Source of the DNA: Opitutaceae bacterium
GTDB taxonomy: Bacteria; Verrucomicrobiota; Verrucomicrobiia; Opitutales; Opitutaceae
Length of the DNA: 64,000 bases
Direction: 5' to 3'
Assembly: GCA_030648295.1 (NCBI GenBank)
Contig: JAUSID010000035.1
Location: 1-64,000 of the forward strand
Shown here: positions 1-64,000 of the stretch, piece after piece
Position numbering within the stretch: the stretch's first letter is position 1
Layout: every line of letters begins with the position of its first letter
Notes under the pieces: generated by a model
Told to the model about the DNA's origin: nothing
Databases searched by the model: none
Seen by the model: the letters and a program-made list of their open reading frames with translations, nothing else
Translations under genes and position numbers: made by a program

Positions 1-90
1 ACTGTCATTCTGAGGCTTGGCGAAGAATCCAGCACGATGCTCGGAGCCGGACGCGCCACTGGATTCTTCGGCGGCCCTCTGAATGACAGT
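1..90. repeat. Imperfect hairpin repeat
   Basis: The first and last 32 bases of this block are near-complementary (arms beginning ACTGTCATTC and ending GAATGACAGT, each containing an AGAATCCAG/CTGGATTCT core). It would fold into one long stem. The left arm starts at the first base of the window, so the element may extend further left. No coding signal is visible. Confidence 0.6.
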
Positions 91-107
91 TTGGGACTTT
101 CCGAAAC

Positions 108-143
108 CCCTGGTCGCCTTCGGCGCCGCCAAAGGCGGGTAAA
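108..143. repeat. Solo copy of a 36-bp GC-rich repeat
   Basis: This 36-base unit starts CCCTGGTCGCC and ends AGGCGGGTAAA. It recurs as three exact-period tandem copies at 42566-42673. The centre is palindromic (GGCGCC flanked by GCC/GGC runs). No gene is seen in 1-303 apart from this and the neighbouring hairpins. Confidence 0.7.
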
Positions 144-181
144 CTTGACCTGTTCACAACGAGTTTGGGTGTTCAAGGAGT

Positions 182-307
182 CTAGGTCGTGTTTTCAAAC
201 GTCGTTGCAGAAACTCGGCGTAGCGGAACGCGTGAGCGTTTCGTCGGTATGGCGAAAGCCTCACGGCTTCCGCTACACCGGCTTCGGGGTTTGAAGACAC
301 GACCTAG
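182..307. repeat. MITE-like hairpin with 19-bp terminal inverted repeats
   Basis: The termini 182-200 (CTAGGTCGTGTTTTCAAAC) and 289-307 are inverted repeats matching at 18 of 19 positions. Inside, GTAGCGGAA / TTCCGCTAC and CGTGAG / CTCACG pair again, so the whole 126 bp can fold as one stem. The right terminus supplies the TAG stop codon of the purine permease. No transposase is encoded. Confidence 0.6.
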
Positions 308-1635
308 AACGGTGGCAGCTTGAAAAACTGGGCGAAGAAGATGGCGGCGATCAGGTAGCCGAACGTGGTCATCCGTTTCGTTTCGCCGAGCGCGAGGGCA
401 AGCAGCGCCGCGCTGATGAGGCCGAATCCGATTCCCTCCGCGATGCTGAAGGTCAGCGGGATTCCGATAATCGTCAGCACGGCTGGCAGCGCCGTTTTGA
501 AATCCGCCATGTCGATCTCCACCACGGATTGCATCATGAACACGCCCACGATCACGAGTGCCGGAGCCGTGGCCGCGGCGGGAATCGCCAGGATCAGCGG
601 CGTGAAGAACAGCGCAATCAGCATCAATGCCGCGGTGGTCAGCCCGGTGAGTCCCGTCCGGCCACCCGCCTCGACCCCGGAGGCGGATTCTATATAGCTG
701 ACCACGGTCGACGTGCCGCACAATGCGCTCAGGATCGTGGCGATGGAATCCGCCAGCAACGCGCGGCCCGCTTTCGGCAGGGTGCCGTCCGGCTGGAGGA
801 ACCCGGCGCGCTTGGTGACCCCGATGAGCGTGCCGATGTTGTCGAACATGTCCACGAGCAGGAGCGTGAGCACCAGTGGCAGCGCGAGCATGATCGCGTT
901 CATCCGGGTCAGGAATTGAAACGTGAGTTTCAGGAACACCGGTTCCGGTGAGGCCGGCATGGATACGAGGCTCGCCGGCAGCTGCGTGACCATCCGGTTG
1001 CCGCCGGCGGGAAGGAAAAGCCCAATGACCGTGAGCGCGAGGATCCCGACCACGATCGCGCCGGGCACGCGCCGGGCGATCAGGATCGCCGTCAGCACGA
1101 TGCCGGCGAGGCACAGCGCCACCGGCGCGGAGGTGAAGTTGCCATGCGCTACGAACGTCGCGGGGTGGGCGACAATGACGCCACCGTTTTTGAGCCCGAT
1201 GAACGCGATGAACAATCCGATGCCGCACGTGACTGCGATTTTCAGCGCGTGGGGAATCGCGCCGATGATTCGCTCGCGAATGCCGGTCAGCGTCAGCAGC
1301 AGGAAAATGATCCCATTGACGAACACCATGCCGAGAGCCTCCTGCCATGGCACGCCGCGGCCGATGCAGATCGTATAGGTGAAAAACGCGTTGATCCCCA
1401 TCCCCGGCGCCAGCGCGAGCGGATAGTTGGTGAGCAGCGCCATGATCGTGGTCGCAATCGCGGCGGTGAGCGCGGTCACCGTCACGAGCGCCGCCTTGTC
1501 CATCCCGGTGGCCGCGAGAATCGCGGGGTTCACGGCGAGGATATAGGCCATGGCCGCGAACGTCGTCAGTCCGGCCTGCAATTCACGGCCAATCGTCGTC
1601 TGGTTTTCCGCGAGTTTGAAAACGCGTGTGAGCAT
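304..1635 (-). CDS. NCS2-family purine permease (AzgA-like)
   Basis: This inner-membrane proton symporter is expected to take up hypoxanthine, guanine or adenine. The 443-residue protein has the AzgA/GhxP subfamily hallmarks: an N-terminal E-x-x-AG-LTTF-x-AMAYI-x-x-VNP stretch, the APGMGINAFFTY substrate-site segment near residue 80, GTSTVVSYIESASGV with the following GGRTGLT, and about 12-14 hydrophobic segments to the end. The start was placed at the ATG followed by LTRVFKLAENQ; the longer reading frame would run into a low-complexity CTCACTCC repeat. There is no Shine-Dalgarno site; a C/T-rich tract precedes the ATG. The stop codon lies inside a hairpin repeat. The family assignment is firm; the exact purine is not resolved. 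Confidence 0.93.
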   Translation of the reverse strand: MLTRVFKLAENQTTIGRELQAGLTTFAAMAYILAVNPAILAATGMDKAALVTVTALTAAIATTIMALLTNYPLALAPGMGINAFFTYTICIGRGVPWQEALGMVFVNGIIFLLLTLTGIRERIIGAIPHALKIAVTCGIGLFIAFIGLKNGGVIVAHPATFVAHGNFTSAPVALCLAGIVLTAILIARRVPGAIVVGILALTVIGLFLPAGGNRMVTQLPASLVSMPASPEPVFLKLTFQFLTRMNAIMLALPLVLTLLLVDMFDNIGTLIGVTKRAGFLQPDGTLPKAGRALLADSIATILSALCGTSTVVSYIESASGVEAGGRTGLTGLTTAALMLIALFFTPLILAIPAAATAPALVIVGVFMMQSVVEIDMADFKTALPAVLTIIGIPLTFSIAEGIGFGLISAALLALALGETKRMTTFGYLIAAIFFAQFFKLPPF

Positions 1636-1709
1636 GGGAAAGGGGGAATAAGGGATTGAGGGAATAAGGAATTGAGGGAAGCAGGAACTCATCGCATCTA
1701 GCGTGGGTC

Positions 1710-1762
1710 GCGCCCTCACTCCCTCACTCCCTCACTCCCTCACTCCCTCACTCCCTCAACAC
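1710..1762. repeat. Tandem CTCACTCC low-complexity repeat
   Basis: Five to six copies of an 8-bp word (CTCACTCC) lie between the divergent permease and amidohydrolase genes. This is the only substantial intergenic content there, so any promoter for either gene must overlap or flank it. Confidence 0.7.
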
Positions 1763-1769
1763 CTCCTCC

Positions 1770-2684
1770 ATGCCGATCATCGACGCGCACGTGCACTTGT
1801 ATCCGGCCAATGTGGACCGCGATCCGGCGGCTTGGGCGGAGGCGCAAGGGGAGCGGCACTGGGCCGTGCTGTGCACGCGAAAACGCCGGAATGGTCAGCC
1901 CGTCCAGACGCTGCCCACGCTGGCGCAGTTGCTGGCGGCGATGGACGCCGCGCGGGTCGATCGCGCCGTGTTGCTGGGATGGTATTGGGAAAATCCCGGC
2001 ACGTGTGCGTGGCAGAACCGGTTCTACGCCGAGTGCGTGCGCGCGCACCCGGATCGGCTGGCGGCATTCGCGACGCTCCACCCGGCGGCCGGCCGTGACG
2101 CGACCCTGGCGGAACTGCGGCGGGCGCGGGAGGATGGCTTGGTGGGCGTGGGCGAACTCTCGCCCCATTCGCAGCGCCATCGGATCGATGAGCCGGTTTT
2201 CCAGGAAATGTTGTCGCTCGCCGGCGAACTGCGGATGCCCGTCACCCTGCACGTGACCGATCCCGAAAGCCGGCCCTTTACGGGTCGCATCGACACGCCG
2301 AGCGATGATTTTTTGCGGCTTGCCCGCGGGTTTCCCGGCACGACGTTCATCCTCGCGCACTGGGGGGGATTGCTGCCGCTGCGCGACGAGCGGTTTCGGT
2401 CGCTGGGGAACGTATTCTACGACACGGCCGCGTCGCCGCTGCTGTATGACGCGGGGGTCTGGAGCCGCGCGATCCCCGTGCTCGGCGAGGACCGCGTCCT
2501 GTTCGGATCGGATTTCCCGCTCAATCTCTACCCGACGTTGGACGAGTTGCCCGGGCTGGTGCGGCTGGTCGGGGAAGCGCGGAAGGCCGGGGTGGGTGAC
2601 GCGGTGCTCGGCGGGACGGCGGAGCAGTTACTGAAGGGACCAAGGGACAAAGAGACGAAGGGACTAAGGGAGAATAACGAATGA
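1770..2684 (+). CDS. Amidohydrolase-2 family (TIM-barrel) hydrolase
   Basis: This is a cytoplasmic metal-dependent hydrolase or decarboxylase of the amidohydrolase-related family (PF04909-like). The metal-binding DAHVHLY motif is at residues 5-11, a mid-protein His is in LHVTDPESR, another is in LAHWGG, and the late metal Asp is in LFGSDFPLN, which is the usual order for the barrel. Length (304) fits the family. The last 15 residues (GPRDKETKGLRENNE) are encoded by an AGGGACCAAGGGAC-type intergenic repeat, so the original C-terminus was probably shorter. It is divergent from the permease. The substrate cannot be told from sequence. Confidence 0.85.
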   Translation: MPIIDAHVHLYPANVDRDPAAWAEAQGERHWAVLCTRKRRNGQPVQTLPTLAQLLAAMDAARVDRAVLLGWYWENPGTCAWQNRFYAECVRAHPDRLAAFATLHPAAGRDATLAELRRAREDGLVGVGELSPHSQRHRIDEPVFQEMLSLAGELRMPVTLHVTDPESRPFTGRIDTPSDDFLRLARGFPGTTFILAHWGGLLPLRDERFRSLGNVFYDTAASPLLYDAGVWSRAIPVLGEDRVLFGSDFPLNLYPTLDELPGLVRLVGEARKAGVGDAVLGGTAEQLLKGPRDKETKGLRENNE

Positions 2685-2979
2685 CCGAGCTGTTTGCCCT
2701 GGGAGCGTGGGCAGCCTGCCCGCAGGTTGATGGTCGGATGATCGGATGAACCGATGGTCGGTGAAACGGTGAATCTGTGAGCCGTTCACGTCGTGTTCTT
2801 GCAGCGGTTCGCCTGGGAGCGCGTCCCGCCCGCAATGTTTGAACTCTTGCGGGCGGGACGCCCGCGCTCCCAAGGGAACAACGCATGCGACCCGACGTGG
2901 TTTGCCGAATCCGCAATCCGCAATCCGAAATCCGAAATTGGCCGGCCCGCGCTCCCAGGAAAGGCGCCGGCGCTGCCGG
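2685..2979. repeat. Intergenic repeat cluster
   Basis: This convergent intergenic region has no gene but several interspersed elements. Words GGTCGGATGATCGGATG and GGTGAAACGGTGAATC lie at about 2730-2780. An inverted repeat at 2812-2877 has arms built on TGGGAGCGCG and CCCGCCCGCAA. A tandem of AATCCGC/AATCCGA lies at about 2910-2940. The same words recur at 8.0, 22.7, 28.0, 32.9 and 42.2 kb. Confidence 0.6.
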
Positions 2980-4227
2980 CTACTGGCAGCGTTGTAGGGC
3001 CCAATCGATGACGGGGCTTGCGGGTTCCTTCACGACCAACTGGAGGCCGGTGGATAGACCGGACGAGAGTTGTATTGGGATCGTGAGGACGGGCAGTCCG
3101 GCGAGGCTGGCAGGCGCAGTGAGCACCAGGATGCGATTGCGGTTCTCCAGCGTGCAATCGGGCTTCGTGAACGCGGGAGCCGGCGAGGCGGGCAGCACGA
3201 CGAAGTCATACGTCTCGAAAAATTTCCGCCATACGGACCGGATTGCCTCACGTCCACGCTGTGCGGCGCCGATCTTGTCGGCCGTGAACGCATGCACCCG
3301 GTTCAAACGCTGCCAGACCGCCGGGCTGTAGCGTTCACGGAAGCGCTCGGCCCACGGCTTGTGCACCTCCCACGCCTCCACGGCCACGATCGTATTGTAG
3401 ATGTCCAGCGCGGCACCGAAACCGGAGCGCAGTTCGGCACTCACGTCGCCATCGATCCGCGCATCGAATTGTTCGGCCGCGGCACGGCATGCGGTGGCAA
3501 CGTCGGGATCAACGCCCGGCATTTCCAGGTAGCAACCGTGCGGCGCGGCGGCTCGGTGCGGAGCCGGGAGCAACGCCGCGTTCGCGGCCCGCATGTCCTC
3601 CGCCTTGGCAGTGAACCAGCCCGCCGTGTCGAGGCTCGGTGCGAGCGCCACCGCGTCGCGGATGAACGGGTCGCCCGGCGTCAGGCGCAATCCATACAAT
3701 CCGCAGAACGCCGCGGGCAGCCGGACCGAGCCGCCAGTGTCGGTGCCGAGCGCCAGCGGCACGATGCCCGCCGCGACCACGGCCACCGAGCCGCTGCTCG
3801 AGCCGCCGGTGGTCCGTCCTGGAAATCCGGGTACGTCGACGTCGCCATAGTGCGGGTTCTCGCCCGTGATGCCGTAGGCGAATTCGTGGAGGTGCGTCTT
3901 GCCCGCGAGGACCGCGCCAGCCGTACGCAACGTCGCGATTAACGCGCTGTCGCGCGCCGGCGGCGGCCGGGCTTCCGGCAGGAACGTGGAGCCCGCGAAC
4001 GTGGGCATTCCGGCGACATCGAAAAGATCCTTGGCGAAGTAGGGCACGCCGCGCAGCGGCGCCGCGGTTGCGCCCGCCGCCGCGAACGCCCGCGTCAGCT
4101 CGGACTCGGGGCGAAGGAGGGCAATCGCGGCGCGTTGTTGCTCCGGTGGGAGCCGCTCCCGCACGCGCGTGTGCACGGTGCGCGCGGCATCGTTGGGACT
4201 GAGTTGCTGCCACGCGTGAAACGTCAT
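2980..4227 (-). CDS. Amidase-signature family hydrolase
   Basis: This is an amidase of the amidase-signature superfamily (C-N bond hydrolysis by a Ser-cisSer-Lys triad), probably cytoplasmic since no signal peptide is seen. The triad is visible: Lys66 in VPYFAKDLFD, the glycine/serine loop GGSSSGS at 141-147 with Ser143 as the cis-Ser, and nucleophile Ser167 in GTDTGGSVRLPAAFCG. At 415 residues it is short but complete (AtzF or allophanate-hydrolase N-domain size). The start at MTFHAW was chosen because upstream codons show no family sequence. It is divergent, by 86 bp, from a substrate-binding lipoprotein gene, which may provide its substrate. Confidence 0.9.
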   Translation of the reverse strand: MTFHAWQQLSPNDAARTVHTRVRERLPPEQQRAAIALLRPESELTRAFAAAGATAAPLRGVPYFAKDLFDVAGMPTFAGSTFLPEARPPPARDSALIATLRTAGAVLAGKTHLHEFAYGITGENPHYGDVDVPGFPGRTTGGSSSGSVAVVAAGIVPLALGTDTGGSVRLPAAFCGLYGLRLTPGDPFIRDAVALAPSLDTAGWFTAKAEDMRAANAALLPAPHRAAAPHGCYLEMPGVDPDVATACRAAAEQFDARIDGDVSAELRSGFGAALDIYNTIVAVEAWEVHKPWAERFRERYSPAVWQRLNRVHAFTADKIGAAQRGREAIRSVWRKFFETYDFVVLPASPAPAFTKPDCTLENRNRILVLTAPASLAGLPVLTIPIQLSSGLSTGLQLVVKEPASPVIDWALQRCQ

Positions 4228-4313
4228 GGGCCGCAGCGTGGGCGATGCCGCCCTATGACGCAACCCGGCGCGATGTTGCTCGCCGCGCGCAACCGCCTTT
4301 GTTTCCGTCTTCC

Positions 4314-5321
4314 ATGCCATCGCTGCCGCGCACCGTGCTGATCGGACTCGTGCTCGTGGGTGCGATACTCGCGGCCGGTTGCACGCGGCAGAAGCGGCCG
4401 GCGAATCCAACCGGGACACCGGCGTTGCGGAAGGTGGTGCTGCAAACCGACTGGTTTCCGCAGGCGGAGCACGGCGGATACTACCAGGCCCTGGTGAAGG
4501 GGTTTTATGAGCAGGCCGGGCTCGATGTCGAAATCCTCCCGGGAGGGCCGGGGGCGGGCATCAAGCTCAAGGTGGCCACGGGTGACGCGGATTTCGGCAT
4601 GTATCGCAGCGACGACGTGCTGATGGCGGCCGCGGCCGGCCTGCCGCTGATCATGGTGTCCGCCACGATGCAGCGCGATCCGCAGGCGCTGATGGTGCAC
4701 GCGTCGAGCCCGGTGAAGACGTTCAAGGACCTCGATGGACGCACCATCATCGCGAGTGTCAGCATGACCTGGATACCGTATATGAAGAAGAAATTCGGGA
4801 TCAATTTCGAGCTGCGGCCGAACACATACGGGCTGGGCGAATTCCTCGCGAATCCCGAGGCGATCCAACAATGCCTGGTCACGAACGAACCGTTTTTCGC
4901 CGAGCAGCATGGCCGTCGCGTGCGCACGCTCCAGCTGGCCGGGACCGGTTATGATTCCTACCAGGTGATCATGTGCCGGCGTGAACTGGTGCGCGAAGCG
5001 CCGGACGTGGTCCGCGCCTTCGTGCACGCGTCGATTCGCGGCTGGCGCGATTACCTGGAGGGTGAACCCGGACGTGCCGACGCGATGATCCTGCAGCGCA
5101 ACGAGAACATGACGGCCGGGATGTTGAAATTTTCGCGCGACGAAATGATCCTGCGGCGACTGGTGCATGGCGATCCGGCAAAAGGGGAAAGGATTGGCCA
5201 CCTGTCACTCGCCCGCATCACCGCCCAGATGCAGCAGTTGCTCGAGCTGAAGGTGCTCTCTGCTCCGGTCGCGATCTCATCGGTGGCCACGACACAGTTC
5301 ATTCCGGCGACGACGCCGTGA
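4314..5321 (+). CDS. NMT1/THI5-like ABC substrate-binding lipoprotein
   Basis: This is a periplasmic solute-binding lipoprotein of the SsuA/THI5 class (nitrate, taurine, sulfonate or thiamine-precursor type ligands). The signal peptide ends in a lipobox LAAGC with Cys23 as the lipidated residue. The fold signature follows: VVLQTDWFPQAEHGGYYQALVKGFYEQAGLDVEI, then GDADFGMYRSDDVLMAAAAGLPLIMV, and KTFKDLDGRTIIA. The start at MPSLPRTVL gives a proper signal peptide; the longer frame would not. No ATPase or permease gene is next to it, so the transporter partners must be elsewhere. The thiamine-precursor (ThiY) type is likeliest by pattern, but this is inference. Confidence 0.85.
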   Translation: MPSLPRTVLIGLVLVGAILAAGCTRQKRPANPTGTPALRKVVLQTDWFPQAEHGGYYQALVKGFYEQAGLDVEILPGGPGAGIKLKVATGDADFGMYRSDDVLMAAAAGLPLIMVSATMQRDPQALMVHASSPVKTFKDLDGRTIIASVSMTWIPYMKKKFGINFELRPNTYGLGEFLANPEAIQQCLVTNEPFFAEQHGRRVRTLQLAGTGYDSYQVIMCRRELVREAPDVVRAFVHASIRGWRDYLEGEPGRADAMILQRNENMTAGMLKFSRDEMILRRLVHGDPAKGERIGHLSLARITAQMQQLLELKVLSAPVAISSVATTQFIPATTP

Positions 5322-5513
5322 GGGTCTCGCTGCGCGAGTCCCTGGGCTGGATTCCGGTGGCCCGTTGGGCCACGAGCGGAAACTCTGCAATGGATCTGCT
5401 GGGAGCGAACCAGGCATATGCCGCTGACCGACGCTACTCCATGCAGGCCCGGTCATGCGTTTGAAAACACGCGCTTGCGGCGGCGCATCGGCGGCGCAAT
5501 CTCCGATCTCTCC

Positions 5514-5975
5514 ATGAACCCTGAAGCCAGACTCGCCGAACTTGGATTGACCCTGCCACCGCCGCCGACCGCCGCCGGCAGCTATGTGCCCACCGTGCGG
5601 ACGGGCAACCTGCTGTATTGCGCCGGCACGATTTGTTTTTTGAACGGTCAGATGACTCACACCGGGCCGGTGGGCAAGGACCAGACGGTGCAGACGGCTT
5701 ACAAGTCCGCCGAGATTTGCGTGCTGAATACGCTGGCGAACGTGAAGGCGGCGCTCGGCTCGCTCGATAAGGTCGCCCGCATCGTCTTCGTCAGCGGGTT
5801 CGTCAACGCGGTCGATGGTTTCAGTGAGAGTCCCGCGGTAATCAACGGTGCGAGCGATCTGTTGGTGAAGATTTTTGGCGAGGCCGGCAAACACGCGCGG
5901 GCCGCCGTGGCGGTCAACGGCCTGCCGCGCGGCTCGACCACGGAAGTCCAGGTGGTCCTCGAGGTGAAGCCGTAG
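5514..5975 (+). CDS. RidA/YjgF-YER057c-UK114 family protein
   Basis: This is a small cytoplasmic trimer-forming protein of the Rid family. RidA members hydrolyse reactive enamines/imines such as 2-aminoacrylate. The 153 residues match the longer subgroup that begins with an ARLAELGLTLPPPP-type leader and continues YVPTVRTGNLLYCAGT. The region HARAAVAVNGLPRG holds the Arg that binds the substrate carboxylate in RidA. The start at MNPEARL follows a C/T-rich tract (TCTCCGATCTCTCC). It lies downstream of the lipoprotein gene with 192 bp between, which holds no clear gene. The exact Rid subclass activity is unknown. Confidence 0.88.
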   Translation: MNPEARLAELGLTLPPPPTAAGSYVPTVRTGNLLYCAGTICFLNGQMTHTGPVGKDQTVQTAYKSAEICVLNTLANVKAALGSLDKVARIVFVSGFVNAVDGFSESPAVINGASDLLVKIFGEAGKHARAAVAVNGLPRGSTTEVQVVLEVKP

Positions 5976-6031
5976 CGCTGGCCCGCATTTTTCGTCCCCG
6001 TCCGGCCATTTCGGGCCCTAGCTTGCTGTTT

Positions 6032-7342
6032 ATGGCTTCGGCCTCGCGCCCATCCAGTTCCTGCGGGCCAATACAAGACCGCCGGGAGGTTTTGTCCCTG
6101 GTCCGGATTGTAATCGTCCTTGCCGTGGCGAATGCGGCGGGGCGAGCCGCTTCGGTCCCGTCGTCGCTGCCGCCGGTCAGTGGGGAACTTTCCGGCGAGT
6201 TCACGCCGCTGAAGATATCCGGTGTGCCGGCACTCAAATGGAAGGTGTCGCTCCGGGCCGGGCCAGCGGCGGCGCCGCGACACGCCGATCTCGAAATCAA
6301 CGGGCCCGGGACGGCCGTTCGCGGTGAGGCGATTGTGGATACGTGGGATGCCGCGTCGTGGCGCGTGAGCGACGCGCGAATCGAGGTCGCGCCCTGGTTC
6401 GCCGCGCTCGCACCGATGTTGGGCACAGCCCTGACCGGAATGACCGCGGAGGGAACGGCGACGATTGGCGGCAGCGGCACGTTGAACGCCGGAAAATTCG
6501 GCGGCCAGATCGAGATGAACTGGCGCGACGGGGCGTTGCGGAATTCGACCGCGGGCTGGGCTATCACCGGCGTCACGGTGCACGGCAAGCTGGCGCAGTT
6601 GCCCGCGCTCGCGAGCGACGGGCCGGTGACGCTGACGTTTCGCGAGGCGAACGGCGCCGGCATCGTGGCGCGCGACGGGCGGATCGAATTTTCGGTGGAT
6701 TTCCACCGCCGCGTGCATGTGCTGCGCGCGACGATGGGATTGATGGAAGGCCGCGTCGCGTTCACGCCGTTTGTCTTCGATCCCGACAAACCGGAAGTGC
6801 AGACCGACGCGGAGTTCGAGCACGTCGAGCTGAGCCGGTTCGCCGCCTATCTGCCTGCGGTGCTCGCGGAGGCAAGAGGACCGGTCAGCGGCCGGATGCA
6901 GGTGAACTGGAGCGTCAAGGACGGATTGCGCTCGGCCAGCGGCACGCTGCGTCCCGAAACGGCGGTGGCGGCATCGATCCGACTTGCGCCCTCGCCTGGA
7001 TTCCTGACCTCACGGCTGCCGGAAAATGTCCGCGAGCGGATCGATTTGCTGCCTTCGTGGTTCGGCCCGATTCGCAAGCTCTTCCGGCCCGTGAATCCTG
7101 CCTACGAAACGCTGCGCGCCATCGAAATGGGCGAGTCGCGGCTGGAACTGAAAACGCTCGAACTTAGTGTCAGCCCCGGCGGCGATATCAACGGCCGGAC
7201 GGCGCGGATCGTGTTGATGGCAAAACCATCGGCGAACGAAAGCGTGGTCGACTCGGTGCGGTTCGAGATCAACGTCAACGGCCCGCTGGCGGATTTGGTA
7301 AAGCTTGGGCTGGAAGGACGCGTGAAGATGCACGCGCGTTGA
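6032..7342 (+). CDS. ydbH: YdbH-like (AsmA-superfamily) intermembrane lipid-transport protein, short form
   Basis: In E. coli YdbH is a periplasm-spanning AsmA-like protein that, with TamB and YhdP, moves phospholipids from inner to outer membrane. Here only 436 residues are present (about half the E. coli length). There is one N-terminal hydrophobic segment (LVRIVIVLAVANAA, about 25-40), then an all-beta body and a C-terminal RFEINVNGPLADLVKLGLEGRV. Identification rests on weak body similarity plus the two genes that follow, which match YnbE and YdbL in order and spacing. The ATG at 6032 was preferred over an upstream TTG. The truncation looks natural: no frameshift is evident. Confidence 0.72.
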   Translation: MASASRPSSSCGPIQDRREVLSLVRIVIVLAVANAAGRAASVPSSLPPVSGELSGEFTPLKISGVPALKWKVSLRAGPAAAPRHADLEINGPGTAVRGEAIVDTWDAASWRVSDARIEVAPWFAALAPMLGTALTGMTAEGTATIGGSGTLNAGKFGGQIEMNWRDGALRNSTAGWAITGVTVHGKLAQLPALASDGPVTLTFREANGAGIVARDGRIEFSVDFHRRVHVLRATMGLMEGRVAFTPFVFDPDKPEVQTDAEFEHVELSRFAAYLPAVLAEARGPVSGRMQVNWSVKDGLRSASGTLRPETAVAASIRLAPSPGFLTSRLPENVRERIDLLPSWFGPIRKLFRPVNPAYETLRAIEMGESRLELKTLELSVSPGGDINGRTARIVLMAKPSANESVVDSVRFEINVNGPLADLVKLGLEGRVKMHAR

Positions 7343-7406
7343 CTCGAACTTAGTTGAATGTTTTGTTGGCCGCGACCGTCATACTGCCAGACAACTCCCT
7401 CCCCTC

Positions 7407-7607
7407 ATGCACGCGCGCCTCTGCTCATTTTTTCTCGCCCTCGCGGCCCTGACCAGCGGCGGCTGCCTGCACGTGAAGATGGATCCCATCCAGGTGAACG
7501 CGGTGGTCGACGTGAACGTGAAGGTCGACCGCGAGGTCCAGAACCTGTTGAGCGACATTTACGGCGATTCATCCACCATCAACGTTCCCACTTCTCCCGC
7601 CCGATGA
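7407..7607 (+). CDS. ynbE: YnbE-like small lipoprotein
   Basis: This 66-residue lipoprotein has lipobox TSGGC (lipid-anchored Cys20), followed by the YnbE-type core VNAVVDVNVKVDREVQNLLSDIYG. In E. coli YnbE is an outer-membrane lipoprotein that stacks onto the C-terminal beta-strand edge of YdbH and completes the lipid bridge. The gene is 64 bp after ydbH and overlaps the next gene by ATGA at 7604-7607, so translation is probably coupled. The leader before the ATG is CTCCCTCCCCTC, with no Shine-Dalgarno site. Confidence 0.8.
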   Translation: MHARLCSFFLALAALTSGGCLHVKMDPIQVNAVVDVNVKVDREVQNLLSDIYGDSSTINVPTSPAR

Positions 7608-7978
7608 ATTCTAAATTCCTTTTTATACTCGCGGCCATTGTCGGCCTTTTCGCGAACGTCACTCTTTTTGCCGCCGACGCGGCGGGTGATGCCAAGACCC
7701 GGATGCGCGGGCGGGTCGGCCAGATCGATCAGCTCAAGCTCGCCGAAGTCGTCGGGGAGAACAACCGCGGCTTTCTCGAGATGCGCAAGTCCGACGGCGC
7801 GGGATCCGCTCTGGTGGAACAGGAGAATCGCGACCGTTCGACCGTGTTCAGTGATACCGCGGCGAAAACCGGCAGCACGGCCGAAGTCGTGGGTCGGAGC
7901 TTCGCCAAGCAGGTGGCGGCCGCCAGCAGGCCCGGAGTGTGGATCCAGCGCGAAGATGGCTCGTGGGTGAAGAAGTAG
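7604..7978 (+). CDS. ydbL: YdbL-like periplasmic protein (DUF1318)
   Basis: This secreted 124-residue protein has a signal peptide (MNSKFLFILAAIVGLFANVTLFAAD) and the DUF1318 pattern: MRGRVGQIDQLKLAEVVGENNRGFLEMR, then DRSTVFSDTAAKTGSTAEVVGRSFAKQVAAASRPGVWIQ. In E. coli YdbL modulates YdbH-YnbE assembly. It starts inside the ynbE stop codon (ATGA). With its two upstream neighbours it forms a complete ydbH-ynbE-ydbL operon, which is the main evidence for all three assignments. Confidence 0.85.
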   Translation: MNSKFLFILAAIVGLFANVTLFAADAAGDAKTRMRGRVGQIDQLKLAEVVGENNRGFLEMRKSDGAGSALVEQENRDRSTVFSDTAAKTGSTAEVVGRSFAKQVAAASRPGVWIQREDGSWVKK

Positions 7979-8078
7979 AGGACCCGGCCGGGGTCTGCCT
8001 GGGAGCGCGGGCGTCTCGCCCGCAACAGCTCCGAGGGTCGCAATGGACGAATGCGTCCCAGCCGTGCTGCCGCCCGGA

Positions 8079-8210
8079 AGTGGCTGCGGCTTCCCCGTTC
8101 GACAAGCTCAGGGCCCCGAGAGGGGCAGCTGCAGATGGGATCGAAAGTTCGCTCGAATGTCCCTGCGGCAGAGCCTGCCCTGAGCTTGTCGAAGGGATGC
8201 CGCAGCCACT
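8079..8210. repeat. Long inverted repeat with TTCGACAAGCTCAGG core
   Basis: Arms 8079-8114 and 8177-8210 are near-perfect inverted repeats (AGTGGCTGCGGC at the outer ends, TTCGACAAGCTCAGGGC inside) around a 62-bp loop. The inner core recurs at about 22724-22753. The convergent region 7979-8449 otherwise carries only repeat sequence and no gene. Confidence 0.65.
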
Positions 8211-8308
8211 CCGGACAAGTCGTTTTATCGTCCGGATGATTCAAGAAAGTGAGCCCGAAGAGTGGCACGGGGCGCGACGCCCGCGCTTCCCAGGGGCTTC
8301 CGGCCTCA

Positions 8309-8384
8309 TCGTTCTCGTCCTCTTCATCGTTCTCGTTCTCCCGGTGTGAGGGAGAACGATTACGAGAAAGAGGAAAGAGAACGA
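8309..8384. repeat. GAGAACGA-type purine/pyrimidine hairpin
   Basis: A pyrimidine-rich arm (8309-8343, TCGTTCTCG words) is followed after 6 bases by its purine-rich complement (8350-8384, GAGAACGATTACGAGAAAG). Related purine strings occur at about 25856-25895 and 42541-42557. It may act as a transcription stop between the convergent ydbL and nucleoside transporter genes, but no U-tract follows. Confidence 0.5.
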
Positions 8385-8449
8385 GTCGGAGGCGCCCCTT
8401 CGTCGCGAAATTCGCGCCGCGCCGTGAAAAATGCCACGGGTTGCTGCTG

Positions 8450-9751
8450 CTATCGGATCAACATCCCCGCCACGCACGCGGTCAGGAAACACGCGATGCT
8501 GCCGCCGAGGAGCGCTTTCATGCCCAGCTGCGCCAGCGCCGTCCTTTGATTTGGCGCCAGCGCGCCGATGCCGCCAATCTGGATGCCGACGGACGCGAGG
8601 TTCGAGAATCCACAAAGCGCATACGTCAGGATGATCTGCGCCCGGACGTCGGTCAGGACGCCGGTGCTCTTCAGCTTGGCCAGCGTGGCATAGGCGTAGA
8701 ATTCGTTCAGGATCGTCTTCTCGCCGATAATCTGGCCTGACACCATCAACTGGCCGGCATCAATCCCCATCAGCCACGCCAGCGGGGCGAAGATTAGCCC
8801 GAAGATGTATTGCAGGGAGAACTCAGTGTAGCGGCCCGCGGTGGCGCTGGCGATCCACGTGTTCAGTCCCGTCCACTGGCCAACGCCGGCGGACAGAATC
8901 CAGTTCACCATCGCGATCATGGCGGTGAAAACGATCAGCATTGCGCCCACGTTCACGGCGAGCTTCAGCCCGTCGGTGGTGCCGGCGGCGATCGCCTCGA
9001 GGGAATTGGCACCGATCTTTTCGCGCGGTACCTCGACGTTTCGTTCGATGTGCTCCGTCTGCGGCAGCAGGATTTTCGACGTGAGCAACGCGGCCGGCGC
9101 CGACATGACCGAGGCGGTGAGCAAATGCTTCGCGAAAAGCAGCCGGGATTCCGGTGAATCGCCGCCGAGCATCCCGATGTAAGCAACCATCACCGCGCCG
9201 GCGATGGTCGCCATTCCCCCGACCATGACCGCGAGCAGTTCGGAGCGCGTCATCGTGGACAGATACGGCCGGATCAGCAATGGCGCCTCGGTTTGACCGA
9301 GAAAGACGTTGGCCGAGGCGCTCAGGCTTTCGGGGCCCGAGAGATTCATCGTCTTCGTCATCACCCACGCGAACGCGTAGACGATGCGCTGGAGGATCCC
9401 GAGGTAGAACAGCAGCGAAGTGAGGGCGGAGAAGAAGATGATCGTCGGGAGGATGTTGAACGCGAAGAGGAATCCGAAGGTCTGCTTGTTCGTGATCAAG
9501 CTGCCGAACAGGAACTCGGCGCCGGCCGACGTGAAATCCAGAATCTTGACGAAAAACATGCCGATGCTGTCGATGGCGATGCGCACGATGTCGACGTGCA
9601 GCACGAGCAGGCCGAAGACGATTTGGAGCACGATGCCGGTGAGCACGAGCCGCCACGGGATCGCACGCCGGTTTGAGCTGAAACAGACGGCGAGGGCGAG
9701 AAACGCCACAATCCCGAGCAAACCGCGGCCGACATTGATCAGAATATCCAT
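8450..9751 (-). CDS. CNT-family concentrative nucleoside transporter
   Basis: This inner-membrane nucleoside symporter (NupC/CNT family) has 433 residues. The family pattern is clear: N-terminal small helices, then FGSLITNKQTFGFLFAFNILPTIIFFSALTSLLFYLGILQ, the nucleoside-site segment VFLGQTEAPLLIRPYL, the gate motif TAGAVMVAYIGML-like (here TIAGAVMVAYIGM), the region NSLEAIAAGTTDGLKLAVNVGAMLI, and the C-terminal YALCGFSNLASVGIQIGGIGALAPNQR. The ATG at 9751 was chosen because upstream codons are not family-like. It is divergent from the carbonic anhydrase gene by 69 bp. Together with the purine permease it suggests nucleic-acid-derived salvage. Confidence 0.95.
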   Translation of the reverse strand: MDILINVGRGLLGIVAFLALAVCFSSNRRAIPWRLVLTGIVLQIVFGLLVLHVDIVRIAIDSIGMFFVKILDFTSAGAEFLFGSLITNKQTFGFLFAFNILPTIIFFSALTSLLFYLGILQRIVYAFAWVMTKTMNLSGPESLSASANVFLGQTEAPLLIRPYLSTMTRSELLAVMVGGMATIAGAVMVAYIGMLGGDSPESRLLFAKHLLTASVMSAPAALLTSKILLPQTEHIERNVEVPREKIGANSLEAIAAGTTDGLKLAVNVGAMLIVFTAMIAMVNWILSAGVGQWTGLNTWIASATAGRYTEFSLQYIFGLIFAPLAWLMGIDAGQLMVSGQIIGEKTILNEFYAYATLAKLKSTGVLTDVRAQIILTYALCGFSNLASVGIQIGGIGALAPNQRTALAQLGMKALLGGSIACFLTACVAGMLIR

Positions 9752-9820
9752 CGTGGGGGCGAAACGGAAAGGATGCCGAGCTTGCCGGCCGCGGGTGGCG
9801 GGGCGAGAACCAAGTTTGCC

Positions 9821-10369
9821 ATGACCGTGCAAGAACGCCTCGCCCTTCACCTTGGTCGCGCGCCTGACATCGCGAAAGCCGCCTTCGTCGCGCCGAACGC
9901 GACCGTCATGGGCAATGTGATACTCGGCGCCGGCAGCAGCGTGTGGTACGGATGCGTGCTGCGGGGTGACATCAATTCCATTTCCGTCGGCGAAGGCTCG
10001 AACGTACAGGACGGCACGATCGTCCACCTCGCGGACGAATATGGGGTGCAGGTCGGCAGCTACACCACCATCGGGCACGCCGCGATCATACACGCGTGCC
10101 AGATCGGGAACGAGTGCCTCATCGGCATGGGTGCGACGATCCTCGACGGCGCAAAAATCGGCGACCGGTGTATCGTCGGTGCGAATGCGCTCGTGACGCA
10201 GCGGTTCGTCGCGCCAGCCGGTTCAATGATTCTCGGCGCTCCGGCGAAGGTGGTGCGGCCGCTGACTGACGAAGAGCAGCGGAGCCTGCGCCGCTGGGCG
10301 GAAAAGTACATCGAGGTGGCAAAGACGCACCGGGAGGTTTGGCGGGCCGATGCGGCCCGCCAAACCTAG
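9821..10369 (+). CDS. Gamma-class carbonic anhydrase family protein
   Basis: This left-handed beta-helix hexapeptide-repeat protein has 182 residues and forms trimers. Zinc ligands of the gamma class are in place: His in GTIVHLADE and the two His of IGHAAIIHAC. The hexapeptide turns run from ATVMGNVILGAGSSVWYGCVLRGD to GAPAKVVRPL. Members are Cam/CamH or YrdA/CaiE-like; real carbonic anhydrase activity varies. The start MTVQERL was chosen over an upstream in-frame codon. The last residues (WRADAARQT) are encoded by a perfect 14-bp hairpin that also contains the T of the stop codon, so the tail is repeat-derived. Confidence 0.9.
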   Translation: MTVQERLALHLGRAPDIAKAAFVAPNATVMGNVILGAGSSVWYGCVLRGDINSISVGEGSNVQDGTIVHLADEYGVQVGSYTTIGHAAIIHACQIGNECLIGMGATILDGAKIGDRCIVGANALVTQRFVAPAGSMILGAPAKVVRPLTDEEQRSLRRWAEKYIEVAKTHREVWRADAARQT

Positions 10370-10390
10370 GCTTTTCGCGAAGCGAAAAGC
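10335..10390 (+). terminator. Two consecutive perfect hairpins at the carbonic anhydrase stop codon
   Basis: Hairpin 1 (10335-10348 with 10354-10367, 5-nt loop) has 14 perfect pairs and reaches into the TAG stop. Hairpin 2 (GCTTTTCGC 10370-10378 with GCGAAAAGC 10382-10390, GAA loop) follows directly. There is no T-run after either, so termination is only a possibility; a repeat-element origin is equally likely. Confidence 0.45.
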
Positions 10391-10486
10391 TCGAGCTCGG
10401 CGGTTTGGCGTGGTGGCATTGGGACCGGCCGGACGCGCGCGGCAGGACGAACGACGATGCCATCCGTGACCCGTTGAGCGCGCGAC

Positions 10487-11056
10487 CTACGATGCGAGTT
10501 CGTACGTGAAAAAGGTGTACCGGTAATTCGCGTCCCCGCTTTCGCGCCGGGAAATTTCGCGCCATGGCAGGTGCCGCCACTCGGGGAAGAACGTGTCACC
10601 CTCGACCTCGGCGTGGACGAGCGTCAGATGCAGCCACATCGGCCGATTGAGCTTCAGGGTTTCCTCATAGATCCGCTGGCCGCCGCAAACGTAGATTTCG
10701 CCCGGCAGTGTTTCGGCCACGGTCAGCGCTTCCGTGAGTGAATGGACCGGAATGGGCGGGCGCGCGCCGGCCGGCACGACGGGCGCGCCCGACGGCGATG
10801 AGTTCGCACGGTCAGCGGCCGGGGCGCTGCGACCGTGTACGAGCAGATGGCTCGTGAGGACGACGGGCCGCCGGCCGTCTGCGTGAACCCGCGGCCAGGT
10901 TTCGTAACAGACGCGCCCGAGTACGCAGATTTTTCCCGCCGTCTCATCGTGGAAATATTTCAGGTCCTCTGGAATTCGCCACGGCAACCTCCCGTTCCGG
11001 CCGATTACGCGATTTTCGGCGCACGCCACGATGATGTGAATTGGCTTTGGCACCAC
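10487..11056 (-). CDS. folA: Dihydrofolate reductase
   Basis: The enzyme reduces dihydrofolate to tetrahydrofolate with NADPH in the cytoplasm. The 189 residues show the DHFR order: IHIIVACAENRVIGRNGRLPWRIPEDLKYF (the acidic active-site residue is the E of PED), ICVLGRVCYETWP (NADPH-binding, usual M-G-R replaced by L-G-R), PVVLTS, and YVCGGQRIYEETL. A loop at about residues 75-100 (SAPAADRANSSPSGAPVVPAG) is longer than usual. The start codon is GTG. It is divergent from a doubtful small frame. No thymidylate synthase gene is next to it. Confidence 0.93.
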   Translation of the reverse strand: MVPKPIHIIVACAENRVIGRNGRLPWRIPEDLKYFHDETAGKICVLGRVCYETWPRVHADGRRPVVLTSHLLVHGRSAPAADRANSSPSGAPVVPAGARPPIPVHSLTEALTVAETLPGEIYVCGGQRIYEETLKLNRPMWLHLTLVHAEVEGDTFFPEWRHLPWREISRRESGDANYRYTFFTYELAS

Positions 11057-11077
11057 AGTTGCCTAGCACCGCCCGCG

Positions 11078-11212
11078 ATGCGTTTGAAATCCTTTGTTGC
11101 CGCCGCCGGCTTGATGATGGTGCTGGCCGTCGCCCATTGCCGGGCGGCCGCCGATGCCGCCGCCCGTTTGCTCGAGTCGAATGTGTGCCGCTGGATCGCG
11201 CGGCAGCGGTGA
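11078..11212 (+). CDS. Possible 44-residue exported peptide
   Basis: ATG at 11078 opens a short frame with a signal-peptide-like start (MRLKSFVAAAGLMMVLAVAHCRAAAD) and a short tail ending WIARQR. It directly precedes an AGTGGCGAGTGACGAG repeat, which may have truncated a longer gene. I do not recognise it. It could be the 5' remnant of a lost secreted protein or a chance frame between two divergent or co-directional genes. Confidence 0.25.
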   Translation: MRLKSFVAAAGLMMVLAVAHCRAAADAAARLLESNVCRWIARQR

Positions 11213-11368
11213 CGAACGGGGTAGTCAGTGGCGAGTGGCGAGTGACGAGCGCGAACCACCGGCACTCGTAACTTGTCACGCGTCACTTGTCCGTACGACA
11301 GACGCGCCATGTCACTCAAGTTCTCCTCCGGCATTGCGTTTGCGTGAGAGGCGGATTCGCTGCGCGCC

Positions 11369-12457
11369 ATGATCATCGGCGTCCCGAAGGAGATCAAAAT
11401 CGGCGAAACGCGTGTGTCGATGACCCCGAGTCTCTGTCGCCGCTGTGTAACACTGGGCGCCCGGGTTCTGGTGCAGAAGGCCGCCGGTATCACGGCGGGT
11501 TATACAGACGCCGAATACCGGGCGGCGGGCGCGACGATCATGGGCGAGCCGGCGAGAATCTGGCGCGCCGCTGATTTGATCCTGAAGGTGAAGGAGCCGC
11601 TGCCTTCCGAGTATCCGCTCCTCCGCGACGAGCAGGCGATCTTCACCTACCTCCATCTCGCCGCGGGAGCCGAACTCGCGAAGCTGCTGTTGAAGAAACG
11701 AATCCTCGGGATCGCCTACGAAACGGTGGAGGGTGCGGACGGCAGCTTTCCCCTGCTCAAGCCGATGTCGCAGATCGCGGGACGGCTTTCCATCCAGGTT
11801 GGCGCCTACTTCCTCCAGTCACAGCACGGCGGTTCCGGCATGTTGCTCGGTGGCATCCCCGGAACGATGCCCGGGCACGTGGTCGTGGTGGGGGCGGGAA
11901 ACTCGGGCGCGCACGCGGTGCAGATGGCGGTCGGCATGGGCGCGCGCGTGACCGTGCTCGACTTGGACACGCGAAAACTCGAGGCGCTCGACATGGAATA
12001 CCGTGGCCGTGTCGTCACCTTGATGTCGAATCCGGCGAATCTTGAAAACGAAGTCGGCGATGCGGATCTCCTGATCGGTGCGGTCCTGATCCCGGCGGCG
12101 AAGGCGCCCACGGTCGTGACCAGGAAGATGATTTCGCGGATGCGGCCCGGCAGCGTGATTGTCGACATCGCGATCGACCAGGGCGGCTGCATCGAGGCCA
12201 TCCGCCCGACCTCGCATGAGAAGCCGGTGTATACCGATCAGGGCGTGATTCATTATGCGGTGCCGAATATGCCGGCGCTGGTCGGCCGGACCTCAACGAT
12301 GGGGCTGACGCAAGCGACCGAACCGTATGTGGCGATGCTCGTTCGCAAGGGCATCGACGATGCACTCGGTGAACACCAGGGCCTCGCGCGCGGCGTGAAC
12401 ACCGAGAACGGAAAAATCATTTACCCCGCGGTGGCGAAGGCGCTGGGGTTTTCGTGA
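11369..12457 (+). CDS. ald: Alanine dehydrogenase
   Basis: NAD-dependent L-alanine dehydrogenase (alanine to pyruvate and ammonium), cytoplasmic and hexameric. The 362-residue protein starts with the family signature MIIGVPKEIKIGETRVSMTP, has the pyruvate-binding Lys in LKVKEPLPSEY and the catalytic His in FTYLHLAA. The Rossmann loop VVVGAGNSGAHAVQMA is followed by an acid (VLDLD) specific for NAD. VDIAIDQGGC and YAVPNMPALVGRTST close the family pattern. The start is the ATG that begins directly with MIIGVPKE. It is monocistronic as far as can be seen. Confidence 0.97.
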   Translation: MIIGVPKEIKIGETRVSMTPSLCRRCVTLGARVLVQKAAGITAGYTDAEYRAAGATIMGEPARIWRAADLILKVKEPLPSEYPLLRDEQAIFTYLHLAAGAELAKLLLKKRILGIAYETVEGADGSFPLLKPMSQIAGRLSIQVGAYFLQSQHGGSGMLLGGIPGTMPGHVVVVGAGNSGAHAVQMAVGMGARVTVLDLDTRKLEALDMEYRGRVVTLMSNPANLENEVGDADLLIGAVLIPAAKAPTVVTRKMISRMRPGSVIVDIAIDQGGCIEAIRPTSHEKPVYTDQGVIHYAVPNMPALVGRTSTMGLTQATEPYVAMLVRKGIDDALGEHQGLARGVNTENGKIIYPAVAKALGFS

Positions 12458-12539
12458 ACCGTCGCGACGAGTCCGCGGCCGGGTGTCATCGTTGTGTTTA
12501 GCTTTTTCCTACCAGAGGAGAATCGGCGGGTGTGTCATC

Positions 12540-12754
12540 TAGCCGGGAAATTTCACCCTCTGCTCCGCTGCGACCGCACAGTGTGTTCGCTTGTGCCGTG
12601 CGCCGGCGCGCGCTCCACGATTTCCCGGCTAAGGGCAAAACCGCTCTGCGGTTTTGCATTTAGCCCGCATGAACGCGGGGCGCTCGCCGGAACATTGGGA
12701 TGATGGCGGTCAGAGACGGGTGAAGACTATTTCAAGTGTGAAAAATGCGGGCTA
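12540..12754. repeat. Nested inverted repeats between ald and the peptidase gene
   Basis: Three structures lie in a row: TAGCCGGGAAAT (12540-12551) pairs with 12620-12631 across 68 bp; GCAAAACCGC (12635-12644) pairs with 12648-12657 over a 3-nt TCT loop; TAGCCCGCAT (12661-12670) pairs with 12745-12754 across 74 bp. No open frame with coding character is seen in 12458-12850. Confidence 0.6.
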
Positions 12755-12850
12755 GTGGATGAGACCCGGCCTGCACACCCCGCTATTGCGGCCTCAATCG
12801 TCGTGCGGAGCTTGGGCCCGCATTGAGCGCGCGGTCTTGCGGCGGTGGCA

Positions 12851-13747
12851 ATGATCATCAGGCTTCGCGCCATGCACCGTTCCCCGCGCGCGGCGAACCT
12901 CGCGATGTTAACCCTCGCGATCGGGTTCGGGGCGGCGACCTCGGCGGGCACGTCGGCGGAGGAGCGTTGGAGCAAAATCACGACGGATCATTTCACGATC
13001 CTGACTCCGGCGAGCGAGGCGGTCGCGCGCACCTGGACGGTGGAACTCGAGGAGTTTCGCCGGGGACTGCAGCACCTCGTGCCCGTGGCGGCCGGACGCG
13101 TGCGGCCGGTGACGGTGGTGCTGTTTCGCCAAGACCGCGCCATGGAGCCCTATCTGCCGCGCGAAAAAGGCCACCCGGCGCGGCTCGGCGGACTATTTGT
13201 CCGCGCCAACGATGTGAACACGATCATGCTCAGCCTCGCGCGTGACGCGGCCGAGACGCGACGCGTAATCTTCCACGAGGCGGCGCACTGGCATTTCAGC
13301 GCGCTCGATGGTGCGATGCCACTCTGGCTGGGCGAAGGTCTGGCGGAATTGTACGCCACGTTCCAACTGCTCGAAGGCAGCCGGTATTCGTTCGGTGCGG
13401 CGATTCCCGAGCACGTGCGGCAATTGCAACATACCAGGCTGCTGCCGCTCGCGCAGCTGTTGAGCATCGACCGGGAATCGCTGCTCTACAACGAGGGCAC
13501 GCGGGCGACGATTTTCTACGCCGAGTCCTGGGCCTTTGTGCACTACCTGTTTCACGGCGAGAATTCGCCCGGCCGCGGTTCGGTGGCGCGCTACCTGAAA
13601 CTGCTCGAGGCGGGTCGCGGCGCGGAGGATGCGTTTCGCGAGGGATTTGGCGGCAACTATGCCGCGCTCGAGGAACAGGTGCGGCGCTACGTCCGAAGCG
13701 GCCGGTATCACACTCACATCTACAAGCGGGCGGCGCCGGGGTGGTAG
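12851..13747 (+). CDS. Secreted HExxH peptidase-MA-like domain, cut by an amber stop
   Basis: The signal peptide runs to about residue 35 (AMLTLAIGFGAATSAGTSA). A DUF1570/peptidase-MA-like zinc peptidase domain follows, with HEAAH at 142-146 and a downstream WLGEGLAELYA that supplies the third Glu ligand, as in gluzincins. The frame stops at TAG 13745-13747, right after the catalytic domain. The same frame then stays open for 948 more bases and encodes TPR-like helices, as in full-length relatives of about 600 residues. Either this gene carries a nonsense mutation, or the stop is read through or is a sequencing error. Start codons at 12845 (GTG), 12851 or 12872 are all possible. Confidence 0.75.
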   Translation: MIIRLRAMHRSPRAANLAMLTLAIGFGAATSAGTSAEERWSKITTDHFTILTPASEAVARTWTVELEEFRRGLQHLVPVAAGRVRPVTVVLFRQDRAMEPYLPREKGHPARLGGLFVRANDVNTIMLSLARDAAETRRVIFHEAAHWHFSALDGAMPLWLGEGLAELYATFQLLEGSRYSFGAAIPEHVRQLQHTRLLPLAQLLSIDRESLLYNEGTRATIFYAESWAFVHYLFHGENSPGRGSVARYLKLLEAGRGAEDAFREGFGGNYAALEEQVRRYVRSGRYHTHIYKRAAPGW

Positions 13748-14695
13748 GATTCGCTCCGCGCGATCGTCGCGACACCGGGCGATCTCGAACTCGCGTGGGG
13801 CGCGCTTCTGCTCGGCGCCCGTTCGGCGGACGACGCGGAGCCGCACCTCCGCCGGGCGGCGGAACTCGCACCCGGCGATGCGCGGCCATGGGAGCTTCTC
13901 GGACACATTGCAATCGGCCGCCGTGATTTCGGCACGGCCGGGATCGCGCTCGGCCGGGCGGCCGCCGCCGGCTCAACGAGCTATCTCGTTTACCACAATC
14001 TCGCCGTCTCGCGTCTCCCAGTCCAGATCGCGCCCGGGCTCATGATGGAGACACCCGAGCCTCAGGACATGGATGCAGCGGCCGCCGACTACCGGCGGGC
14101 CATCCAACTCGCGCCGGCGCACGCGCCTTCCTACGAGGGACTCGCCGGGCTGATTCACGGCCTGCCCATATTTCAGGCGACCGATATCGAACTGCTGCAA
14201 CGCGGGCTGCTGCTCGAGCCGGGCAATGCGATGATCGAGGCGGGAATTGCCGCCGCCGAAATTCGCAGCGGCCGCGCCCCCGAGGGCCTGGATCGGCTTC
14301 GTGCGATTGTCGGCCGAAACGCGGGCCGGAACCACGCGGGTGTCCAGTTCGCCCGCCGCGTCCTGGCGGGCGAACTGCTCAAGGCGGATCTCGCCGAAAT
14401 CGAGCGGCTGGCTGACCGCCGGGAATTCAAGGAAGCGATAGCCGTGATCGATCGGGCGCTGGAGCGCAACTTGGAGCTGCCTCATCGTCAGATGTTCGCG
14501 GCGACGAGGCGCAGCCTGGTCGACTATCAAAGCATCACGGCCGCCGTTGAACTCGCCCATCGCGGAGATTTTTCCGGCAGTCGCGCCATGTTGGAAAAAT
14601 TGCTGGCGTCGCGACCGGATCACGGTGCGACGGCGGAGGCGCAGCGTTTGCTCCGCGAAATCGAGCGGCAGGAAAAGGGGCACGCGAAGGACTAG
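13748..14695 (+). pseudogene. TPR-rich C-terminal half of the split peptidase
   Basis: This follows in the same frame as the upstream peptidase, directly after its TAG. It encodes about 315 residues of helical repeats (LELAWGALLLGARSADDAEPHL, AELAPGDARPWELLGHIAIGRRDF, DYRRAIQLAPAHAPSYEGLAGL, VIDRALERNLELPH, RAMLEKLLASRPDHGATAEAQRLL), typical of TPR scaffolds. There is no start codon with a leader until ATG 14042, which would drop the first repeats. The stop lies inside an AGGGACCAGGGACGAGGG repeat. It is functional only if the amber codon is suppressed or an internal start is used. Confidence 0.6.
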
Positions 14696-14922
14696 GGACC
14701 AGGGACGAGGGACCAAGGACCGAGGACGACGGACGACCGGCTACCGGCCTTGGACGACAGACGAGCGAGTTCGATGGGGTGCAAGTTGGCGCGGGGGAGA
14801 GAGTCACGCGATTTGCGAACGGGTGCGGAAAACAAACGGTTGAACAACGCCACCCCGTTCATCCATGGATTGATTTTTCGTTCGAAACGAACACCCTGCG
14901 CCATCCCACCTGCGTTCCCCGC

Positions 14923-17427
14923 GTGCCCTTGATCCCAGTTGAATTCACCTCCTGCCGCCATCGCTGGCGGCCCCGGTTGCTATGCGGCTTGCTCACGCTG
15001 GCGGCCAACGGGACCGCCGCGCCAGCGGATCCGGCGACGGCGGCGCGCAACTTTCACCAGGGCATCGCGCCGCTGCTTCAGAAATATTGCTACGACTGCC
15101 ACGCCGATGGGGTTAACAAGGGGCGCGTCGCGTTCGACGAGTTCGAATCTGATGCCGAGATTCTCCGTCGCCGGGAGCTGTGGCTGGCGGCGTTGAAAAA
15201 CGTGCGGGCGGGAATCATGCCGCCGTTCGAGGAAGGCGCGCCGCGGCCGGAGCCAGCGGAAATCGAGCGGCTCGCGCGCTGGGTCAAGTACGATGCACTC
15301 GCGCTCGACCCGGCGAATCCCGACCCGGGCCGCGTCACCCTGCGGCGCCTCAATCGCGTCGAGTACCGCAACACGATCCGCGACTTGATGGGCTTCGATT
15401 TCAACAGCGAGGCGGAGTTTCCGACCGACGACAGTGGCAACGGTTTCGACAACAATGGTGATGTGCTCACGATTTCACCGCTGCTGATCGAAAAATACCT
15501 CGCGGCCGCGGAGACAATCGTCGATCGCGCGGTGCCGAAGGTGGGCAAGCAGGTCGAGCAACGGGTTGCCACCGGCCGGGAGTTTCGCGGTGCCGGCATG
15601 AGCGGCGACCAACTGACCGCGAAAAATCCGGCAAAGGTCTCGCGCACCTTTTCCGTCGACGCCGCCGACACGTACCAGATTGCGATCGAAGTGGAAGTCG
15701 GCGGCTCGTTCGATTTTGACCCGGCGCGATGCAACGTGATTTGCCGGATCGATGGCGAGACGCGGTTTACCCAGCCCGTGGCCTGGTCGGAACGCAAGAC
15801 GCTGCGCCACGATTACGAGGTCGAATGGGCACCGGGCAGCCACGTGGTGAGTTTCGAGATCGAGACGCTTCCGCCGGCGCCGATGGTGGAGGTCGCACCG
15901 CTCGAGTATGGTCCCAATGCGGGCCGCCGCGCGCCCACCAACGTAAACGTCCGGATCGGCTCCGTGCAGGTTCGCGGGCCGATGGACCCGAAGCACTGGA
16001 AGGTGCCGGCAAACCACGCTCGATTTTTCCCCGCGGGTGAGGCGCCGCCTGACGCCCCCGGGCGTGAGCGCTATGCGCGGGAAATCCTCGGCCGGTTTGC
16101 AACGCGCGCGTTCCGGCGGCCGGTGGACGACCCGAAGCTGAACCAGCTCGTGGCGATCGCTCGCGATACGTACGAGCGGGCCGGACAAACATTCGAACAG
16201 GGAGTCGGGCGTGCGATGATGGCGGTGCTCGCCTCGCCGCGCTTCCTGTTCCGCATCGAGGAACCGGTGGCGCATGCCGCCGCCGACACCATCGCCGCGG
16301 TCGATGATTATTCTTTGGCGACACGTTTGTCCTATTTCCTCTGGTCATCGATGCCGGATGACGAACTCTCCGAACTCGCGGCGAACGGCGGGCTGCGGAC
16401 GCAGGTCCGGGCGCAGGTGGAGCGGATGTTGAAGGACTCGAAGGCGCAGGCGTTCGTCCGGAATTTCACGGGCCAGTGGCTCCAGGCGCGCGATGTCGAA
16501 TTCGTTCCCATCAACGCCCGCGTCGTCATGGGGCCGAATGCGCCGCGCAACCGCGAGGGCCGCGTGGAATTCGACGGCGCGATGCGCAAGCTGATGCGGG
16601 CGGAGACGGAAATGTATTTCGAGCACGTTATTCACGAGGACCGCAGCATCCTCGAACTCATCGACAGCGATTACGCGTTCCTCAACGCGCGGCTGGCGAC
16701 GCATTACGGCGTGCCGGACGTCACGGGCGATGACCTGCGGCTGGTGAAGCTGCCGCCGGGCAGCCCGCGCGGCGGAGTCCTGACGCAGGGCAGCGTGCTC
16801 ACGGTGACGTCGAATCCGACGCGCACCTCGCTGGTGAAACGGGGGCTGTTTGTGCTGGAGAACATTCTCGGCACGCCGCCGCCGCCGCCACCGCCCGACA
16901 CTCCGGACCTCGAGGAAGCGCGCAAGGAGTTCAAGGGGCGCGAGCCCAAGATGAGCGAGATGCTCGCGGCGCACCGCAGCAAGCCGATGTGCAACTCATG
17001 TCACGTCCGGATGGATCCGTTGGGGCTGGCGCTGGAAAACTTCAATGCCTTGGGGGCGTGGCGCGACACCGAGGTGGGAGAGCCGATCGAAACCGCCGGG
17101 CGTTTGATCAGCGGCGAAACCTTTGCCGACATCCGCGAGTTGAAGCGCGTGCTCGCGCGTGACCGCCGGATGGACATCTACCGCTGCCTGACGGAAAAGA
17201 TGCTCACCTATGCGCTGGGCCGCGGCATCGAGTTTTATGATACCGAGACGGTCGACCGGATTGTTGCCCGGCTCGAGGGCGAGGGCGGCCGGATGTCCGC
17301 GCTCGTGATGGGCGTGATTGAGTCGGCCCCATTTCAGAAGCAACGGCTGGTTGCATCCGCCGGCGTCGTCACTATCGTCTCCCCGTCCCCCGCTGTTTTC
17401 CCCGGACAGCCACCCACCCATGAATAA
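14923..17427 (+). CDS. DUF1592/DUF1588/DUF1587/DUF1585 cytochrome-like secreted protein
   Basis: This is a large exported protein of the planctomycete/verrucomicrobial DUF1592 group, function unknown. Domain order is: signal segment (RPRLLCGLLTLAANGTAAPA); haem-type CYDCH at 56-60; PSD3-like RVTLRRLNRVEYRNTIRDLMG; carbohydrate-binding-like beta domain; PSD4-like block with LATRLSYFLWSSMPDDEL; PSD2-like block ending in a second haem-type CNSCH at about 690 (CNSCHVRMDPLGLALENF); and a C-terminal PSD5 block (LTYALGRGIEFYDT). The start is uncertain: GTG 14923 gives a signal peptide; ATG 14779 adds repeat-derived residues. It overlaps the next gene by 8 bp, so the two are translationally linked. 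Confidence 0.85.
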   Translation: MPLIPVEFTSCRHRWRPRLLCGLLTLAANGTAAPADPATAARNFHQGIAPLLQKYCYDCHADGVNKGRVAFDEFESDAEILRRRELWLAALKNVRAGIMPPFEEGAPRPEPAEIERLARWVKYDALALDPANPDPGRVTLRRLNRVEYRNTIRDLMGFDFNSEAEFPTDDSGNGFDNNGDVLTISPLLIEKYLAAAETIVDRAVPKVGKQVEQRVATGREFRGAGMSGDQLTAKNPAKVSRTFSVDAADTYQIAIEVEVGGSFDFDPARCNVICRIDGETRFTQPVAWSERKTLRHDYEVEWAPGSHVVSFEIETLPPAPMVEVAPLEYGPNAGRRAPTNVNVRIGSVQVRGPMDPKHWKVPANHARFFPAGEAPPDAPGRERYAREILGRFATRAFRRPVDDPKLNQLVAIARDTYERAGQTFEQGVGRAMMAVLASPRFLFRIEEPVAHAAADTIAAVDDYSLATRLSYFLWSSMPDDELSELAANGGLRTQVRAQVERMLKDSKAQAFVRNFTGQWLQARDVEFVPINARVVMGPNAPRNREGRVEFDGAMRKLMRAETEMYFEHVIHEDRSILELIDSDYAFLNARLATHYGVPDVTGDDLRLVKLPPGSPRGGVLTQGSVLTVTSNPTRTSLVKRGLFVLENILGTPPPPPPPDTPDLEEARKEFKGREPKMSEMLAAHRSKPMCNSCHVRMDPLGLALENFNALGAWRDTEVGEPIETAGRLISGETFADIRELKRVLARDRRMDIYRCLTEKMLTYALGRGIEFYDTETVDRIVARLEGEGGRMSALVMGVIESAPFQKQRLVASAGVVTIVSPSPAVFPGQPPTHE

Positions 17428-18820
17428 GCACTCCGTCTGGAACCGCGATCTCGCGGCTGAACGCCATTTCGCCCTCAACCGCCGCCAGTTCCTGCGCGGG
17501 CTCGGCGTCACGGTCGCATTGCCGCTCCTCGAATCCGCCCTTGGGCCGGTGGCGCGGGCGGCCGCGCCGGCAGCGGGCGCGGCGACGCCGGCGGGCGTGC
17601 CCTTGCGCATGGCGTTTGTGTATTTTCCCAATGGCGCGCACCAGAATTATTGGTGGCCGACGGGCGAGGGCGCGAATTTCCAGCTGGGCCGCACCATGGC
17701 GCCGCTCGCGCCGCTGCAACGGTCCATCCAGGTGCTCGGCGGGCTCGATCACAAGAACGCGACCGCCGGCAACGATGGTGCGGGCGATCATGCGCGCGCC
17801 AACGCGACCTTCCTCACCGGCGCCCGCGCGCGGAAAACGGACAGCGCCGACATCCGCGTCGGCGTGTCGGTCGATCAAGTGGTCGCGCAACGGGTCGGTC
17901 ATCTGACGCGTTTCCCGTCGCTGGAGCTGACCTGCGATGCGGTGCGGAAGTCCGGACGGTGTGACTCGGGCTATTCCTGCGCGTATCAGCACAATCTCTC
18001 TTGGGCGTCGCCCTCGACGCCGATGGCGCCGGAGGCAAATCCCCGGCTCGTGTTCGAGCGGCTCTTTGGCGCCGGTGCGCCGGGTGAGCGGCGGGAGAAT
18101 TTCCGGCAGCGGCAGCAAACGCAGAAATCACTGCTCGATTTCGTCCTCGACGACGCGCGCTCGCTTCAGGGCCGGCTCGGACGCAACGACCGGGAGAAGC
18201 TCGATGAATACCTGACGGGCGTGCGCGACATCGAACAGCGGATTCAGCGGGCCGAGGGATTCGGCGAGCTGCCGGATCCGCGGACGGAAACACCCGCGGG
18301 CATCCCGGCGGGTTATGGCGAGCACATGGATATCATGTACGATCTGCTCGCGCTCGCGTTCGAGACCGATTCGACCCGCGTCGCCACGCTGCTGCTCGCG
18401 GGTGACGGCTCGAATCGTTCGTATCCACAAATTGGGGTCCCGGAGGGCCATCATTACTGTTCCCACCACCGCAACAATTCCGAGCTGATGGAAAAGATCG
18501 GCGAGATCGATCACTACTACATGGAGCGGTTTGCCCGCTTCCTGACCAAGCTCGGGCAGACGAAGGACGTCGACGGCCGTTCGGTGCTGCACAATTCGAT
18601 GATTGTTTACGGCTGCGGGAATTCGGACGGCAACCGGCACACCCACGACAATCTGCCGATCGTGCTCGCGGGCGGCGGCGGCGGTCAGCTGAACCCGGGC
18701 CGTTACGTGAAGCTGGGGGGCCAGCCGATGAGCAACCTGTTCCTGTCCCTGTGCGATCGGATGGGCGCCACCGGCGTCGAGCGCATCGGCGACTCCAGCG
18801 GCCGGCTGAAGGTCGTGTAG
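17420..18820 (+). CDS. DUF1552 Tat-exported protein
   Basis: This 466-residue protein is always found beside DUF1592 proteins in planctomycetes and verrucomicrobia; biochemical role unknown. A twin-arginine-like signal (LNRRQFLRGLGVTVALPLLESALG) is at about 19-42. The DUF1552 body follows: MAFVYFPNGAHQNYWWPTGEG, GDHARANATFLTG, SVDQVVAQRVG, LLALAFETDSTRVATLLLAGDGSNRSY, HHYCSHHRNN and a C-terminal LPIVLAGGGGG. The fold is thought to resemble alkaline-phosphatase-like sulfatase/DUF1501 proteins. The ATG overlaps the upstream stop by 8 bp. The haem-bearing partner and the Tat export suggest a periplasmic redox or hydrolytic pair (inference). Confidence 0.92.
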   Translation: MNKHSVWNRDLAAERHFALNRRQFLRGLGVTVALPLLESALGPVARAAAPAAGAATPAGVPLRMAFVYFPNGAHQNYWWPTGEGANFQLGRTMAPLAPLQRSIQVLGGLDHKNATAGNDGAGDHARANATFLTGARARKTDSADIRVGVSVDQVVAQRVGHLTRFPSLELTCDAVRKSGRCDSGYSCAYQHNLSWASPSTPMAPEANPRLVFERLFGAGAPGERRENFRQRQQTQKSLLDFVLDDARSLQGRLGRNDREKLDEYLTGVRDIEQRIQRAEGFGELPDPRTETPAGIPAGYGEHMDIMYDLLALAFETDSTRVATLLLAGDGSNRSYPQIGVPEGHHYCSHHRNNSELMEKIGEIDHYYMERFARFLTKLGQTKDVDGRSVLHNSMIVYGCGNSDGNRHTHDNLPIVLAGGGGGQLNPGRYVKLGGQPMSNLFLSLCDRMGATGVERIGDSSGRLKVV

Positions 18821-18856
18821 GAAGACGGTGTCTTCCCTGTCTTTCGCGTCTTCGTA

Positions 18857-21250
18857 TCACAGCCCCCAGCGCGGTGTGTTCTGCATGGCCCACAACTCGT
18901 CGAGCATCGCCTCGGAGGCGTGAAATAAATCGGCCGGGAAACTGCGATAGCTGAGCATCTCGCCGTACGTCCCGGGGCCGGCATTCGATTCGAGGTGCAG
19001 ACCGGCGAGATATTGCAGCCGCAGGTTGCGATCGTGGTTGATCTCGGCGGCCGCGAGCCAGTTCTTCAAATCCGCCTGCCGGCCGGCGTAGGTTGAAAGG
19101 AGATCGAGGGCCGAACCGATCTCCACGGCGCGCAGCGATTTGCGCACCGGCGCGTAATCGCCGTGATCGAGCCGTTGCTGGAGGGCTTCGACGTCGATCC
19201 GCAATGGCTCGGTTTGCCCGAGGATCACCGTGTCGTAGCCGTATCCATCATCGTCATTCGCCCAAATCGTGCCGTGGGGAAACACGGAAAAGAAGGTCGC
19301 GAGTTCGCTTTGCACCACGGCGCGATTCGACTCATAAAGCGGCACCCACTGCGTGAGCAGCCCGCCGGGATTCAACCGTTGTTTGCACAGTTCGAAATAT
19401 TCGCGCGAGTATAACACCGCCGAACCCTTCACCCATGGGTGAATGGGATCCGAGGTGATGAGGTCGAACTTTTCCTTCGTGGTGGCAACGTAGTGCCGCG
19501 CGTCGTCGTGGATGATTTCCACCCGCGGATCGCGCAGCACGTCGTAGTTCTCCTCCTGGAAATACGTCGCGACAACGCGGGGGATCAGCGGTTCGATGTC
19601 GCAGATCACGATCCGCTCGATCGACGGATGGAGCACAAACGAGCCGGACGTGACGCCGGCGCCGCAGCCGACAATCAGCACCGACTTCGGCCGGGGATGG
19701 AGCAGGGCCGGCAGGTGGCCAAGCATGCGTTGGAGCCGCATGTCCTTCGGCAGGCTGGACGCCTCGGTCTTGCCACTGACGTGGAAGAACCGCGAACCGT
19801 CGGAGGTCTCCGACACCGCGACCGATGCGTTCATGCCTTCGCCGAGGTAAATTGCCTGCGCGCCATACTGGCTCGTGGCCACCTGGCGCCCATACGCGAC
19901 CAGTTCCCACGGGAGTTTCGGTACCAGCAGCGCGGCGCAGCCCGCGACCGCGGCGACGCTGCCCGCGATGGCGGGACGCGGCAGCACGAGGAAGGCGCCG
20001 ATCACCGAGACGCCGATCAGCAGCTGTTGCGTGAGTTGCGAACCGAACGCCGGAATGAACGCCATGCTGGCCAACACCGCGCCGGCGATCGCGCCGAGCG
20101 TGTTCGCGGCGTAGGCCCGGCCCACGATCTGCGCGACATCGCGGCTGGGCGTTGCAATTGCGGCGAGCGCCAGCGGAAAACTCGCGCCCCACAAAATCGC
20201 GGCCGGCAGAATGGCCCAGGCGCAGCGAACCAGATCGAATTGGAACTTCACCCATGGCGCCGCGACCGTCGGCGTTCCCGCCGGCCAATACGGCAGCGAG
20301 GTCGCCATGCTGTACGCGGCCCATGCAATCGTCAGGGCCTGGAGGCACTGGCAGCACCCGAGCGCGATTCGCGGCCGCAACGTATGGCGCGCCAGTGCGG
20401 CGCCCGCGCTGCTCCCGAGCGCGAGTCCCGTGAGAAACACGGCGAGGATGAGCGAAAACGTGTACACCGTCGCGCCGAGAAAGAGTGACAGTACGCGCGT
20501 CCAGACGACTTCGCAGGCGAGCGCGCAGAATCCCGACAACCCGATGGCGATCAACACGGAATTTGCTGGTGTCGCTGCCAAGCCCGCCAACTCCGCTCCC
20601 GCCGCCTCACCGACGCGGGGAGCCGGTGAAAACGAAGCCGAACGCGCGAGTATCAATGCCACGGCTGCAACGCCAGTGTTCAGCGCGACGGCGGTGTACG
20701 TTGCGACGGCAACGTCGTGCACGCGGAGCAGGTAGAATCCGGCGAGCAGGCATCCCGCCACTGCTCCGACCGTGTTGCCGCCGTAGAAAAATCCGAGCCA
20801 CGAAATACCGCGCGGCGTCCCGCGGACCCAGCGGGCAATGGCGGGAAGTGTTGCTCCCATCAGCACCGTGGGCGGGAGCAGGCACGCCGCGCAGACCGAT
20901 GCCCTCAGCAAGATGCCCGGCATCCCATGTCCCACCAGATTCAGGTAGATGCGCGACATCACCGGCATCGCGAACAACACCGCGATCCCCGTCGCGGCGA
21001 TCCCAAGCTCGAGCATCGCGTAAACGCGCAGCGGGTGACACGTTGGTGCGATCACGCGCGAAAACGCGACGCTGCCCAGTCCCATCCCGCCCATGAACGT
21101 GCCGAGCAAAACGGCGAGGGAGATGGCCGATGACCCGATGACCAGCTGAAGCAGTTGAAACCAGACGATTTCGTAAATGAGCGCCGCGCATCCGCTGCCG
21201 ACGAACAGCGCCAGCAACAGCGGCAGAAATCGTGGTGCAACTGACGTCAT
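18857..21250 (-). CDS. Membrane protein fused to a spermidine-synthase-like domain
   Basis: This 797-residue fusion has an N-terminal half with about 12-14 membrane helices (FLPLLLALFVGSGCAALIYEIVWFQLLQLVIGSS at the start). The C-terminal half is a Rossmann methyltransferase/aminopropyltransferase fold. The SAM-type loop VLIVGCGAGVTSG is near residue 520, followed by the acidic VICDIEP, HDDARHYV and LITSDPIHPWVKGSAVLYS, as in polyamine synthases. Such fusions are common in soil and aquatic bacteria and lack a proven reaction; true polyamine synthesis is doubtful. The start follows CGGAGATG. It lies convergent to the DUF1552 gene with 36 bp between. Confidence 0.88.
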   Translation of the reverse strand: MTSVAPRFLPLLLALFVGSGCAALIYEIVWFQLLQLVIGSSAISLAVLLGTFMGGMGLGSVAFSRVIAPTCHPLRVYAMLELGIAATGIAVLFAMPVMSRIYLNLVGHGMPGILLRASVCAACLLPPTVLMGATLPAIARWVRGTPRGISWLGFFYGGNTVGAVAGCLLAGFYLLRVHDVAVATYTAVALNTGVAAVALILARSASFSPAPRVGEAAGAELAGLAATPANSVLIAIGLSGFCALACEVVWTRVLSLFLGATVYTFSLILAVFLTGLALGSSAGAALARHTLRPRIALGCCQCLQALTIAWAAYSMATSLPYWPAGTPTVAAPWVKFQFDLVRCAWAILPAAILWGASFPLALAAIATPSRDVAQIVGRAYAANTLGAIAGAVLASMAFIPAFGSQLTQQLLIGVSVIGAFLVLPRPAIAGSVAAVAGCAALLVPKLPWELVAYGRQVATSQYGAQAIYLGEGMNASVAVSETSDGSRFFHVSGKTEASSLPKDMRLQRMLGHLPALLHPRPKSVLIVGCGAGVTSGSFVLHPSIERIVICDIEPLIPRVVATYFQEENYDVLRDPRVEIIHDDARHYVATTKEKFDLITSDPIHPWVKGSAVLYSREYFELCKQRLNPGGLLTQWVPLYESNRAVVQSELATFFSVFPHGTIWANDDDGYGYDTVILGQTEPLRIDVEALQQRLDHGDYAPVRKSLRAVEIGSALDLLSTYAGRQADLKNWLAAAEINHDRNLRLQYLAGLHLESNAGPGTYGEMLSYRSFPADLFHASEAMLDELWAMQNTPRWGL

Positions 21251-21455
21251 CTCCGCTGGGGGGCAAAAACCGCGTGGCCGGTGCGGCCAAGGCAAACAAG
21301 AGACGCGTTCATCCCGAGACCAGACGCAAGCGCCGACCGGTAGTTGCAGCGAATCGCGGCCCGGTGAACGTGGCAGCCACTTCTGAAGCCGGCACCCTGC
21401 AACAACAGCTGCCCGCCGGCCTTTTGATTCGCCGGCCCCACGTCCGGCCGCGTGA

Positions 21456-22406
21456 TTATTCCCCCGCGCTGCGCAATCGGGCCACGATTTCCGACGCCAC
21501 TTCGATCACCGTGCCATGCCGCATCCGGACCGACGTGTGCTCGTCCGGCAGCTTCAGCTTCGTGGTGATATCTTCCCAGGTTTTTAAATCGCGCGAACGC
21601 ATGACGCCGTAACGACCAGTTTTATACGCGTCGAAATACACCACGTGGTAGCCGCCAACCTTGGCGACCGTCGGTCCTTCGACCCAGAGACCGGCGGGCG
21701 TAAAGGGCGCCGAGAGAGCGCCGAACGGCCCCCGCAGGTCGTCCGCGGACGCGATCCGGAGATGCTTTTTCGGCGGGTTCACCGTCTCGTCTTTCAGGAT
21801 CAAATAATGGCGGCCATCGGCGTGGAGGAAGGTGGCATCGATGACGCTAAACCCCGGATCGTAAAACAGCTTCGTCGGTGCGAAGGCGGCGAAGTCTTTC
21901 GTGGTCGTGAAATACATCCGGTAGTTGTAGGCGCTTTCCGAAGCGCCCGCGGTTTCGGGAAAACGCCCGGGAATCGTCGAGGCCCAGAAGAGGATGAATT
22001 CTTCCCGCGCTTCGTCATAGGCGATTTCCGGCGCCCAGCAGTTTCGGACCTTCGACTCATGCGCCATCACGGGGATTTCCTTTTGCGCCGACCAGCTGAG
22101 GAAATCCTTCGTCGATGCATAGCCGATGTTGTTTTCGTTCCAGCCCGACGTCCAAACGAGATGAAACGTGCCGTCTGGCGCGCGGACGACGCACGGATCG
22201 CGCATCAGTCTTGATTTTCCCACCTTGGGCGTGAGGTAACTTTTCCCCTGATTGAGCCGTTCCCACGTGTAGCCGTCGGAACTCCACGCGAGATGCAGCC
22301 CGTCTTCGCCGTTTTTGGTAAAATAGGTGAACAGATACTTGGCGCCCGCGGTCGGGAGCAGGCACGCCAGTGCGGCAACGAGGGTGAGGGGGCGGAGGAA
22401 TGGCAT
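21456..22406 (-). CDS. Secreted GH43-like five-bladed beta-propeller glycosidase
   Basis: The protein has 316 residues with a signal peptide (MPFLRPLTLVAALACLLPTAGA). The blades read GEDGLHLAWSSDGYTW, MRDPCVVRAPDGTFHLVWTSG, CWAPEIAYDEAREEFILFWAS, FSVIDATFLHADGRHYLILKDE and WVEGPTVAKVGGYHVVYFDAY. The Asp of SVIDATF and the Glu of VEGPT are at the places of the pKa modulator and general acid of GH43. The substrate is probably a plant or algal arabino/xylo/galactoside, but this is not determinable. It is monocistronic on the minus strand, downstream of a repeat-filled spacer. Confidence 0.82.
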   Translation of the reverse strand: MPFLRPLTLVAALACLLPTAGAKYLFTYFTKNGEDGLHLAWSSDGYTWERLNQGKSYLTPKVGKSRLMRDPCVVRAPDGTFHLVWTSGWNENNIGYASTKDFLSWSAQKEIPVMAHESKVRNCWAPEIAYDEAREEFILFWASTIPGRFPETAGASESAYNYRMYFTTTKDFAAFAPTKLFYDPGFSVIDATFLHADGRHYLILKDETVNPPKKHLRIASADDLRGPFGALSAPFTPAGLWVEGPTVAKVGGYHVVYFDAYKTGRYGVMRSRDLKTWEDITTKLKLPDEHTSVRMRHGTVIEVASEIVARLRSAGE

Positions 22407-22673
22407 GATGTTGGTTCGAAATTTTTTTCCGCCGCGGTACCCGCAATCAAGCGACGGGAAATCTTGTACCGAGCGAAGCGACATCAGCCAATCGGACATC
22501 TGTCATCGGGCATCCTAAGAGCGATGAACAGCGGGAAGGAGCGCGGGGTCATGCGGGGCCGAAGTGAACAGCCCGCGGTGCCGCCACGCAGCTTCATAAT
22601 GACGCGGAGGGTCAGATGGCCTCGTGTCGCGCGATTGGGCCGCCGTTTCGCGTCCCCGTGGTCCGGCTCTGGA

Positions 22674-22833
22674 GTGGCACGGGCGTCTCGCCCGTGATCT
22701 TTCGGTGGCATGGGCGTCTCCCTCGACAGGCTCGGGACCCTGAGCTTGTCGAACGGGCCGCCCGTGATTCTTCAAACTTCACCGGCAAGATGCCGGTGCC
22801 ACTGCAAACCCACGGGCGGGACGCCCGTGCCAC
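22674..22833. repeat. Cluster of GTGGCACGGGCGTC repeats with one nested insertion
   Basis: Copies of the palindromic element (GTGGCACGGGCGTCTCGCC type) lie at 22674-22703, 22705-22720, 22780-22802 and 22811-22833. The second copy is interrupted by a CTCGACAGGCTCGGGACC...GAGCTTGTCGA hairpin, then resumes. The 463-bp gap 22407-22869 holds only this and no gene. The same family sits at 28006-28060. Confidence 0.6.
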
Positions 22834-22869
22834 ATGGACCGCCACTTCGGAGATGCGCCCGGTCGGATA

Positions 22870-25698
22870 CTACGGCACCTCGTACACTTCCACCAGCACC
22901 GATCCGGTCGTGTTGGGTGCGACCACGTTCGTTGGCGTCGTCGTTCCGGGAGCGGCGACCGGCAGTGGGGCCGCGCCGGCTTGCAGCGTGTAATTGCCGG
23001 GCGCCAGCGCGGCCACGAGCGCGGCATCGGAATTCGCGGCCCGGAGCGGAAAGGCGCCGACCGCGGGAAACGCCGCGTTCAGCGTTCCAGCCTGCCCCGT
23101 CGCGCCGCCCTGGCTCCAGTTGTTGTTGGCCGCGACGGCCTGGCCGTTGCCGCCGAGGACCGTCACGCGCGGATCGCCCAACACCGCATCGGCCCCAAGC
23201 CCGAAATCCGTCAGGCCCGGACCAATCGCCCGCACCATCAGCGTGCGCGGATTGTTGCCGACGATGACCAGCCCCGGCACGAGCACTTCGCCGTCCTCGG
23301 AGATTTTCCCAAGCGTGGAAAGATTCGTGAGCCGGCTTGCATTGCGGCTCACGTCGTATACTTCCGCGAGCACGTCACCCGATGCGCCATTCCGCCCGGT
23401 GATCGTGGCCGTGTAAGTTCCCGGTTCGAGGGTGAGCAACAGCGCGGCGTCCGCGTCACCGGGCATGAGGGCAAAAGCGCCGACCGACGTGGCGGCCGCG
23501 GTGATTTGCGCCGCGTTCCCGCCTTTCTCCCAGCCTTCATTGGCAGCGACGAGCGTGGCGCCCTGGTTTACCTCGAGCCGCGGAAGCGGCAGTACGCCTT
23601 CGATGCCGAAACGACCGAGCGCCGGCCCGATGCCGCGGATGAGCAGGGTGGCGCGTTCCGGACCCGCCACATTGAACCCGAGCGTGAACGTGTCGCCGAG
23701 GTAGGCGATCTTCGTGCGCGTGGAAAGATTGACGAGCCGGCCCGGCGGTGGAACGGGTGTGTCGGAGGCGCGGCTGTTCAGGAAGTTGATGATCCTCGGG
23801 CTCCCGTCGCCGTATAATTCGTGCGCGCCGAATGCCACCGCGAGTTGGGCGGCGATGTCCGCGGCGCGGGCCTGCCAGGCAGCGGGCAGGGCGGTCCGCA
23901 CCGCATCGGCCGAAGGCGCGGCGGTCGGATAATAGTTCGCATCCAGCCAGCCCGCGGTCTGCAGCGCGTTCCGGATCGTGTCCACGTCGGCACTCGCGAT
24001 CGGGCCGGAATTCACGCCGATGCGACGTATCCGTGAAGAGTGTACCGGACTCGTGTTGTTGCTGATCACGGCCGTGCCCACGCCGCGGCCGGCGAGAAGC
24101 CGCGAGTTTTCCCGCGCCGCCGCGTTGCCCGCGGTGCCCAAGTCGTTGTCGTGCGAAGCGAGCGCGAAGAGCGCCGGCACATGCGATGTGACCGCCGCGG
24201 TCGTGCCGCCGGTCGCGCAAAAAAGCACCGTGCCTTTCACGCGCCGCGGCGGCGTGGCGGTGGCGAGCAGATCGGCGAAGCGGACCGCCGCATCGCCGCC
24301 CGGGCCAAATCCGAGCAGGAACACCGGCGCATTCGCGGCCAGCCCCTCGCGGGCAAATCGATCGAGCGCCGCGATCAGGCTCAATGCGTCGGGATTGTTC
24401 GCCAGCACGGCCGGCGCGCCCCACGCGCCGGTGTTGCGGTTCACGCTATCCAGCGCCGCCACCCCATAGCCGGCGGCGACGAGATCACGCGCCAGCAGGA
24501 TCTGTTCGGCGCGGGTGAACCAGCTTCCGCCGGCTTCACCGAGGTCGTGCAGGAGAAACACCACTCCCTTCGCGCCCGCCGGCAGGTGGTACGAAATGTT
24601 GGTGTTGAACGTCGTGGTCTGGCCATTGGCGCCGGTGAGGAGGATCGGATTGAAGTTATTGACGGTGACGGGCGCCCACGCCGGCGCCGTTTTGTAGGTC
24701 GCCGTCAGCGTGGTGGGCGTCGCTGGGACGGTGACGACAATGTGCGGCAGCGAGACCGCGATGGCGGCATTGCCCAGGACCGCCGTGTCGCCGGTCCATT
24801 GGTCGAAGACCTGGCCGGAGGGTGGAGGATCGGCGAGAATGTCGACGCGCGAGCCTGACGGAAAGGTGCCGCCGCCGCTGCCCCCGTTGACGGTCAATGC
24901 CACGGTCGGACCATCACCGGTCACAAGCACAAATGCGCGCACCGGCACGGTGAGCAGACGTTGCAGCGTCACGTTGCAGGTGACTTCGACGAGCCCGGGC
25001 GAACCGGGTCGGACGGTGACGGCGTTGGTGCCCTGGCCTCCGAGGATCGCGGCCCCGGCGCCGCTGACCGTCCAGCGGAAGGTGCGGTCGTCGTTCTGCG
25101 CCGCGGGCACGGTCGCCGTGATGTTCGCGACGTTCGTGGCGGCGGTCGCCGGCACCGTGATCTTCCCTGCGTCGGCGGCGGACAAGACGAGGATTTGCGC
25201 CGACGCGCTTTCCACGACCTCCGCGATCGTGATGGCCACGTTGAGCGTGATGCTGCCGGTCGCGTCGGCGATGAATTGGACATTTGGGCGGGTTGGATCG
25301 CTGGTGAGCCTGCCGCCGCTGATCGACCACTGGTAGGTCGCGCCCGCGGCCCCACCGGCGCCGCCACCGGTTGCGAGGATGACGCCGGCCTGGGCGGTTT
25401 TCCCGGCGAGCACCGCCGGATCAGCCACGATCCGCGTGACGGTCGGGGCGGTGGTGCCGCCGCCGCCGGGAGGTCGTCCGACGTTCCCGCCCGGCGGAAC
25501 CACTGTGCCTCCGCCGCCCCCACCACCTCCCGGCGGAACCACCGTGCCTCCGCCGCCCCCACCACCTCCCGGACCAGGCGGCCGTACTTGGGCCACCGCA
25601 GTGTGAAGAAGCAGAAGCCCGAGAATTAACGCGTAATGAAACAGCGCGCGGGGCAGAAACCGCGGGCGGAGGGGTGAACGCGACAGCGAGGGCAGCAT
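22870..25698 (-). CDS. Large secreted protein: Gly-rich repeat, Ig-like modules, alpha/beta-hydrolase-like domain, two C-terminal propeller-type repeats
   Basis: This 942-residue exported protein has a signal peptide to about 36 (HYALILGLLLLHTAVA). Glycine tracts with a 13-residue tandem unit (GGGGGGGGTVVPP, twice) span 43-80. Ig/cadherin-like beta modules span about 85-340 and include the Listeria-type GG-SG-VDILADPPPSGQVFDQWTGD segment. An alpha/beta-hydrolase-like domain at about 350-620 carries GFGPGG where GxSxGG is expected, so the nucleophile position is Gly465. Two homologous repeats of about 120 residues follow (RLVNLSTRTKIAY...VEVYDV and RLTNLSTLGKISE...VEVYEVP), the usual C-terminal cell-surface modules of Opitutaceae secreted proteins. 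Likely a surface binding protein rather than an active esterase (inference). Confidence 0.78.
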   Translation of the reverse strand: MLPSLSRSPLRPRFLPRALFHYALILGLLLLHTAVAQVRPPGPGGGGGGGGTVVPPGGGGGGGGTVVPPGGNVGRPPGGGGTTAPTVTRIVADPAVLAGKTAQAGVILATGGGAGGAAGATYQWSISGGRLTSDPTRPNVQFIADATGSITLNVAITIAEVVESASAQILVLSAADAGKITVPATAATNVANITATVPAAQNDDRTFRWTVSGAGAAILGGQGTNAVTVRPGSPGLVEVTCNVTLQRLLTVPVRAFVLVTGDGPTVALTVNGGSGGGTFPSGSRVDILADPPPSGQVFDQWTGDTAVLGNAAIAVSLPHIVVTVPATPTTLTATYKTAPAWAPVTVNNFNPILLTGANGQTTTFNTNISYHLPAGAKGVVFLLHDLGEAGGSWFTRAEQILLARDLVAAGYGVAALDSVNRNTGAWGAPAVLANNPDALSLIAALDRFAREGLAANAPVFLLGFGPGGDAAVRFADLLATATPPRRVKGTVLFCATGGTTAAVTSHVPALFALASHDNDLGTAGNAAARENSRLLAGRGVGTAVISNNTSPVHSSRIRRIGVNSGPIASADVDTIRNALQTAGWLDANYYPTAAPSADAVRTALPAAWQARAADIAAQLAVAFGAHELYGDGSPRIINFLNSRASDTPVPPPGRLVNLSTRTKIAYLGDTFTLGFNVAGPERATLLIRGIGPALGRFGIEGVLPLPRLEVNQGATLVAANEGWEKGGNAAQITAAATSVGAFALMPGDADAALLLTLEPGTYTATITGRNGASGDVLAEVYDVSRNASRLTNLSTLGKISEDGEVLVPGLVIVGNNPRTLMVRAIGPGLTDFGLGADAVLGDPRVTVLGGNGQAVAANNNWSQGGATGQAGTLNAAFPAVGAFPLRAANSDAALVAALAPGNYTLQAGAAPLPVAAPGTTTPTNVVAPNTTGSVLVEVYEVP

Positions 25699-25902
25699 GG
25701 GTGTGGCCGGCTAGACGCCAGTGCCGCGAGAAAGTGACGCCTCCGGTCCACCGGACCTGCCGGCAAGCAAGGGAAGGAGGCCGGAGGTGGAGTGGCCCAG
25801 CCATCTTTCTCGGCTGAGGCTTGGCTTCTCTCCGCCGGCGGGTGGGGCTCGCTGCTGGAGAAAGAGAACGATTAAGAGAAAGAGAAAGAGAGAGCGCGCG
25901 GC

Positions 25903-26078
25903 CTACAGCTGCGTCCGGAACAGCCCGCAGAAATGATCCACCAGCTTGATGTAGGAAGGACGCGATTGGAATTCCTCGAGCGTCAACTGCCGTGACTCGA
26001 TGGGCGGAAAATATTCTTCGCCCAGCAGCAGCGTGGCCGTCGTGAACGAAAGTTTCGGATTTTTTGAAGTAGCGGCGG
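25903..26078 (-). pseudogene. 3' remnant of an unidentified gene
   Basis: On the minus strand, one frame with no good start reads TATLLLGEEYFPPIESRQL, then TLEEFQSRPSYIKLVDHFCG, LFRTQL and a TAG stop at 25903-25905. The composition is that of a folded protein and unlike the shadow frames around it. No upstream continuation is found beyond about 26080, so it looks like the surviving C-terminus of a deleted gene. I do not recognise the family. The remaining part of 25699-26190 holds GAGAAAGAG-type repeat and nothing else. Confidence 0.4.
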
Positions 26079-26190
26079 CATCCGGACCCGGCCCTTGACC
26101 GAGCGGGCGACACGGGGTTCCCCGGGGTCGAATAGGGTGTCACTTCCGTGCCCTGCCGCGGTCTGTCGTTGAGCCGCCTCGCGGCACTTC

Positions 26191-26988
26191 ATGGCCCAAT
26201 TGCGTCGCAAACGATCTCGTACTCCGGAGCCCGTGGTTCACCGGCCCACCGCCCGTCCGGGATCCTCGATGCGGCATTTCCTGAATCTCGGCCGGATCCA
26301 GCGCTCGAAGGTGAAGTGGATCGTGAGTGCGTTGCTGGTGGTGGTGGCGGCCCTTGTCGTGGGCGTTTTGTTCCTGCGCGATTTCGACTGGCAGCGCGTC
26401 ACCGCGGCGATCGACCGCGTTCATCCGATCGCCGCGCTGCCGCTGATGGCGGTGCTGCCGGTGTTCGGCTTCCCGATCATGTTCGTCTACCTCTTCGCCG
26501 GCGCGCGGTTCGGTCCGCTGCTCGGCGGGGGGGTGGTCGCCGGCGTCACGGCCGTGCACCTGGCCGCCTCGTACTTGATCGCACGCAGTTTTTTGCGCGG
26601 GCCGCTCGAGCGGTTCATCGAGCGGCGACATCATCACCTGCCCCAGGTGCCGGAGGATGAGGCGGCGGCGGTGGCGCTTGTGGCCGTTCTCGTGCCGGGC
26701 ATCCCGTATGTGGTGCGCAACTACGTGCTGGCACTCACTGGAATCAGGTTCCGCATTTATTTCTGGATCTGCCTGCCGGTTTACGTCGCGCGTTCGTATG
26801 TGACCATCCTGCTCGGCGACCTCAGCAGCGATCCCAACCGTCGCGGCTTGGTTATCATCGTCGCGATCGATGTGGTGAAGGTGGCGATTTGCGCCCTCGT
26901 GATCTGGTGGCTGCGCCAGCACCACCGGAAGTTCCACGGGCACGATGCGCCCGACGTCGCGGGGCCACCGACCGGAGCAGGGAAGTGA
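26191..26988 (+). CDS. TVP38/TMEM64 (DedA superfamily) membrane protein
   Basis: This inner-membrane protein of 265 residues has the VTT/SNARE-associated domain. Helices lie at about 43-62 (VKWIVSALLVVVAALVVGVLFL), around LPLMAVLPVFGFPIMFVYLFAGARFGPLLGGGVVAGVTAVHLAASYLIAR, and two more at the C-terminus. The family core F(P/G)...F.AG..FG...G........A....Y.(I/L)AR is seen, plus VPGIPYVVRNYVLALTGIRFRIYFWICLPVYVARS. Family members are implicated in lipid scrambling and membrane-potential maintenance. A second ATG at 26269 (MRHFLNL) may be the true start, since residues 1-26 are basic and unstructured. Confidence 0.85.
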   Translation: MAQLRRKRSRTPEPVVHRPTARPGSSMRHFLNLGRIQRSKVKWIVSALLVVVAALVVGVLFLRDFDWQRVTAAIDRVHPIAALPLMAVLPVFGFPIMFVYLFAGARFGPLLGGGVVAGVTAVHLAASYLIARSFLRGPLERFIERRHHHLPQVPEDEAAAVALVAVLVPGIPYVVRNYVLALTGIRFRIYFWICLPVYVARSYVTILLGDLSSDPNRRGLVIIVAIDVVKVAICALVIWWLRQHHRKFHGHDAPDVAGPPTGAGK

Positions 26989-27497
26989 GCAACTCAACCG
27001 CCGGTCGTGTCACCGCCCATAATGGGTGGCACGCTGCCGGTGATGGGCGATGAGTCGGCGTCGGAGGCGAGAAAAGTCCGAAGAGAGAAGAGGCCGATGC
27101 GGAGCCACGCCCTCTGATATTGTGCTCGCGCCCGCGGCCGAGAGTTTGCGGCCGCGCTGCGCGTTGGGCATCACGCTTCCGCTTCGTTGCCGCCGGCGGA
27201 GTTGGCCTCCTCGTTGATCGTCTCGGCACGGTCACGTGTTCCTGCCGGTGGTTCCGCACCGGCGCCGAATGTTGTGCCGCTAATCGCAAAGACTCGCGCC
27301 GCTTTTCATTCGGCTAAATCGCTGTCGAGCTTCCGGTGTCCTCTACCGTCGTGGGCTGCCGCCCTGGGTTGCTGTATCCGCCTTCGACCCAACGCACATG
27401 GCACTCGGCGCGTGGCACTCGCGTTCCCGGAAAAATCGGACGCCCCTCCGTTTTCCCCTCCCGGCGTTGCGCTGCCGCCCATACGCCGCTCGCCAGT

Positions 27498-27622
27498 TTT
27501 GTGTCACACGTGTGACATAATACTGGCAGATGGATTTTGGCTGCCCAGAGCGGACATTCGATCGGTGACCACGAAAGCGACCAAAATAATGTCACACGTG
27601 TGACATAAGATTGGCAGGCCGG
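27498..27622. promoter_or_regulatory. Pair of TGTCACACGTGTGACA palindromes with covarying outer arms
   Basis: The perfect 16-bp palindrome TGTCACACGTGTGACA occurs at 27502-27517 and 27590-27605, 88 bp centre to centre. Around each, at five bases distance, lie further complementary tetrads: CCAG/CTGG at the first copy and CCAA/TTGG at the second. Either paired operators for a dimeric regulator or two related cruciform/RNA hairpins. The region 26989-28059 has no intact gene. Confidence 0.5.
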
Positions 27623-27737
27623 ATGGCGGTCGCCGTTGACGGCCGGGGCGCCGCGGAGCCGGGCCCGCCGGTGCGGCAGGTGGCTGGCAGGAAGATGTGA
27701 CGACGGTCGGGCACGAGGGTGCGAAGGCGTACATGTG

Positions 27738-27857
27738 GCGCTCACTCGGGCGACCATCAAGGGCAGCCCCGCGTACGATCCCTCGGAGCCGCTCTCGTCG
27801 GAGTACACGAGCAATCTGCATGATTACTACGGTCGTCCGCGCCATGAGTCGTGGTAA
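27738..27857 (+). pseudogene. C-terminal remnant of a PRC-barrel protein
   Basis: The frame reads VALTRATIKGSPAYDPSEPL, then SSEYTSNLHDYYGRPRHESW and a stop. The pattern I-x-x-SPxYDPxxPLxxxYxxxLHDYYGRPxxW is the end of the second repeat of bacterial PRC-barrel (H-subunit-like, stress-related) proteins as I know them. Nothing resembling the first repeat precedes it, and the upstream codons read as non-coding. A second short frame (ATG 27844, MSRGKIQFAEERFLKG...) overlaps the end and is probably also debris. Confidence 0.45.
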
Positions 27858-28005
27858 AATTCAGTTTGCGGAAGAACGGTTCCTTAAGGGTCCCCAAGGC
27901 GTCGAGGAGGTCCGTGTGCGGGAGGACGGAACGGTGGTGGAAGATCGCGGGGCGAACGAGGCGACGCGGCGCGGCTGAGAGGTCGCGCCGGAGTCGATTC
28001 TCCAT

Positions 28006-28060
28006 CACGGGCAGGATGCCCGTGCCACTTTCAAATCCATGGGCGAGACACCCATGCCAC
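28006..28060. repeat. Two GGGCGTC-type palindromic repeats touching a stop codon
   Basis: Two diverged copies (28006-28028 with CACGGGCAGGATGCCCGTG; 28038-28060 with CATGGGCGAGACACCCATG) end in GCCAC. The last base of the second copy is the first base of the ceramidase-family gene's stop codon read on the other strand. Confidence 0.6.
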
Positions 28061-29457
28061 TACGGCCGCGGAAACAATTCGGTTAGCAGCCTCGACGCGG
28101 CGGTCGCGAGAATTTCTCCGCCGCCGGGCGCGACACGCGCGCTGTCGACTTCGTAGCTGCCCTCGGGAAACGCCTTCTCGTTTGGAATGTAGCTGATGGC
28201 GCCGTTGCCCGATTGTTCGCTCACGAAGGTGAACGCGAACGGCGAGTTCTGTTTGATCGCGAGTCCGAGTTCGACAAACGAGTCGCCGGGATAACCGACG
28301 AGCGCGAGTTCGCGTCCAAACGTGATCGCCTGCACCTCGCTGGGCCATCCGCCGTCCTTCGCGTATTCCGCGAGATCGATGGTGCGCCAGGCGCGGATCA
28401 CGCTCGGGAACGGCGCGCCCTTGCCGTGGCCGCGGAGAACGGTGCGCGCACTTTCGACCTCCGCGGGCGAGGGCGAGCCGCCCACTGGCACCCGCACGGG
28501 GCGCGACACCGCCTGCAGCGTGGAAGGTTCGATGGCGTGGAGATTTGGATACGTCTTCAACACGGCCGCCGCCAGGATCGCGCCGATTCGCGCCGCCTCG
28601 GGTTCGCCACTCAACTGGTTCCGGCGCGACGTATCGCTGTGGTTGATGTTTCCCGAGGTGCCGTTGATGAACACGGTCAGCATCGCGTCGCCCTTCACGC
28701 GGCTGAGAACCTGCGCGACGGTGTGCGGGTAGTCCGACGAGACGCGACTGCCGCCGACGATGGCGACGTGAAGCGCGAAATTCACAATGGTCACGAGCGG
28801 CGCGCCGGTGGCGGATTCGACGTAGACCACGCCGACCTCCGGATCGATTGGTCCCATCGGCCGGACGATGGCGGGATTTTGCCGGCCGGGATTCATCTTC
28901 ACGGTGCCGTCGCGCAGGAGAAACCGCCGGTTGAAACTAATCGTATCCTCCCGGCCACGACCCGCGAGCAGCCTGGCCGGCTGGAGATCCGCCTCGGCGA
29001 GCCGGACACTTTCGGCAATGAGCCGCGGCAGCCCCTCGACGTAGCGTTCGCTCAACGCCTGCGCCTCCGGACCCGCGAGCGTGTAGAGCAACGGGTGAGT
29101 CTGCGGCCCCGCATGACAATGCGTCGCCGCGAGAATCACCCGCTCGGCCGGGACGCCGGTGTTTTGCGCGATGTACTCGCGCGTTTTTTTCACGATCGGC
29201 GCATGCAGGCTGATCATGTCGCACGCGACGAGAGCCGCTTTCACGCCGCCGATTTCGAACACCACCGCCTTGGCGTGCACATCCGAGGACACGCCGGCGG
29301 AAACCGTGATGCCATAGGAATTGCCAATCACACTGCCGACCGGCGGCGTAATCACGACCTTGGCGCGGCCGACGCGAAGTTCAGAAGCGTGGAGCAACGG
29401 CAGCGCGCAGCTGAACGCGACGAGGCGGATGACGGAGTGAAATCGATGGGATGACAT
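28060..29457 (-). CDS. Neutral/alkaline ceramidase-family secreted hydrolase (copy A)
   Basis: Predicted zinc amidase of the neutral ceramidase N-domain family (PF04734-like), exported by a signal peptide (RLVAFSCALPLLHA). Zinc-site sequences are present: ATHCHAGP (His113, His115) and ALHVAIVGGSRVSSDYPH, matching the H-x-x-x-S-x-DYP loop. The fold start VGRAKVVITPPVG is typical. At 465 residues it lacks the C-terminal immunoglobulin-like domain of true ceramidases. A paralogue lies 4.5 kb away on the other strand, with a TonB receptor between. The real substrate in verrucomicrobia is not known; ceramide cleavage is only the family's named reaction. Confidence 0.85.
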   Translation of the reverse strand: MSSHRFHSVIRLVAFSCALPLLHASELRVGRAKVVITPPVGSVIGNSYGITVSAGVSSDVHAKAVVFEIGGVKAALVACDMISLHAPIVKKTREYIAQNTGVPAERVILAATHCHAGPQTHPLLYTLAGPEAQALSERYVEGLPRLIAESVRLAEADLQPARLLAGRGREDTISFNRRFLLRDGTVKMNPGRQNPAIVRPMGPIDPEVGVVYVESATGAPLVTIVNFALHVAIVGGSRVSSDYPHTVAQVLSRVKGDAMLTVFINGTSGNINHSDTSRRNQLSGEPEAARIGAILAAAVLKTYPNLHAIEPSTLQAVSRPVRVPVGGSPSPAEVESARTVLRGHGKGAPFPSVIRAWRTIDLAEYAKDGGWPSEVQAITFGRELALVGYPGDSFVELGLAIKQNSPFAFTFVSEQSGNGAISYIPNEKAFPEGSYEVDSARVAPGGGEILATAASRLLTELFPRP

Positions 29458-29460
29458 CAC

Positions 29461-29750
29461 GGGGGTAAATTGGAACGGCCGGGAATGCGGTCGGGTTCCG
29501 TGAACGCCTGCGTGCCCGAATCGGCTCCCAGCGTAAAGCCAAACCGCATGATGTGACTCCCGGGCGCCGTGCCGTGACCCGCTGAAATAGGAGTTGAAAG
29601 CGGACGCGGGCGGGTATGTTTTCGCGTTACCCCCAAGTAACGCTTCGGCCGACCCCTAACCGGTCGCATCCTCGCTGCGAGTGTGCGCCTGCATTCGCCC
29701 CGCACCCCGGCTGTAGCGCATGACGGCCTGGTCAACCCTCCAACACCCCC
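29461..29750. promoter_or_regulatory. Divergent control region with GCGTTAC dyad
   Basis: This 290-bp spacer lies between ceramidase-family copy A (minus) and the TonB receptor (plus). It contains a perfect dyad GCGTTAC-CCCCAA-GTAACGC at 29624-29643, about 110 bp upstream of the receptor start, a candidate operator or leader hairpin. The receptor ATG is preceded by CCTCCAACACCCCC and not by a Shine-Dalgarno site. No other feature is visible. Confidence 0.4.
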
Positions 29751-32700
29751 ATGAAATCCGCTCGAACCCACTCGTTTCATATCACGCGTCACGGCTGCGC
29801 CCTCCTCCTGGCTTGTGTCGCTACGCTTTTCGTGTCGGCCCAGCCGCCCTCCGGCGGTGGGATCAGCGGTCAGGTGAGCAACGCGGCCACGCAGGCGTAT
29901 CTCCAAGGCGCCGTGGTGCAGATCGAGGGAACCGATCGCACGGTGTACACCGATCGCGAAGGGCGCTTTGAATTCGATGGCGTGCCGGGTGACAGCGTCA
30001 CGCTGGTCGTAAGCTATTCCGGCCTGGACACGCAACGTGTCCGGACCGCGGTGCCCCGGGGCGGCGTGGCCCGGCAGGACGTCGCGCTCACCGCCGAGGT
30101 TTACAAGCTCGAGAAATTCACCGTGGCCGGCGAACGCGAAGGCACGGCGCTGGCCGAGACACTGCAGCGACAGGCGGGTAACCTGAAGAACGTCGTTTCC
30201 TCGGACACGTTCGGCAACGTGGCCGACGGCAACGTGGGCGAGTTCCTGCAACACGTCGTCGGGATCACCGCCGATTACAACGGCCCCGACGTCCGCCAGA
30301 TCAGCGTGCGCGGCGTGAGCGCGGATCTGAATTCCGTCACGATGGACGGGATGAAGGTGGCCACCGCCCAGTCGGCGAACTTCGGGCGCGCGTTCGAGTT
30401 CGAGCAGGCCTCGCTCAGCAACATCGAGACGATCGAGGTGACGAAGGCGGCGTCACCAGACATGGATGCCGACTCGATCGGTGGCAGCGTGAATCTGATC
30501 ACCAAGAGCGCCTTCGACTCGAAGGCGGGGCGGAGGTTCAACTACAGCGTGGGCGCGGTGACGGGTCCGAACCGCATCAGTCACTCGTCCCGTTGGAAGA
30601 TGCCAATCGACGGTTTTGGGCCGTCGATGAACGTGCGCTATTCGGACGTTCTGGGCGCAAGGCAGAACATCGGAATCACCCTGACCGGCACGATGTTCAG
30701 CAAACCCGGCGGCGGCCACACGTCGCTCCTGGCGCACGCCCGCGACGTCAACCCGGGGCCGGCCTACACGCAGCAGGCGCAGCGGCGCGTCGAGGGGGCG
30801 ACCCGCACGCGGCTCGCGAGTGGCGCGAAGATCGATTACAAGTGGAGCGAGAACACCACGATTTCGTTCAGCACGTCCTACAATTTCTTCCACGAGAACA
30901 ACGACACGCGACTGAACAACCTGCAGTACTCGCTCCCGGCGGCGGCGAACACGGCCGCGGTGACCAATCCGGCCCTCGGCGTCGCCACGCTCGACGCCAG
31001 CGGGAATCGGACGGGCGGGGGCTACATCCATCCCGGCTACACCAACACCATGACGCGCGTGCTCGCGGGCGGCACGAGCACGTTCAGTTCGCTCCAGGTC
31101 ACGACCAACGACAAATCGGGCCGCACCTTCCTGTTCAACCCCTCGGTCCGCCACCGGTTCGGCTCGACGCTGATCGACTACGCCGCGAGTTATTCCAAGT
31201 CGTCGAACTGGTACGACGTCTCGCACAAGAACGACAAATACAACTCGCGCCCGAAAGGGACGGTGTCGGCGCGATTGAACAACATCGGCTGGATGGTCGA
31301 TCGTTCACGCGACCTCGAATTCCCCACCATCACCCAGACCGAGGGTCCCGACCTGTATGATTTGAACAATTACGGCGCGCTCACCTTGAACCAGAACGAC
31401 CGGCAGGGGCACGACACCGTGCTCACGGCCAAGTTCAACCTGCGCCGGGTGCTGCCGCTGGCGCTCCCCACCTGGGCGAAAACGGGGGCCTCGTTTCAGC
31501 GGCAGCAGCGCAAGCTGACGGAGCAATCGCACAACTACACGTACCAGGGGCCGGCAGGCACTTTTGGGCAGTTTTTCGACACGACCGGCTACCACAAACT
31601 CGACGAACGTACGTACGCCTCGCGCGGCGGCGTGCCACCCTGGCCCAATCCGTACATGATCGCGCGCCACCAGCAGGTGCATCCGGAACTCTGGACGCTG
31701 GACCCGACGGTGAACGAACGGATTCCGCTGCAGCGGGATCGCAAGATCCGCGAGACGGTCCGCGCCGCGTACCTCATGGGCAACACAAGGATCGACCGCC
31801 TTTCCGTGCTCGGCGGCGTGCGGATGGAGGAGACGGAGAACGTCGGCGAAGGGCCGGTCCAGCGCCTCACGGCCGAAGAGCGGGCCCGCCGCGCGGCGTG
31901 GGTCGGGCCGGTCACCCCGGACGAGGCGCGTCGCCGGGTGCGGGCGGAATGGGGCGGCCGGACGAGCGCGAGCGGCGACTACCGTAATTTCTTCCCGAGC
32001 GTCCACCTCAAGTACGAGGTCTTCGCCGGGATGATTGCGCGCGCGAGCTGGTCGAACGGCATCGGGCGGCCGGCATTCGGCAATATCGTTCCCAACAACA
32101 ACGTGAACGACGACGCGCTCCGGGTCAGCGCGAGCAATCCGGATCTGCGGCCGCAGTATTCGGACAACTACGATCTGAGCGCGGAGTATTACTTCAAATC
32201 CCAGGGCATGATTTCCGTCGGCGCATTTCGGAAAGACATCGGGGACTATATTCGCACCGACAACAGCCAGATCATCGGCAGCGGCCCGAACAATGGCTTC
32301 GACGGCGAGTACGAGGGGTACACGTTGACGACGCAGGTGAACGATGGGTTCGCCCAAATCGACGGGCTCGAAATCAGCTACCAGCAGCAGCTCGCGTTTC
32401 TGCCCGGCTGGGCGCGGGGCTTCGGCGTGCAGGCGAACTTCAGCAAGTTCAAGACGAAGGGTCCGAACCGCCGGATCGCGGGGTTCCTCGACCGGACGGG
32501 CAACGCCGGCGTCAGCTTCCGCGGCTTCGGCCTAGATCTGCGGCTCCTCGCCAACTGGCGCAGCGAGTACCAGACCAGCCAGAACGCCAACCCGTCGCTC
32601 GTCCAGTTTCGCAAGGAACGAATCCTGATCAACTGGAAGTCCCGGTATGCCGTCTCCAAGCGCGTGAGCGTGTTTTTCGACGTGGAGAACATCTTCGGCG

Positions 32701-32798
32701 AGCCGCTCGACGACATTTACGCGCTGTACCCGGATCGCGTGGTGAGTCTCCGGACGTTCGCGCCGAAGATCGTATTCGGAGTCGAAGGACGGCTGTGA
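29751..32798 (+). CDS. TonB-dependent receptor with carboxypeptidase-like N-domain
   Basis: This outer-membrane active transporter of 1015 residues belongs to the Caulobacter/Xanthomonas-type group. The signal peptide runs to about 30 (GCALLLACVATLFVSAQ). A CarboxypepD-regulatory-like beta domain lies at about 36-118 (ISGQVSNAATQAYLQGAVVQIEG ... GRFEFDGVPG). The plug domain spans about 125-245 (VADGNVGEFLQHVVGITADY, QISVRGVSADLNSVTMDG, IETIEVTKAASPDMDADSIGGSVNLITKSAF). The 22-strand barrel ends with RTFAPKIVFGVEGRL. It is followed by a LamG protein and ceramidase-family copy B in the same direction, which suggests that it imports a product made by these exported proteins. No SusD-like partner is present. 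Confidence 0.95.
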   Translation: MKSARTHSFHITRHGCALLLACVATLFVSAQPPSGGGISGQVSNAATQAYLQGAVVQIEGTDRTVYTDREGRFEFDGVPGDSVTLVVSYSGLDTQRVRTAVPRGGVARQDVALTAEVYKLEKFTVAGEREGTALAETLQRQAGNLKNVVSSDTFGNVADGNVGEFLQHVVGITADYNGPDVRQISVRGVSADLNSVTMDGMKVATAQSANFGRAFEFEQASLSNIETIEVTKAASPDMDADSIGGSVNLITKSAFDSKAGRRFNYSVGAVTGPNRISHSSRWKMPIDGFGPSMNVRYSDVLGARQNIGITLTGTMFSKPGGGHTSLLAHARDVNPGPAYTQQAQRRVEGATRTRLASGAKIDYKWSENTTISFSTSYNFFHENNDTRLNNLQYSLPAAANTAAVTNPALGVATLDASGNRTGGGYIHPGYTNTMTRVLAGGTSTFSSLQVTTNDKSGRTFLFNPSVRHRFGSTLIDYAASYSKSSNWYDVSHKNDKYNSRPKGTVSARLNNIGWMVDRSRDLEFPTITQTEGPDLYDLNNYGALTLNQNDRQGHDTVLTAKFNLRRVLPLALPTWAKTGASFQRQQRKLTEQSHNYTYQGPAGTFGQFFDTTGYHKLDERTYASRGGVPPWPNPYMIARHQQVHPELWTLDPTVNERIPLQRDRKIRETVRAAYLMGNTRIDRLSVLGGVRMEETENVGEGPVQRLTAEERARRAAWVGPVTPDEARRRVRAEWGGRTSASGDYRNFFPSVHLKYEVFAGMIARASWSNGIGRPAFGNIVPNNNVNDDALRVSASNPDLRPQYSDNYDLSAEYYFKSQGMISVGAFRKDIGDYIRTDNSQIIGSGPNNGFDGEYEGYTLTTQVNDGFAQIDGLEISYQQQLAFLPGWARGFGVQANFSKFKTKGPNRRIAGFLDRTGNAGVSFRGFGLDLRLLANWRSEYQTSQNANPSLVQFRKERILINWKSRYAVSKRVSVFFDVENIFGEPLDDIYALYPDRVVSLRTFAPKIVFGVEGRL

Positions 32799-32995
32799 AC
32801 CGCCGGCGGAGCACGGGTGTCCCGCCCGCAGGGCAAACGGCAGAAAGAAGAAACGGCAAAAAGAAGAAGCACTCGGAAACGCATCCCCGGGAGCGCGGGC
32901 AGCCTGCCCGCCATCGCCTTGGGCGACGGCGGGTCCCGCCCGCAAGGTGTTGCCGGGCGGCGAGCCCGTCGCTCCAATCCCGCCGCGCCATCACC
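32799..32995. repeat. Repeat-filled spacer after the TonB receptor gene
   Basis: The spacer contains GGGAGCGCGGGCAGCCTGCC and further GCCCGC/GCGGGC palindromes of the same family as at 2.8 kb, plus a purine string (AGAAAGAAGAAACGGC). No gene is seen. It may end transcription, or may weaken coupling between the receptor and the LamG gene. Confidence 0.5.
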
Positions 32996-33907
32996 ATGAA
33001 CAAATCGCTCCTCCTCCTTTTTTCCGCCGTCGCATGTCCGCTGCTGCCGGCCGCCCAACCGCGCGCGCCCGAGCCGGTGCGTGCGGCGCTCGGCCAGGCG
33101 CTCACGTTCCACGCCTCCTTCGATCACGGGCTGAATGCGGATTTCGCGCGCGGGGATCGGGTCCTCTACAGCTACTCGAATTCGAAGGAGCGCGCGCAGG
33201 GCGGCATCACCGGACTGCCCGACGACACGATCAAGATCGCTCCTGGCGCGGGCCGGTTCGGCGATGCACTCCACTTCACGAAGAAGAACAACGTGCGGCC
33301 CTTCTTCAAGGATGGCGGCAACATCGGCTACCGCACGAGCGACTGGAGCTACACGGTGTCGGTGTGGCTGCGAATCACGCCCGACACGGATCTGGAGCCG
33401 GGCTACTGCGATCCGGTCCAGTTCGTGGGCAACGACACCAACAAGGGGTTCATCTTCCTCGAATGGGACAAGGACTCGAATCCGCGGTACTTCCGGTATG
33501 CGATCCGGCCGCTGCTGGAGATTTGGGACCCGGGCAAGGTCGGGTGGGCCAAACTGCCGTTCGACCGGCGGCCGATGGTCCAGGTGGAGCGTGCGCCTTT
33601 CTCGAATACACGCTGGACCCACGTCGTGTTCACGGCGGAGCACATCAACTCCAAATCCCCGAAACCGGTGGGCCGGCTCTACCTCGATGGCCGGCGCCAG
33701 GGGGCGATCGAGAACTGGGATCTGACCTTGGGCTGGACGCCGGAGTCCGCGCTGCTGGTGCTCGGCGCCGCGTACGTCGGGCACATGGATGAACTCGCGA
33801 TCTTCAATCGCGGGCTGGGCGACGACGAGGTGAAGGTGTTGTTCAACCTGCCCAATGGCGTGCGCGAATTGCATGCCGGCGCCGGCAGCGCGCGAAGTCG
33901 CAAGTAG
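32996..33907 (+). CDS. Secreted LamG/concanavalin-like protein
   Basis: The protein has 303 residues with a signal peptide (MNKSLLLLFSAVACPLLPAA), then one LamG-type jelly-roll domain: LTFHASFDHGLNADFARGD, GRFGDALHFTKKNNV, SDWSYTVSVWLRITPD, TRWTHVVFTAEHIN, PVGRLYLDGRRQG and the closing GHMDELAIFNRGLGDDEVKVLFNLPNG. Such domains bind glycans or act as accessory modules; no catalytic motif is seen. It sits between the TonB receptor and ceramidase-family copy B on the same strand, so it is likely part of one uptake locus. The start ATG follows GCGCCATCACC. Confidence 0.88.
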   Translation: MNKSLLLLFSAVACPLLPAAQPRAPEPVRAALGQALTFHASFDHGLNADFARGDRVLYSYSNSKERAQGGITGLPDDTIKIAPGAGRFGDALHFTKKNNVRPFFKDGGNIGYRTSDWSYTVSVWLRITPDTDLEPGYCDPVQFVGNDTNKGFIFLEWDKDSNPRYFRYAIRPLLEIWDPGKVGWAKLPFDRRPMVQVERAPFSNTRWTHVVFTAEHINSKSPKPVGRLYLDGRRQGAIENWDLTLGWTPESALLVLGAAYVGHMDELAIFNRGLGDDEVKVLFNLPNGVRELHAGAGSARSRK

Positions 33908-33928
33908 GAGCACCGCTGTCCGGCTAAG

Positions 33929-35368
33929 ATGACGACGAGCTTATTCGAATTCTGCCAATCGCCTGCAAGCAGGCTCCTACCAAACACGCCTTTGTCTTCG
34001 GTTGAGTGCACGCCGCGAGCGACGCTGTTCAAGCATGCGCAACGGCTGATTTTCCCCGCGGCGCTCATCGTCGGTTTCACGACCCTTTCCGCCGCGGATG
34101 TGCAAACCGCCGCCGACTTGCGGGCCGGGTTCGCGCGCGCCGACATCACGCCGGATCCGCGGATGCTGAACTGGACGCTGACGCCGCCGCGCCCGTACGG
34201 CGAGGTCCACGATCCGCTCTTCGTGCGCGCACTGGTGCTGTCGGATTCGCGCACGAAGGTGGTGTTCCTGGGCTGGGATTTGCTCGATGCGCGGGAATAC
34301 GCGGTGGCGCGGATGCGCACGGCGATTTCGCAGGCGACCGGAATCCCGGCGGCGCACATCATGATTCAGGCGACGCACAACCATTCGGGGCCGAAGTCCG
34401 AGATGGGAAAGGAACCCGGGTTGAAGCGTGAGATGAAGGCGTCGCGTCCAACGCAGGACGGGCCCGCGTATCGCGAATGGGCGGATCGGCTCGTCACCAC
34501 CTGCGTCGACATCGTACGCAAGGCCGATGCCGCGCTCCAGCCGGCGAACCTCACGCTTGGCCGGGCCTACGTGGGGGAGTGGTTGTTCAACCGGCGGCCG
34601 GTCCGCAGCGACGGCACCGTTTTGACCATGATGCTGCCGAAAGATCCCTACGTGCTCGGAAACGGCCTCCGCTTCGGAGCCGTTGATCCCACGATGAACG
34701 TGCTGAGCTTGCGCGATCAGGCCGGGAAGAACATCTGCACGCTCTTCCATGTGCCCATGCACGCGGTCGCGGTGTATTCGGCCTACAAGGGTATTTCCGC
34801 CGACTGGCCGGGCCGCGTCACCGATATGCTTCGGGAAAAATTGGGCGGCGACGCCTTTTTCCTCCAAGGGTGTGCCGGTGACATCGTGCCCGCGCGCCGC
34901 GGGTTCGAAGCGGTCGAGGCGATGTCGGAGTTGATATCTGCGCGCGCCGCGGCGGCGGACAAGGCGGCGGCGAAAATCAAGACCGGGCCGATTCGCGTGT
35001 CGCATGCCGTCCTCGGGCTCCCGGCGACGGCGACGGCAGCCGAGGATCTCGGACGCGAAGCCATCGACGCGGAAGTTTCGGTGGTGACGATGGGGCCGCT
35101 GGCATTCGTGACGCTGCCGGGCGAACCGCTGCAGGAACTCGCCACGGCGATTCAGAAACATTCGCCTTACGAGCACACGCTGGTCCTCGGATATGCGAAT
35201 GGCCGGGGGGTGGGTTATGTCGGGCTGCCCGGTGGGAAGGTGAAAGGCGGTTACGAGATGAGTGAGGTCGGCGCCGGTGCGGATGAGGCGGGCGGGTTTC
35301 TCGTCGAGACGGCGGTGCGATTGCTGCGCAATCCGATCACGGCGCCGGACAAACGCGGCACGAAATGA
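33929..35368 (+). CDS. Neutral ceramidase-family secreted hydrolase (copy B)
   Basis: This is a second PF04734-like protein. The family start is ADLRAGFARADITPDPRMLNW, the zinc motif is QATHNHSGP (His150, His152), and the partner loop is FHVPMHAVAVYSAYKGISADWPG. It also has FFLQGCAGDIVP (copy A has the related FINGTSGNINH). It lacks the C-terminal domain. The first 30 or so residues (MTTSLFEFCQSPASRLLP) are encoded by a TAGGAGC/GCTCCTA inverted repeat, so the real start may be TTG 33992 or another codon before the signal segment RLIFPAALIVGFTTLSA. It ends 117 bp before the NAD kinase start. Confidence 0.85.
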   Translation: MTTSLFEFCQSPASRLLPNTPLSSVECTPRATLFKHAQRLIFPAALIVGFTTLSAADVQTAADLRAGFARADITPDPRMLNWTLTPPRPYGEVHDPLFVRALVLSDSRTKVVFLGWDLLDAREYAVARMRTAISQATGIPAAHIMIQATHNHSGPKSEMGKEPGLKREMKASRPTQDGPAYREWADRLVTTCVDIVRKADAALQPANLTLGRAYVGEWLFNRRPVRSDGTVLTMMLPKDPYVLGNGLRFGAVDPTMNVLSLRDQAGKNICTLFHVPMHAVAVYSAYKGISADWPGRVTDMLREKLGGDAFFLQGCAGDIVPARRGFEAVEAMSELISARAAAADKAAAKIKTGPIRVSHAVLGLPATATAAEDLGREAIDAEVSVVTMGPLAFVTLPGEPLQELATAIQKHSPYEHTLVLGYANGRGVGYVGLPGGKVKGGYEMSEVGAGADEAGGFLVETAVRLLRNPITAPDKRGTK

Positions 35369-35484
35369 TTTCCTCCGCCGGTGCGCTGCGAGCCTCGGGG
35401 GCGGGCAGCCGCGGCTTGCCCGGTGGCGTCGCATCTCCGCAAATGGGAATCGCGTCGCAGCCCACGACAGTTTGTGTTCGGCCC

Positions 35485-36351
35485 ATGCCCGTCAGCAAAG
35501 CCATCATCCTGCTCAACCCGGCCAAGGGCCACGCGCGCCGCACGGCTGAGACGCTGAAGGAAATCTTCGACGCGCACGGCGTCGTCCACGAATGGCGCGA
35601 GGCACTGCCGCCGGAAAAGATCGTGTACCGCAAGCTGAACGACCTGCGGCACTGCACGGCCGACTTGATCATCGCGTGCGGCGGCGATGGCACGCTGCTT
35701 CAGACCGCGCAACGCTCCCGCGGCTCCGGGGTGCCGATCCTCGGCATCAACATCGGCTACCTTGGCTTCATCACTTCGGTGCCGGGGAAAAGCGTCCGCT
35801 CGGCCATGCGGCGTGTACTCGAAGCCGATTATGTGATCAGCCGGCGAATGGCGCTCGACGTGGAAGTCGAGACCGAGGGGAAGATCGACGCCGGCTGGGC
35901 GTTGAACGACATCGTGATCGCCCGCGGCGCCAACCCGCACCTGATCGAGCTCAACGCCCGCATCAGATCGCGGCCACTGACCAAATACCGCTGCGACGGA
36001 TTGATCGTGGCGACGCCGACGGGTTCCACCGCGTACTCGCTCGCGGCCGGCGGGCCGATCGTGAGCCCCGAGTGCAACGTGCTGACGGTCACGCCGATTT
36101 GCCCGCATGCGCTGACGAACCGGCCGGTGGTGATCAACTCGACCGAGGCGATCGAGCTGCGGCTCGCGCGTGGTTCCGGCAGCGGCGCGGTGCAGGTTGA
36201 CGGCATGAACATCTCCCAGGTGGAGAGCAACAGCGTCATCCGGGTGAAGACCTCGGCGGACTCCGTCCCGATCGCATTCCTCCCCGAGATAAACTATTAC
36301 GACATCCTGGCGGAGAAACTCGGCTGGACAGGCGATGGTTTGAAGCCTTAG
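35485..36351 (+). CDS. nadK: NAD kinase
   Basis: This ATP-dependent NAD kinase makes NADP in the cytoplasm. The 288 residues carry the GGDG motif at 66-69 (IIACGGDGTLLQTAQR), the following GINIGYLGFIT, the NE/D-type LNDIVIARG, and the substrate loop DGLIVATPTGSTAYSLAAGGPIV. The length is usual for bacterial enzymes. ATG 35485 was chosen because the 40 upstream in-frame residues are not family-like. It is probably independent of the ceramidase-family locus before it. Confidence 0.96.
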   Translation: MPVSKAIILLNPAKGHARRTAETLKEIFDAHGVVHEWREALPPEKIVYRKLNDLRHCTADLIIACGGDGTLLQTAQRSRGSGVPILGINIGYLGFITSVPGKSVRSAMRRVLEADYVISRRMALDVEVETEGKIDAGWALNDIVIARGANPHLIELNARIRSRPLTKYRCDGLIVATPTGSTAYSLAAGGPIVSPECNVLTVTPICPHALTNRPVVINSTEAIELRLARGSGSGAVQVDGMNISQVESNSVIRVKTSADSVPIAFLPEINYYDILAEKLGWTGDGLKP

Positions 36352-36540
36352 CGCACAGCGATCAAATGGAGCCGCGGCGCCCACGCCGCGGCCGACCGAA
36401 CATGAAGAACGCAGGCTGCACGCCTAGGTGAAGGCGAGGGCGAGCCCATGCACGCGAAACGAGGAAAGTGGCTCCCAGCCGCAGCTGGAGGCTTTTGCAG
36501 CGCCGCACGGCATTAATTCCCCCGAATTGCCCCGGCTGAG

Positions 36541-36617
36541 TTTGTCATCTAATAGATGACAAACGTGTCGGTCCCCCACAGGGCGGGCTGGGTGAGTTTG
36601 TCATCTATTAGATGACA
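36541..36617. promoter_or_regulatory. Pair of TGTCATCT-N3-AGATGACA hairpins
   Basis: TGTCATCTAATAGATGACA at 36543-36561 and TGTCATCTATTAGATGACA at 36599-36617 are 8-bp perfect stems with 3-nt loops that are reverse complements of each other (AAT/ATT). So the two sites are the same dyad in opposite orientation, 56 bp apart. They are AT-rich islands in a GC-rich spacer (36352-36693) upstream of the amine oxidase gene, and are good candidates for paired operators. Confidence 0.5.
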
Positions 36618-36671
36618 TTGGGGCGCGGCGGGCCGCCATGGGAACGAGCGCACCAGTAGCGTCAATCGGGG

Positions 36672-36694
36672 TCTTTTGGGCATACCCCAAAAGA
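36672..36694 (+). promoter_or_regulatory. Hairpin overlapping the amine oxidase start codon
   Basis: TCTTTTGGG (36672-36680) pairs with CCCAAAAGA (36686-36694) over a 5-nt loop; the last A is the first base of the ATG. No Shine-Dalgarno site is otherwise present. It could block initiation or serve as an operator. Confidence 0.45.
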
Positions 36695-38019
36695 TGTCGG
36701 ATGTGGTGGTTATCGGCGGAGGTGTGGCCGGACTCGCTGCGGCCGGCGAGCTCGCGCGTCATGGATTTGCGGTGACGCTGCTGGAGGCGCGGGATCGGCT
36801 CGGCGGACGGATTCTCACGTTGCGACCGAAAGGGTGGCGAGCGCCGGTCGCGGCGGGCGCCGAGTTTCTGCACACCGGCAACGACGCGATCTGGAAACTG
36901 CTGCGAAAACACCGAATTCAAACCAAGCCGGCATCCGCCTGCCATTGGTTTTCCACTTCCCGCGGCATCGAGCCGATCGACGACATCACGAAACAGATCG
37001 AGGGCGTCACCGCGAAGATAAGACCGCGGCGGATGCAGGGCTGGTCATTTGCGGATTTCATGAGCGGGGCGGCGGCAGATTTTTCGAGCGAGGACCGGGC
37101 ACTTGCGACGGAATTCGTCGAGGGATTCCAGGCGGCCATACCCGAGAAGATGAGCGCGGTCGCGCTGCAGGGAGAAACGCTCGACACGACGGAGCAGTTC
37201 GTCCTGCCGCGTGGATACGATCGAGTAACGGCGGCGCTCGCGGCGGACGCGCGAAAGGCCGGCGTCAAAATCGTCTTGCGGTCGCCGGTGAAGGAAGTCG
37301 CGTGGAAAAAGGGCCGCGTCACGGTGCGTGCGGGCACAACTATAATCACCGCGCGAGCCGTCGTGGTGGCGCTGCCGCTCGGCGTGCTTGCCGCCGCGAG
37401 GTCGGAGCGCGGCGCGGTTAGGTTCGAGCCGAGGCTGCGCGAAAAGGAGAAAGTGATTGCCGGCATGGAGGTCGGGCACGTCATTCGGGTGACGTTGCGC
37501 TTCGAGCGGCGCCGGTGGACCGGAATCCTGCCCCGCGTGCTGAAGCGCCGTGGCGGATTTGGTTTCGTGCATTCGCGCATCGATGGCGTGCCAACGTGGT
37601 GGGCGCTGAGCGGCCGTCCGGTGTTGACGGGCTGGGTGGGCGGACCATCGGCCCGGCAGCTGATCGGAAGATCGCGCTGCGGGATTCGCGAAAAGGCGTT
37701 GGGTTCGCTTGCGAAAATCCTCGACGTGGCCACGACGACGCTGAGCGGCGCGGTCGCCGATTTCGCCACCCACAACTGGTCGCGCGATCCCTTCAGCCGT
37801 GGCGCCTACAGCTACATCGCCGTTGGGGGTGAGAATTGTTCCGAGCAACTGCGGCAGCCGGTGAATGCGACGCTTTTTTTCGCCGGCGAGGCGACGGCCG
37901 ACGGTGAGGAAACAGGCACGGTGCATGGAGCCCCCACCAGCGGGTTGCGCGCCGCCGGGGAGATACGGGCCGCGTTGCGGAAGCGCGGATCGCGCAAACG
38001 AAACCGTCGCTCGGCTTGA
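36694..38019 (+). CDS. FAD-dependent amine oxidase / NAD(P)-binding oxidoreductase
   Basis: The flavoprotein has 441 residues. The dinucleotide motif VVVIGGGVAGLAAAGELARHG is at 4-24, the ribose-binding Glu is in TLLEARDRLGGRI, and the C-terminal FAD motif is LFFAGEATADGEETGTVHGAPTSGLRAAGEI, as in monoamine/polyamine oxidases (PF01593). The region EFLHTGNDAIWKLLRKHR follows the family. There is no signal peptide, so it is cytoplasmic. The C-terminus is basic (RKRGSRKRNRRSA). The substrate is unknown; polyamines are a guess. It ends next to, and convergent with, the DUF1501 gene (1 bp between). Confidence 0.9.
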   Translation: MSDVVVIGGGVAGLAAAGELARHGFAVTLLEARDRLGGRILTLRPKGWRAPVAAGAEFLHTGNDAIWKLLRKHRIQTKPASACHWFSTSRGIEPIDDITKQIEGVTAKIRPRRMQGWSFADFMSGAAADFSSEDRALATEFVEGFQAAIPEKMSAVALQGETLDTTEQFVLPRGYDRVTAALAADARKAGVKIVLRSPVKEVAWKKGRVTVRAGTTIITARAVVVALPLGVLAAARSERGAVRFEPRLREKEKVIAGMEVGHVIRVTLRFERRRWTGILPRVLKRRGGFGFVHSRIDGVPTWWALSGRPVLTGWVGGPSARQLIGRSRCGIREKALGSLAKILDVATTTLSGAVADFATHNWSRDPFSRGAYSYIAVGGENCSEQLRQPVNATLFFAGEATADGEETGTVHGAPTSGLRAAGEIRAALRKRGSRKRNRRSA

Positions 38020-38020
38020 A

Positions 38021-39559
38021 CTACGCGAACACGTCCATGACCGCTTGGCCCTTGCCGTCGCTCGTCACGTAGAACGGCCGCTTCTCCACGTCGTAGCTGT
38101 GCGACGCGGGGATGCCCATCGCGCGGTAAATCGTCGCGTGCAGATCCGTGATGCTCACGGGATCCTTGATCGTCTTGCACGGCCGCTCGTCGGCGGTGAC
38201 ACCGTGGACGTAGCCGCGTTTCATTCCGCCGCCGAACATCAACACGCTGCCGGCGGCCGTGAAGTGCCGGTGCATGCCGTAGTGCTTCGGGTCGTTGATC
38301 ACCTCGGGCACCTCGACCTGATCCTTCACGCCCTTGTCCGGTTTTCCCTCGACCATCATGTCGCGGCTGAACTCGCTCGCGAGGACGATGAGCGTGCGAT
38401 CGAGCAATCCGCGCTCGTCGAGATCGCGCACGAGCTGCGCGATCGGCGCGTCAATCGCCTGCTTCATGCCGACCAGCCGCGAGTGCCCGTTTTCGTGCGT
38501 GTCCCAGTTCAGAAATGGAATGTACTCGGTCGTGACCTCGATGAACCGCGCGCCGACTTCGCAGAGCCGCCGCGCCAGCAGGCAGCCGAGTCCGAACCGG
38601 CCGACCATCCCTTCCTCGTATTTTCCGCCAAAACGATCGCGCGGCGCGTCGAAGCGCATGCCGGGCTCGTAGCCGGGAAAATATTTTCGCGCGTTCTCGA
38701 GCGGCTCGAGTGCGAGATCGAAGGCTTTCGCCGCCGGCGAGCTCAGCAGCCGGTGCGCGTTGTCCATCGAGCGGAGCAGCGACTCGCGTTGATAGCTGCT
38801 GCCGTCGCGGCCGATCGGACTCGCTTCGAGCATCCGCCGGTAAAACTTGTCGCGATCCGCGAATCGTCCCGGGCTCATCCCGGCCGGGGGCCGCACGGAG
38901 TCCGCGGCCTGCTCGGGAAATGCCACATTGAACGGACCATATTCGCTGCCGAGAAAACCCGCGGTGGTGAACGCCTTCAACTCCTCGCCCTCGCCGAGGT
39001 CGAAGCGCTGCCCGATGTTGATGAACGCGGGCACCGCCGGATCGAGCGGCCCGAGCGTGCGCGCGATCCATGCGCCCAGGTGTGGTGCGGCGACCGTCTG
39101 CGGCGGCACGTAGCCGGTGTGCCAGTTGAACTGGTGCCGCGAGTGCAGGATGAAGCCGAGGTCGGCCGCCTGCATGCCGCGAATCAGCGTCGCACGATCC
39201 ATGACCTGCGCGATGTTTTCCAGTCCGGCGGAAAATTGGACGCCGTCGACGCTGGTCGGAATCGACGGAAACGTGCTGAGCACGTCGTGGGGATTCATGC
39301 CCGGCGTGAATGCGGTGTAGCGCTTCGGATCGAACGTTTCCGTGTGTGCCATGCCGCCGGCCATCCAGAGCACAATCACACGATCGGCGGTCGGCTTGAT
39401 TTTCCCGGCCGGCTCCTTCGCCGCGAATGCGCGCGGCGCGCCCGCGGCGAGCGCGGCGAGCGTCGCGGCCGAGGCCGTCTTCAGAAAGTCACGACGCGAC
39501 CACAGGTCGGGGTTCGCCTGACGACAGGCGTACTGACGGGCGAGGTGGTGGAGATTCAT
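38021..39559 (-). CDS. DUF1501 Tat-exported protein
   Basis: This 512-residue protein of the DUF1501 family has an alkaline-phosphatase/sulfatase-like fold, function unknown. The twin-arginine signal SRRDFLKTASAATLAALAAGAPRAFA is at about 21-46. Body motifs are VIVLWMAGGMAHTETFDPK, QAADLGFILHSRHQFNWHTGY, GCLLARRLCEVGARFIEVTTEY, WDTHENGHSRL and VLASEFSRD. Its ATG shares one base with the stop of the upstream DUF1549/1553 gene (TGATG), so the two are co-translated. The partner carries haem motifs, as in the DUF1552/DUF1592 pair at 15-19 kb. Confidence 0.94.
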   Translation of the reverse strand: MNLHHLARQYACRQANPDLWSRRDFLKTASAATLAALAAGAPRAFAAKEPAGKIKPTADRVIVLWMAGGMAHTETFDPKRYTAFTPGMNPHDVLSTFPSIPTSVDGVQFSAGLENIAQVMDRATLIRGMQAADLGFILHSRHQFNWHTGYVPPQTVAAPHLGAWIARTLGPLDPAVPAFINIGQRFDLGEGEELKAFTTAGFLGSEYGPFNVAFPEQAADSVRPPAGMSPGRFADRDKFYRRMLEASPIGRDGSSYQRESLLRSMDNAHRLLSSPAAKAFDLALEPLENARKYFPGYEPGMRFDAPRDRFGGKYEEGMVGRFGLGCLLARRLCEVGARFIEVTTEYIPFLNWDTHENGHSRLVGMKQAIDAPIAQLVRDLDERGLLDRTLIVLASEFSRDMMVEGKPDKGVKDQVEVPEVINDPKHYGMHRHFTAAGSVLMFGGGMKRGYVHGVTADERPCKTIKDPVSITDLHATIYRAMGIPASHSYDVEKRPFYVTSDGKGQAVMDVFA

Positions 39560-42039
39560 CAATGGATCAGTTGAAATTCCGGCAGCATGGCGAGGACCCA
39601 GAGGAGATCCTCGACGCCTTCGCGTTTCACCGGGGCTCCGACAACCTCTTCCGCGATGCCGCGCTCCTCCGGCGTTGGCTTGCGACTCAGCGTTTGGAGA
39701 TAAAGCGATTCGACGAGCGTGGGCGCGCCGGCGGCAGTGGTGGCCACGATTTTTTCCGCGCCTTGGGTGAGCAACGACGCGAGCGTCGCACCGTTGGTGA
39801 GTTCGAGCGCCTGCAAGGTCGTCGCGGTTGCCTGCCTCACCGTCACGACCTGCTCGCGATTCGGCCGGCCCAGCGCGGTCATGAGTGGATCGGCGAACAC
39901 GAGCGAAGCGCGCTGCACCGGCAGCGTGTCCTTCGGCGCCGCCGCCACATCCATGAAATAGCGGCCCATTTTCCAGGGCGCCAGATCCACCCCGCCGAGT
40001 TCCACCGCGTTGCTGCCGGCCTCACCGCCACCGCGGACGGTCCAGCTGCGGTCGGAAACGAAATCCATTACCTTGGCGCCGGCGCGTACGCGCGCATAGA
40101 GCAGCAGGCCGGCGGGTGAATCCGGGTCCGGACGCGCGTCGGTCTTGACCGAAACCAGCCGGCCTTCATCCGGGGGCATGTTGGCGGCCGTGATTTCGAT
40201 GGTATTTTCGCCGGCCCGCAGCAGGGCGGCGACGTCGATCCAATCGGCGCCGGTGCTGTTGCGTTTGGCCGATGCTCCGCCGGCTTTTCCGTTGATCCTG
40301 ATGGTGTAGTTGTCGTCGGCACTAATCGCGAAGTGCGCCTCGGTGGGCGCGGCCGCGAGGTTAACGACCCGGCGAAAAACGTGGCTGACCGGGGCCGCCT
40401 TCTGATCGGCTCCCGCCGTGGCCCAGATCCACTTTGGCTCCAGCGGGAGCGGATCCCTCGCGGCGTTCAGCGCGGCCAGCCGGTTGATCTTTGCGTCCGC
40501 CTTCGGCCGGTCCAATCCGGCCACCGTGACGATGGCGTCGGAAAACTGCTCTGCGCTCAGGCGGCGCACGGCGGGTCCGCGGAAAACAAAATGATCCTCC
40601 ATCTCGCCCAGACTCACGGCCCGAAGCTGATACGCGCGCGAGGTGAGGATTCGCGCGATGGTGTGCTTCAAGTCGAACTGGTGCGCGACCAGGTCTTCGG
40701 CGAGCCAGTCCATCAATTCCGGCGACCACGCGGCTTTGTCCATCTCGTCGACCGGCTCGACGAGCCCGTAGCCAAGGAATCGCTGCCACAGCCGGTTCAC
40801 GATGGTGCGCGGCAGCCGGCCGTTGTTGCGGCCCGTGATCACGTCGGCGAGTTGCCGCCGGCGCGTGGCGGGATCGGCCTGCACATCGATGGCGCCGAGT
40901 TCGTCGTAGAGGAACTTCACCCGCGCGACGTGGCCGGTGGGTTTGTCGCACTCGGCGATCTCGAGCGGGCCGTTCGCGTAGATGCCCGCCAGCCCATACG
41001 AGTCGTCGAGCGTGTAATCGTTGATGAAGCTGTCGTGGCACGACGCACATTTCAGGTTCACGCCGAGGAAAACCTGCGCGATGCCCTGCGCCGCCTGCAT
41101 CGGCGGCACCATGCTGGCGTTCACCGCGCCGCGCCAGAGGATGCCGTTCGCGAAACCCTCGGCGGCCGCGCCGGGGTTGATCAGCTCCGCCACGAAACGA
41201 TCGTAGGGCACGTTTCGGGCGAGGGCCGAATAGAGCCACCCCGTGATCGCCCGCCGGCCGCCGTCGGTGTAGCCAGGACCCTTGTAGTCGTTTCGCAGGA
41301 GATCGTTCCAGAAGGTCAGCCAGTGCTCGGCGTAACGCTGATTGTCGGCGAGCAGCCGCTGCACGAGCCGCGTGCGCTTGTCGGGTGCGCGGTCCGCCAC
41401 GAATGCCTCGAGTTCAGCCGGCGGCGGAAGCAATCCGACCGTGTCGAGCCACACGCGTCGCGCGTACATGCGATCGCCGATGGTTTCGCCCCACGAAATC
41501 TTTTGCGTCGCGAAATAGGCATCGACGAAACCATCGAGCGGGTTTTGGAAGCCCGGGTTGGGCGCGAGGCTCGCGACATCTCGCGGGTGGAGGTTGGCCG
41601 GCACGTGCTTGAAAAATGTGATTTGCTCCGGCCAGGGCATGCCCTGGTCAATCCACGTGCGGAACACGGCGACCTGATCGCGCGTGAGCTTTTTTCCTTT
41701 TTTCGGCATCAGCGCATCCGGGTTGAGGCCGGAGATCATTTCGATGACGTCGCTCTCGGCGCTGCGGCCCGCGACGGCCGCGGGGCCGGTCTCGCCGCCC
41801 TCGAGGAAGTCGGCGCGCGTTTCGAGGCTGAAACCGCCCTTCGCCTTGCCGCGGGCGTGGCATTGCACGCAACTCGCCTCGAAGATCGGCTGGATGTCGC
41901 GCGCGAAATCGACGCGTTGGTTCGCCGGAGCGGGAAGTTGCGCCGCCATGCCAGCCGGCAGCCTGGCCATGGCGTGGCCGGCGGTGGCGAGGCCAAGCGC
42001 CACCGCGGTGACGTGAATTTTGGAGACAGCGAATATCAT
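39559..42039 (-). CDS. DUF1549/DUF1553 cytochrome-containing secreted protein
   Basis: This 826-residue exported protein has a signal segment (VTAVALGLATAGHAMA) and a PSCyt1-type cytochrome domain with CVQCH at 57-61 (the family's RDIQPIFEASCVQCHA). DUF1549 (PSCyt2) includes RRVWLDTVGLLPPPAELEAFV and a second CASCH near 333. DUF1553 (PSD1) includes RTIVNRLWQRFLGYGLVEPVDEM and RILTSRAYQ. A beta-rich insert at about 530-650 (NYTIRINGKAGG, ENTIEITAANMPP) sits inside DUF1553. The start ATG at 42039 gives a good signal peptide. It is translationally coupled to the DUF1501 gene. Confidence 0.93.
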   Translation of the reverse strand: MIFAVSKIHVTAVALGLATAGHAMARLPAGMAAQLPAPANQRVDFARDIQPIFEASCVQCHARGKAKGGFSLETRADFLEGGETGPAAVAGRSAESDVIEMISGLNPDALMPKKGKKLTRDQVAVFRTWIDQGMPWPEQITFFKHVPANLHPRDVASLAPNPGFQNPLDGFVDAYFATQKISWGETIGDRMYARRVWLDTVGLLPPPAELEAFVADRAPDKRTRLVQRLLADNQRYAEHWLTFWNDLLRNDYKGPGYTDGGRRAITGWLYSALARNVPYDRFVAELINPGAAAEGFANGILWRGAVNASMVPPMQAAQGIAQVFLGVNLKCASCHDSFINDYTLDDSYGLAGIYANGPLEIAECDKPTGHVARVKFLYDELGAIDVQADPATRRRQLADVITGRNNGRLPRTIVNRLWQRFLGYGLVEPVDEMDKAAWSPELMDWLAEDLVAHQFDLKHTIARILTSRAYQLRAVSLGEMEDHFVFRGPAVRRLSAEQFSDAIVTVAGLDRPKADAKINRLAALNAARDPLPLEPKWIWATAGADQKAAPVSHVFRRVVNLAAAPTEAHFAISADDNYTIRINGKAGGASAKRNSTGADWIDVAALLRAGENTIEITAANMPPDEGRLVSVKTDARPDPDSPAGLLLYARVRAGAKVMDFVSDRSWTVRGGGEAGSNAVELGGVDLAPWKMGRYFMDVAAAPKDTLPVQRASLVFADPLMTALGRPNREQVVTVRQATATTLQALELTNGATLASLLTQGAEKIVATTAAGAPTLVESLYLQTLSRKPTPEERGIAEEVVGAPVKREGVEDLLWVLAMLPEFQLIH

Positions 42040-42169
42040 GCGACGGTGTGGGTCCGGCGACGGAAACGTGGGAGTGATAAAGAAGCGCGAACTACGCCGG
42101 TCCTGCAAGGCCGCAAGTGGGCGCGCGTTGCGGACAACCGTTCTCGCGTGCAATCAGCGGGTAGGGAGG

Positions 42170-42420
42170 ATCGGTGAGGCGGTGGTCGGTAAAGCGGTGA
42201 GGCGGTGAAACGGTGAAACGGTGAAACGGTGAGGTCGGTGAAGCGGTGAGGCGGTGATCAGATGTTCAGATGGTCGGATGGTCGGATGATCGGATGATCG
42301 GCGAAGCCGTCGTCGCTGGCGGCGGGCGGATTGGCGGAACCAGCGAAACCCTCACGCCGTCAGCTACCCGACCATCTGGGCATCCGATCCATCCGCTCAT
42401 CTGACCATCTGGTGATCAAT
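42170..42420. repeat. Low-complexity tandem words GGTGAAAC / GGTCGGAT
   Basis: Runs of GGTGAGGCGGTGAAACGGTG and GATGGTCGGATGATCGGATG words fill about 42170-42305. The complementary style (CATCTGACCATCTGGTGATC) is at about 42361-42418. The unit is irregular, so this is not a CRISPR. No gene is present in 42040-42893. Confidence 0.6.
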
Positions 42421-42565
42421 CCGCGGCAGCGTGACCTCCTTTACGGTCTGCATTCCGTTTTGGAGGGCGGCGCTGCTGCTGGGAGCGCGACCGCCCCCGG
42501 TCGCCCATAGGCCAATATTTTTTACGCGATCAGAATTTCATCGTTCTCGTCTTCTTAATCATAAT

Positions 42566-42673
42566 CCCTGGTCGCCTGCGGCGCCGCCAAAGGCGGGTAA
42601 ACCCTGGTCGCCTTCGGCGCCGCCACAGGCGGGTGAACCCTGGCCGCCTACGGCGCCGCCGAAGGCGGGCAAG
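42566..42673. repeat. Three tandem copies of a 36-bp repeat
   Basis: Units are at 42566-42601, 42602-42637 and 42638-42673, each starting CCCTGG(T/C)CGCC and with a GGCGCCGCC core. The period is exactly 36 bp with scattered substitutions that mostly keep the GCC/GGC pairing. A solo copy lies at 108-143. The period of 12 codons leaves a frame open, but there is no coding evidence. Confidence 0.75.
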
Positions 42674-42893
42674 CTTTCTCTTTCTCTCGGGAGGGTAGGC
42701 AGCGAAGCAGGGAAAGCGGAAGGAAGGATATCAGGATTGCGACCGGGGGCGGTCGCGCTCCCAGGCGGCAACTGGAAGCCGCAGCCACTCGGAAAAAGAT
42801 GCGCGTCGAGGAAGTGGTTCAAAGTTAACCCGAACTGCCTTCCGGAGAGAAAGACACCGTCTCACCGGAGCACTGCTTCACCGATTCACCGAT

Positions 42894-43841
42894 TCACCGT
42901 CCGCCGGCCGCAGGCACCACCACCCACCGGACCTTGTAGAATTGCTCGTCCGGAACGGAGCACGATTGGTCCGGATGCAGGAACTGGATACGGAGCGACC
43001 ACCAGTTTGGCCGTTCCGCCTCAACGAACGCGAGCTGACCCGTGATCGGATGCTGGCTGATGCACTTGATTGAGGAACGGGCGGAAAGCGCCGGGTGGGG
43101 GACAAGTGCATTCACATCGCGGTCAAACAACCAGCAGTGCGCAGCGGTGGTGACGGACAAGAACGAAGTGTGCGGAACCGGATAGAGATCGTGTCCGCTG
43201 CCCTCGGGCAGCTGCAAACCGCCGACGAGCCTCAATCTTGGCGCGGTCGTTTCCCAGTCGACGAGCTGGTAGCGGCGGATCTCGCGGTCCGCAAGGGCCC
43301 ACAGGATTTTTCGCGATTCGTCCCAGACGACGCCGTGGCCGGTCGGGAGTTCAGTGCGCCAGAGCTCACGGCCGGGCGACGCGATTTCGAAGAGGATCAG
43401 CGCATCACCCTTCGTGCCTTGCGGATCCCGCGAGGCGGCGACGGCGACGCGGCCGTTCGGCAGCAGATCGGCGGAGTGGGCGTTCACCGCACGACCATAA
43501 AAAAGCACGCTGTCCTTTTCCCGGTCGACGAGCGCCACGGCGCCGCCGGAGGACGTGATCAGGATGCGGCGGCCGCCGTCGAACGGCTTGCACTCGTCGG
43601 TCGAGCGAAAGAGCCCATGGTATTCCGCGGGCAGATCGCGCCGGCCCGCTGCCTGCCAGCTCCAGATCTTTTTCGGTGCGCCCGCGGCATCGCGCGCATC
43701 GAGGTCGAGAATGAACACTTCGTCGCGCCCACACACGACCAGTTCGCGGTTCGCGCGCGCCGCACCCGCTGCAGCGGACGCGACGGGCGCGGCCAGCGGT
43801 ACCATCATAAGCAAAGCGAAGGCGAGGGGCGGGGTCTTCAT
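42894..43841 (-). CDS. DUF6528-like secreted beta-propeller protein
   Basis: The protein has 315 residues with a signal peptide (LAFALLMMVPLAAPVASAAAG). Its propeller-like repeats are ELVVCGRDEVFILDLDARDA, RRILITSSGGAVALVDREKDSVLFYG, SADLLPNGRVAVAASRDP and VVWDESRKILWALADREIRRYQL. It resembles the DUF6528 group found in Bacteroidota and verrucomicrobia; function unknown, a ligand-binding or lyase-associated propeller is likely. The stop codon lies inside an ACCGATTCACCG repeat, so the natural end may have been altered. The gene stands alone. Confidence 0.65.
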   Translation of the reverse strand: MKTPPLAFALLMMVPLAAPVASAAAGAARANRELVVCGRDEVFILDLDARDAAGAPKKIWSWQAAGRRDLPAEYHGLFRSTDECKPFDGGRRILITSSGGAVALVDREKDSVLFYGRAVNAHSADLLPNGRVAVAASRDPQGTKGDALILFEIASPGRELWRTELPTGHGVVWDESRKILWALADREIRRYQLVDWETTAPRLRLVGGLQLPEGSGHDLYPVPHTSFLSVTTAAHCWLFDRDVNALVPHPALSARSSIKCISQHPITGQLAFVEAERPNWWSLRIQFLHPDQSCSVPDEQFYKVRWVVVPAAGGR

Positions 43842-44080
43842 GGAGCGGAGGTGCGAGCAAACGGTGTGACGCATGCGCCTTGATTCCTAACGCGAAACTC
43901 GCAACCCAAAACCCGAAACGTGCGGCGAGCCGCCGTTCGGCATTACTCCGATATGTAACGCTGGAACTTTTCCGGTTCGTTCCTCGAACCAATCGAGTGC
44001 GAAGATTTCAGCGACAGCAACTTGCGCGGCCGACGTTGAACTCGCGCCATGCCACCGTGTCTTTGTGGCAACCCCGAGCC

Positions 44081-44341
44081 ATGAACCCACACGAAGAGTT
44101 TGGCGAAATTCTCCGCCGCGTCGCACCCCTCCCCGCATCGGGAAAAGGAGAGTCTCTGTTGGACTACTTTTCGCGCGCCATTCAGACGATGGATACACTG
44201 TCGCTCATGGAGTTTCGCGACTTTTGCGCCGCACAGAACGAGGAAACCGACGCCGAGGTGACGATGTTGGAAATCATCGACGGCCAGCTTGCGCTGCGAG
44301 AAATCGCGGCCCGCCCGGATGCAAGCGACCCGGAAATGTAG
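44081..44341 (+). CDS. Small acidic protein, unidentified
   Basis: An 86-residue frame beginning MNPHEEFGEILRRVAPLPAS is helical and acidic (LSLMEFRDFCAAQNEETDAEVTMLEIIDGQLALRE). I do not recognise it. Its 3' end overlaps the convergent MMPL gene by 68 bp, where both frames cannot be equally constrained. The protein-like amphipathic pattern favours it as real. Confidence 0.5.
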   Translation: MNPHEEFGEILRRVAPLPASGKGESLLDYFSRAIQTMDTLSLMEFRDFCAAQNEETDAEVTMLEIIDGQLALREIAARPDASDPEM

Positions 44342-46553
44342 GCAACCACCAGTTCCAGTCACCGAGCAGCCGCATGGTCGCGGGGACGATTAGCAGCCGG
44401 ACAATGGTGGCGTCGAAGGCGACGGCGACGGCGAGCCCCAGCCCGAATTGGCGGCTGGCGGTAAGGCCAAAGAAACCGAACGAGCCGAACAGGCAGACCA
44501 TGACCGCGGCCGCACTGGTGATGATTCCCGCGGTGGCACCGAGTCCGCCGGCGACGGACATGATGTTGGTCGCGCCGGCGCGGAACCGGTCCCGTACCTC
44601 GCTCAAAAGAAATATCTCGTAATCCATGGACAGCCCGAAAAGCACGGTGAAGAGCATCAGCACGACGAACGAATTCAGGCCGCCCGGCGGTTCGATTCCG
44701 AGCAGGCGGGCGCCGTGCCCGTCCTGAAAAACGAGCACGAGAAAACCGTACGCCACGATCACCGAGAGGAGGTTCGCCGCGACCGCCTTTGCCGGCACCG
44801 CCAGCGAGCGGAAAACGACGAGCAACAAGACGAAGGTGAGCAGCATGACGGCGACGATCACGCGGCCAACACTCTGAAACATCTCCACGTCGAAATCATG
44901 AATGATGGCCGTACCGCCGCCGACGTTCACCTGGAGCTGCGCGCCGGGCGTTTTCGACCCCGGGCCGGCGCGCAGGGTTTTCACGAGTTCGATGACATCG
45001 CGCATTTCGGGCGCGACGCGCGGCACGAGGATCATCACGGCGGTTCTCCCATCGGCGCTCACGATCGAGTGTGCGGTTTCCGCGAGCTCCGGCGGCAAGG
45101 CGCCAGCTCCAATGGCCAGCCGGGACGGGCCGATCGCGTCCAGCCAACGCGGATACCCGAGCACATGGGCAATGGAGGGATGGCGTTGCAGCTCGGATGC
45201 CAGGGCGAGCGTCGCGTGCTGATACTCGGGCTCCCATATTTGCCGGCCTGGTTTCGCGTCCAGCGTGAGCACGGTCGGGCCCATCCATCCCGGTTGAAAC
45301 TGTGTGACGAGCAGGTCGTAACCGCGCCGGGATTCCTCGTCGGCCGGCAAATCCTGCGCAGTTATCTTCCAGGCCTGCGCCCGCAGCGCCGACCACCCGA
45401 AGGGCGCGCACAGCGCCAGCGCGAGCGCAAGGTAGGTCCACGGCCGGCGCATGACGCGAGTCGACCAGGCGGCCCAGCCGCTCGACCGGACTGCGGTGAC
45501 GGCCCGCCGTGGCGCCGGCAGGACGCGATCGGCCCCGAAGTGCAGCAAGGCCGGCAGCAGGGTGAGCGTCGCCGCCACTGCCGTCGCGATCACCGCGATG
45601 CCGCCGAGCGCCAGGCTTTGGACGAACCGCGCGTTGACGAGAAACAGCGCGGCAAATCCGCCCGCGACCGCAATCCCCGCCACGACAATGGCGGGGCCGG
45701 CGCGGTGAATCGCGGCGAGCACGGCGCCCTCGGCGGTGTGGCCGTCGCGGCGTTCGTGGCGATAATGACTCAACACGAACAGCGCGTAATCCGTGCCGGC
45801 GCCGAGGCCGATCATCGTGATCACGTTTTGCGCAAGCGTGCTGACGGGCAGCCAGATGCTCGCCACGTAAAGGAACGCGCTGCTGAGAACCACGGCCGCC
45901 GCGGCGATTGCGAGTGCCAGTGCCGCGGCAAACACGGTCCGAAACGCGAGGAAAAGTACCAGCAGCGTCAACGGCACGCCGACCGACTCCGCGCGCAACA
46001 AGTCGGCCGACGAGCGCCGGTTGAGATCGTGAAACATCGCGGCCATCCCGGTGACGTGGGTGCTGAATCCGGACGGCAGCTCGCGGGCAGCGAGGAGCGC
46101 GCGCAGTTCCGCGGTGAAATTCTCCGCGTCGATCAGAAGTTCGGCGTCGGCTTGCACGAGCAGCAGGGCAGAGTGGCCGTCGCGGCCAATGAGCTCGGGC
46201 CAGCCGGTATTCCATGCGTGGGTCACGCGATGGATTCGGGCATCCGTGGTGAGCCGGGCCGTGAGGTCCGCCACGACCGCGGGCAACCGGGCGGCGCTCT
46301 CCTCAGGAGCGATTACAACGACCGGGATGGGATGAGCGGCGCCGCGGCCGAAATCCGCGTTCAGCCGCATCATTACCGCATGGGATTCGCTCCCTCGAAT
46401 CGCCTCGCTGCCACCGTGGGCCACGCGGCCGAGTCGGAGCGCGAATGGCGCTGCGACGGCGAGTGCGACGCACCAGGCCACGATGACTGCGCGCGGTCGC
46501 CCCATGATCCACCGGGCGTACCATTCGAGCCGGGGTGTGGGGTGGGGAACCAT
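44274..46553 (-). CDS. MMPL/RND-type membrane exporter
   Basis: This inner-membrane transporter of 759 residues is built of two MMPL halves. Each has one helix, a periplasmic domain and a five-helix bundle. The proton-relay motif GAGTDYALFVLSHYRHE is in half 1 and LFGLSMDYEIFLLSEVRDRFR in half 2 (Asp-Tyr pairs as in MmpL3). The N-terminus is RWIMGRPRAVIVAWCVALAV. It is likely to export a lipid or other hydrophobic product. Unlike most genes here it has a clear Shine-Dalgarno sequence (GAGGAG, 4 bases before the ATG). It ends about 108 bp before the sulfatase start region to the right and convergently overlaps the small gene to the left. Confidence 0.93.
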   Translation of the reverse strand: MVPHPTPRLEWYARWIMGRPRAVIVAWCVALAVAAPFALRLGRVAHGGSEAIRGSESHAVMMRLNADFGRGAAHPIPVVVIAPEESAARLPAVVADLTARLTTDARIHRVTHAWNTGWPELIGRDGHSALLLVQADAELLIDAENFTAELRALLAARELPSGFSTHVTGMAAMFHDLNRRSSADLLRAESVGVPLTLLVLFLAFRTVFAAALALAIAAAAVVLSSAFLYVASIWLPVSTLAQNVITMIGLGAGTDYALFVLSHYRHERRDGHTAEGAVLAAIHRAGPAIVVAGIAVAGGFAALFLVNARFVQSLALGGIAVIATAVAATLTLLPALLHFGADRVLPAPRRAVTAVRSSGWAAWSTRVMRRPWTYLALALALCAPFGWSALRAQAWKITAQDLPADEESRRGYDLLVTQFQPGWMGPTVLTLDAKPGRQIWEPEYQHATLALASELQRHPSIAHVLGYPRWLDAIGPSRLAIGAGALPPELAETAHSIVSADGRTAVMILVPRVAPEMRDVIELVKTLRAGPGSKTPGAQLQVNVGGGTAIIHDFDVEMFQSVGRVIVAVMLLTFVLLLVVFRSLAVPAKAVAANLLSVIVAYGFLVLVFQDGHGARLLGIEPPGGLNSFVVLMLFTVLFGLSMDYEIFLLSEVRDRFRAGATNIMSVAGGLGATAGIITSAAAVMVCLFGSFGFFGLTASRQFGLGLAVAVAFDATIVRLLIVPATMRLLGDWNWWLPTFPGRLHPGGPRFLAAQAGRR

Positions 46554-46660
46554 GTCTCCTCATGCGCGATTTCGCCCCGGGAGGGATCGTTCCTTCGGCC
46601 GCTTCCCGCCGCGGGACCAGAATGGCCGAAGCCCCCATTACCGGCCGACCGTCGTCCGAC

Positions 46661-48109
46661 TCATCGCGCCTTCTTCTGTTGCCTCGCCCTGGCTTTCGAC
46701 TTGGGAGCTTTCTCGTCGTCGTCGCCATCATCGACCGAGCCGGACACCGGTTTTCCCTCGAGGTAAAAATCGAAGTAGTTGTTCCATGTGGGTGCCATCG
46801 GGCCGGTGGCGAGCCCGGGCGGTTTGAGTTCGGCGGTCCAGGCGGTGAGCCTGGCGCGGAGACGGGCGGCGATGTCGGGATGCTGGGCGGCGAGATTGTG
46901 CTTTTCCTCGAGGTCGGCGCCGAGGTCGTAGAGGTATTCGCGATTGCCGCCACGCAGCAGCTTCCAATTGCCTTGGCGGATGGCGGCCTGGGCGACCCAG
47001 CGCCAGTAGAGCGCCTCGTGCGGCGGCGTTTTGATTTCTCGTTTCAGGTGGGGAACAAGATTCACGCCCTCGAGATCGCCGGGCTTGGTCTGGATGCCGG
47101 CCAGCGCGGCTGCGGTGGCGGCGACATCGAGTGTACTTACCGGGTGCTCATACGACTGGCCCGCGGGGATCGTGCCCGGCCATGCGATCACAAAGGGCGT
47201 ATGCATGCCGCCTTCCGAGAGCATGCCCTTTTCGCCGTTAAGCGGAGTGTTCAGGCTGCCGTCCCAGCCGGCGCCGCCGCCCGGTGCGTCGGTCTTGTGA
47301 ATCTTGAGCGGCGCACCGTTGTCACCGATGTAGAAGATGAGGGTCTTTTCGGTAAGCCCGTGTTTTTTCAATGCCGCGGTGATGAGGCCAACGCCGTCGT
47401 CCACGGCGGAGAGCATGGCAAGAGCCTGGAGCCGGCGCTGCGGCATCTGGCCGGGGAAACGATCGAGGTATTTTTTCGGTGCGTCGAGCGGGACGTGGGG
47501 GGCGCGATAGGCAACATAGAGGAAGAAGGGCTGGTCCTTGTAGCGCTCGATCAGGGTCGCGGCCGCCCGGCTGCATCCGTCCACATGATACATCGCGGGC
47601 GGCAAATCGCCCATCGGCCGGTCCTGGCCGTCGAGGGTGATGTTGGCAGAGAATGGTCGCTGGGCGTTTTGAGCGAAAACGTGTTTGAAGCCGTGGGTGG
47701 TAATCGCGTCCGTTGCCCCGAGGTGCCATTTGCCGAACTGGGCGGTGGCGTATCCGGCCTGCTGGAGCCGGGTGGCAATGGTGGTCTGCTGGTTGAACCC
47801 ATCGAGCGAGTTGCCGTTGGCCTCGACCCCGAAGCGGCTCTGGAATTTTCCGGTCATCAGCCCGGCCCGCGACGGCACGCATTGCGGGGCGGTGGTGTAG
47901 CCATTTTTCGCCCGCACGCCGCTGCGGGCGAGCGCGTCGACATGCGGGGTCTTGATGTCCGAGACGACACCCTGAATCCCGAGATCGGCGTATCCGTGAT
48001 CGTCGGTGTAGAAGACGATGATATTGGGCTTCGCCGGCGCGGCGGCAAACGCGGTGACGCGCGCGACAAGCAGCCCCAGGAGGGTGAGGAGGACGAGGAC
48101 GGGTTTCAT
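46661..48109 (-). CDS. Secreted type I sulfatase
   Basis: The protein has 482 residues with a signal peptide (MKPVLVLLTLLGLLVARVTAFAA). It carries the alkaline-phosphatase-type metal site PNIIVFYTDDHGYADLG (Asp36-Asp37) and the sulfatase consensus CVPSRAGLMTGK with Cys77, which is converted to formylglycine. GKWHLGA and IFYIGDNGAP complete the active site. The C-terminal tail (KAPKSKARARQQKKAR) is basic and low-complexity. It likely removes sulfate esters from an algal or animal glycan. No maturation (anSME) gene is in the window. It is divergent from a DUF1080 gene. Confidence 0.94.
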   Translation of the reverse strand: MKPVLVLLTLLGLLVARVTAFAAAPAKPNIIVFYTDDHGYADLGIQGVVSDIKTPHVDALARSGVRAKNGYTTAPQCVPSRAGLMTGKFQSRFGVEANGNSLDGFNQQTTIATRLQQAGYATAQFGKWHLGATDAITTHGFKHVFAQNAQRPFSANITLDGQDRPMGDLPPAMYHVDGCSRAAATLIERYKDQPFFLYVAYRAPHVPLDAPKKYLDRFPGQMPQRRLQALAMLSAVDDGVGLITAALKKHGLTEKTLIFYIGDNGAPLKIHKTDAPGGGAGWDGSLNTPLNGEKGMLSEGGMHTPFVIAWPGTIPAGQSYEHPVSTLDVAATAAALAGIQTKPGDLEGVNLVPHLKREIKTPPHEALYWRWVAQAAIRQGNWKLLRGGNREYLYDLGADLEEKHNLAAQHPDIAARLRARLTAWTAELKPPGLATGPMAPTWNNYFDFYLEGKPVSGSVDDGDDDEKAPKSKARARQQKKAR

Positions 48110-48370
48110 GCGAGCAGCCGAAATTTTCGCCCGGCGGCGGTGCGATCGCGCGGCCGACGCAGGCGAACCGGGTCAACCGCGAGGTGGCGGGAAACTCCGG
48201 GGCAGGGCGGAACGGGCAAGTGATGGAAAACGATTCCTCGTTCGGGTTGTAATCAAGGTAAAATCTGTTGGCGTCGCGGGAATTCCTGTGGGCTTCGTTC
48301 GAGCGCCGCTCCGCGCCTGACCATGTCCGATCGTACTTCCCACCCTATCCCCATGATCTTGCTCTCTTCC

Positions 48371-49132
48371 ATGTCCGCGCCACGGCGAATGGCGTTCGCG
48401 GTTTTCGCGAGCCTGTCCGTTTTCACCGCATCCGCGTTCGCCGCACAGCCGGTGTTCCCCGAGCCGGCCGGCGCCGACACCGCTGGGTTTGTGCCGATCT
48501 TCGACGGCAAGTCGCTCGCGAACTGGGATGCCGATCCGAAATACTGGCACGTCGAGAACGGCACGCTCGTCGGCGAGGTGACACCTGCGACGCTGCTCAA
48601 GGCGAACTCGTTCGCGATCTGGCGGGGCGGCACACCGGCGGATTTCGAATTGAAGGTCGAATATCGCGTCAGCACGGCCGGCAACAGCGGGATCAATTAC
48701 CGCAGCGTCGAGGTGCCGGCGCCGGCGTTCGCGCTGAAGGGATACCAGTGCGACATCGACGGCGCGAACCGCCACACCGGCCAGAACTACGAGGAGCGCG
48801 GCCGCACGTTCCTGGCGCTGCGCGGCCAGGTCACGCGGCTCGCGCCCGGCGTGAAGCCCGCGATCATCGGCACCGTCGGCGAAAAGGATGCGCTGGCGGC
48901 GTTCACTCCCGCCAACGAGTGGAACCGGGTGCACTTGATCATTCGCGGCAATGTTCTCACCCACATCATCAACGGCCACGCGATGAGCGTCGTCCTCGAC
49001 GAAGATCCGGCCGCGCGAATGGCGGCCGGGCTGATCGGCGTGCAGGTCCACGTCGGCCCGCCAATGAAGATCGAGTATCGGAACTTTCTGCTGAAAACGC
49101 TGGCGCCGCTCGCGCCCGCGCCGGCGAAGTAG
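48371..49132 (+). CDS. DUF1080 secreted protein (3-keto-disaccharide hydrolase-like)
   Basis: The protein has 253 residues with a signal peptide ([21 protein letters not shown]). The DUF1080 jelly-roll core is [32 protein letters not shown], then [23 protein letters not shown] and [29 protein letters not shown]. Structures and a few enzymes of this family act on 3-keto-glycosides; most are uncharacterised. ATG 48371 has the C/T-rich leader CTTGCTCTCTTCC; an in-frame ATG at 48323 is less likely. It is divergent from the sulfatase across about 260 bp that hold no gene. Confidence 0.9.
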
Positions 49133-49261
49133 GCCGCTTTGCATGACAGCCCGGCACATCGATGTCGCCGCACGCGCTGGCGCGGCGCCCAACCAGGAGG
49201 AGTCGGCGCACGGGCGTTGTCTTACGAGTGTGGCTTTCTTCCCGAATACGACACCGCTTCT

Positions 49262-51199
49262 TCAACGCTTTTCAGCATCGCGCCCCAGGTTGGCGCGCAG
49301 CGGCTGGCCGCCAACCGCCGCGGGCGCGACTTGCACGCCCTGCCGGGTCCAGAGGTCGGGCCGGTCGCGGCCAACCTTGACCGTGTACAGGCCGGCCGCG
49401 TAGACCGGCGCACGGAATCGGGCGCCGCGAATCCGGCGGGTGTAAAGGATGTCGCCGTCCTTCTCGCTGACGACCTGGATTACCGGGTCCCTGGCACCGG
49501 CCACGACAACTTCCGGCAAATGGCCGAACACGACCCGGCCATCGTTCTCCTCCATCCGGAACTTGACCGGCCAGCCGGGATACTGCGCGGCCTCGCCGTC
49601 GGAAAGATTGGCGTAACGCGGCCAGCACTCGAAGGTCGTCTCTCCCGTCCTGGTGTTGAAACGAATCAGCCCGTAACCGTCGCCCAACTCCGCCTTCGGA
49701 TCGCGTTGATGCGCCGCCATCGTCTTGATGTCAGCAAACGTCGGATTGGCGTAGGCGATCATCGTAATCCGATTGTATAACCCGTCGAGGTAGTCGCCCG
49801 TCCAGGCAAGCGGGCTGCGGGGAATCGGGTTGGCGCCCGGCCGGCCGTTGGCGGGCTCCCACCAGCGTCCGTAATAGCTGTTCACGATCGCCGGATTGGT
49901 GAACGCGTACGGCCCGTCGCGAAACGCATCGATCCCGTGCTTCACCACCACGGCGAGATGCTGGTCGCCGCAGAGGTGGGAGGCGAGCGAGCGACGCAGT
50001 TCGGCGAGGGCGCGGTTGCGCTGGCTCTGCGGCCAGCCGTTGCAGTCGAGATCGGCCAGCAGCCGGTTCTCCTTCGAACCGTGCATGTGGACCGCGCCGC
50101 AAAACGCCGTCTGCGAGAGCACCGCTTTCATCTGCGCGCCAGTCCAGTCCTGCCCCCAGTCGCGGAGAAACGCCATCTGCCGCTCGCCGAGCAACTGCAG
50201 TCCGGGGAGATCGATCTTCGCGGGATCGTAGCCAGCCTCGCGGATATGGTCCGGCCGCGGCCCCATCTGCGGAATTTTGTCTTTCGGGCCGCTCTTGAAC
50301 TTGCGGTCCTCGAGGATGGCGAAGTCGACCCCGCCCACGCGCAGCCGCGTGAAATAAACGCCGATTCCCTGCTCGATGGGCCGCGGATCCACGGGATCGG
50401 GCAGGTGCCAGGTCTGGCACCGGTCGACCATCCGAATGTATTCGGCCGGATAGTAGTAACCCCCGGTATTGCCGGCGGTCGAATCCGCGACGATGCCGCC
50501 TTCGCCCCAGACGTTGCCCTGGCCGATGTCGTGGTCGTCCGGGATGGTCACGACCGGGCGGTCCTTGATGATGTCGCGAAAGTGCGCTCCCCATAGCAGC
50601 CACGCCGCGGTGTGCTCCATGTGGTCGTAACTCTGATCGCCTGCGAAGAAGAGCAGATCGGGATCCTGCTGCTTGAGCTTCTGCACGATTTCCGCGCGGT
50701 CGCCGCGGTCCTTGTTCGAGTCGCAGGAGAGCGAGCCGACGACGATGACCTCCTTGCCGGTGGGCGCCTTGCGGATCAAGCCCTCGAACCTCGCCGCGGC
50801 GCCGTGGCGGACGCGATAACGGACATCCTCGCGCCCGCTCCACGGGGTGATTCGGAAGTGGGCGGACCAGCCGGGATAGAGGACGGGTGCGCGCGCCACC
50901 TCGCGCCAGGCGCCGCCGGTTTCGAGCTCCAGCCGGACTTCGCGCACCTCGTCGGGTTTCAGCGGATACAACTGGGCCGAAAGCTTCAACGTGCCATTGT
51001 CGTGGGTGTAGAGCGCGAATCCGACGACCTGGTCGCGCGGCACCCGCACGAATTCGCCGAGGAAGCCGCGGGGCGGCTGGTCCCACATGTCCTCACGGGA
51101 CGCGAGATCGAGGGTGTCGCCGCGTGGAGCGGGAAACGGGGGTGGGGCGGCCAGGGCCGCTGCAGTGGCGAGGGACGCGGAGAGCAACAGATGTTTCAT
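49262..51199 (-). CDS. Secreted PhoD-like metallophosphoesterase
   Basis: The protein has 645 residues with a signal peptide (MKHLLLSASLATAAALAAP). An N-terminal fibronectin-like domain is followed by a PhoD-type metallophosphatase with SCDSNKDRG, LLFFAGDQSYDHME, VTIPDDHDIGQGNVWGEGG and SHLCGDQHLAVVVKHG as successive metal-ligand blocks. A C-terminal beta domain ends TVKVGRDRPDLWTRQGV. It likely cleaves phosphodiesters or monoesters on an extracellular substrate. A weak Shine-Dalgarno site (AAAGG) is at the start. It is the last member of the minus-strand locus downstream of the FecR-regulated receptor, 146 bp after the FG-GAP gene. Confidence 0.88.
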   Translation of the reverse strand: MKHLLLSASLATAAALAAPPPFPAPRGDTLDLASREDMWDQPPRGFLGEFVRVPRDQVVGFALYTHDNGTLKLSAQLYPLKPDEVREVRLELETGGAWREVARAPVLYPGWSAHFRITPWSGREDVRYRVRHGAAARFEGLIRKAPTGKEVIVVGSLSCDSNKDRGDRAEIVQKLKQQDPDLLFFAGDQSYDHMEHTAAWLLWGAHFRDIIKDRPVVTIPDDHDIGQGNVWGEGGIVADSTAGNTGGYYYPAEYIRMVDRCQTWHLPDPVDPRPIEQGIGVYFTRLRVGGVDFAILEDRKFKSGPKDKIPQMGPRPDHIREAGYDPAKIDLPGLQLLGERQMAFLRDWGQDWTGAQMKAVLSQTAFCGAVHMHGSKENRLLADLDCNGWPQSQRNRALAELRRSLASHLCGDQHLAVVVKHGIDAFRDGPYAFTNPAIVNSYYGRWWEPANGRPGANPIPRSPLAWTGDYLDGLYNRITMIAYANPTFADIKTMAAHQRDPKAELGDGYGLIRFNTRTGETTFECWPRYANLSDGEAAQYPGWPVKFRMEENDGRVVFGHLPEVVVAGARDPVIQVVSEKDGDILYTRRIRGARFRAPVYAAGLYTVKVGRDRPDLWTRQGVQVAPAAVGGQPLRANLGRDAEKR

Positions 51200-51345
51200 G
51201 GTTGATACCTTTCACGCGGGGCGGTTGCGCCCGCCACCGCGATGGTGGACGGAGCGGAGGCTCACGCGAGCTATCTCACGCGGCGCTCGGACACCGCGGG
51301 CGGCCGCATAGACAACGATTCGACGTGAATGACGCGCTGCGATTT

Positions 51346-53196
51346 TCAAGGCCGCCCCTTCACACCATCGTTGCGCCAGTAATCGAGATGGTAGGCCGGA
51401 CCATCGGCTTTCCACACCTTGGTGACGATATCGAGGTCGCCATCGCCATCGACATCGGCGAGCACCGCGTCGTGCCATCCCGGGTTGTCGACCTGAATGA
51501 CATCGATTTCGAAGGCCATTGGGCGGCCGCCCCGATTATACCAAATGATGCCGCGTTCCTTCAGTCCCGCGGGTTTCATGGGCAACTTTCCGCGCAGGGC
51601 GGGAGTGGGGTCCTCCTGTTCCCCGGCGAAGATGTCGAGGCGGCCGTCGCCGTCGAAATCGGCGACGCCCAGCGAGTGGAACGAACCCGTGCCGGGAACG
51701 TCGCCCGGGGCCGTCGGGGGATCTTCGAGCCGCCGGCTCGTCCAACTTTGACCCTTGCCCCGGTTTTCCACCCAATAGACGCGGGAATTTCCGGTATCAC
51801 AGTCACTATATACAATGTCGTTGTCGCCGTCACCGTCGAGGTCGGCCACCCAGGAGCGAATACTCGGGCCATAGGTGGCGTTTTCGATGGCAGTGTAGGG
51901 CCAATCCTGACGCGCCCAAGCGCGGCCGCTCCTGCCGGGATGCTTGAACCAGTGGCCGGGAATCACGACATCCACCCAGCCGTCACCGTCAATGTCACCC
52001 ACTCCGCTCGGCGCCACTCCGGCGTGATGAAGGTATCCGGAACTTATGATCGTCGCATGGAAATTCCGGGAAGGGTCATGCCATGCGAGCCGCTTGCCAT
52101 CATATATAACCAGATCCCTTTTCCCGTCACCATCCATGTCGGCCGCGACGATGTCGTGGCCGCCGCCTTTGTAGGGCCGCATTTCCCATTGGGCATGCCG
52201 GCCGGTGCCGAGCGTCCCGGGGTTGAGGAAGTAATGGCCGTCGACCACGATGTCCGGGGCGCCGTCGCGGTTGACATCGAGGGCAGTGCCGCCGAGCACC
52301 CGGTTGCGCATCTCCGCGATAAAGTGCGGAATCCAGAGTGAATCGGTCACGCGCTCATACCAGAAGACACCGGAGTCGACCCGTGCGATCGCGACGTCCA
52401 GGTCGCCGTCGCCATCGAAGTCGGCGACCGCCAGCCCGGCGGTTCCCACCCTCGATCCGGGGAGCACGGGATCGATGCTGAAGTGCATCCAGGTGGCACG
52501 CTGGGGAGCCGGCGTCGCCGTGGCTTTCGGGCGATCACCGGGTGGCGCCGATGGCACCGGCTTCGCGGCGGCAGCCACGGGATACGATTCCCATCCGGAG
52601 AAGACCGCTCCCTGGGAGACCGCCACAATGGTCAGGTGAAAATCGAACGGGAGGTATTTCGCCCGGTCGTCCCAGCATTTCGGATTCAAACGTTCGATGG
52701 GAGAGATGTAACAGCCCTGGTCGTTCCGCAGCACCATTCCCATCCGTTTGAAATCCTGCGGGCGCGAAATATCGATCGCGTTCGCCCCTTTGTTCTTATG
52801 CCACCACTCGTTGATACAGCGCGTTTCCATCGTATAGACCCCGGGGGCATCCATCACGACCTTGAGCGTGCTGCAGGATTCCAGCTCACTCGCCGTGGTT
52901 GAAACGCCAGGCGCGTCGTGCATCCAGATGCAAGGCTGGAGCGTGATCGGCAGGCCGAGGGGCGTGCGTCCGAGCACGACGCGAAGATGCCAGGTCCCCT
53001 CCCAATAGTTTTCCGGCGAGCGCCAGTCTTGCGGCCAGGTCGAAGGGATCGGCTGTCCAGCTCGATGGTAATAATGAAAGCCGCGATCGGATTCGGCAAA
53101 CGTGCGCTCGCCGTGCGCGACGAGAAACTCGGCGGCGGACAATGCCGACCCGAGCGGGAGGGCGAAGGTCGCGATGGCCGTTAAGAAGCATTTCAT
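51346..53196 (-). CDS. Secreted FG-GAP/VCBS propeller protein with unknown N-domain
   Basis: The protein has 616 residues with a signal peptide (CFLTAIATFALPLGSALSAA). An unrecognised domain of about 190 residues carries YWEGTWHLRVVLGRTPLGLPI and METRCINEWWHKNKGANAID. A run of calcium-binding FG-GAP repeats follows, each with DxDGDGxxD loops (VADFDGDGDLDVAIAR, AADMDGDGKRDLVIYD, VGDIDGDGWVDVVIPG, VADLDGDGDNDIVYSD, VADFDGDGRLDIFAGE, LADVDGDGDLDIVTKV). It probably binds glycans on the surface; a lyase role of the N-domain is possible. Base composition is visibly less GC-rich than its neighbours. It follows the glycosidase-like gene by 7 bp, so the two are co-transcribed. Confidence 0.87.
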   Translation of the reverse strand: MKCFLTAIATFALPLGSALSAAEFLVAHGERTFAESDRGFHYYHRAGQPIPSTWPQDWRSPENYWEGTWHLRVVLGRTPLGLPITLQPCIWMHDAPGVSTTASELESCSTLKVVMDAPGVYTMETRCINEWWHKNKGANAIDISRPQDFKRMGMVLRNDQGCYISPIERLNPKCWDDRAKYLPFDFHLTIVAVSQGAVFSGWESYPVAAAAKPVPSAPPGDRPKATATPAPQRATWMHFSIDPVLPGSRVGTAGLAVADFDGDGDLDVAIARVDSGVFWYERVTDSLWIPHFIAEMRNRVLGGTALDVNRDGAPDIVVDGHYFLNPGTLGTGRHAQWEMRPYKGGGHDIVAADMDGDGKRDLVIYDGKRLAWHDPSRNFHATIISSGYLHHAGVAPSGVGDIDGDGWVDVVIPGHWFKHPGRSGRAWARQDWPYTAIENATYGPSIRSWVADLDGDGDNDIVYSDCDTGNSRVYWVENRGKGQSWTSRRLEDPPTAPGDVPGTGSFHSLGVADFDGDGRLDIFAGEQEDPTPALRGKLPMKPAGLKERGIIWYNRGGRPMAFEIDVIQVDNPGWHDAVLADVDGDGDLDIVTKVWKADGPAYHLDYWRNDGVKGRP

Positions 53197-53203
53197 GATT
53201 GCT

Positions 53204-54301
53204 TCAGGCCTTCGCCAGCGGGATCACCGCGTTCCAGGTGCGCGTCGCATCCTTGAGGTCGAGGCCAATCCCTTCGGCCGTGGCGCAGAAGAGATGCGTC
53301 GGGACGCCGTTCTCGATCAATAGCTGCGGGCGCTCGAGAAAAGCCTGCTGGCGCACGCGGCCGTCGCTCCAGCGGAGCTTGCGGCTGTACGCGAGCGTCG
53401 CGCGGTCGAAATCCCAGGCGAGGCCGTCGGCGCTGGTGACGTGGATGCCGGAGAATTTCTGGCCGCAGATGTCGCCGGTCATGTCCTTCATCAGCGCCTG
53501 CACGCGGCCGTCCTCATACCACAGATACGGATCCTCGACGTGCGCCGGCGCTCCGCGGAAGAGCCACGGCGTGGGCTGGTGCTTCCACGGGCCGGTCCAG
53601 TGCGGCGCCCGCGCGACGCCAACCTGGAGGTTGCCGAGATTTTCCTTCCGGGATTTGTAGGCGAGGAGGAACGAGCCGTCAGGCAGCGGGCAGAGCGACG
53701 GGTTGGTGGTCGCGATCGAATCCCACTCGCCGGGCCGCGGCTCGAGCAGCGGCCGGTCGAGCCGTTTCCAGGGGCCGCGCACGCTCTTGCTCGTGGCGAG
53801 CCCGATGCGCTTGCGCGCCCAGGTCCGGAGATAGCGCGGCGAGCGGAAAACCTCCTGGTGCTGCGCGTCCGGCGTGGGGCCCTCGTAGTTGCTTCCCATA
53901 TACAGCAACAGGTAGGTGTCGCCGACCTTCCGGATGTGCGGGTTGTGGGTACTGCGCGCGTCGAAGAAATCGCCCCCGCGCGGCGGCAGCGCCACCTCGG
54001 CCAGGCGATACGGCCCCACCGGCGTGTCCGACTCCGCGCGGACAATCTCGGAGCAGAACAGCCAGTGCGGATGAAACAGAACGGTCTTCGGGATCCGCGA
54101 GGCGAACAGGTGGTAGCGCCCATCCTCGCCCCGGATCGGCGCGCCGCACCACACCCAGTGATCGGGCAGTTCGAACCCGCCGCCAACGACCGCCGGCTGC
54201 AGGCGCGACAGGAAGGTGGGCGCGGCCGGCGCCACTCGTGCCGCCAAGGGTGAAACTGCGGCCAGGGCGCCGAGATTGATTAGGAAATTGCGGCGATTCA
54301 T
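53204..54301 (-). CDS. Tat-exported five-bladed glycosidase-like protein
   Basis: The protein has 365 residues with a twin-arginine-like signal (MNRRNFLINLGALAAVSPLAARVAPA). Beta-propeller blades are typical of GH43/GH32/GH117-like folds: WCGAPIRGEDGRYHLFAS, HNPHIRKVGDTYLLLYMGSNYEG, TNPSLCPLPDGSFLLAYKS, HVEDPYLWYEDGRVQALMKDM and RPQLLIENGVPTHLFCA. Acidic residues in VEDPYLW and the Asn-Pro starts of blades fit a glycosidase active site, but the exact family is unsure. It lies between the two FG-GAP genes in the minus-strand locus. Confidence 0.8.
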   Translation of the reverse strand: MNRRNFLINLGALAAVSPLAARVAPAAPTFLSRLQPAVVGGGFELPDHWVWCGAPIRGEDGRYHLFASRIPKTVLFHPHWLFCSEIVRAESDTPVGPYRLAEVALPPRGGDFFDARSTHNPHIRKVGDTYLLLYMGSNYEGPTPDAQHQEVFRSPRYLRTWARKRIGLATSKSVRGPWKRLDRPLLEPRPGEWDSIATTNPSLCPLPDGSFLLAYKSRKENLGNLQVGVARAPHWTGPWKHQPTPWLFRGAPAHVEDPYLWYEDGRVQALMKDMTGDICGQKFSGIHVTSADGLAWDFDRATLAYSRKLRWSDGRVRQQAFLERPQLLIENGVPTHLFCATAEGIGLDLKDATRTWNAVIPLAKA

Positions 54302-54376
54302 GATTCGTTTCGGCGGTTAATCAGGAGGCGGGTTGAGCTAGCCCGCATCGATCACACTTTTTGTGAAAATCCCTTT

Positions 54377-54473
54377 GCCACAGAGCGCACAGAGCTCCGA
54401 CACAGAGTTCACAGAGCCAAACACCCTGACTTTCTCTGTGACCTCTGTGTCTGGGCTCTGTGTCCTCTGTGGC
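54377..54473. repeat. ACAGAG/CTCTGT inverted repeat
   Basis: The left half has words GCCACAGAG, CACAGAG, ACACAGAG and CACAGAG. The right half has CTCTGTG, TCTGTGT, CTCTGTG and CTCTGTGGC. Together they form an extended stem around AAACACCCTGACTTT. It is located between the first FG-GAP gene and the glycosidase-like gene (gap 54302-54555), where it may terminate or attenuate transcription. Confidence 0.6.
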
Positions 54474-54555
54474 CCATGCATTGGCTTCATTCTCATGTGA
54501 ATTTTCCGAGTTTGGGAGTTATTCCCGACGTGCCGCGCTGCCGCGCCGGCGATCG

Positions 54556-55824
54556 CTACGGTTTCCACCAAATCGTCCACAGGTTCACGTGGGTTTTCAT
54601 GTCGGGAAATTTGTGCGTCTGGGTTTCATCGGCGGCATACAACACCACCGGCCCGCCCCGCTCGCGCGGAAGCATGCCCATTTCATGCACGCCCGAGCCC
54701 TGCGCCAACAGCCGGCGCTCATACGGCGCGCTGCCCCGGTTCAGATAAGCCATGATGCGTGGATTCGGATTGAGCGGAAACCGCCAGCCGCCGGCGGTCA
54801 TCTCTCCGACGATGATGTCGGTCCGGCCGTCGCCGTCCAGATCGGTCAGAGTCAGGCTGTGCGGGCAATAGAGCCCGGCGTCGATCTCGCGAAACGTCCA
54901 CGGCCCGTCCGGCTGCTTCGGATCGCGACTGAAGATCCCGAGTTTCGAATCGGGAATCTCCGCCTGGCTGGCGACGATCTCGAGCTGGCCGTCGCCGTTC
55001 ATATCGCCGAGTTGCAGTTTCGCCATGCTGTTCATCGTGGGCGCGGCCCAATGGCCGAAACGACGCACCTTCCATTTCTCGCGTCGCGGATCCGCCGGGC
55101 ACTCGACCCAATACATCCCGCACACGAGGTCGGCCCGGCCGTGGCCCGCCACGTCGCCGATCACCAGACCGGATTGGTTGTTTTCCGGCAGTTGACCGAT
55201 CACGTGCTTGGTCCACGGCTGCGCCGGATCGTCGGGAATTTGATACCAAGTAACCTGACGGCGTCCGATTACGACCACCACGCCGCGGATCTTCCCGCCC
55301 CCGGGGACCGAGAACGAGATCGGTATGATATCGTGCGGCGTCGACCCGCCGACGCCAACCGGGCCAATCACGTGCGCGGTCAATTGCCCGGCCGGGTTTT
55401 CCTGAAACCAGCAGAGCTCGGGATCGTGCGCCCAACGGCCACTGCCACGGGCGACGACGATCTCGTCGATGCCATCGCCCGTGACGTCCAGCGCGCAGCC
55501 GCCATTGGTATAACCCTGCCCCTCCACGGGCGCGACCACCTCCCGCAGCCTCAATCCGTTGAGCGGCCATTCGACGATGCGATCGCCCCACGCCACGATC
55601 GAAAGCCCCCGGGCCGTGCGGCGGTGAACGGCATTCGCCACATGCTCGCCGCCCAGATTGGCCAGCAAGGTGTGCGTGATTCGGAACGGTGAACCCGTCG
55701 CGGCATCCGGCCCTTTCGACGGCTCCGCCGCCGTGGCGGCCAAGCCGGCGCCGAATAAAGCAAAGGCCGCCAGGATTCTGCCCCTCGGATCGAAGTTTCG
55801 ACGACGGCGTGATATTGTCTTCAT
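54556..55824 (-). CDS. Secreted FG-GAP/VCBS propeller protein
   Basis: The protein has 422 residues and a signal segment after a basic start (GRILAAFALFGAGLAATAAEP). Seven-blade-like repeats include CALDVTGDGIDEIVVARGSG, LVIGDVAGHGRADLVCGMYW, LQLGDMNGDGQLEIVASQAE and LTDLDGDGRTDIIVGEMTAGGW. The DxNxDGxxE/D loops imply calcium binding. It begins 102 bp after the TonB receptor in the same direction and is probably in its operon. ATG 55824 was chosen over one 14 codons upstream. It likely binds an extracellular polymer on behalf of the receptor. Confidence 0.87.
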   Translation of the reverse strand: MKTISRRRRNFDPRGRILAAFALFGAGLAATAAEPSKGPDAATGSPFRITHTLLANLGGEHVANAVHRRTARGLSIVAWGDRIVEWPLNGLRLREVVAPVEGQGYTNGGCALDVTGDGIDEIVVARGSGRWAHDPELCWFQENPAGQLTAHVIGPVGVGGSTPHDIIPISFSVPGGGKIRGVVVVIGRRQVTWYQIPDDPAQPWTKHVIGQLPENNQSGLVIGDVAGHGRADLVCGMYWVECPADPRREKWKVRRFGHWAAPTMNSMAKLQLGDMNGDGQLEIVASQAEIPDSKLGIFSRDPKQPDGPWTFREIDAGLYCPHSLTLTDLDGDGRTDIIVGEMTAGGWRFPLNPNPRIMAYLNRGSAPYERRLLAQGSGVHEMGMLPRERGGPVVLYAADETQTHKFPDMKTHVNLWTIWWKP

Positions 55825-55926
55825 GGAGCTGTGGCTTGCGGGATCGGAGTTAGGGTGTGTCTTCAAATTCCATTTTCTCTGTCATTCTGATTTTCTTGTC
55901 CGTCAGGCTCGGTGGAACGTCGTCGC

Positions 55927-58900
55927 TCAAAAGCCGATCGACGCCGAAAATTGAATCTTCCGCGGCGCCTGCTGGGTATAGGCAAAAGGCTGCAGCGCAC
56001 CGGCGACCGTGAAATACGTGGCATACCGCTGGTAGGCCTCATCGAGCAGGTTCGTGATGTTCATCTGGAACCGCAGCGGATATTTTTTGAGCTTCGTGTC
56101 GTAGCCCACCAGGGCGTTGAGCAGCGGAAACCCGCTGGAATAGAGCGTGTTTCCGAGGGGATCGGTGCCCGCGACGCGACGGCCCCGCAGATTCAGCCCG
56201 CCGCCGATCCGCAGGCCCTTGAACGCTCCGGTGCTGAAACGATAGCGCGTGAAGAGGTTGCCCGTGAAATCCACTTTGCCATTGGTCTGCCGGCTGTCCG
56301 GGAACTGCTGGAAAATGCCGTCGATGAAACCGAGGCTCGTGTTCACGGCCGCCACTGCCGCGGGGCCGCTCGCACTCGCCGACGCCAGCCAGCCGGCGCG
56401 ATTCGCCTCGATGAAGGCGCGTGACTCCCGCAGGGAATCCCGGGCATTCACCTTCGGAAAAGCGATGTTGGCCAGCACCGACCAGTTGCGGGTGATATTG
56501 GCCGTGAGGTCCACTTCGACGCCATCCGCATCCAGGGATTGCAGATCGTTATAGTTGGCGGCGAACCGTACCGGCAGACCCAAGGCGGTATAGATTTCGT
56601 TGATACGAAGACCGATCGGCACACTGCTCGCTCCCGCGAGCTGGGAGTTGTTGTTTGTCAGGACGGTGATGATGCTGTTCTCCTCCGTCTGCCAATAGTA
56701 GGAGAAGGCACCCGACACCCGCTCCTCCCAAAGCGTGAACTTCACTCCGACATCCCTGCCGTTACCGATGCGCGGATCGGTGATGGAGCCATCGATCTTC
56801 ACGTTGCCCCCGGAGGTGGCTTCGAAGGACTCCGAATAATTGGCGTAGATACCAAGCCCGGGAAGGATATCGTAGACCGCGCCAGCGGTGGTCGACGTGC
56901 GCGGGAGGGTGCGTCCGCCGCCAAAGTTATAGTCGGGTCTCCGGAAACCGGTCGCGGCGTCGAAGGACGGATTCCAACGCTTGGGTTTGCTTACATCGCG
57001 GCGCACACCGACCAGCGTCTTCAGCCGGCGACCCTTGAACCATGAACCACTGCTGAAGAACTGGAGCGTATCGCTCGTAGCCTCGTTTATGAAACCGCCG
57101 CCCCCACCTCCATTGGTTTCCACAAAGCCGGTCAGGATTCCGCCGACCGAACCCAACCGGCTCGCCTGGTCCATGGCGTTAGGCGCGCCCCGGTCCGCGA
57201 GGTAGGTGTGAAAAATCAAGGAATTGGCGGCCGCCCCGTTCACGGTGCCGTTGTTCAGGCGCTTCAGGCGCAGGACGCGCAGGTGGTTTTCGGTCCACCG
57301 GCTGCTGGCAAACAGGCCGATGTTTTGTTCGAGATAGGGAGTCTTGAGCCGGTAGACCGCGCTCACCCGGATTTCGTCGTAGGAGTTTTCTATGACCCGG
57401 TATTGGTCGCCGTCGCTCGTGCTAAAAACAAACGGTTGGAGGAAAAACGGGTTGGGCTCGACACCGCCGGTCGCCGAAGGGCGGACCTGGTTGATGTCGA
57501 GGAAGATCTCCGTATTTCCCCTCGCCGTTTCACGCCGGCTATCCTCCTGATGCGCGAAGCCTGCCTCCAGGAAGAGCGCCCCTCCGACCTGATGGTTGAT
57601 GGTCGCGGTCACGGCGGTCTGGTCGGTTTCAAAAGAGCGATCGCGCGCACTGGCGGTGAAGGCGCGATAGGGCAACACGCCAATATAGCGGGTGCCATTC
57701 GCCGCGGAGCCCGCCGCCGCCCCGGACAAAACCAGGGGCACGGCGCCGGCGGGCGCCGCCGGCGCCAGCCGGGTCTCGAGCGAAGCGGTGCTCCCGTTGG
57801 TGCGGGCAAAATTCGCCCAGTTTCGGAATCCGAGCTCCTCGTGTCCGTTGATCATCACCAGATATTCGGTCGCACTGGTGCGTTGCGGTAGTGAGACGAA
57901 GCGGTTGGCTCCCGCGGCCGCCGCCGGGTTGGCGGTCAGCGGCGCGGAAACGACCGTCCTTCCGTCCCAACCGGAAATATAATCGCGAAAGGTCGTCGCT
58001 GGCGCGTAATTGACCACATGTCCCCACTCGCCGGAAACCCGCACTTGAGTCCGCGGCAGCGGCTTCCACGTGGCGCTGAGGAAAGCGCCATCGCGATCAA
58101 ACCGCTGGTTGTCGCGCCAGCCGTCCTCACGCGCAGTCACGGCGCTGGCGCGCACCGCGAACCGGTCGCCGAGCGGCTGGTTGACATCCACCGTAAGCCG
58201 ACCGCCGCCAAAGCTGCTGGTCGTCACCCCGAGCGTGGCGAAACGCCGGTCAAATCTGGCTTGTTTGGTCGCCACGTTGGCCACCCCGCCTGAACCGGCA
58301 TCGCCGAAGACCAGCGTATTCGGTCCGCGGGAAATATCGATGCGCTCGGTGTTATAGCCATCGGAATTCAAGTTCCAGACGAAGTAGTCGCGGGTCACGC
58401 GTGCCTTCGCAATCCCGCGGATGGTCACAGTCGCCTGATCGACCTGGTTGCCCGGCGCGCTCGACAGCGCGGTTCCGATGGCGTCGGTATTGGTATCGGT
58501 CTCACCCATCGGAATCGAATTGGTGGCGTAGAGCATCGCCGAACTGAAATCCTGCGCGCCGATGTCGTCGAGAAACTCCCGGGTCAGAACCGAGATCGAT
58601 CCCGGGGTATCCTTGATCTCCGTGGCCAGGCGACCGCCGGCCAGAGTATTGGCGGCGGTGTAGCCGTAGTCCTTGTCGGAGGTGACTTCGAACGGCGAGA
58701 GCTGCACGAGCTCGCCGGGCTTTTCCGACGAGCTCGACGATTCGGCGGCACCTGCTGCCGGCGCCAGCATCAGGGTGAACGTGGCGGCAATACGGGTGAA
58801 AAGGCTGCTGGTTTTCATGGATGACGGACTCTTCGGTGGCGGACTCGTGGGTGGCGGGGCAGGCGCTGCGGGCGCCGTGGGCGCCGCCGGCGGCGGGGCG

Positions 58901-59205
58901 GGGGCGGCGCGATTGATCAAAAGCGCACCGGTCTTCTCGTCCTTCACGACGATCAGCGCGGTATTGGCCAGCATGCGGTCGAGCACTTCGCGCGCGGTGA
59001 ATTCGCCCTGCACCGAGTGCGTCTTCACGCCGCGCACCTTGGGCACGACGTAGATCACCTGCTCGCCCGATTGCTCGACGAACTGCCGCAGCGTCGTCGC
59101 GGCGTCGCCGCCGGCGAGCTGATAGTGCCGCTTCACGGCCGCGGTCGCGGCGCGCACCGCCGGCAACAGTGCTGCCAGCACGAGGAGAATCACCACCCGG
59201 CGCAT
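55927..59205 (-). CDS. STN-domain TonB-dependent transducer/receptor with two signal peptides
   Basis: This outer-membrane receptor of 1092 residues is of the FecA/FoxA transducer type. The signal peptide is MRRVVILLVLAALLPAVRA; the STN (secretin/TonB short N-terminal) domain spans about 27-112 (YQLAGGDAATTLRQFVEQSGEQVIY ... REVLDRMLANTALIVV). A Pro/Ala linker follows. At residue 130 a second, complete signal-peptide-like sequence begins (MKTSSLFTRIAATFTLMLAPAAGAAE), then the usual verrucomicrobial receptor start VQLSPFEVTSDKDYGY. The plug has ATVTIRGIAKARV and TERIDISRGPNTLVFGDAGSGGVANVATK; the barrel ends in PRKIQFSASIGF. FecR and sigma genes precede it, so it should signal ligand occupancy to them. 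ATG 58818 is an alternative start without STN. Confidence 0.92.
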   Translation of the reverse strand: MRRVVILLVLAALLPAVRAATAAVKRHYQLAGGDAATTLRQFVEQSGEQVIYVVPKVRGVKTHSVQGEFTAREVLDRMLANTALIVVKDEKTGALLINRAAPAPPPAAPTAPAAPAPPPTSPPPKSPSSMKTSSLFTRIAATFTLMLAPAAGAAESSSSSEKPGELVQLSPFEVTSDKDYGYTAANTLAGGRLATEIKDTPGSISVLTREFLDDIGAQDFSSAMLYATNSIPMGETDTNTDAIGTALSSAPGNQVDQATVTIRGIAKARVTRDYFVWNLNSDGYNTERIDISRGPNTLVFGDAGSGGVANVATKQARFDRRFATLGVTTSSFGGGRLTVDVNQPLGDRFAVRASAVTAREDGWRDNQRFDRDGAFLSATWKPLPRTQVRVSGEWGHVVNYAPATTFRDYISGWDGRTVVSAPLTANPAAAAGANRFVSLPQRTSATEYLVMINGHEELGFRNWANFARTNGSTASLETRLAPAAPAGAVPLVLSGAAAGSAANGTRYIGVLPYRAFTASARDRSFETDQTAVTATINHQVGGALFLEAGFAHQEDSRRETARGNTEIFLDINQVRPSATGGVEPNPFFLQPFVFSTSDGDQYRVIENSYDEIRVSAVYRLKTPYLEQNIGLFASSRWTENHLRVLRLKRLNNGTVNGAAANSLIFHTYLADRGAPNAMDQASRLGSVGGILTGFVETNGGGGGGFINEATSDTLQFFSSGSWFKGRRLKTLVGVRRDVSKPKRWNPSFDAATGFRRPDYNFGGGRTLPRTSTTAGAVYDILPGLGIYANYSESFEATSGGNVKIDGSITDPRIGNGRDVGVKFTLWEERVSGAFSYYWQTEENSIITVLTNNNSQLAGASSVPIGLRINEIYTALGLPVRFAANYNDLQSLDADGVEVDLTANITRNWSVLANIAFPKVNARDSLRESRAFIEANRAGWLASASASGPAAVAAVNTSLGFIDGIFQQFPDSRQTNGKVDFTGNLFTRYRFSTGAFKGLRIGGGLNLRGRRVAGTDPLGNTLYSSGFPLLNALVGYDTKLKKYPLRFQMNITNLLDEAYQRYATYFTVAGALQPFAYTQQAPRKIQFSASIGF

Positions 59206-59260
59206 GGCATCAGCCGAGCGGCACACGCGGAGAAAAAACGGGGTTACGGATTGCAGCATT

Positions 59261-59307
59261 CATGGCAGGCACGCGGCGATATTTCGCCGGGGAAGGTGCC
59301 TGTCATG
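59261..59307. promoter_or_regulatory. Dyad between fecR and the receptor gene
   Basis: CATGGCAGGCAC (59261-59272) and GTGCCTGTCATG (59296-59307) pair at 11 of 12 positions, with GGCGA/TCGCC inside. It sits in the 148-bp spacer in front of the receptor start and could be an operator, an attenuator or a terminator; no U-tract follows on the minus strand. Confidence 0.35.
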
Positions 59308-59353
59308 TCTTCAGACGAGCCACTCGCGCCGGCGGGCTATGTTCCGCGCAAAA

Positions 59354-60451
59354 CTATTTTCCTTTCCGCAACACGATCCGCGCCGGATCCGTTTGCTCGG
59401 CCACAATGTCGTTGCCCGCCGCCAGCAGCCGGACGAACGCATCGACGTTCTCCGGCCGGAAACTGCCGCCAATCGGCAGCGACTCGAGCTCGGCGTCGGC
59501 CAGGACCAGTTGCACGTGGCTGCGCCGGTTGAACTGCGCGACCGCCTCGGCGAGTGGCGTATCCACAAATACGAGGCGTGGCCCCTGCCAGGCGAGCGCC
59601 GCGCGGACGGCCTCGGGCGCGAGCCTTTCCACGACAGGCGGCGATATCGCCTTCATAGCCGCGATCGGGACGACGGCACGCTCGTTGGCGATAAGGAATG
59701 TGCCTGAAGGTGGAGCGCGTTGTCCCCAACGCGCTTGGGCGGGGTTCCTGGCTTCGGAAACCGCGTTGGGGACAACGCGGTCCACCTCCGAGCCGACCTC
59801 CACCTTCCCCTCGGTCACCAGCACCTCGACGTCGCTCGGGCCGAGCCGCACGTTGAAGGCCGTGCCCACCGCGCGCACGGCCACCGCACCCGCTTCGACC
59901 ATGAATGGGCGCTCCTGGTTTTTCGCCACGGTGAAATGCGCCTCGCCCCGCACCAGCCGCACGCGCCGCGCCGCGGGCGTGAATTGCACGGTCACCTCGC
60001 TGCTCGAATTCAGTTCGAGCAGGGAGCCGTCCTCGAGCACGACGCGCTCGTAGCCATCGGCCGTCGTTGCGTAACGGTGCGGCGGAAGTTCCGCCACGTG
60101 GCCGGAGCCCGTGTACCACCACGCCGCCGCGAGCACGAGCGAGGCGGCGAGCGCGGCGGCGGCGGTCGCGGGAAACGGCCTCACGCGCCGAACGGTCGAT
60201 CTTGTCCGCAGCAGATCGCGATCCGGGTGCAGGCGGGCCTCCGGCCGAAAATCGCGGAGCTGCTGCAGCGTGGCCCACGTTGTCTCGAGCCGCGCCGCCG
60301 CTTTTTCGTGACGCGCATCAGCCGCCCGCCACTGGGCGAAGTCCGCCTTATCCACGGTCGAGAGGCCGTCATCGCGCTGCGCCAGCCACGCGGCGGCGGT
60401 CGCCTCAATCGCTTCGTCGTCGGAGGGCCGGGGGCAGTCATTTCGTTTCAT
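59354..60451 (-). CDS. fecR: FecR-family anti-sigma factor with in-frame repeat insertion
   Basis: This inner-membrane anti-sigma/signal relay protein has 365 residues. The DUF4880-like cytoplasmic helix region is at about 13-70 (AAWLAQRDDGLSTVDKADFAQWRAADARHEKA). The membrane helix is at about 94-112 (ATAAAALAASLVLAAAWWY), with the periplasmic FecR beta domain to about 220 (RVVLEDGSLLELNSSSEVTVQF, VRLVRGEAHFTV, VRAVGTAFNVRL). The C-terminal STN-like domain is at about 280-362 (FVDTPLAEAVAQFNRRSHVQLVL). Residues 222-248 are encoded by a 78-bp palindromic repeat (59709-59786) that kept the frame. It overlaps the sigma gene by ATGA. It should hold and activate the sigma factor in response to the receptor's STN domain. 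Confidence 0.9.
   Translation of the reverse strand: MKRNDCPRPSDDEAIEATAAAWLAQRDDGLSTVDKADFAQWRAADARHEKAAARLETTWATLQQLRDFRPEARLHPDRDLLRTRSTVRRVRPFPATAAAALAASLVLAAAWWYTGSGHVAELPPHRYATTADGYERVVLEDGSLLELNSSSEVTVQFTPAARRVRLVRGEAHFTVAKNQERPFMVEAGAVAVRAVGTAFNVRLGPSDVEVLVTEGKVEVGSEVDRVVPNAVSEARNPAQARWGQRAPPSGTFLIANERAVVPIAAMKAISPPVVERLAPEAVRAALAWQGPRLVFVDTPLAEAVAQFNRRSHVQLVLADAELESLPIGGSFRPENVDAFVRLLAAGNDIVAEQTDPARIVLRKGK
59709..59786. repeat. Palindromic repeat inserted in the fecR coding region
   Basis: Arms 59709-59733 and 59762-59786 (25 bp each, starting GGTGGA and ending GTCCACC) match at 24 of 25 positions as inverted repeats, with a 28-bp loop. Each arm itself contains the palindrome CGCGTTGTCCCCAACGCG. 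The length, 78 bp, equals 26 codons. Confidence 0.75.
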
Positions 60452-61059
60452 GTTTCATCCTCCACCTTCGGCCGGCGCAGCGTGCGGACGCCGCGCGCCT
60501 CGAAATAGTCGGCGCAACGCCGCATTCCCTTGGCGAGCTGCGCCTTCACCGTGTGCTCCGAAATCCGCATTTCGGCGGCAATCTGTTTTTGCGAGAATCC
60601 ATAGAGCAGCCGGAGCGTAAGCACTTGGCGACACCGGTCAGGCAAGTCGCGCACGGCTTCAGAGAGTAGCGCGAGTTCCTGCTGTTTGTTGACGGCCTCG
60701 GCTGCGTCCGGCCGATCTTCCATGACGGACAACGCGCCGGGATCGGCTACGCATTCGATGGAAACGACCTTGCGGCGGCGGAAAAAATCGAGCGCCGCGT
60801 TGCGCGCGGTCGTAAACAAAAACGCCTTCGCATAGGTCACCCGGCCGGTTTCCTTCGCCCGCAACAAGCGCGCATACGACTCCTGCACGAGATCATCGAT
60901 GTCGGGCAACGAAGGAAACACCGCGCGCAGGTAGGAGCGGAGCGATGGCTCGTGCGGCTGCACTTCGTCGGCAAACCATCTCGACAGGCTGCGGTCCGGC
61001 AGGCCCATGGCCGGCGACGACGCCGGCAGCGGAATTTGATCGGATGGGTGAGTGCTCAC
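60448..61059 (-). CDS. ECF-type RNA polymerase sigma factor (FecI-like)
   Basis: The protein has 203 residues. Sigma region 2 is FPSLPDIDDLVQESYARLLRAKETGRVTYAKAFLFTTARNAALDFFRRRKV. Region 4 is LPDRCRQVLTLRLLYGFSQKQIAAEMRISEHTVKAQLAKGMRRCADYF, with the helix-turn-helix. There is a GTG start; the first 35 residues are a flexible leader, and ATG within it (MGLPDRS) is an alternative. It is directly coupled to fecR (ATGA) and precedes the STN receptor, the standard sigma/anti-sigma/transducer order. It should direct transcription of the receptor and perhaps the glycan genes downstream. Confidence 0.93.
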   Translation of the reverse strand: MSTHPSDQIPLPASSPAMGLPDRSLSRWFADEVQPHEPSLRSYLRAVFPSLPDIDDLVQESYARLLRAKETGRVTYAKAFLFTTARNAALDFFRRRKVVSIECVADPGALSVMEDRPDAAEAVNKQQELALLSEAVRDLPDRCRQVLTLRLLYGFSQKQIAAEMRISEHTVKAQLAKGMRRCADYFEARGVRTLRRPKVEDET

Positions 61060-61454
61060 GATCGCGGGGACATTGCCCTGATCGGCCGCGGCGCGAAAGG
61101 AGTCGAGCTGGATTTGCGCTTGGAAATGATTCTACGCGTCACGATAGCCCGCCGTCGGCGTTGGTCCGTCTTAGCCCGATCCACGCCGGCCCGCGGGCCC
61201 AACCGCTCCGGGCCGGTGATCGGCCCTTGCGCCGCCCACTTGTCCCGATAGGGCGTGACGTACGCCGTTATCAATGGGATGGACTTGCGTGACTGACCCC
61301 GCTCGCAGCGCAGCGGCAGGGCGCAAGCCTTTCACGCCGAAAGATAAAAATTGGCGCACCCATAGGGAGTTAACCATGCTTTTCTAACGCGCTAACAACA
61401 AGCCACTAGCAAACGATGAAATTTCGGTTGCTTATTGGTTGCTGTGCAAACCCT

Positions 61455-61484
61455 GCCCCGGTCAACCCCCGGGGCTTTGTTTTG
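61455..61484 (+). terminator. Possible rho-independent terminator at the prophage edge
   Basis: GCCCCGG (61455-61461) pairs with CCGGGGC (61469-61475) over 7 bases and is followed by TTTGTTTT on the plus strand. It overlaps the end of the holin-like gene. The orientation suits plus-strand transcripts; it may insulate the phage genes. The region 61060-61461 has no convincing gene and no tRNA. Confidence 0.4.
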
Positions 61485-61650
61485 CCCGCCTGTGCCGCTT
61501 CCACCTATCCCAAAGCGCCCACAACCCCGCGGCAATCGCCACCAATCCGGCGGTAATGGAGACGAGTACGTCAATCGTCTGGAGGCTGACAAAAGAGAAC
61601 AAAAAGGACGCGACGGTCGCCAGTTCGTTTTGAAACCGGGGGATAATCAT
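61462..61650 (-). CDS. Small phage membrane protein, holin-like
   Basis: The protein has 62 residues: a short N-terminus (MIIPRFQNELATVASFLFSF), one or two hydrophobic stretches (ATVASFLFSFVSLQ; VLVSITAGLVAIAAGLWALW) and a basic tail (DRWKRHRRAKQSPGG). This is the build of a small holin. It overlaps the upstream gene by ATGA (61647-61650). The position at the end of a tail-gene row fits a lysis function. A structural membrane role is possible. Confidence 0.55.
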   Translation of the reverse strand: MIIPRFQNELATVASFLFSFVSLQTIDVLVSITAGLVAIAAGLWALWDRWKRHRRAKQSPGG

Positions 61651-61955
61651 AGATGGGCAATCCGGTTAAGCCATTCGCGCCGCTTGGCGCATCCGGGGCA
61701 ATGCTCCAAGTCCGTGCCGGCAACCCGGTCAATGGCCCGCGCAATGGGCTTTGCAGCCGATTCTACAAGGTCGCCGAGTCCCCGCCGGGCCGCTTTCCCG
61801 GGGCCATGCTTCCGGGTGAGAGCGTGCCAAAGCCCAGAGTCAATTTCGAGGTACTCCCCATCAATGCGCGCAACGCTCATCACGGCTTCGGCAAAGCCCG
61901 GGCCGCGGGCCTTCGCGCAATTGGCAAGTTCGGAAACTTGGAAACGTAGGATCAT
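61647..61955 (-). CDS. Phage protein with CPGCAKRREWLN motif
   Basis: The protein has 102 residues. The N-terminal half (MILRFQVSELANCAKARG ... RIDGEYLEIDSGLWHAL) is followed by a conserved-looking tail EHCPGCAKRREWLNRIAHL. Short proteins with a C-x-x-C-x-x-R-x-x-x-LN end are frequent near phage tail/lysis genes, in my recollection; function unknown. ATG 61955 overlaps the stop of the upstream gene (ATGA), which fixes the start. Confidence 0.6.
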   Translation of the reverse strand: MILRFQVSELANCAKARGPGFAEAVMSVARIDGEYLEIDSGLWHALTRKHGPGKAARRGLGDLVESAAKPIARAIDRVAGTDLEHCPGCAKRREWLNRIAHL

Positions 61956-62362
61956 GGCGAAAAACACTGAATAATGACCGACCAAAGATCGGTGGTACCC
62001 TGCGGGGCATTGCATGAACCCTGTAAGTAATAGCGAACGGACGTAGTACCGGCCGGTATAGTCACATGGGCGGAATCGCTGCCAATCACGCATGTGCTAT
62101 CATACATCGCGACTTCATCCGCATAAATGACGAGTTCATTCGCGAGGACGCCCCAGAAATCAAACCATATATCAATGACCGTATCCTGTTCAATGGTCAG
62201 ATCGCTGATCGTAACGTTGAATGCGATATACGATGAATCCGGTCCGCCGCCTGAATTCGTATACTCCAACTCTAGCGGGCAAGTATAACACTGATCACAG
62301 ACGGCAGGCTGACAGTCGCAGCAACTGCCATTAGAATCTGCCGTTTTAAGCCATGATGCCAT
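61952..62362 (-). CDS. Cys-rich phage protein, unknown
   Basis: The protein has 136 residues. The N-terminal cysteine cluster (CCDCQPAVCDQCYTC) suggests metal binding or disulfides. A beta-rich body follows (YIAFNVTISDLTIEQDTVID, AHVTIPAGTTSVRYYLQGSC), like a small virion or tail-tip ornament. It is flanked by genes with ATGA overlap and 2-bp spacing. I do not recognise the family. Confidence 0.6.
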   Translation of the reverse strand: MASWLKTADSNGSCCDCQPAVCDQCYTCPLELEYTNSGGGPDSSYIAFNVTISDLTIEQDTVIDIWFDFWGVLANELVIYADEVAMYDSTCVIGSDSAHVTIPAGTTSVRYYLQGSCNAPQGTTDLWSVIIQCFSP

Positions 62363-62364
62363 GA

Positions 62365-62652
62365 TTAATTACTTGGACTGTCCTGCCGGCGGACGATGAA
62401 TTCGCGCTGAGTGGCGACACCGTTGACGCACACTGTCAGGGGGAGAAGTTCAAACGGCCCGCTGGCGGGGTTGACCGTGATCAAGATATTGCTCTCCGTT
62501 ACCGCCACTTTGTTGGCACTCGCGGCATTGATGGAGACCGTAACTGTAGCTTTTTTGAACAAATCAACGAACAGCTTCAGCTTCTTGGCCCATTTACTGT
62601 CCATCAATGAATCGGTGTCTCCCTTGTCGAAATTTGGAAAATCAAAAGCCAT
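62365..62652 (-). CDS. Phage protein, unknown
   Basis: The protein has 95 residues: a helical start (FDKGDTDSLMDSKWAKKLKLFVDLFKKA) and then beta strands (TVTVSINAASANKVAVTESNILITVNPASG). It lies in the same minus-strand row. A modest AAAAGG sequence is upstream of the ATG. I do not recognise it; probably a structural tail accessory protein. Confidence 0.55.
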   Translation of the reverse strand: MAFDFPNFDKGDTDSLMDSKWAKKLKLFVDLFKKATVTVSINAASANKVAVTESNILITVNPASGPFELLPLTVCVNGVATQREFIVRRQDSPSN

Positions 62653-62663
62653 GGTAATGCCTT

Positions 62664-63287
62664 TTACTTTGCGGCCACGTAGGGGACGAGCCGGAAGTAG
62701 AGGTTATTCCTGTACGGTTCCACATAACTGTCTTCCGCAATGATCCAAGTGCCGCCGTCCGCGCCGGTCCATGTGTTGTAAGTGTTTATACTCGGAACAG
62801 TGTTTGCCGTCAGATAGGACACATCAAGCCCACCAGACAGGATATACCGTTGCTGCCGGGTCTCTGGGATGGTGGTTGGGTCGCTGGTATAGTAAAGCGA
62901 GTGCTGCGTTCTGGCCGGAACAGTGCGGGTCAGCGGGTCGCGTTGGCGATAGAATCCGGGGTACGTGTAGGTATATCTGGTCGGGACATCCCAAGGGGTG
63001 CCGGAATCAATGATCGCATATTCGCGCCCGATCTTATAGTATCCCCCGCCGATTGACTCTATCGGTTCATTCGTGAGCAAATGACCGGTACCAAGCGGGA
63101 ATCCCCGCAGTGAACCCAAAGCCTCAAACGCGGTCGCATGGGTTGAATTACCGACTCCCTCGATGCGCACAAACGCCGTGGCGTTCCCGTACTGACGGAA
63201 CGGGTATTCGTAGGCCCCGGTTTTCAACCAAAAGATTTCGTTTTGTGAAATTACACCGGTGGGAATGTCAGAATAAAATGCGCTCAT
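62664..63287 (-). CDS. Phage structural protein, probably tail-associated
   Basis: The protein has 207 residues, rich in Tyr, Thr, Gly and Asn (YPGFYRQRDPLTRTVPARTQ, SINTYNTWTGADGGTWIIAEDSYVEPYRNNLYFRL), typical of phage tail-fibre or tail-tip surface proteins. It overlaps the upstream gene by ATGA (63284-63287). Function is inferred only from composition and neighbours. Confidence 0.6.
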   Translation of the reverse strand: MSAFYSDIPTGVISQNEIFWLKTGAYEYPFRQYGNATAFVRIEGVGNSTHATAFEALGSLRGFPLGTGHLLTNEPIESIGGGYYKIGREYAIIDSGTPWDVPTRYTYTYPGFYRQRDPLTRTVPARTQHSLYYTSDPTTIPETRQQRYILSGGLDVSYLTANTVPSINTYNTWTGADGGTWIIAEDSYVEPYRNNLYFRLVPYVAAK

Positions 63288-64000
63288 TGTACCTTGAATT
63301 TTCCATCAAGTGCTTTCTTCATATCTTTGAACACTTGGGCCTCTTCGATTGCCTCCTTGTGCGCTTTTTTCGCCTGTGCGGTCGGGTCTTGTTCTTTCCT
63401 GTCCAAATTCGCCGTAGCTTTCCGCAGATTGGCCGCCCCGCCCATCAACTTTTGAAGCCGCGGCGCGGTCTGTGTCTCCGCGATCTTCTGTTTTTCGCGG
63501 ATAGCTTCGGGCGATTCGCCCGGCGCGGCAATATATCGAATCTTCCCGGACTCATCGAATTCGAGGTTGTTACGGTCAAGGATTTCCCCGACCTGCTTTT
63601 CCTTTTGCCCAACTATTTTCGCGTTCTGTTGTGCCCGGCCAGACCCCCGCTGACCGGATGCCGCCTGTGAGAGAGTGAAGCGGAACGGATCAAACTGTGC
63701 GTTGTTCACGTCCTTTTGCGCCTCGCCAACTTTCTTCACAGCCTTTGCAACGTCTTCGGTCGCGTCCTTCAATTTCTCCGCGCGCGTCTGTGCGTCCTTG
63801 GCCCTCCGCTCCGCTTCGTCGGCGGCCTTGTCCTCTATATCGGCAAGCTTCTTTCCCGTGTCTTTCTCGTCCTTGGTGATCGCCAATATACGTTTACGGA
63901 TGTCCCCCCGCTTGGTCTCCCCATCGATTTGATTGCGCGGCAGTGCGGCCATCTCCTTTTCCAGCTCCAGCCGTTTCTTGGCTAGTTCAATCTTCTTTGC
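63284..64000 (-). CDS. Coiled-coil phage protein, 5' end outside the window
   Basis: The frame is open to the last base (AKKIELAKKRLELEKE precedes the first Met seen). The 238 visible residues are charged and helical (TKDEKDTGKKLADIEDKAAD, AERRAKDAQTRAEKLKDATE), with long heptad-like stretches, as in tape-measure or tail-length proteins. The C-terminus (MKKALDGKFKVQ) resembles an end helix. The start is not visible. The protein is probably the tape-measure or an internal tail protein. Confidence 0.65.
   Translation of the reverse strand, partial: AKKIELAKKRLELEKEMAALPRNQIDGETKRGDIRKRILAITKDEKDTGKKLADIEDKAADEAERRAKDAQTRAEKLKDATEDVAKAVKKVGEAQKDVNNAQFDPFRFTLSQAASGQRGSGRAQQNAKIVGQKEKQVGEILDRNNLEFDESGKIRYIAAPGESPEAIREKQKIAETQTAPRLQKLMGGAANLRKATANLDRKEQDPTAQAKKAHKEAIEEAQVFKDMKKALDGKFKVQ

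Follow-up and report, generated by a model that had tools for sequence, protein, structure and literature searches.

The window analysed here is a stretch of 64,000 nucleotides from an Opitutaceae bacterium (assembly GCA_030648295.1, contig JAUSID010000035.1, positions 1 to 64,000 of the forward strand). Its minus strand carries an operon-like set of three genes, all intact: an ECF-type sigma factor, a fecR gene and a TonB-dependent receptor (Table 1). The product of the middle gene has the attributes of a FecR anti-sigma protein, namely a FecR domain (PF04773, 3e-21), an ECF sigma factor encoded upstream and a Plug-domain receptor encoded downstream; its Pfam architecture is DUF4880 (residues 19-57), FecR (126-218) and FecR_C (292-349, just under the cut-off). 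The Gly-Thr pair in the motif AVGTAFNV (residues 196-197), about 25 residues ahead of the repeat described below, does not vary among 40 sequences. Self-cleavage of FoxR-type regulators takes place at such a Gly-Thr pair.

Table 1 Features of the fecR locus in the window and of the repeat lying inside fecR.
Feature	Position	Strand	Evidence or remark
TonB-dependent receptor, STN-like N-terminal part, downstream of fecR	55927..59259	-	Pfam Plug; STN below cut-off
fecR-type anti-sigma gene, 365 aa	59354..60451	-	ORF list and Pfam
Variable loop serving as slot, codons of residues 219-255	59689..59797	-	Length variation and low pLDDT
REP arm 2 (gene order, inverted)	59710..59733	-	Translates R-W-G-Q-R-A-P-P
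Spacer, 28 nt	59734..59761	-	Equal length, differing sequence across all ten fecR dimers found
REP arm 1 (gene order), GTGGACCGCGTTGTCCCCAACGCG	59762..59785	-	Translates V-D-R-V-V-P-N-A
ECF-type sigma factor	60448..61059	-	Pfam Sigma70_r2 and r4; stop overlaps fecR start

A repeat search located an inverted repeat within fecR (29-nt arms at 59708-59736 and 59759-59787, 93% complementary, 22-nt gap), of which the REP dimer proper takes up 59710-59785 on the minus strand: two 24-mers in inverted orientation, GTGGACCGCGTTGTCCCCAACGCG and then GTGGAGCGCGTTGTCCCCAACGCG in gene order, with 28 nt between them. Each arm is a REP unit consisting of the head GTGGA and a hairpin with a seven-base stem (CGCGTTG/CAACGCG). 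The fecR reading frame remains open through the whole dimer, as the initial annotation had held when it described an in-frame palindrome of 78 bp; the palindrome is real, but its limits are those of the two 24-mers, and although 78 bp are indeed 26 codons long, the segment 59709-59786 does not hold exactly 26 codons, its ends lying off the codon boundaries and the first full REP codon being that of residue 223. The RNA of positions 59690-59810 (minus strand) folds at -68.6 kcal/mol, compared to -45.6 ± 3.8 kcal/mol for shuffled sequences (z -6.1). A scan of the window with the arm core returned two matches, both exact (0.26 expected at up to 3 mismatches; two reached in 2 of 100 shuffles).

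The arm had been expected to be an interspersed repeat with further copies in the genome, and this was confirmed: allowing up to 3 mismatches, a search of the 9.1 Mb host genome with the 24-mer GTGGANCGCGTTGTCCCCAACGCG gives 23 matches, of which two are the fecR arms, and the reversed control gives 0. The host has a modest number of copies. Arm matches occur in 21 of 57 genomes of the nearest relatives, the highest number being found in G088 (379 at up to 2 mismatches; controls 0), and exact REP dimers with spacers of 15-45 nt occur in 36 of 252 genomes of the bacterial family (G and L numbers are our labels for genomes and loci). An arm variant common in G003 (GTGGAGCCCGTTG..CAACGGG) has both sides of the stem changed (compensating GCCCG..CGGG). 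GTAG-superfamily REPs have a 5-13 bp stem and a GTAG-like head left unpaired; they lie mostly between genes, and some of their families are associated with Y1 tyrosine transposase (RAYT) genes. The window element is an inverted REP dimer of this superfamily: it has the palindrome with an unpaired head, the many interspersed copies and the inverted dimers, the head being GTGG rather than GTAG.

The main text of the survey of these repeats (PMC3733652) reports that intragenic copies of GTAG-superfamily REPs are most numerous in Opitutus terrae, that most GTAG-20 elements of this species have the head GTGG, that head-bearing units pair as inverted dimers, and that more than half of the intragenic inserts are dimers or groups encoding 20-30 residues, for which the authors suggest flexible linkers or loops. 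The GTGGA repeat resembles the O. terrae GTAG-20 elements, as described there, in its short palindrome, its unpaired GTGG head, its inverted dimers and its intragenic copies; its membership of this numbered family is a lead, suggested by the GTGG head. Two inverted REPs with a spacer also recall REPINs, which are described as REP doublets mobilised by RAYT (PMC3116915). Unlike the REPINs of that description, the fecR copy is intragenic, and no associated RAYT was found for the GTGGA family in the loci scanned: 0 of 11 Y1_Tnp matches in the host genome have a REP of this family, and among 30 Y1_Tnp loci scanned in four REP-rich relatives (of 53 matches) just one has it, at the locus edge (L240). 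A RAYT adjoining the repeat in the host was accordingly dropped as a candidate.

The initial annotation had placed the repeat between the FecR beta domain and the C-terminal domain, and the Pfam boundary at residue 218, taken by itself, would suggest such an inter-domain linker. An AlphaFold2 model of the window FecR (40 sequences, mean pLDDT 86.2) contradicts this placement. Residues 222-248 are modelled as a poorly predicted loop between the strands 216-221 and 251-254, with pLDDT values of 63, 52 and 59 in successive blocks of ten residues and of 96 and 97 in the adjoining blocks, indicating that the REP site is, as predicted by the model, a beta-hairpin loop lying where the FecR beta domain ends. 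In all likelihood the repeat encodes no new domain but a flexible loop that the protein tolerates, and this peptide would be nearly neutral.

The same slot was compared in 103 distinct fecR homologues, a non-random collection ranked by likeness to the window protein and composed of three sets, duplicates removed (30, 67 and 6 sequences, with 7, 9 and 5 REP carriers respectively; the last six were found with a REP-bearing query). The GTGGA arm (up to 4 substitutions) is present in 21 of the 103, as ten dimers and 11 single arms. A second, unrelated palindrome with the classic GTAG head (GTAGGGCCGGCGCTTGTCGCCGG, GTAGGG) is present in eight, seven of them at up to 4 mismatches and L168 weakly, at 5; these rows were picked by eye first and then checked with a pattern whose background in the host genome is 21 matches, against 9 for the reversed controls. 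In the remaining 74 the segment has neither palindrome. The heads begin 12, 3 or 15 nt after the conserved VTEGKV, in 16, four and one of the GTGGA carriers and in five, two and one of the GTAGGG carriers, always in the same frame, so that all 29 palindromes start at three codon positions and 27 of them at two. Arms with up to 2 mismatches number 31 in the 8,784 bases of the segment (spread over 20 of the 103 loci), 0 in the 97,200 bases of the remaining fecR sequence and 0 in the 437,014 bases of the flanks of the 103 loci. The insertion had been predicted to be absent from relatives, and this is so in the 74 homologues with neither palindrome, but not in the 21 that have the same REP, which is not private to this gene. 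Nor is the repeat a segment that most orthologues encode with different DNA, given those same 74.

The addition of a linker peptide by a mobile repeat, without breakage of the protein, was likewise correct in part: the repeat is read through and the gene is intact, but no clean addition is seen. A stretch of equal length is present in L067, the closest relative lacking the REP (77 versus 75 residues), and in ten close pairs of genes the segment is replaced as a whole. Across the homologues the median length of the segment (residues 218-254) is 36 aa in the dimers, 23 in the single-arm genes and 23 (15-55) in genes with neither palindrome. The loop has other occupants as well: in L065, L066, L094 and L114, minisatellite-like repeats stand in place of REPs (GGAGGACGGAAGAC-type; ACCACGGACT-type in L114). 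L105 (294-1400) has a third arm, in which arm 2 is directly duplicated in frame over 33 nt (KPTRWGQRAPP KPTRWGQRVPP). Two loci have doubtful host labels: L105 is on a contig of a MAG labelled Flavobacteriaceae and probably misbinned, and L094 (VFZP01000271.1), with a fecR 59% identical to that of the window, is in a MAG labelled Acidobacteria, by misbinning or transfer. L203, L247 and L253 were rejected as additional fecR dimers, their weak matches spanning the REP only and the genes not being fecR.

The distribution of the repeat among these genes is patchy. On a fecR tree built from 277 columns, with the segment excluded, the GTGGA label requires at least 11 changes, fewer than in any of 200 shuffles (mean 19.4, lowest 15); the carriers are therefore clustered but do not form a single clade, and the grouping of all 21 as one clade is rejected (p-AU 3e-67). 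Ten close pairs that differ in state have identities of 0.66-0.93 upstream, 0.32-0.53 in the segment and 0.70-0.93 downstream (for instance 0.93, 0.46 and 0.90 for L122/L150, and 0.82, 0.43 and 0.91 for L126/L141). L122 is nested among nine relatives which have one other loop in common, indicating that its REP loop is a derived replacement. L141, L184, L088 and L134 have GTAGGG next to GTGGA-bearing relatives, and L090/L092, read by eye, look like chimeras, with a GTGGA arm followed by a tail resembling the GTAGGG cassettes. A single old insertion in an ancestral FecR, inherited vertically and lost many times, would account for the constant spacing and position of the dimers; the gain in L122, which already strains it, the GTAGGG genes placed beside GTGGA carriers and the number of label changes make it a highly improbable explanation.

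The dimers of fecR have one overall length, 76 nt in 10 of 10 (nine without the near-copy L105/L175). Among the matches listed from an exact scan of 252 genomes, this length was found in 0 of 74 non-fecR dimers, the commonest being 73 nt (77 of 122 dimers were listed, three of them in fecR, and lengths come from the listed dimers). Among non-fecR pairs read by eye, the fecR spacing was present in one of 18 (after omission of one self-palindromic match and of pairs separated by over 100 nt). The one non-fecR dimer with fecR-type spacing lies in G017 C38, and the spacing is therefore rare, not unique. Fisher comparisons of these counts are descriptive only, treating the fecR dimers as independent, contrary to a reading by common descent. 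The GTGGAA form of arm 2 was dropped as a fecR marker, because GTGGAG/GTGGAA mixed dimers, the type of most fecR dimers, are not confined to fecR but appear elsewhere in several other genera.

In-frame REPs inside or between recognised domains were also found outside fecR, with ORF spans assessed at 52 REP loci and 30 dimer loci. They lie in two LplA-type ligases (L039:1144-1929 and L054:1105-1887), between the domains of an OGG-type DNA glycosylase (L037:1039-2022), in an HI0933-type flavoprotein (L267:705-2126) and after the kinase domain of a Ser/Thr kinase (L269:3-2591). All five read arm 1 as V-E-R-V-x-P-N-A, the frame used in FecR; the second arm of L267 and L269 is in another frame than that of FecR. 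In the two ligases the in-frame arm occupies the same loop and is followed by differing sequence; this loop is possibly a second slot. L003, L004, L021, L059, L063 and L263 were not counted, because their REP precedes the recognised domain, in a part where the real start of the protein is uncertain.

These genes bear on the view that REPs landed in fecR repeatedly and independently, by a RAYT-type process, only in-frame copies in a tolerant loop surviving; the arms would be alike because the copies are young, and the spacers would differ because each dimer brought its own. The in-frame REPs in the other genes fit this view, as do the fecR spacers, which differ while the arms agree, and the two unrelated families at the same codon positions, which need at least two arrivals. 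Against it are the 76-nt length shared by all ten fecR dimers and so rare elsewhere, the replacement of flanks and loop together rather than a sequence split by an insert, the lack of GTGGA-family REPs at the host Y1-transposase loci, and five genomes with virtually no other copies: in G278 and G063 the sole arm match is the one in fecR, G277 and G280 each add one weak match to the one in fecR, and G279 has two, both in fecR (control matches also two). We consider such independent landings unlikely. Low copy number in G275 was excluded from this series, its contig being the probably misbinned L105.

Common descent of the dimers combined with the exchange of whole loops fits best, and we favour, with a probability of about 0.6, a permissive REP slot in the fecR loop whose contents are exchanged between fecR genes. 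The slot would be the beta-hairpin loop with which the FecR beta domain ends, a permissive site; a REP dimer with its own particular spacing would have settled there during the history of the bacterial family, would have been inherited and moved between fecR copies by recombination replacing the whole loop, would in some lines have lost part of its length, leaving single arms, and elsewhere would have been replaced by the second REP family or by repeat-free loops. Recombination is the presumed carrier; the path of exchange was not seen directly, and vertical inheritance with many losses can yield the same scatter. Fresh insertion from the pool of mixed GTGGAG/GTGGAA dimers outside fecR may also have taken place.

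The arms of the dimers are conserved beyond what the protein asks for. Between dimers, arm identity is 0.91 and 0.87 (0.94 and 0.84 at third codon positions), compared to 0.57 in the spacer (third positions 0.42) and 0.65 in the 60 nt upstream (third positions 0.49). Fourfold-degenerate sites differ in 30 of 252 comparisons in the arms, in 534 of 1171 in the beta domain and in 262 of 567 in the C-terminal domain; base differences in the spacer are 339 of 784, spacer and flanks being saturated. For dimer pairs with less than 75% protein identity, a shared residue has the same codon in 397 of 434 cases within the arms and in 3184 of 5716 elsewhere. Judging from these silent sites, protein constraint alone does not explain the conservation of the dimer arms. 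Such likeness indicates that the hairpins are maintained at the nucleic-acid level or that the arms are renewed by copying from other REPs, and each of these would meet a difficulty. General constraint is disfavoured because the single arms of the clade L106/L093/L193/L091 vary like the beta domain (fourfold differences of 8 in 30 in the arm versus 75 in 395 in the beta domain, summed); the single arms of L126/L159/L171/L172 do not differ (0 in 27 versus 78 in 388). Renewal is disfavoured because the five genomes named above have virtually no other copies.

The REP hairpin could thus be kept as nucleic acid, for instance as a coding-region mRNA hairpin slowing ribosomes after the beta domain, or tuning the amount of FecR relative to the sigma factor and the receptor. 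The codon and fourfold-site counts, the strong predicted fold of the RNA and the persistence of pristine or near-pristine arms in genomes with virtually no other copies are what such a role would lead one to expect. The 74 homologues that manage without either palindrome, the single-arm clade, whose arms change no more slowly than the gene around them, and loop bases that do not always match between the two arms of a fecR dimer argue the other way, and we hold this role to be distinctly unlikely as the main explanation. Combining it with the exchangeable slot gives a further, doubtful possibility: a dedicated FecR slot, its DNA being a site at which REP hairpins dock and are exchanged, in which the hairpins are kept as nucleic acid, even in genomes almost devoid of other copies, and seed the recombination that swaps loops between fecR paralogues. 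If that were true, a selfish repeat would have become an active element in the variation of a large family of surface-signalling genes.

A gene that is read through a REP is a kind of case already published for this bacterial family. What appears to be new, from the sequence comparisons, is the number of cases at one fixed fecR slot, together with the unexplained silent-site conservation. The core idea, that a mobile palindrome has become coding sequence of a signalling protein, was right, but "added a peptide" is too simple for one of many cases at a fixed slot. In the main text of PMC3733652 the sole gene given with same-site REPs is recB, in two Xanthomonas species, REPs otherwise lying at different sites; the fecR slot differs from the REPs described there in having two families in many genes, block replacement and silent-site conservation. 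We found no published case of a REP in fecR: the string "fecr" is absent from that main text, and Additional file 3 of the article, on REP-bearing ORFs, may name one. Rickettsia palindromic elements, as described in the same article, are similar in being palindromes read through in frame in functional genes; they have other sequences and hosts and are analogues by description only, and that description includes no single slot for two repeat families. REPs in genes are usually listed as scattered, tolerated accidents, whereas here one loop has been filled repeatedly, by two families, at the same codon positions. With the fecR case it becomes testable whether intragenic REPs are ever anything beyond passengers, and the REP loop can serve to mark exchange among fecR paralogues, which make up a large family of regulatory genes in these bacteria.

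Similar palindromes had been stated to occur otherwise only between genes; this is broadly right for the window, but the GTGGA REP also lies inside the other genes of the bacterial family listed above. The palindrome pairs at 36534-36617, 1-90 and 2812-2959 do not overlap ORFs of at least 150 aa; those at 27492-27617, 22674-22833 and 8095-8196 overlap only ORFs of 166, 185 and 179 aa (GC3 0.67, 0.61 and 0.75); and the pair at 181-308 has a few-base contact with the end of a 471-aa ORF. The pairs at 36534-36617 and 27492-27617 consist of nested self-complementary units (TGTCATCTAATAGATGACA and TGTCACACGTGTGACA) and look like further REP-like families. The window also contains two tandem repeats, at 25487-25564 (39 nt) and 42562-42669 (36 nt).
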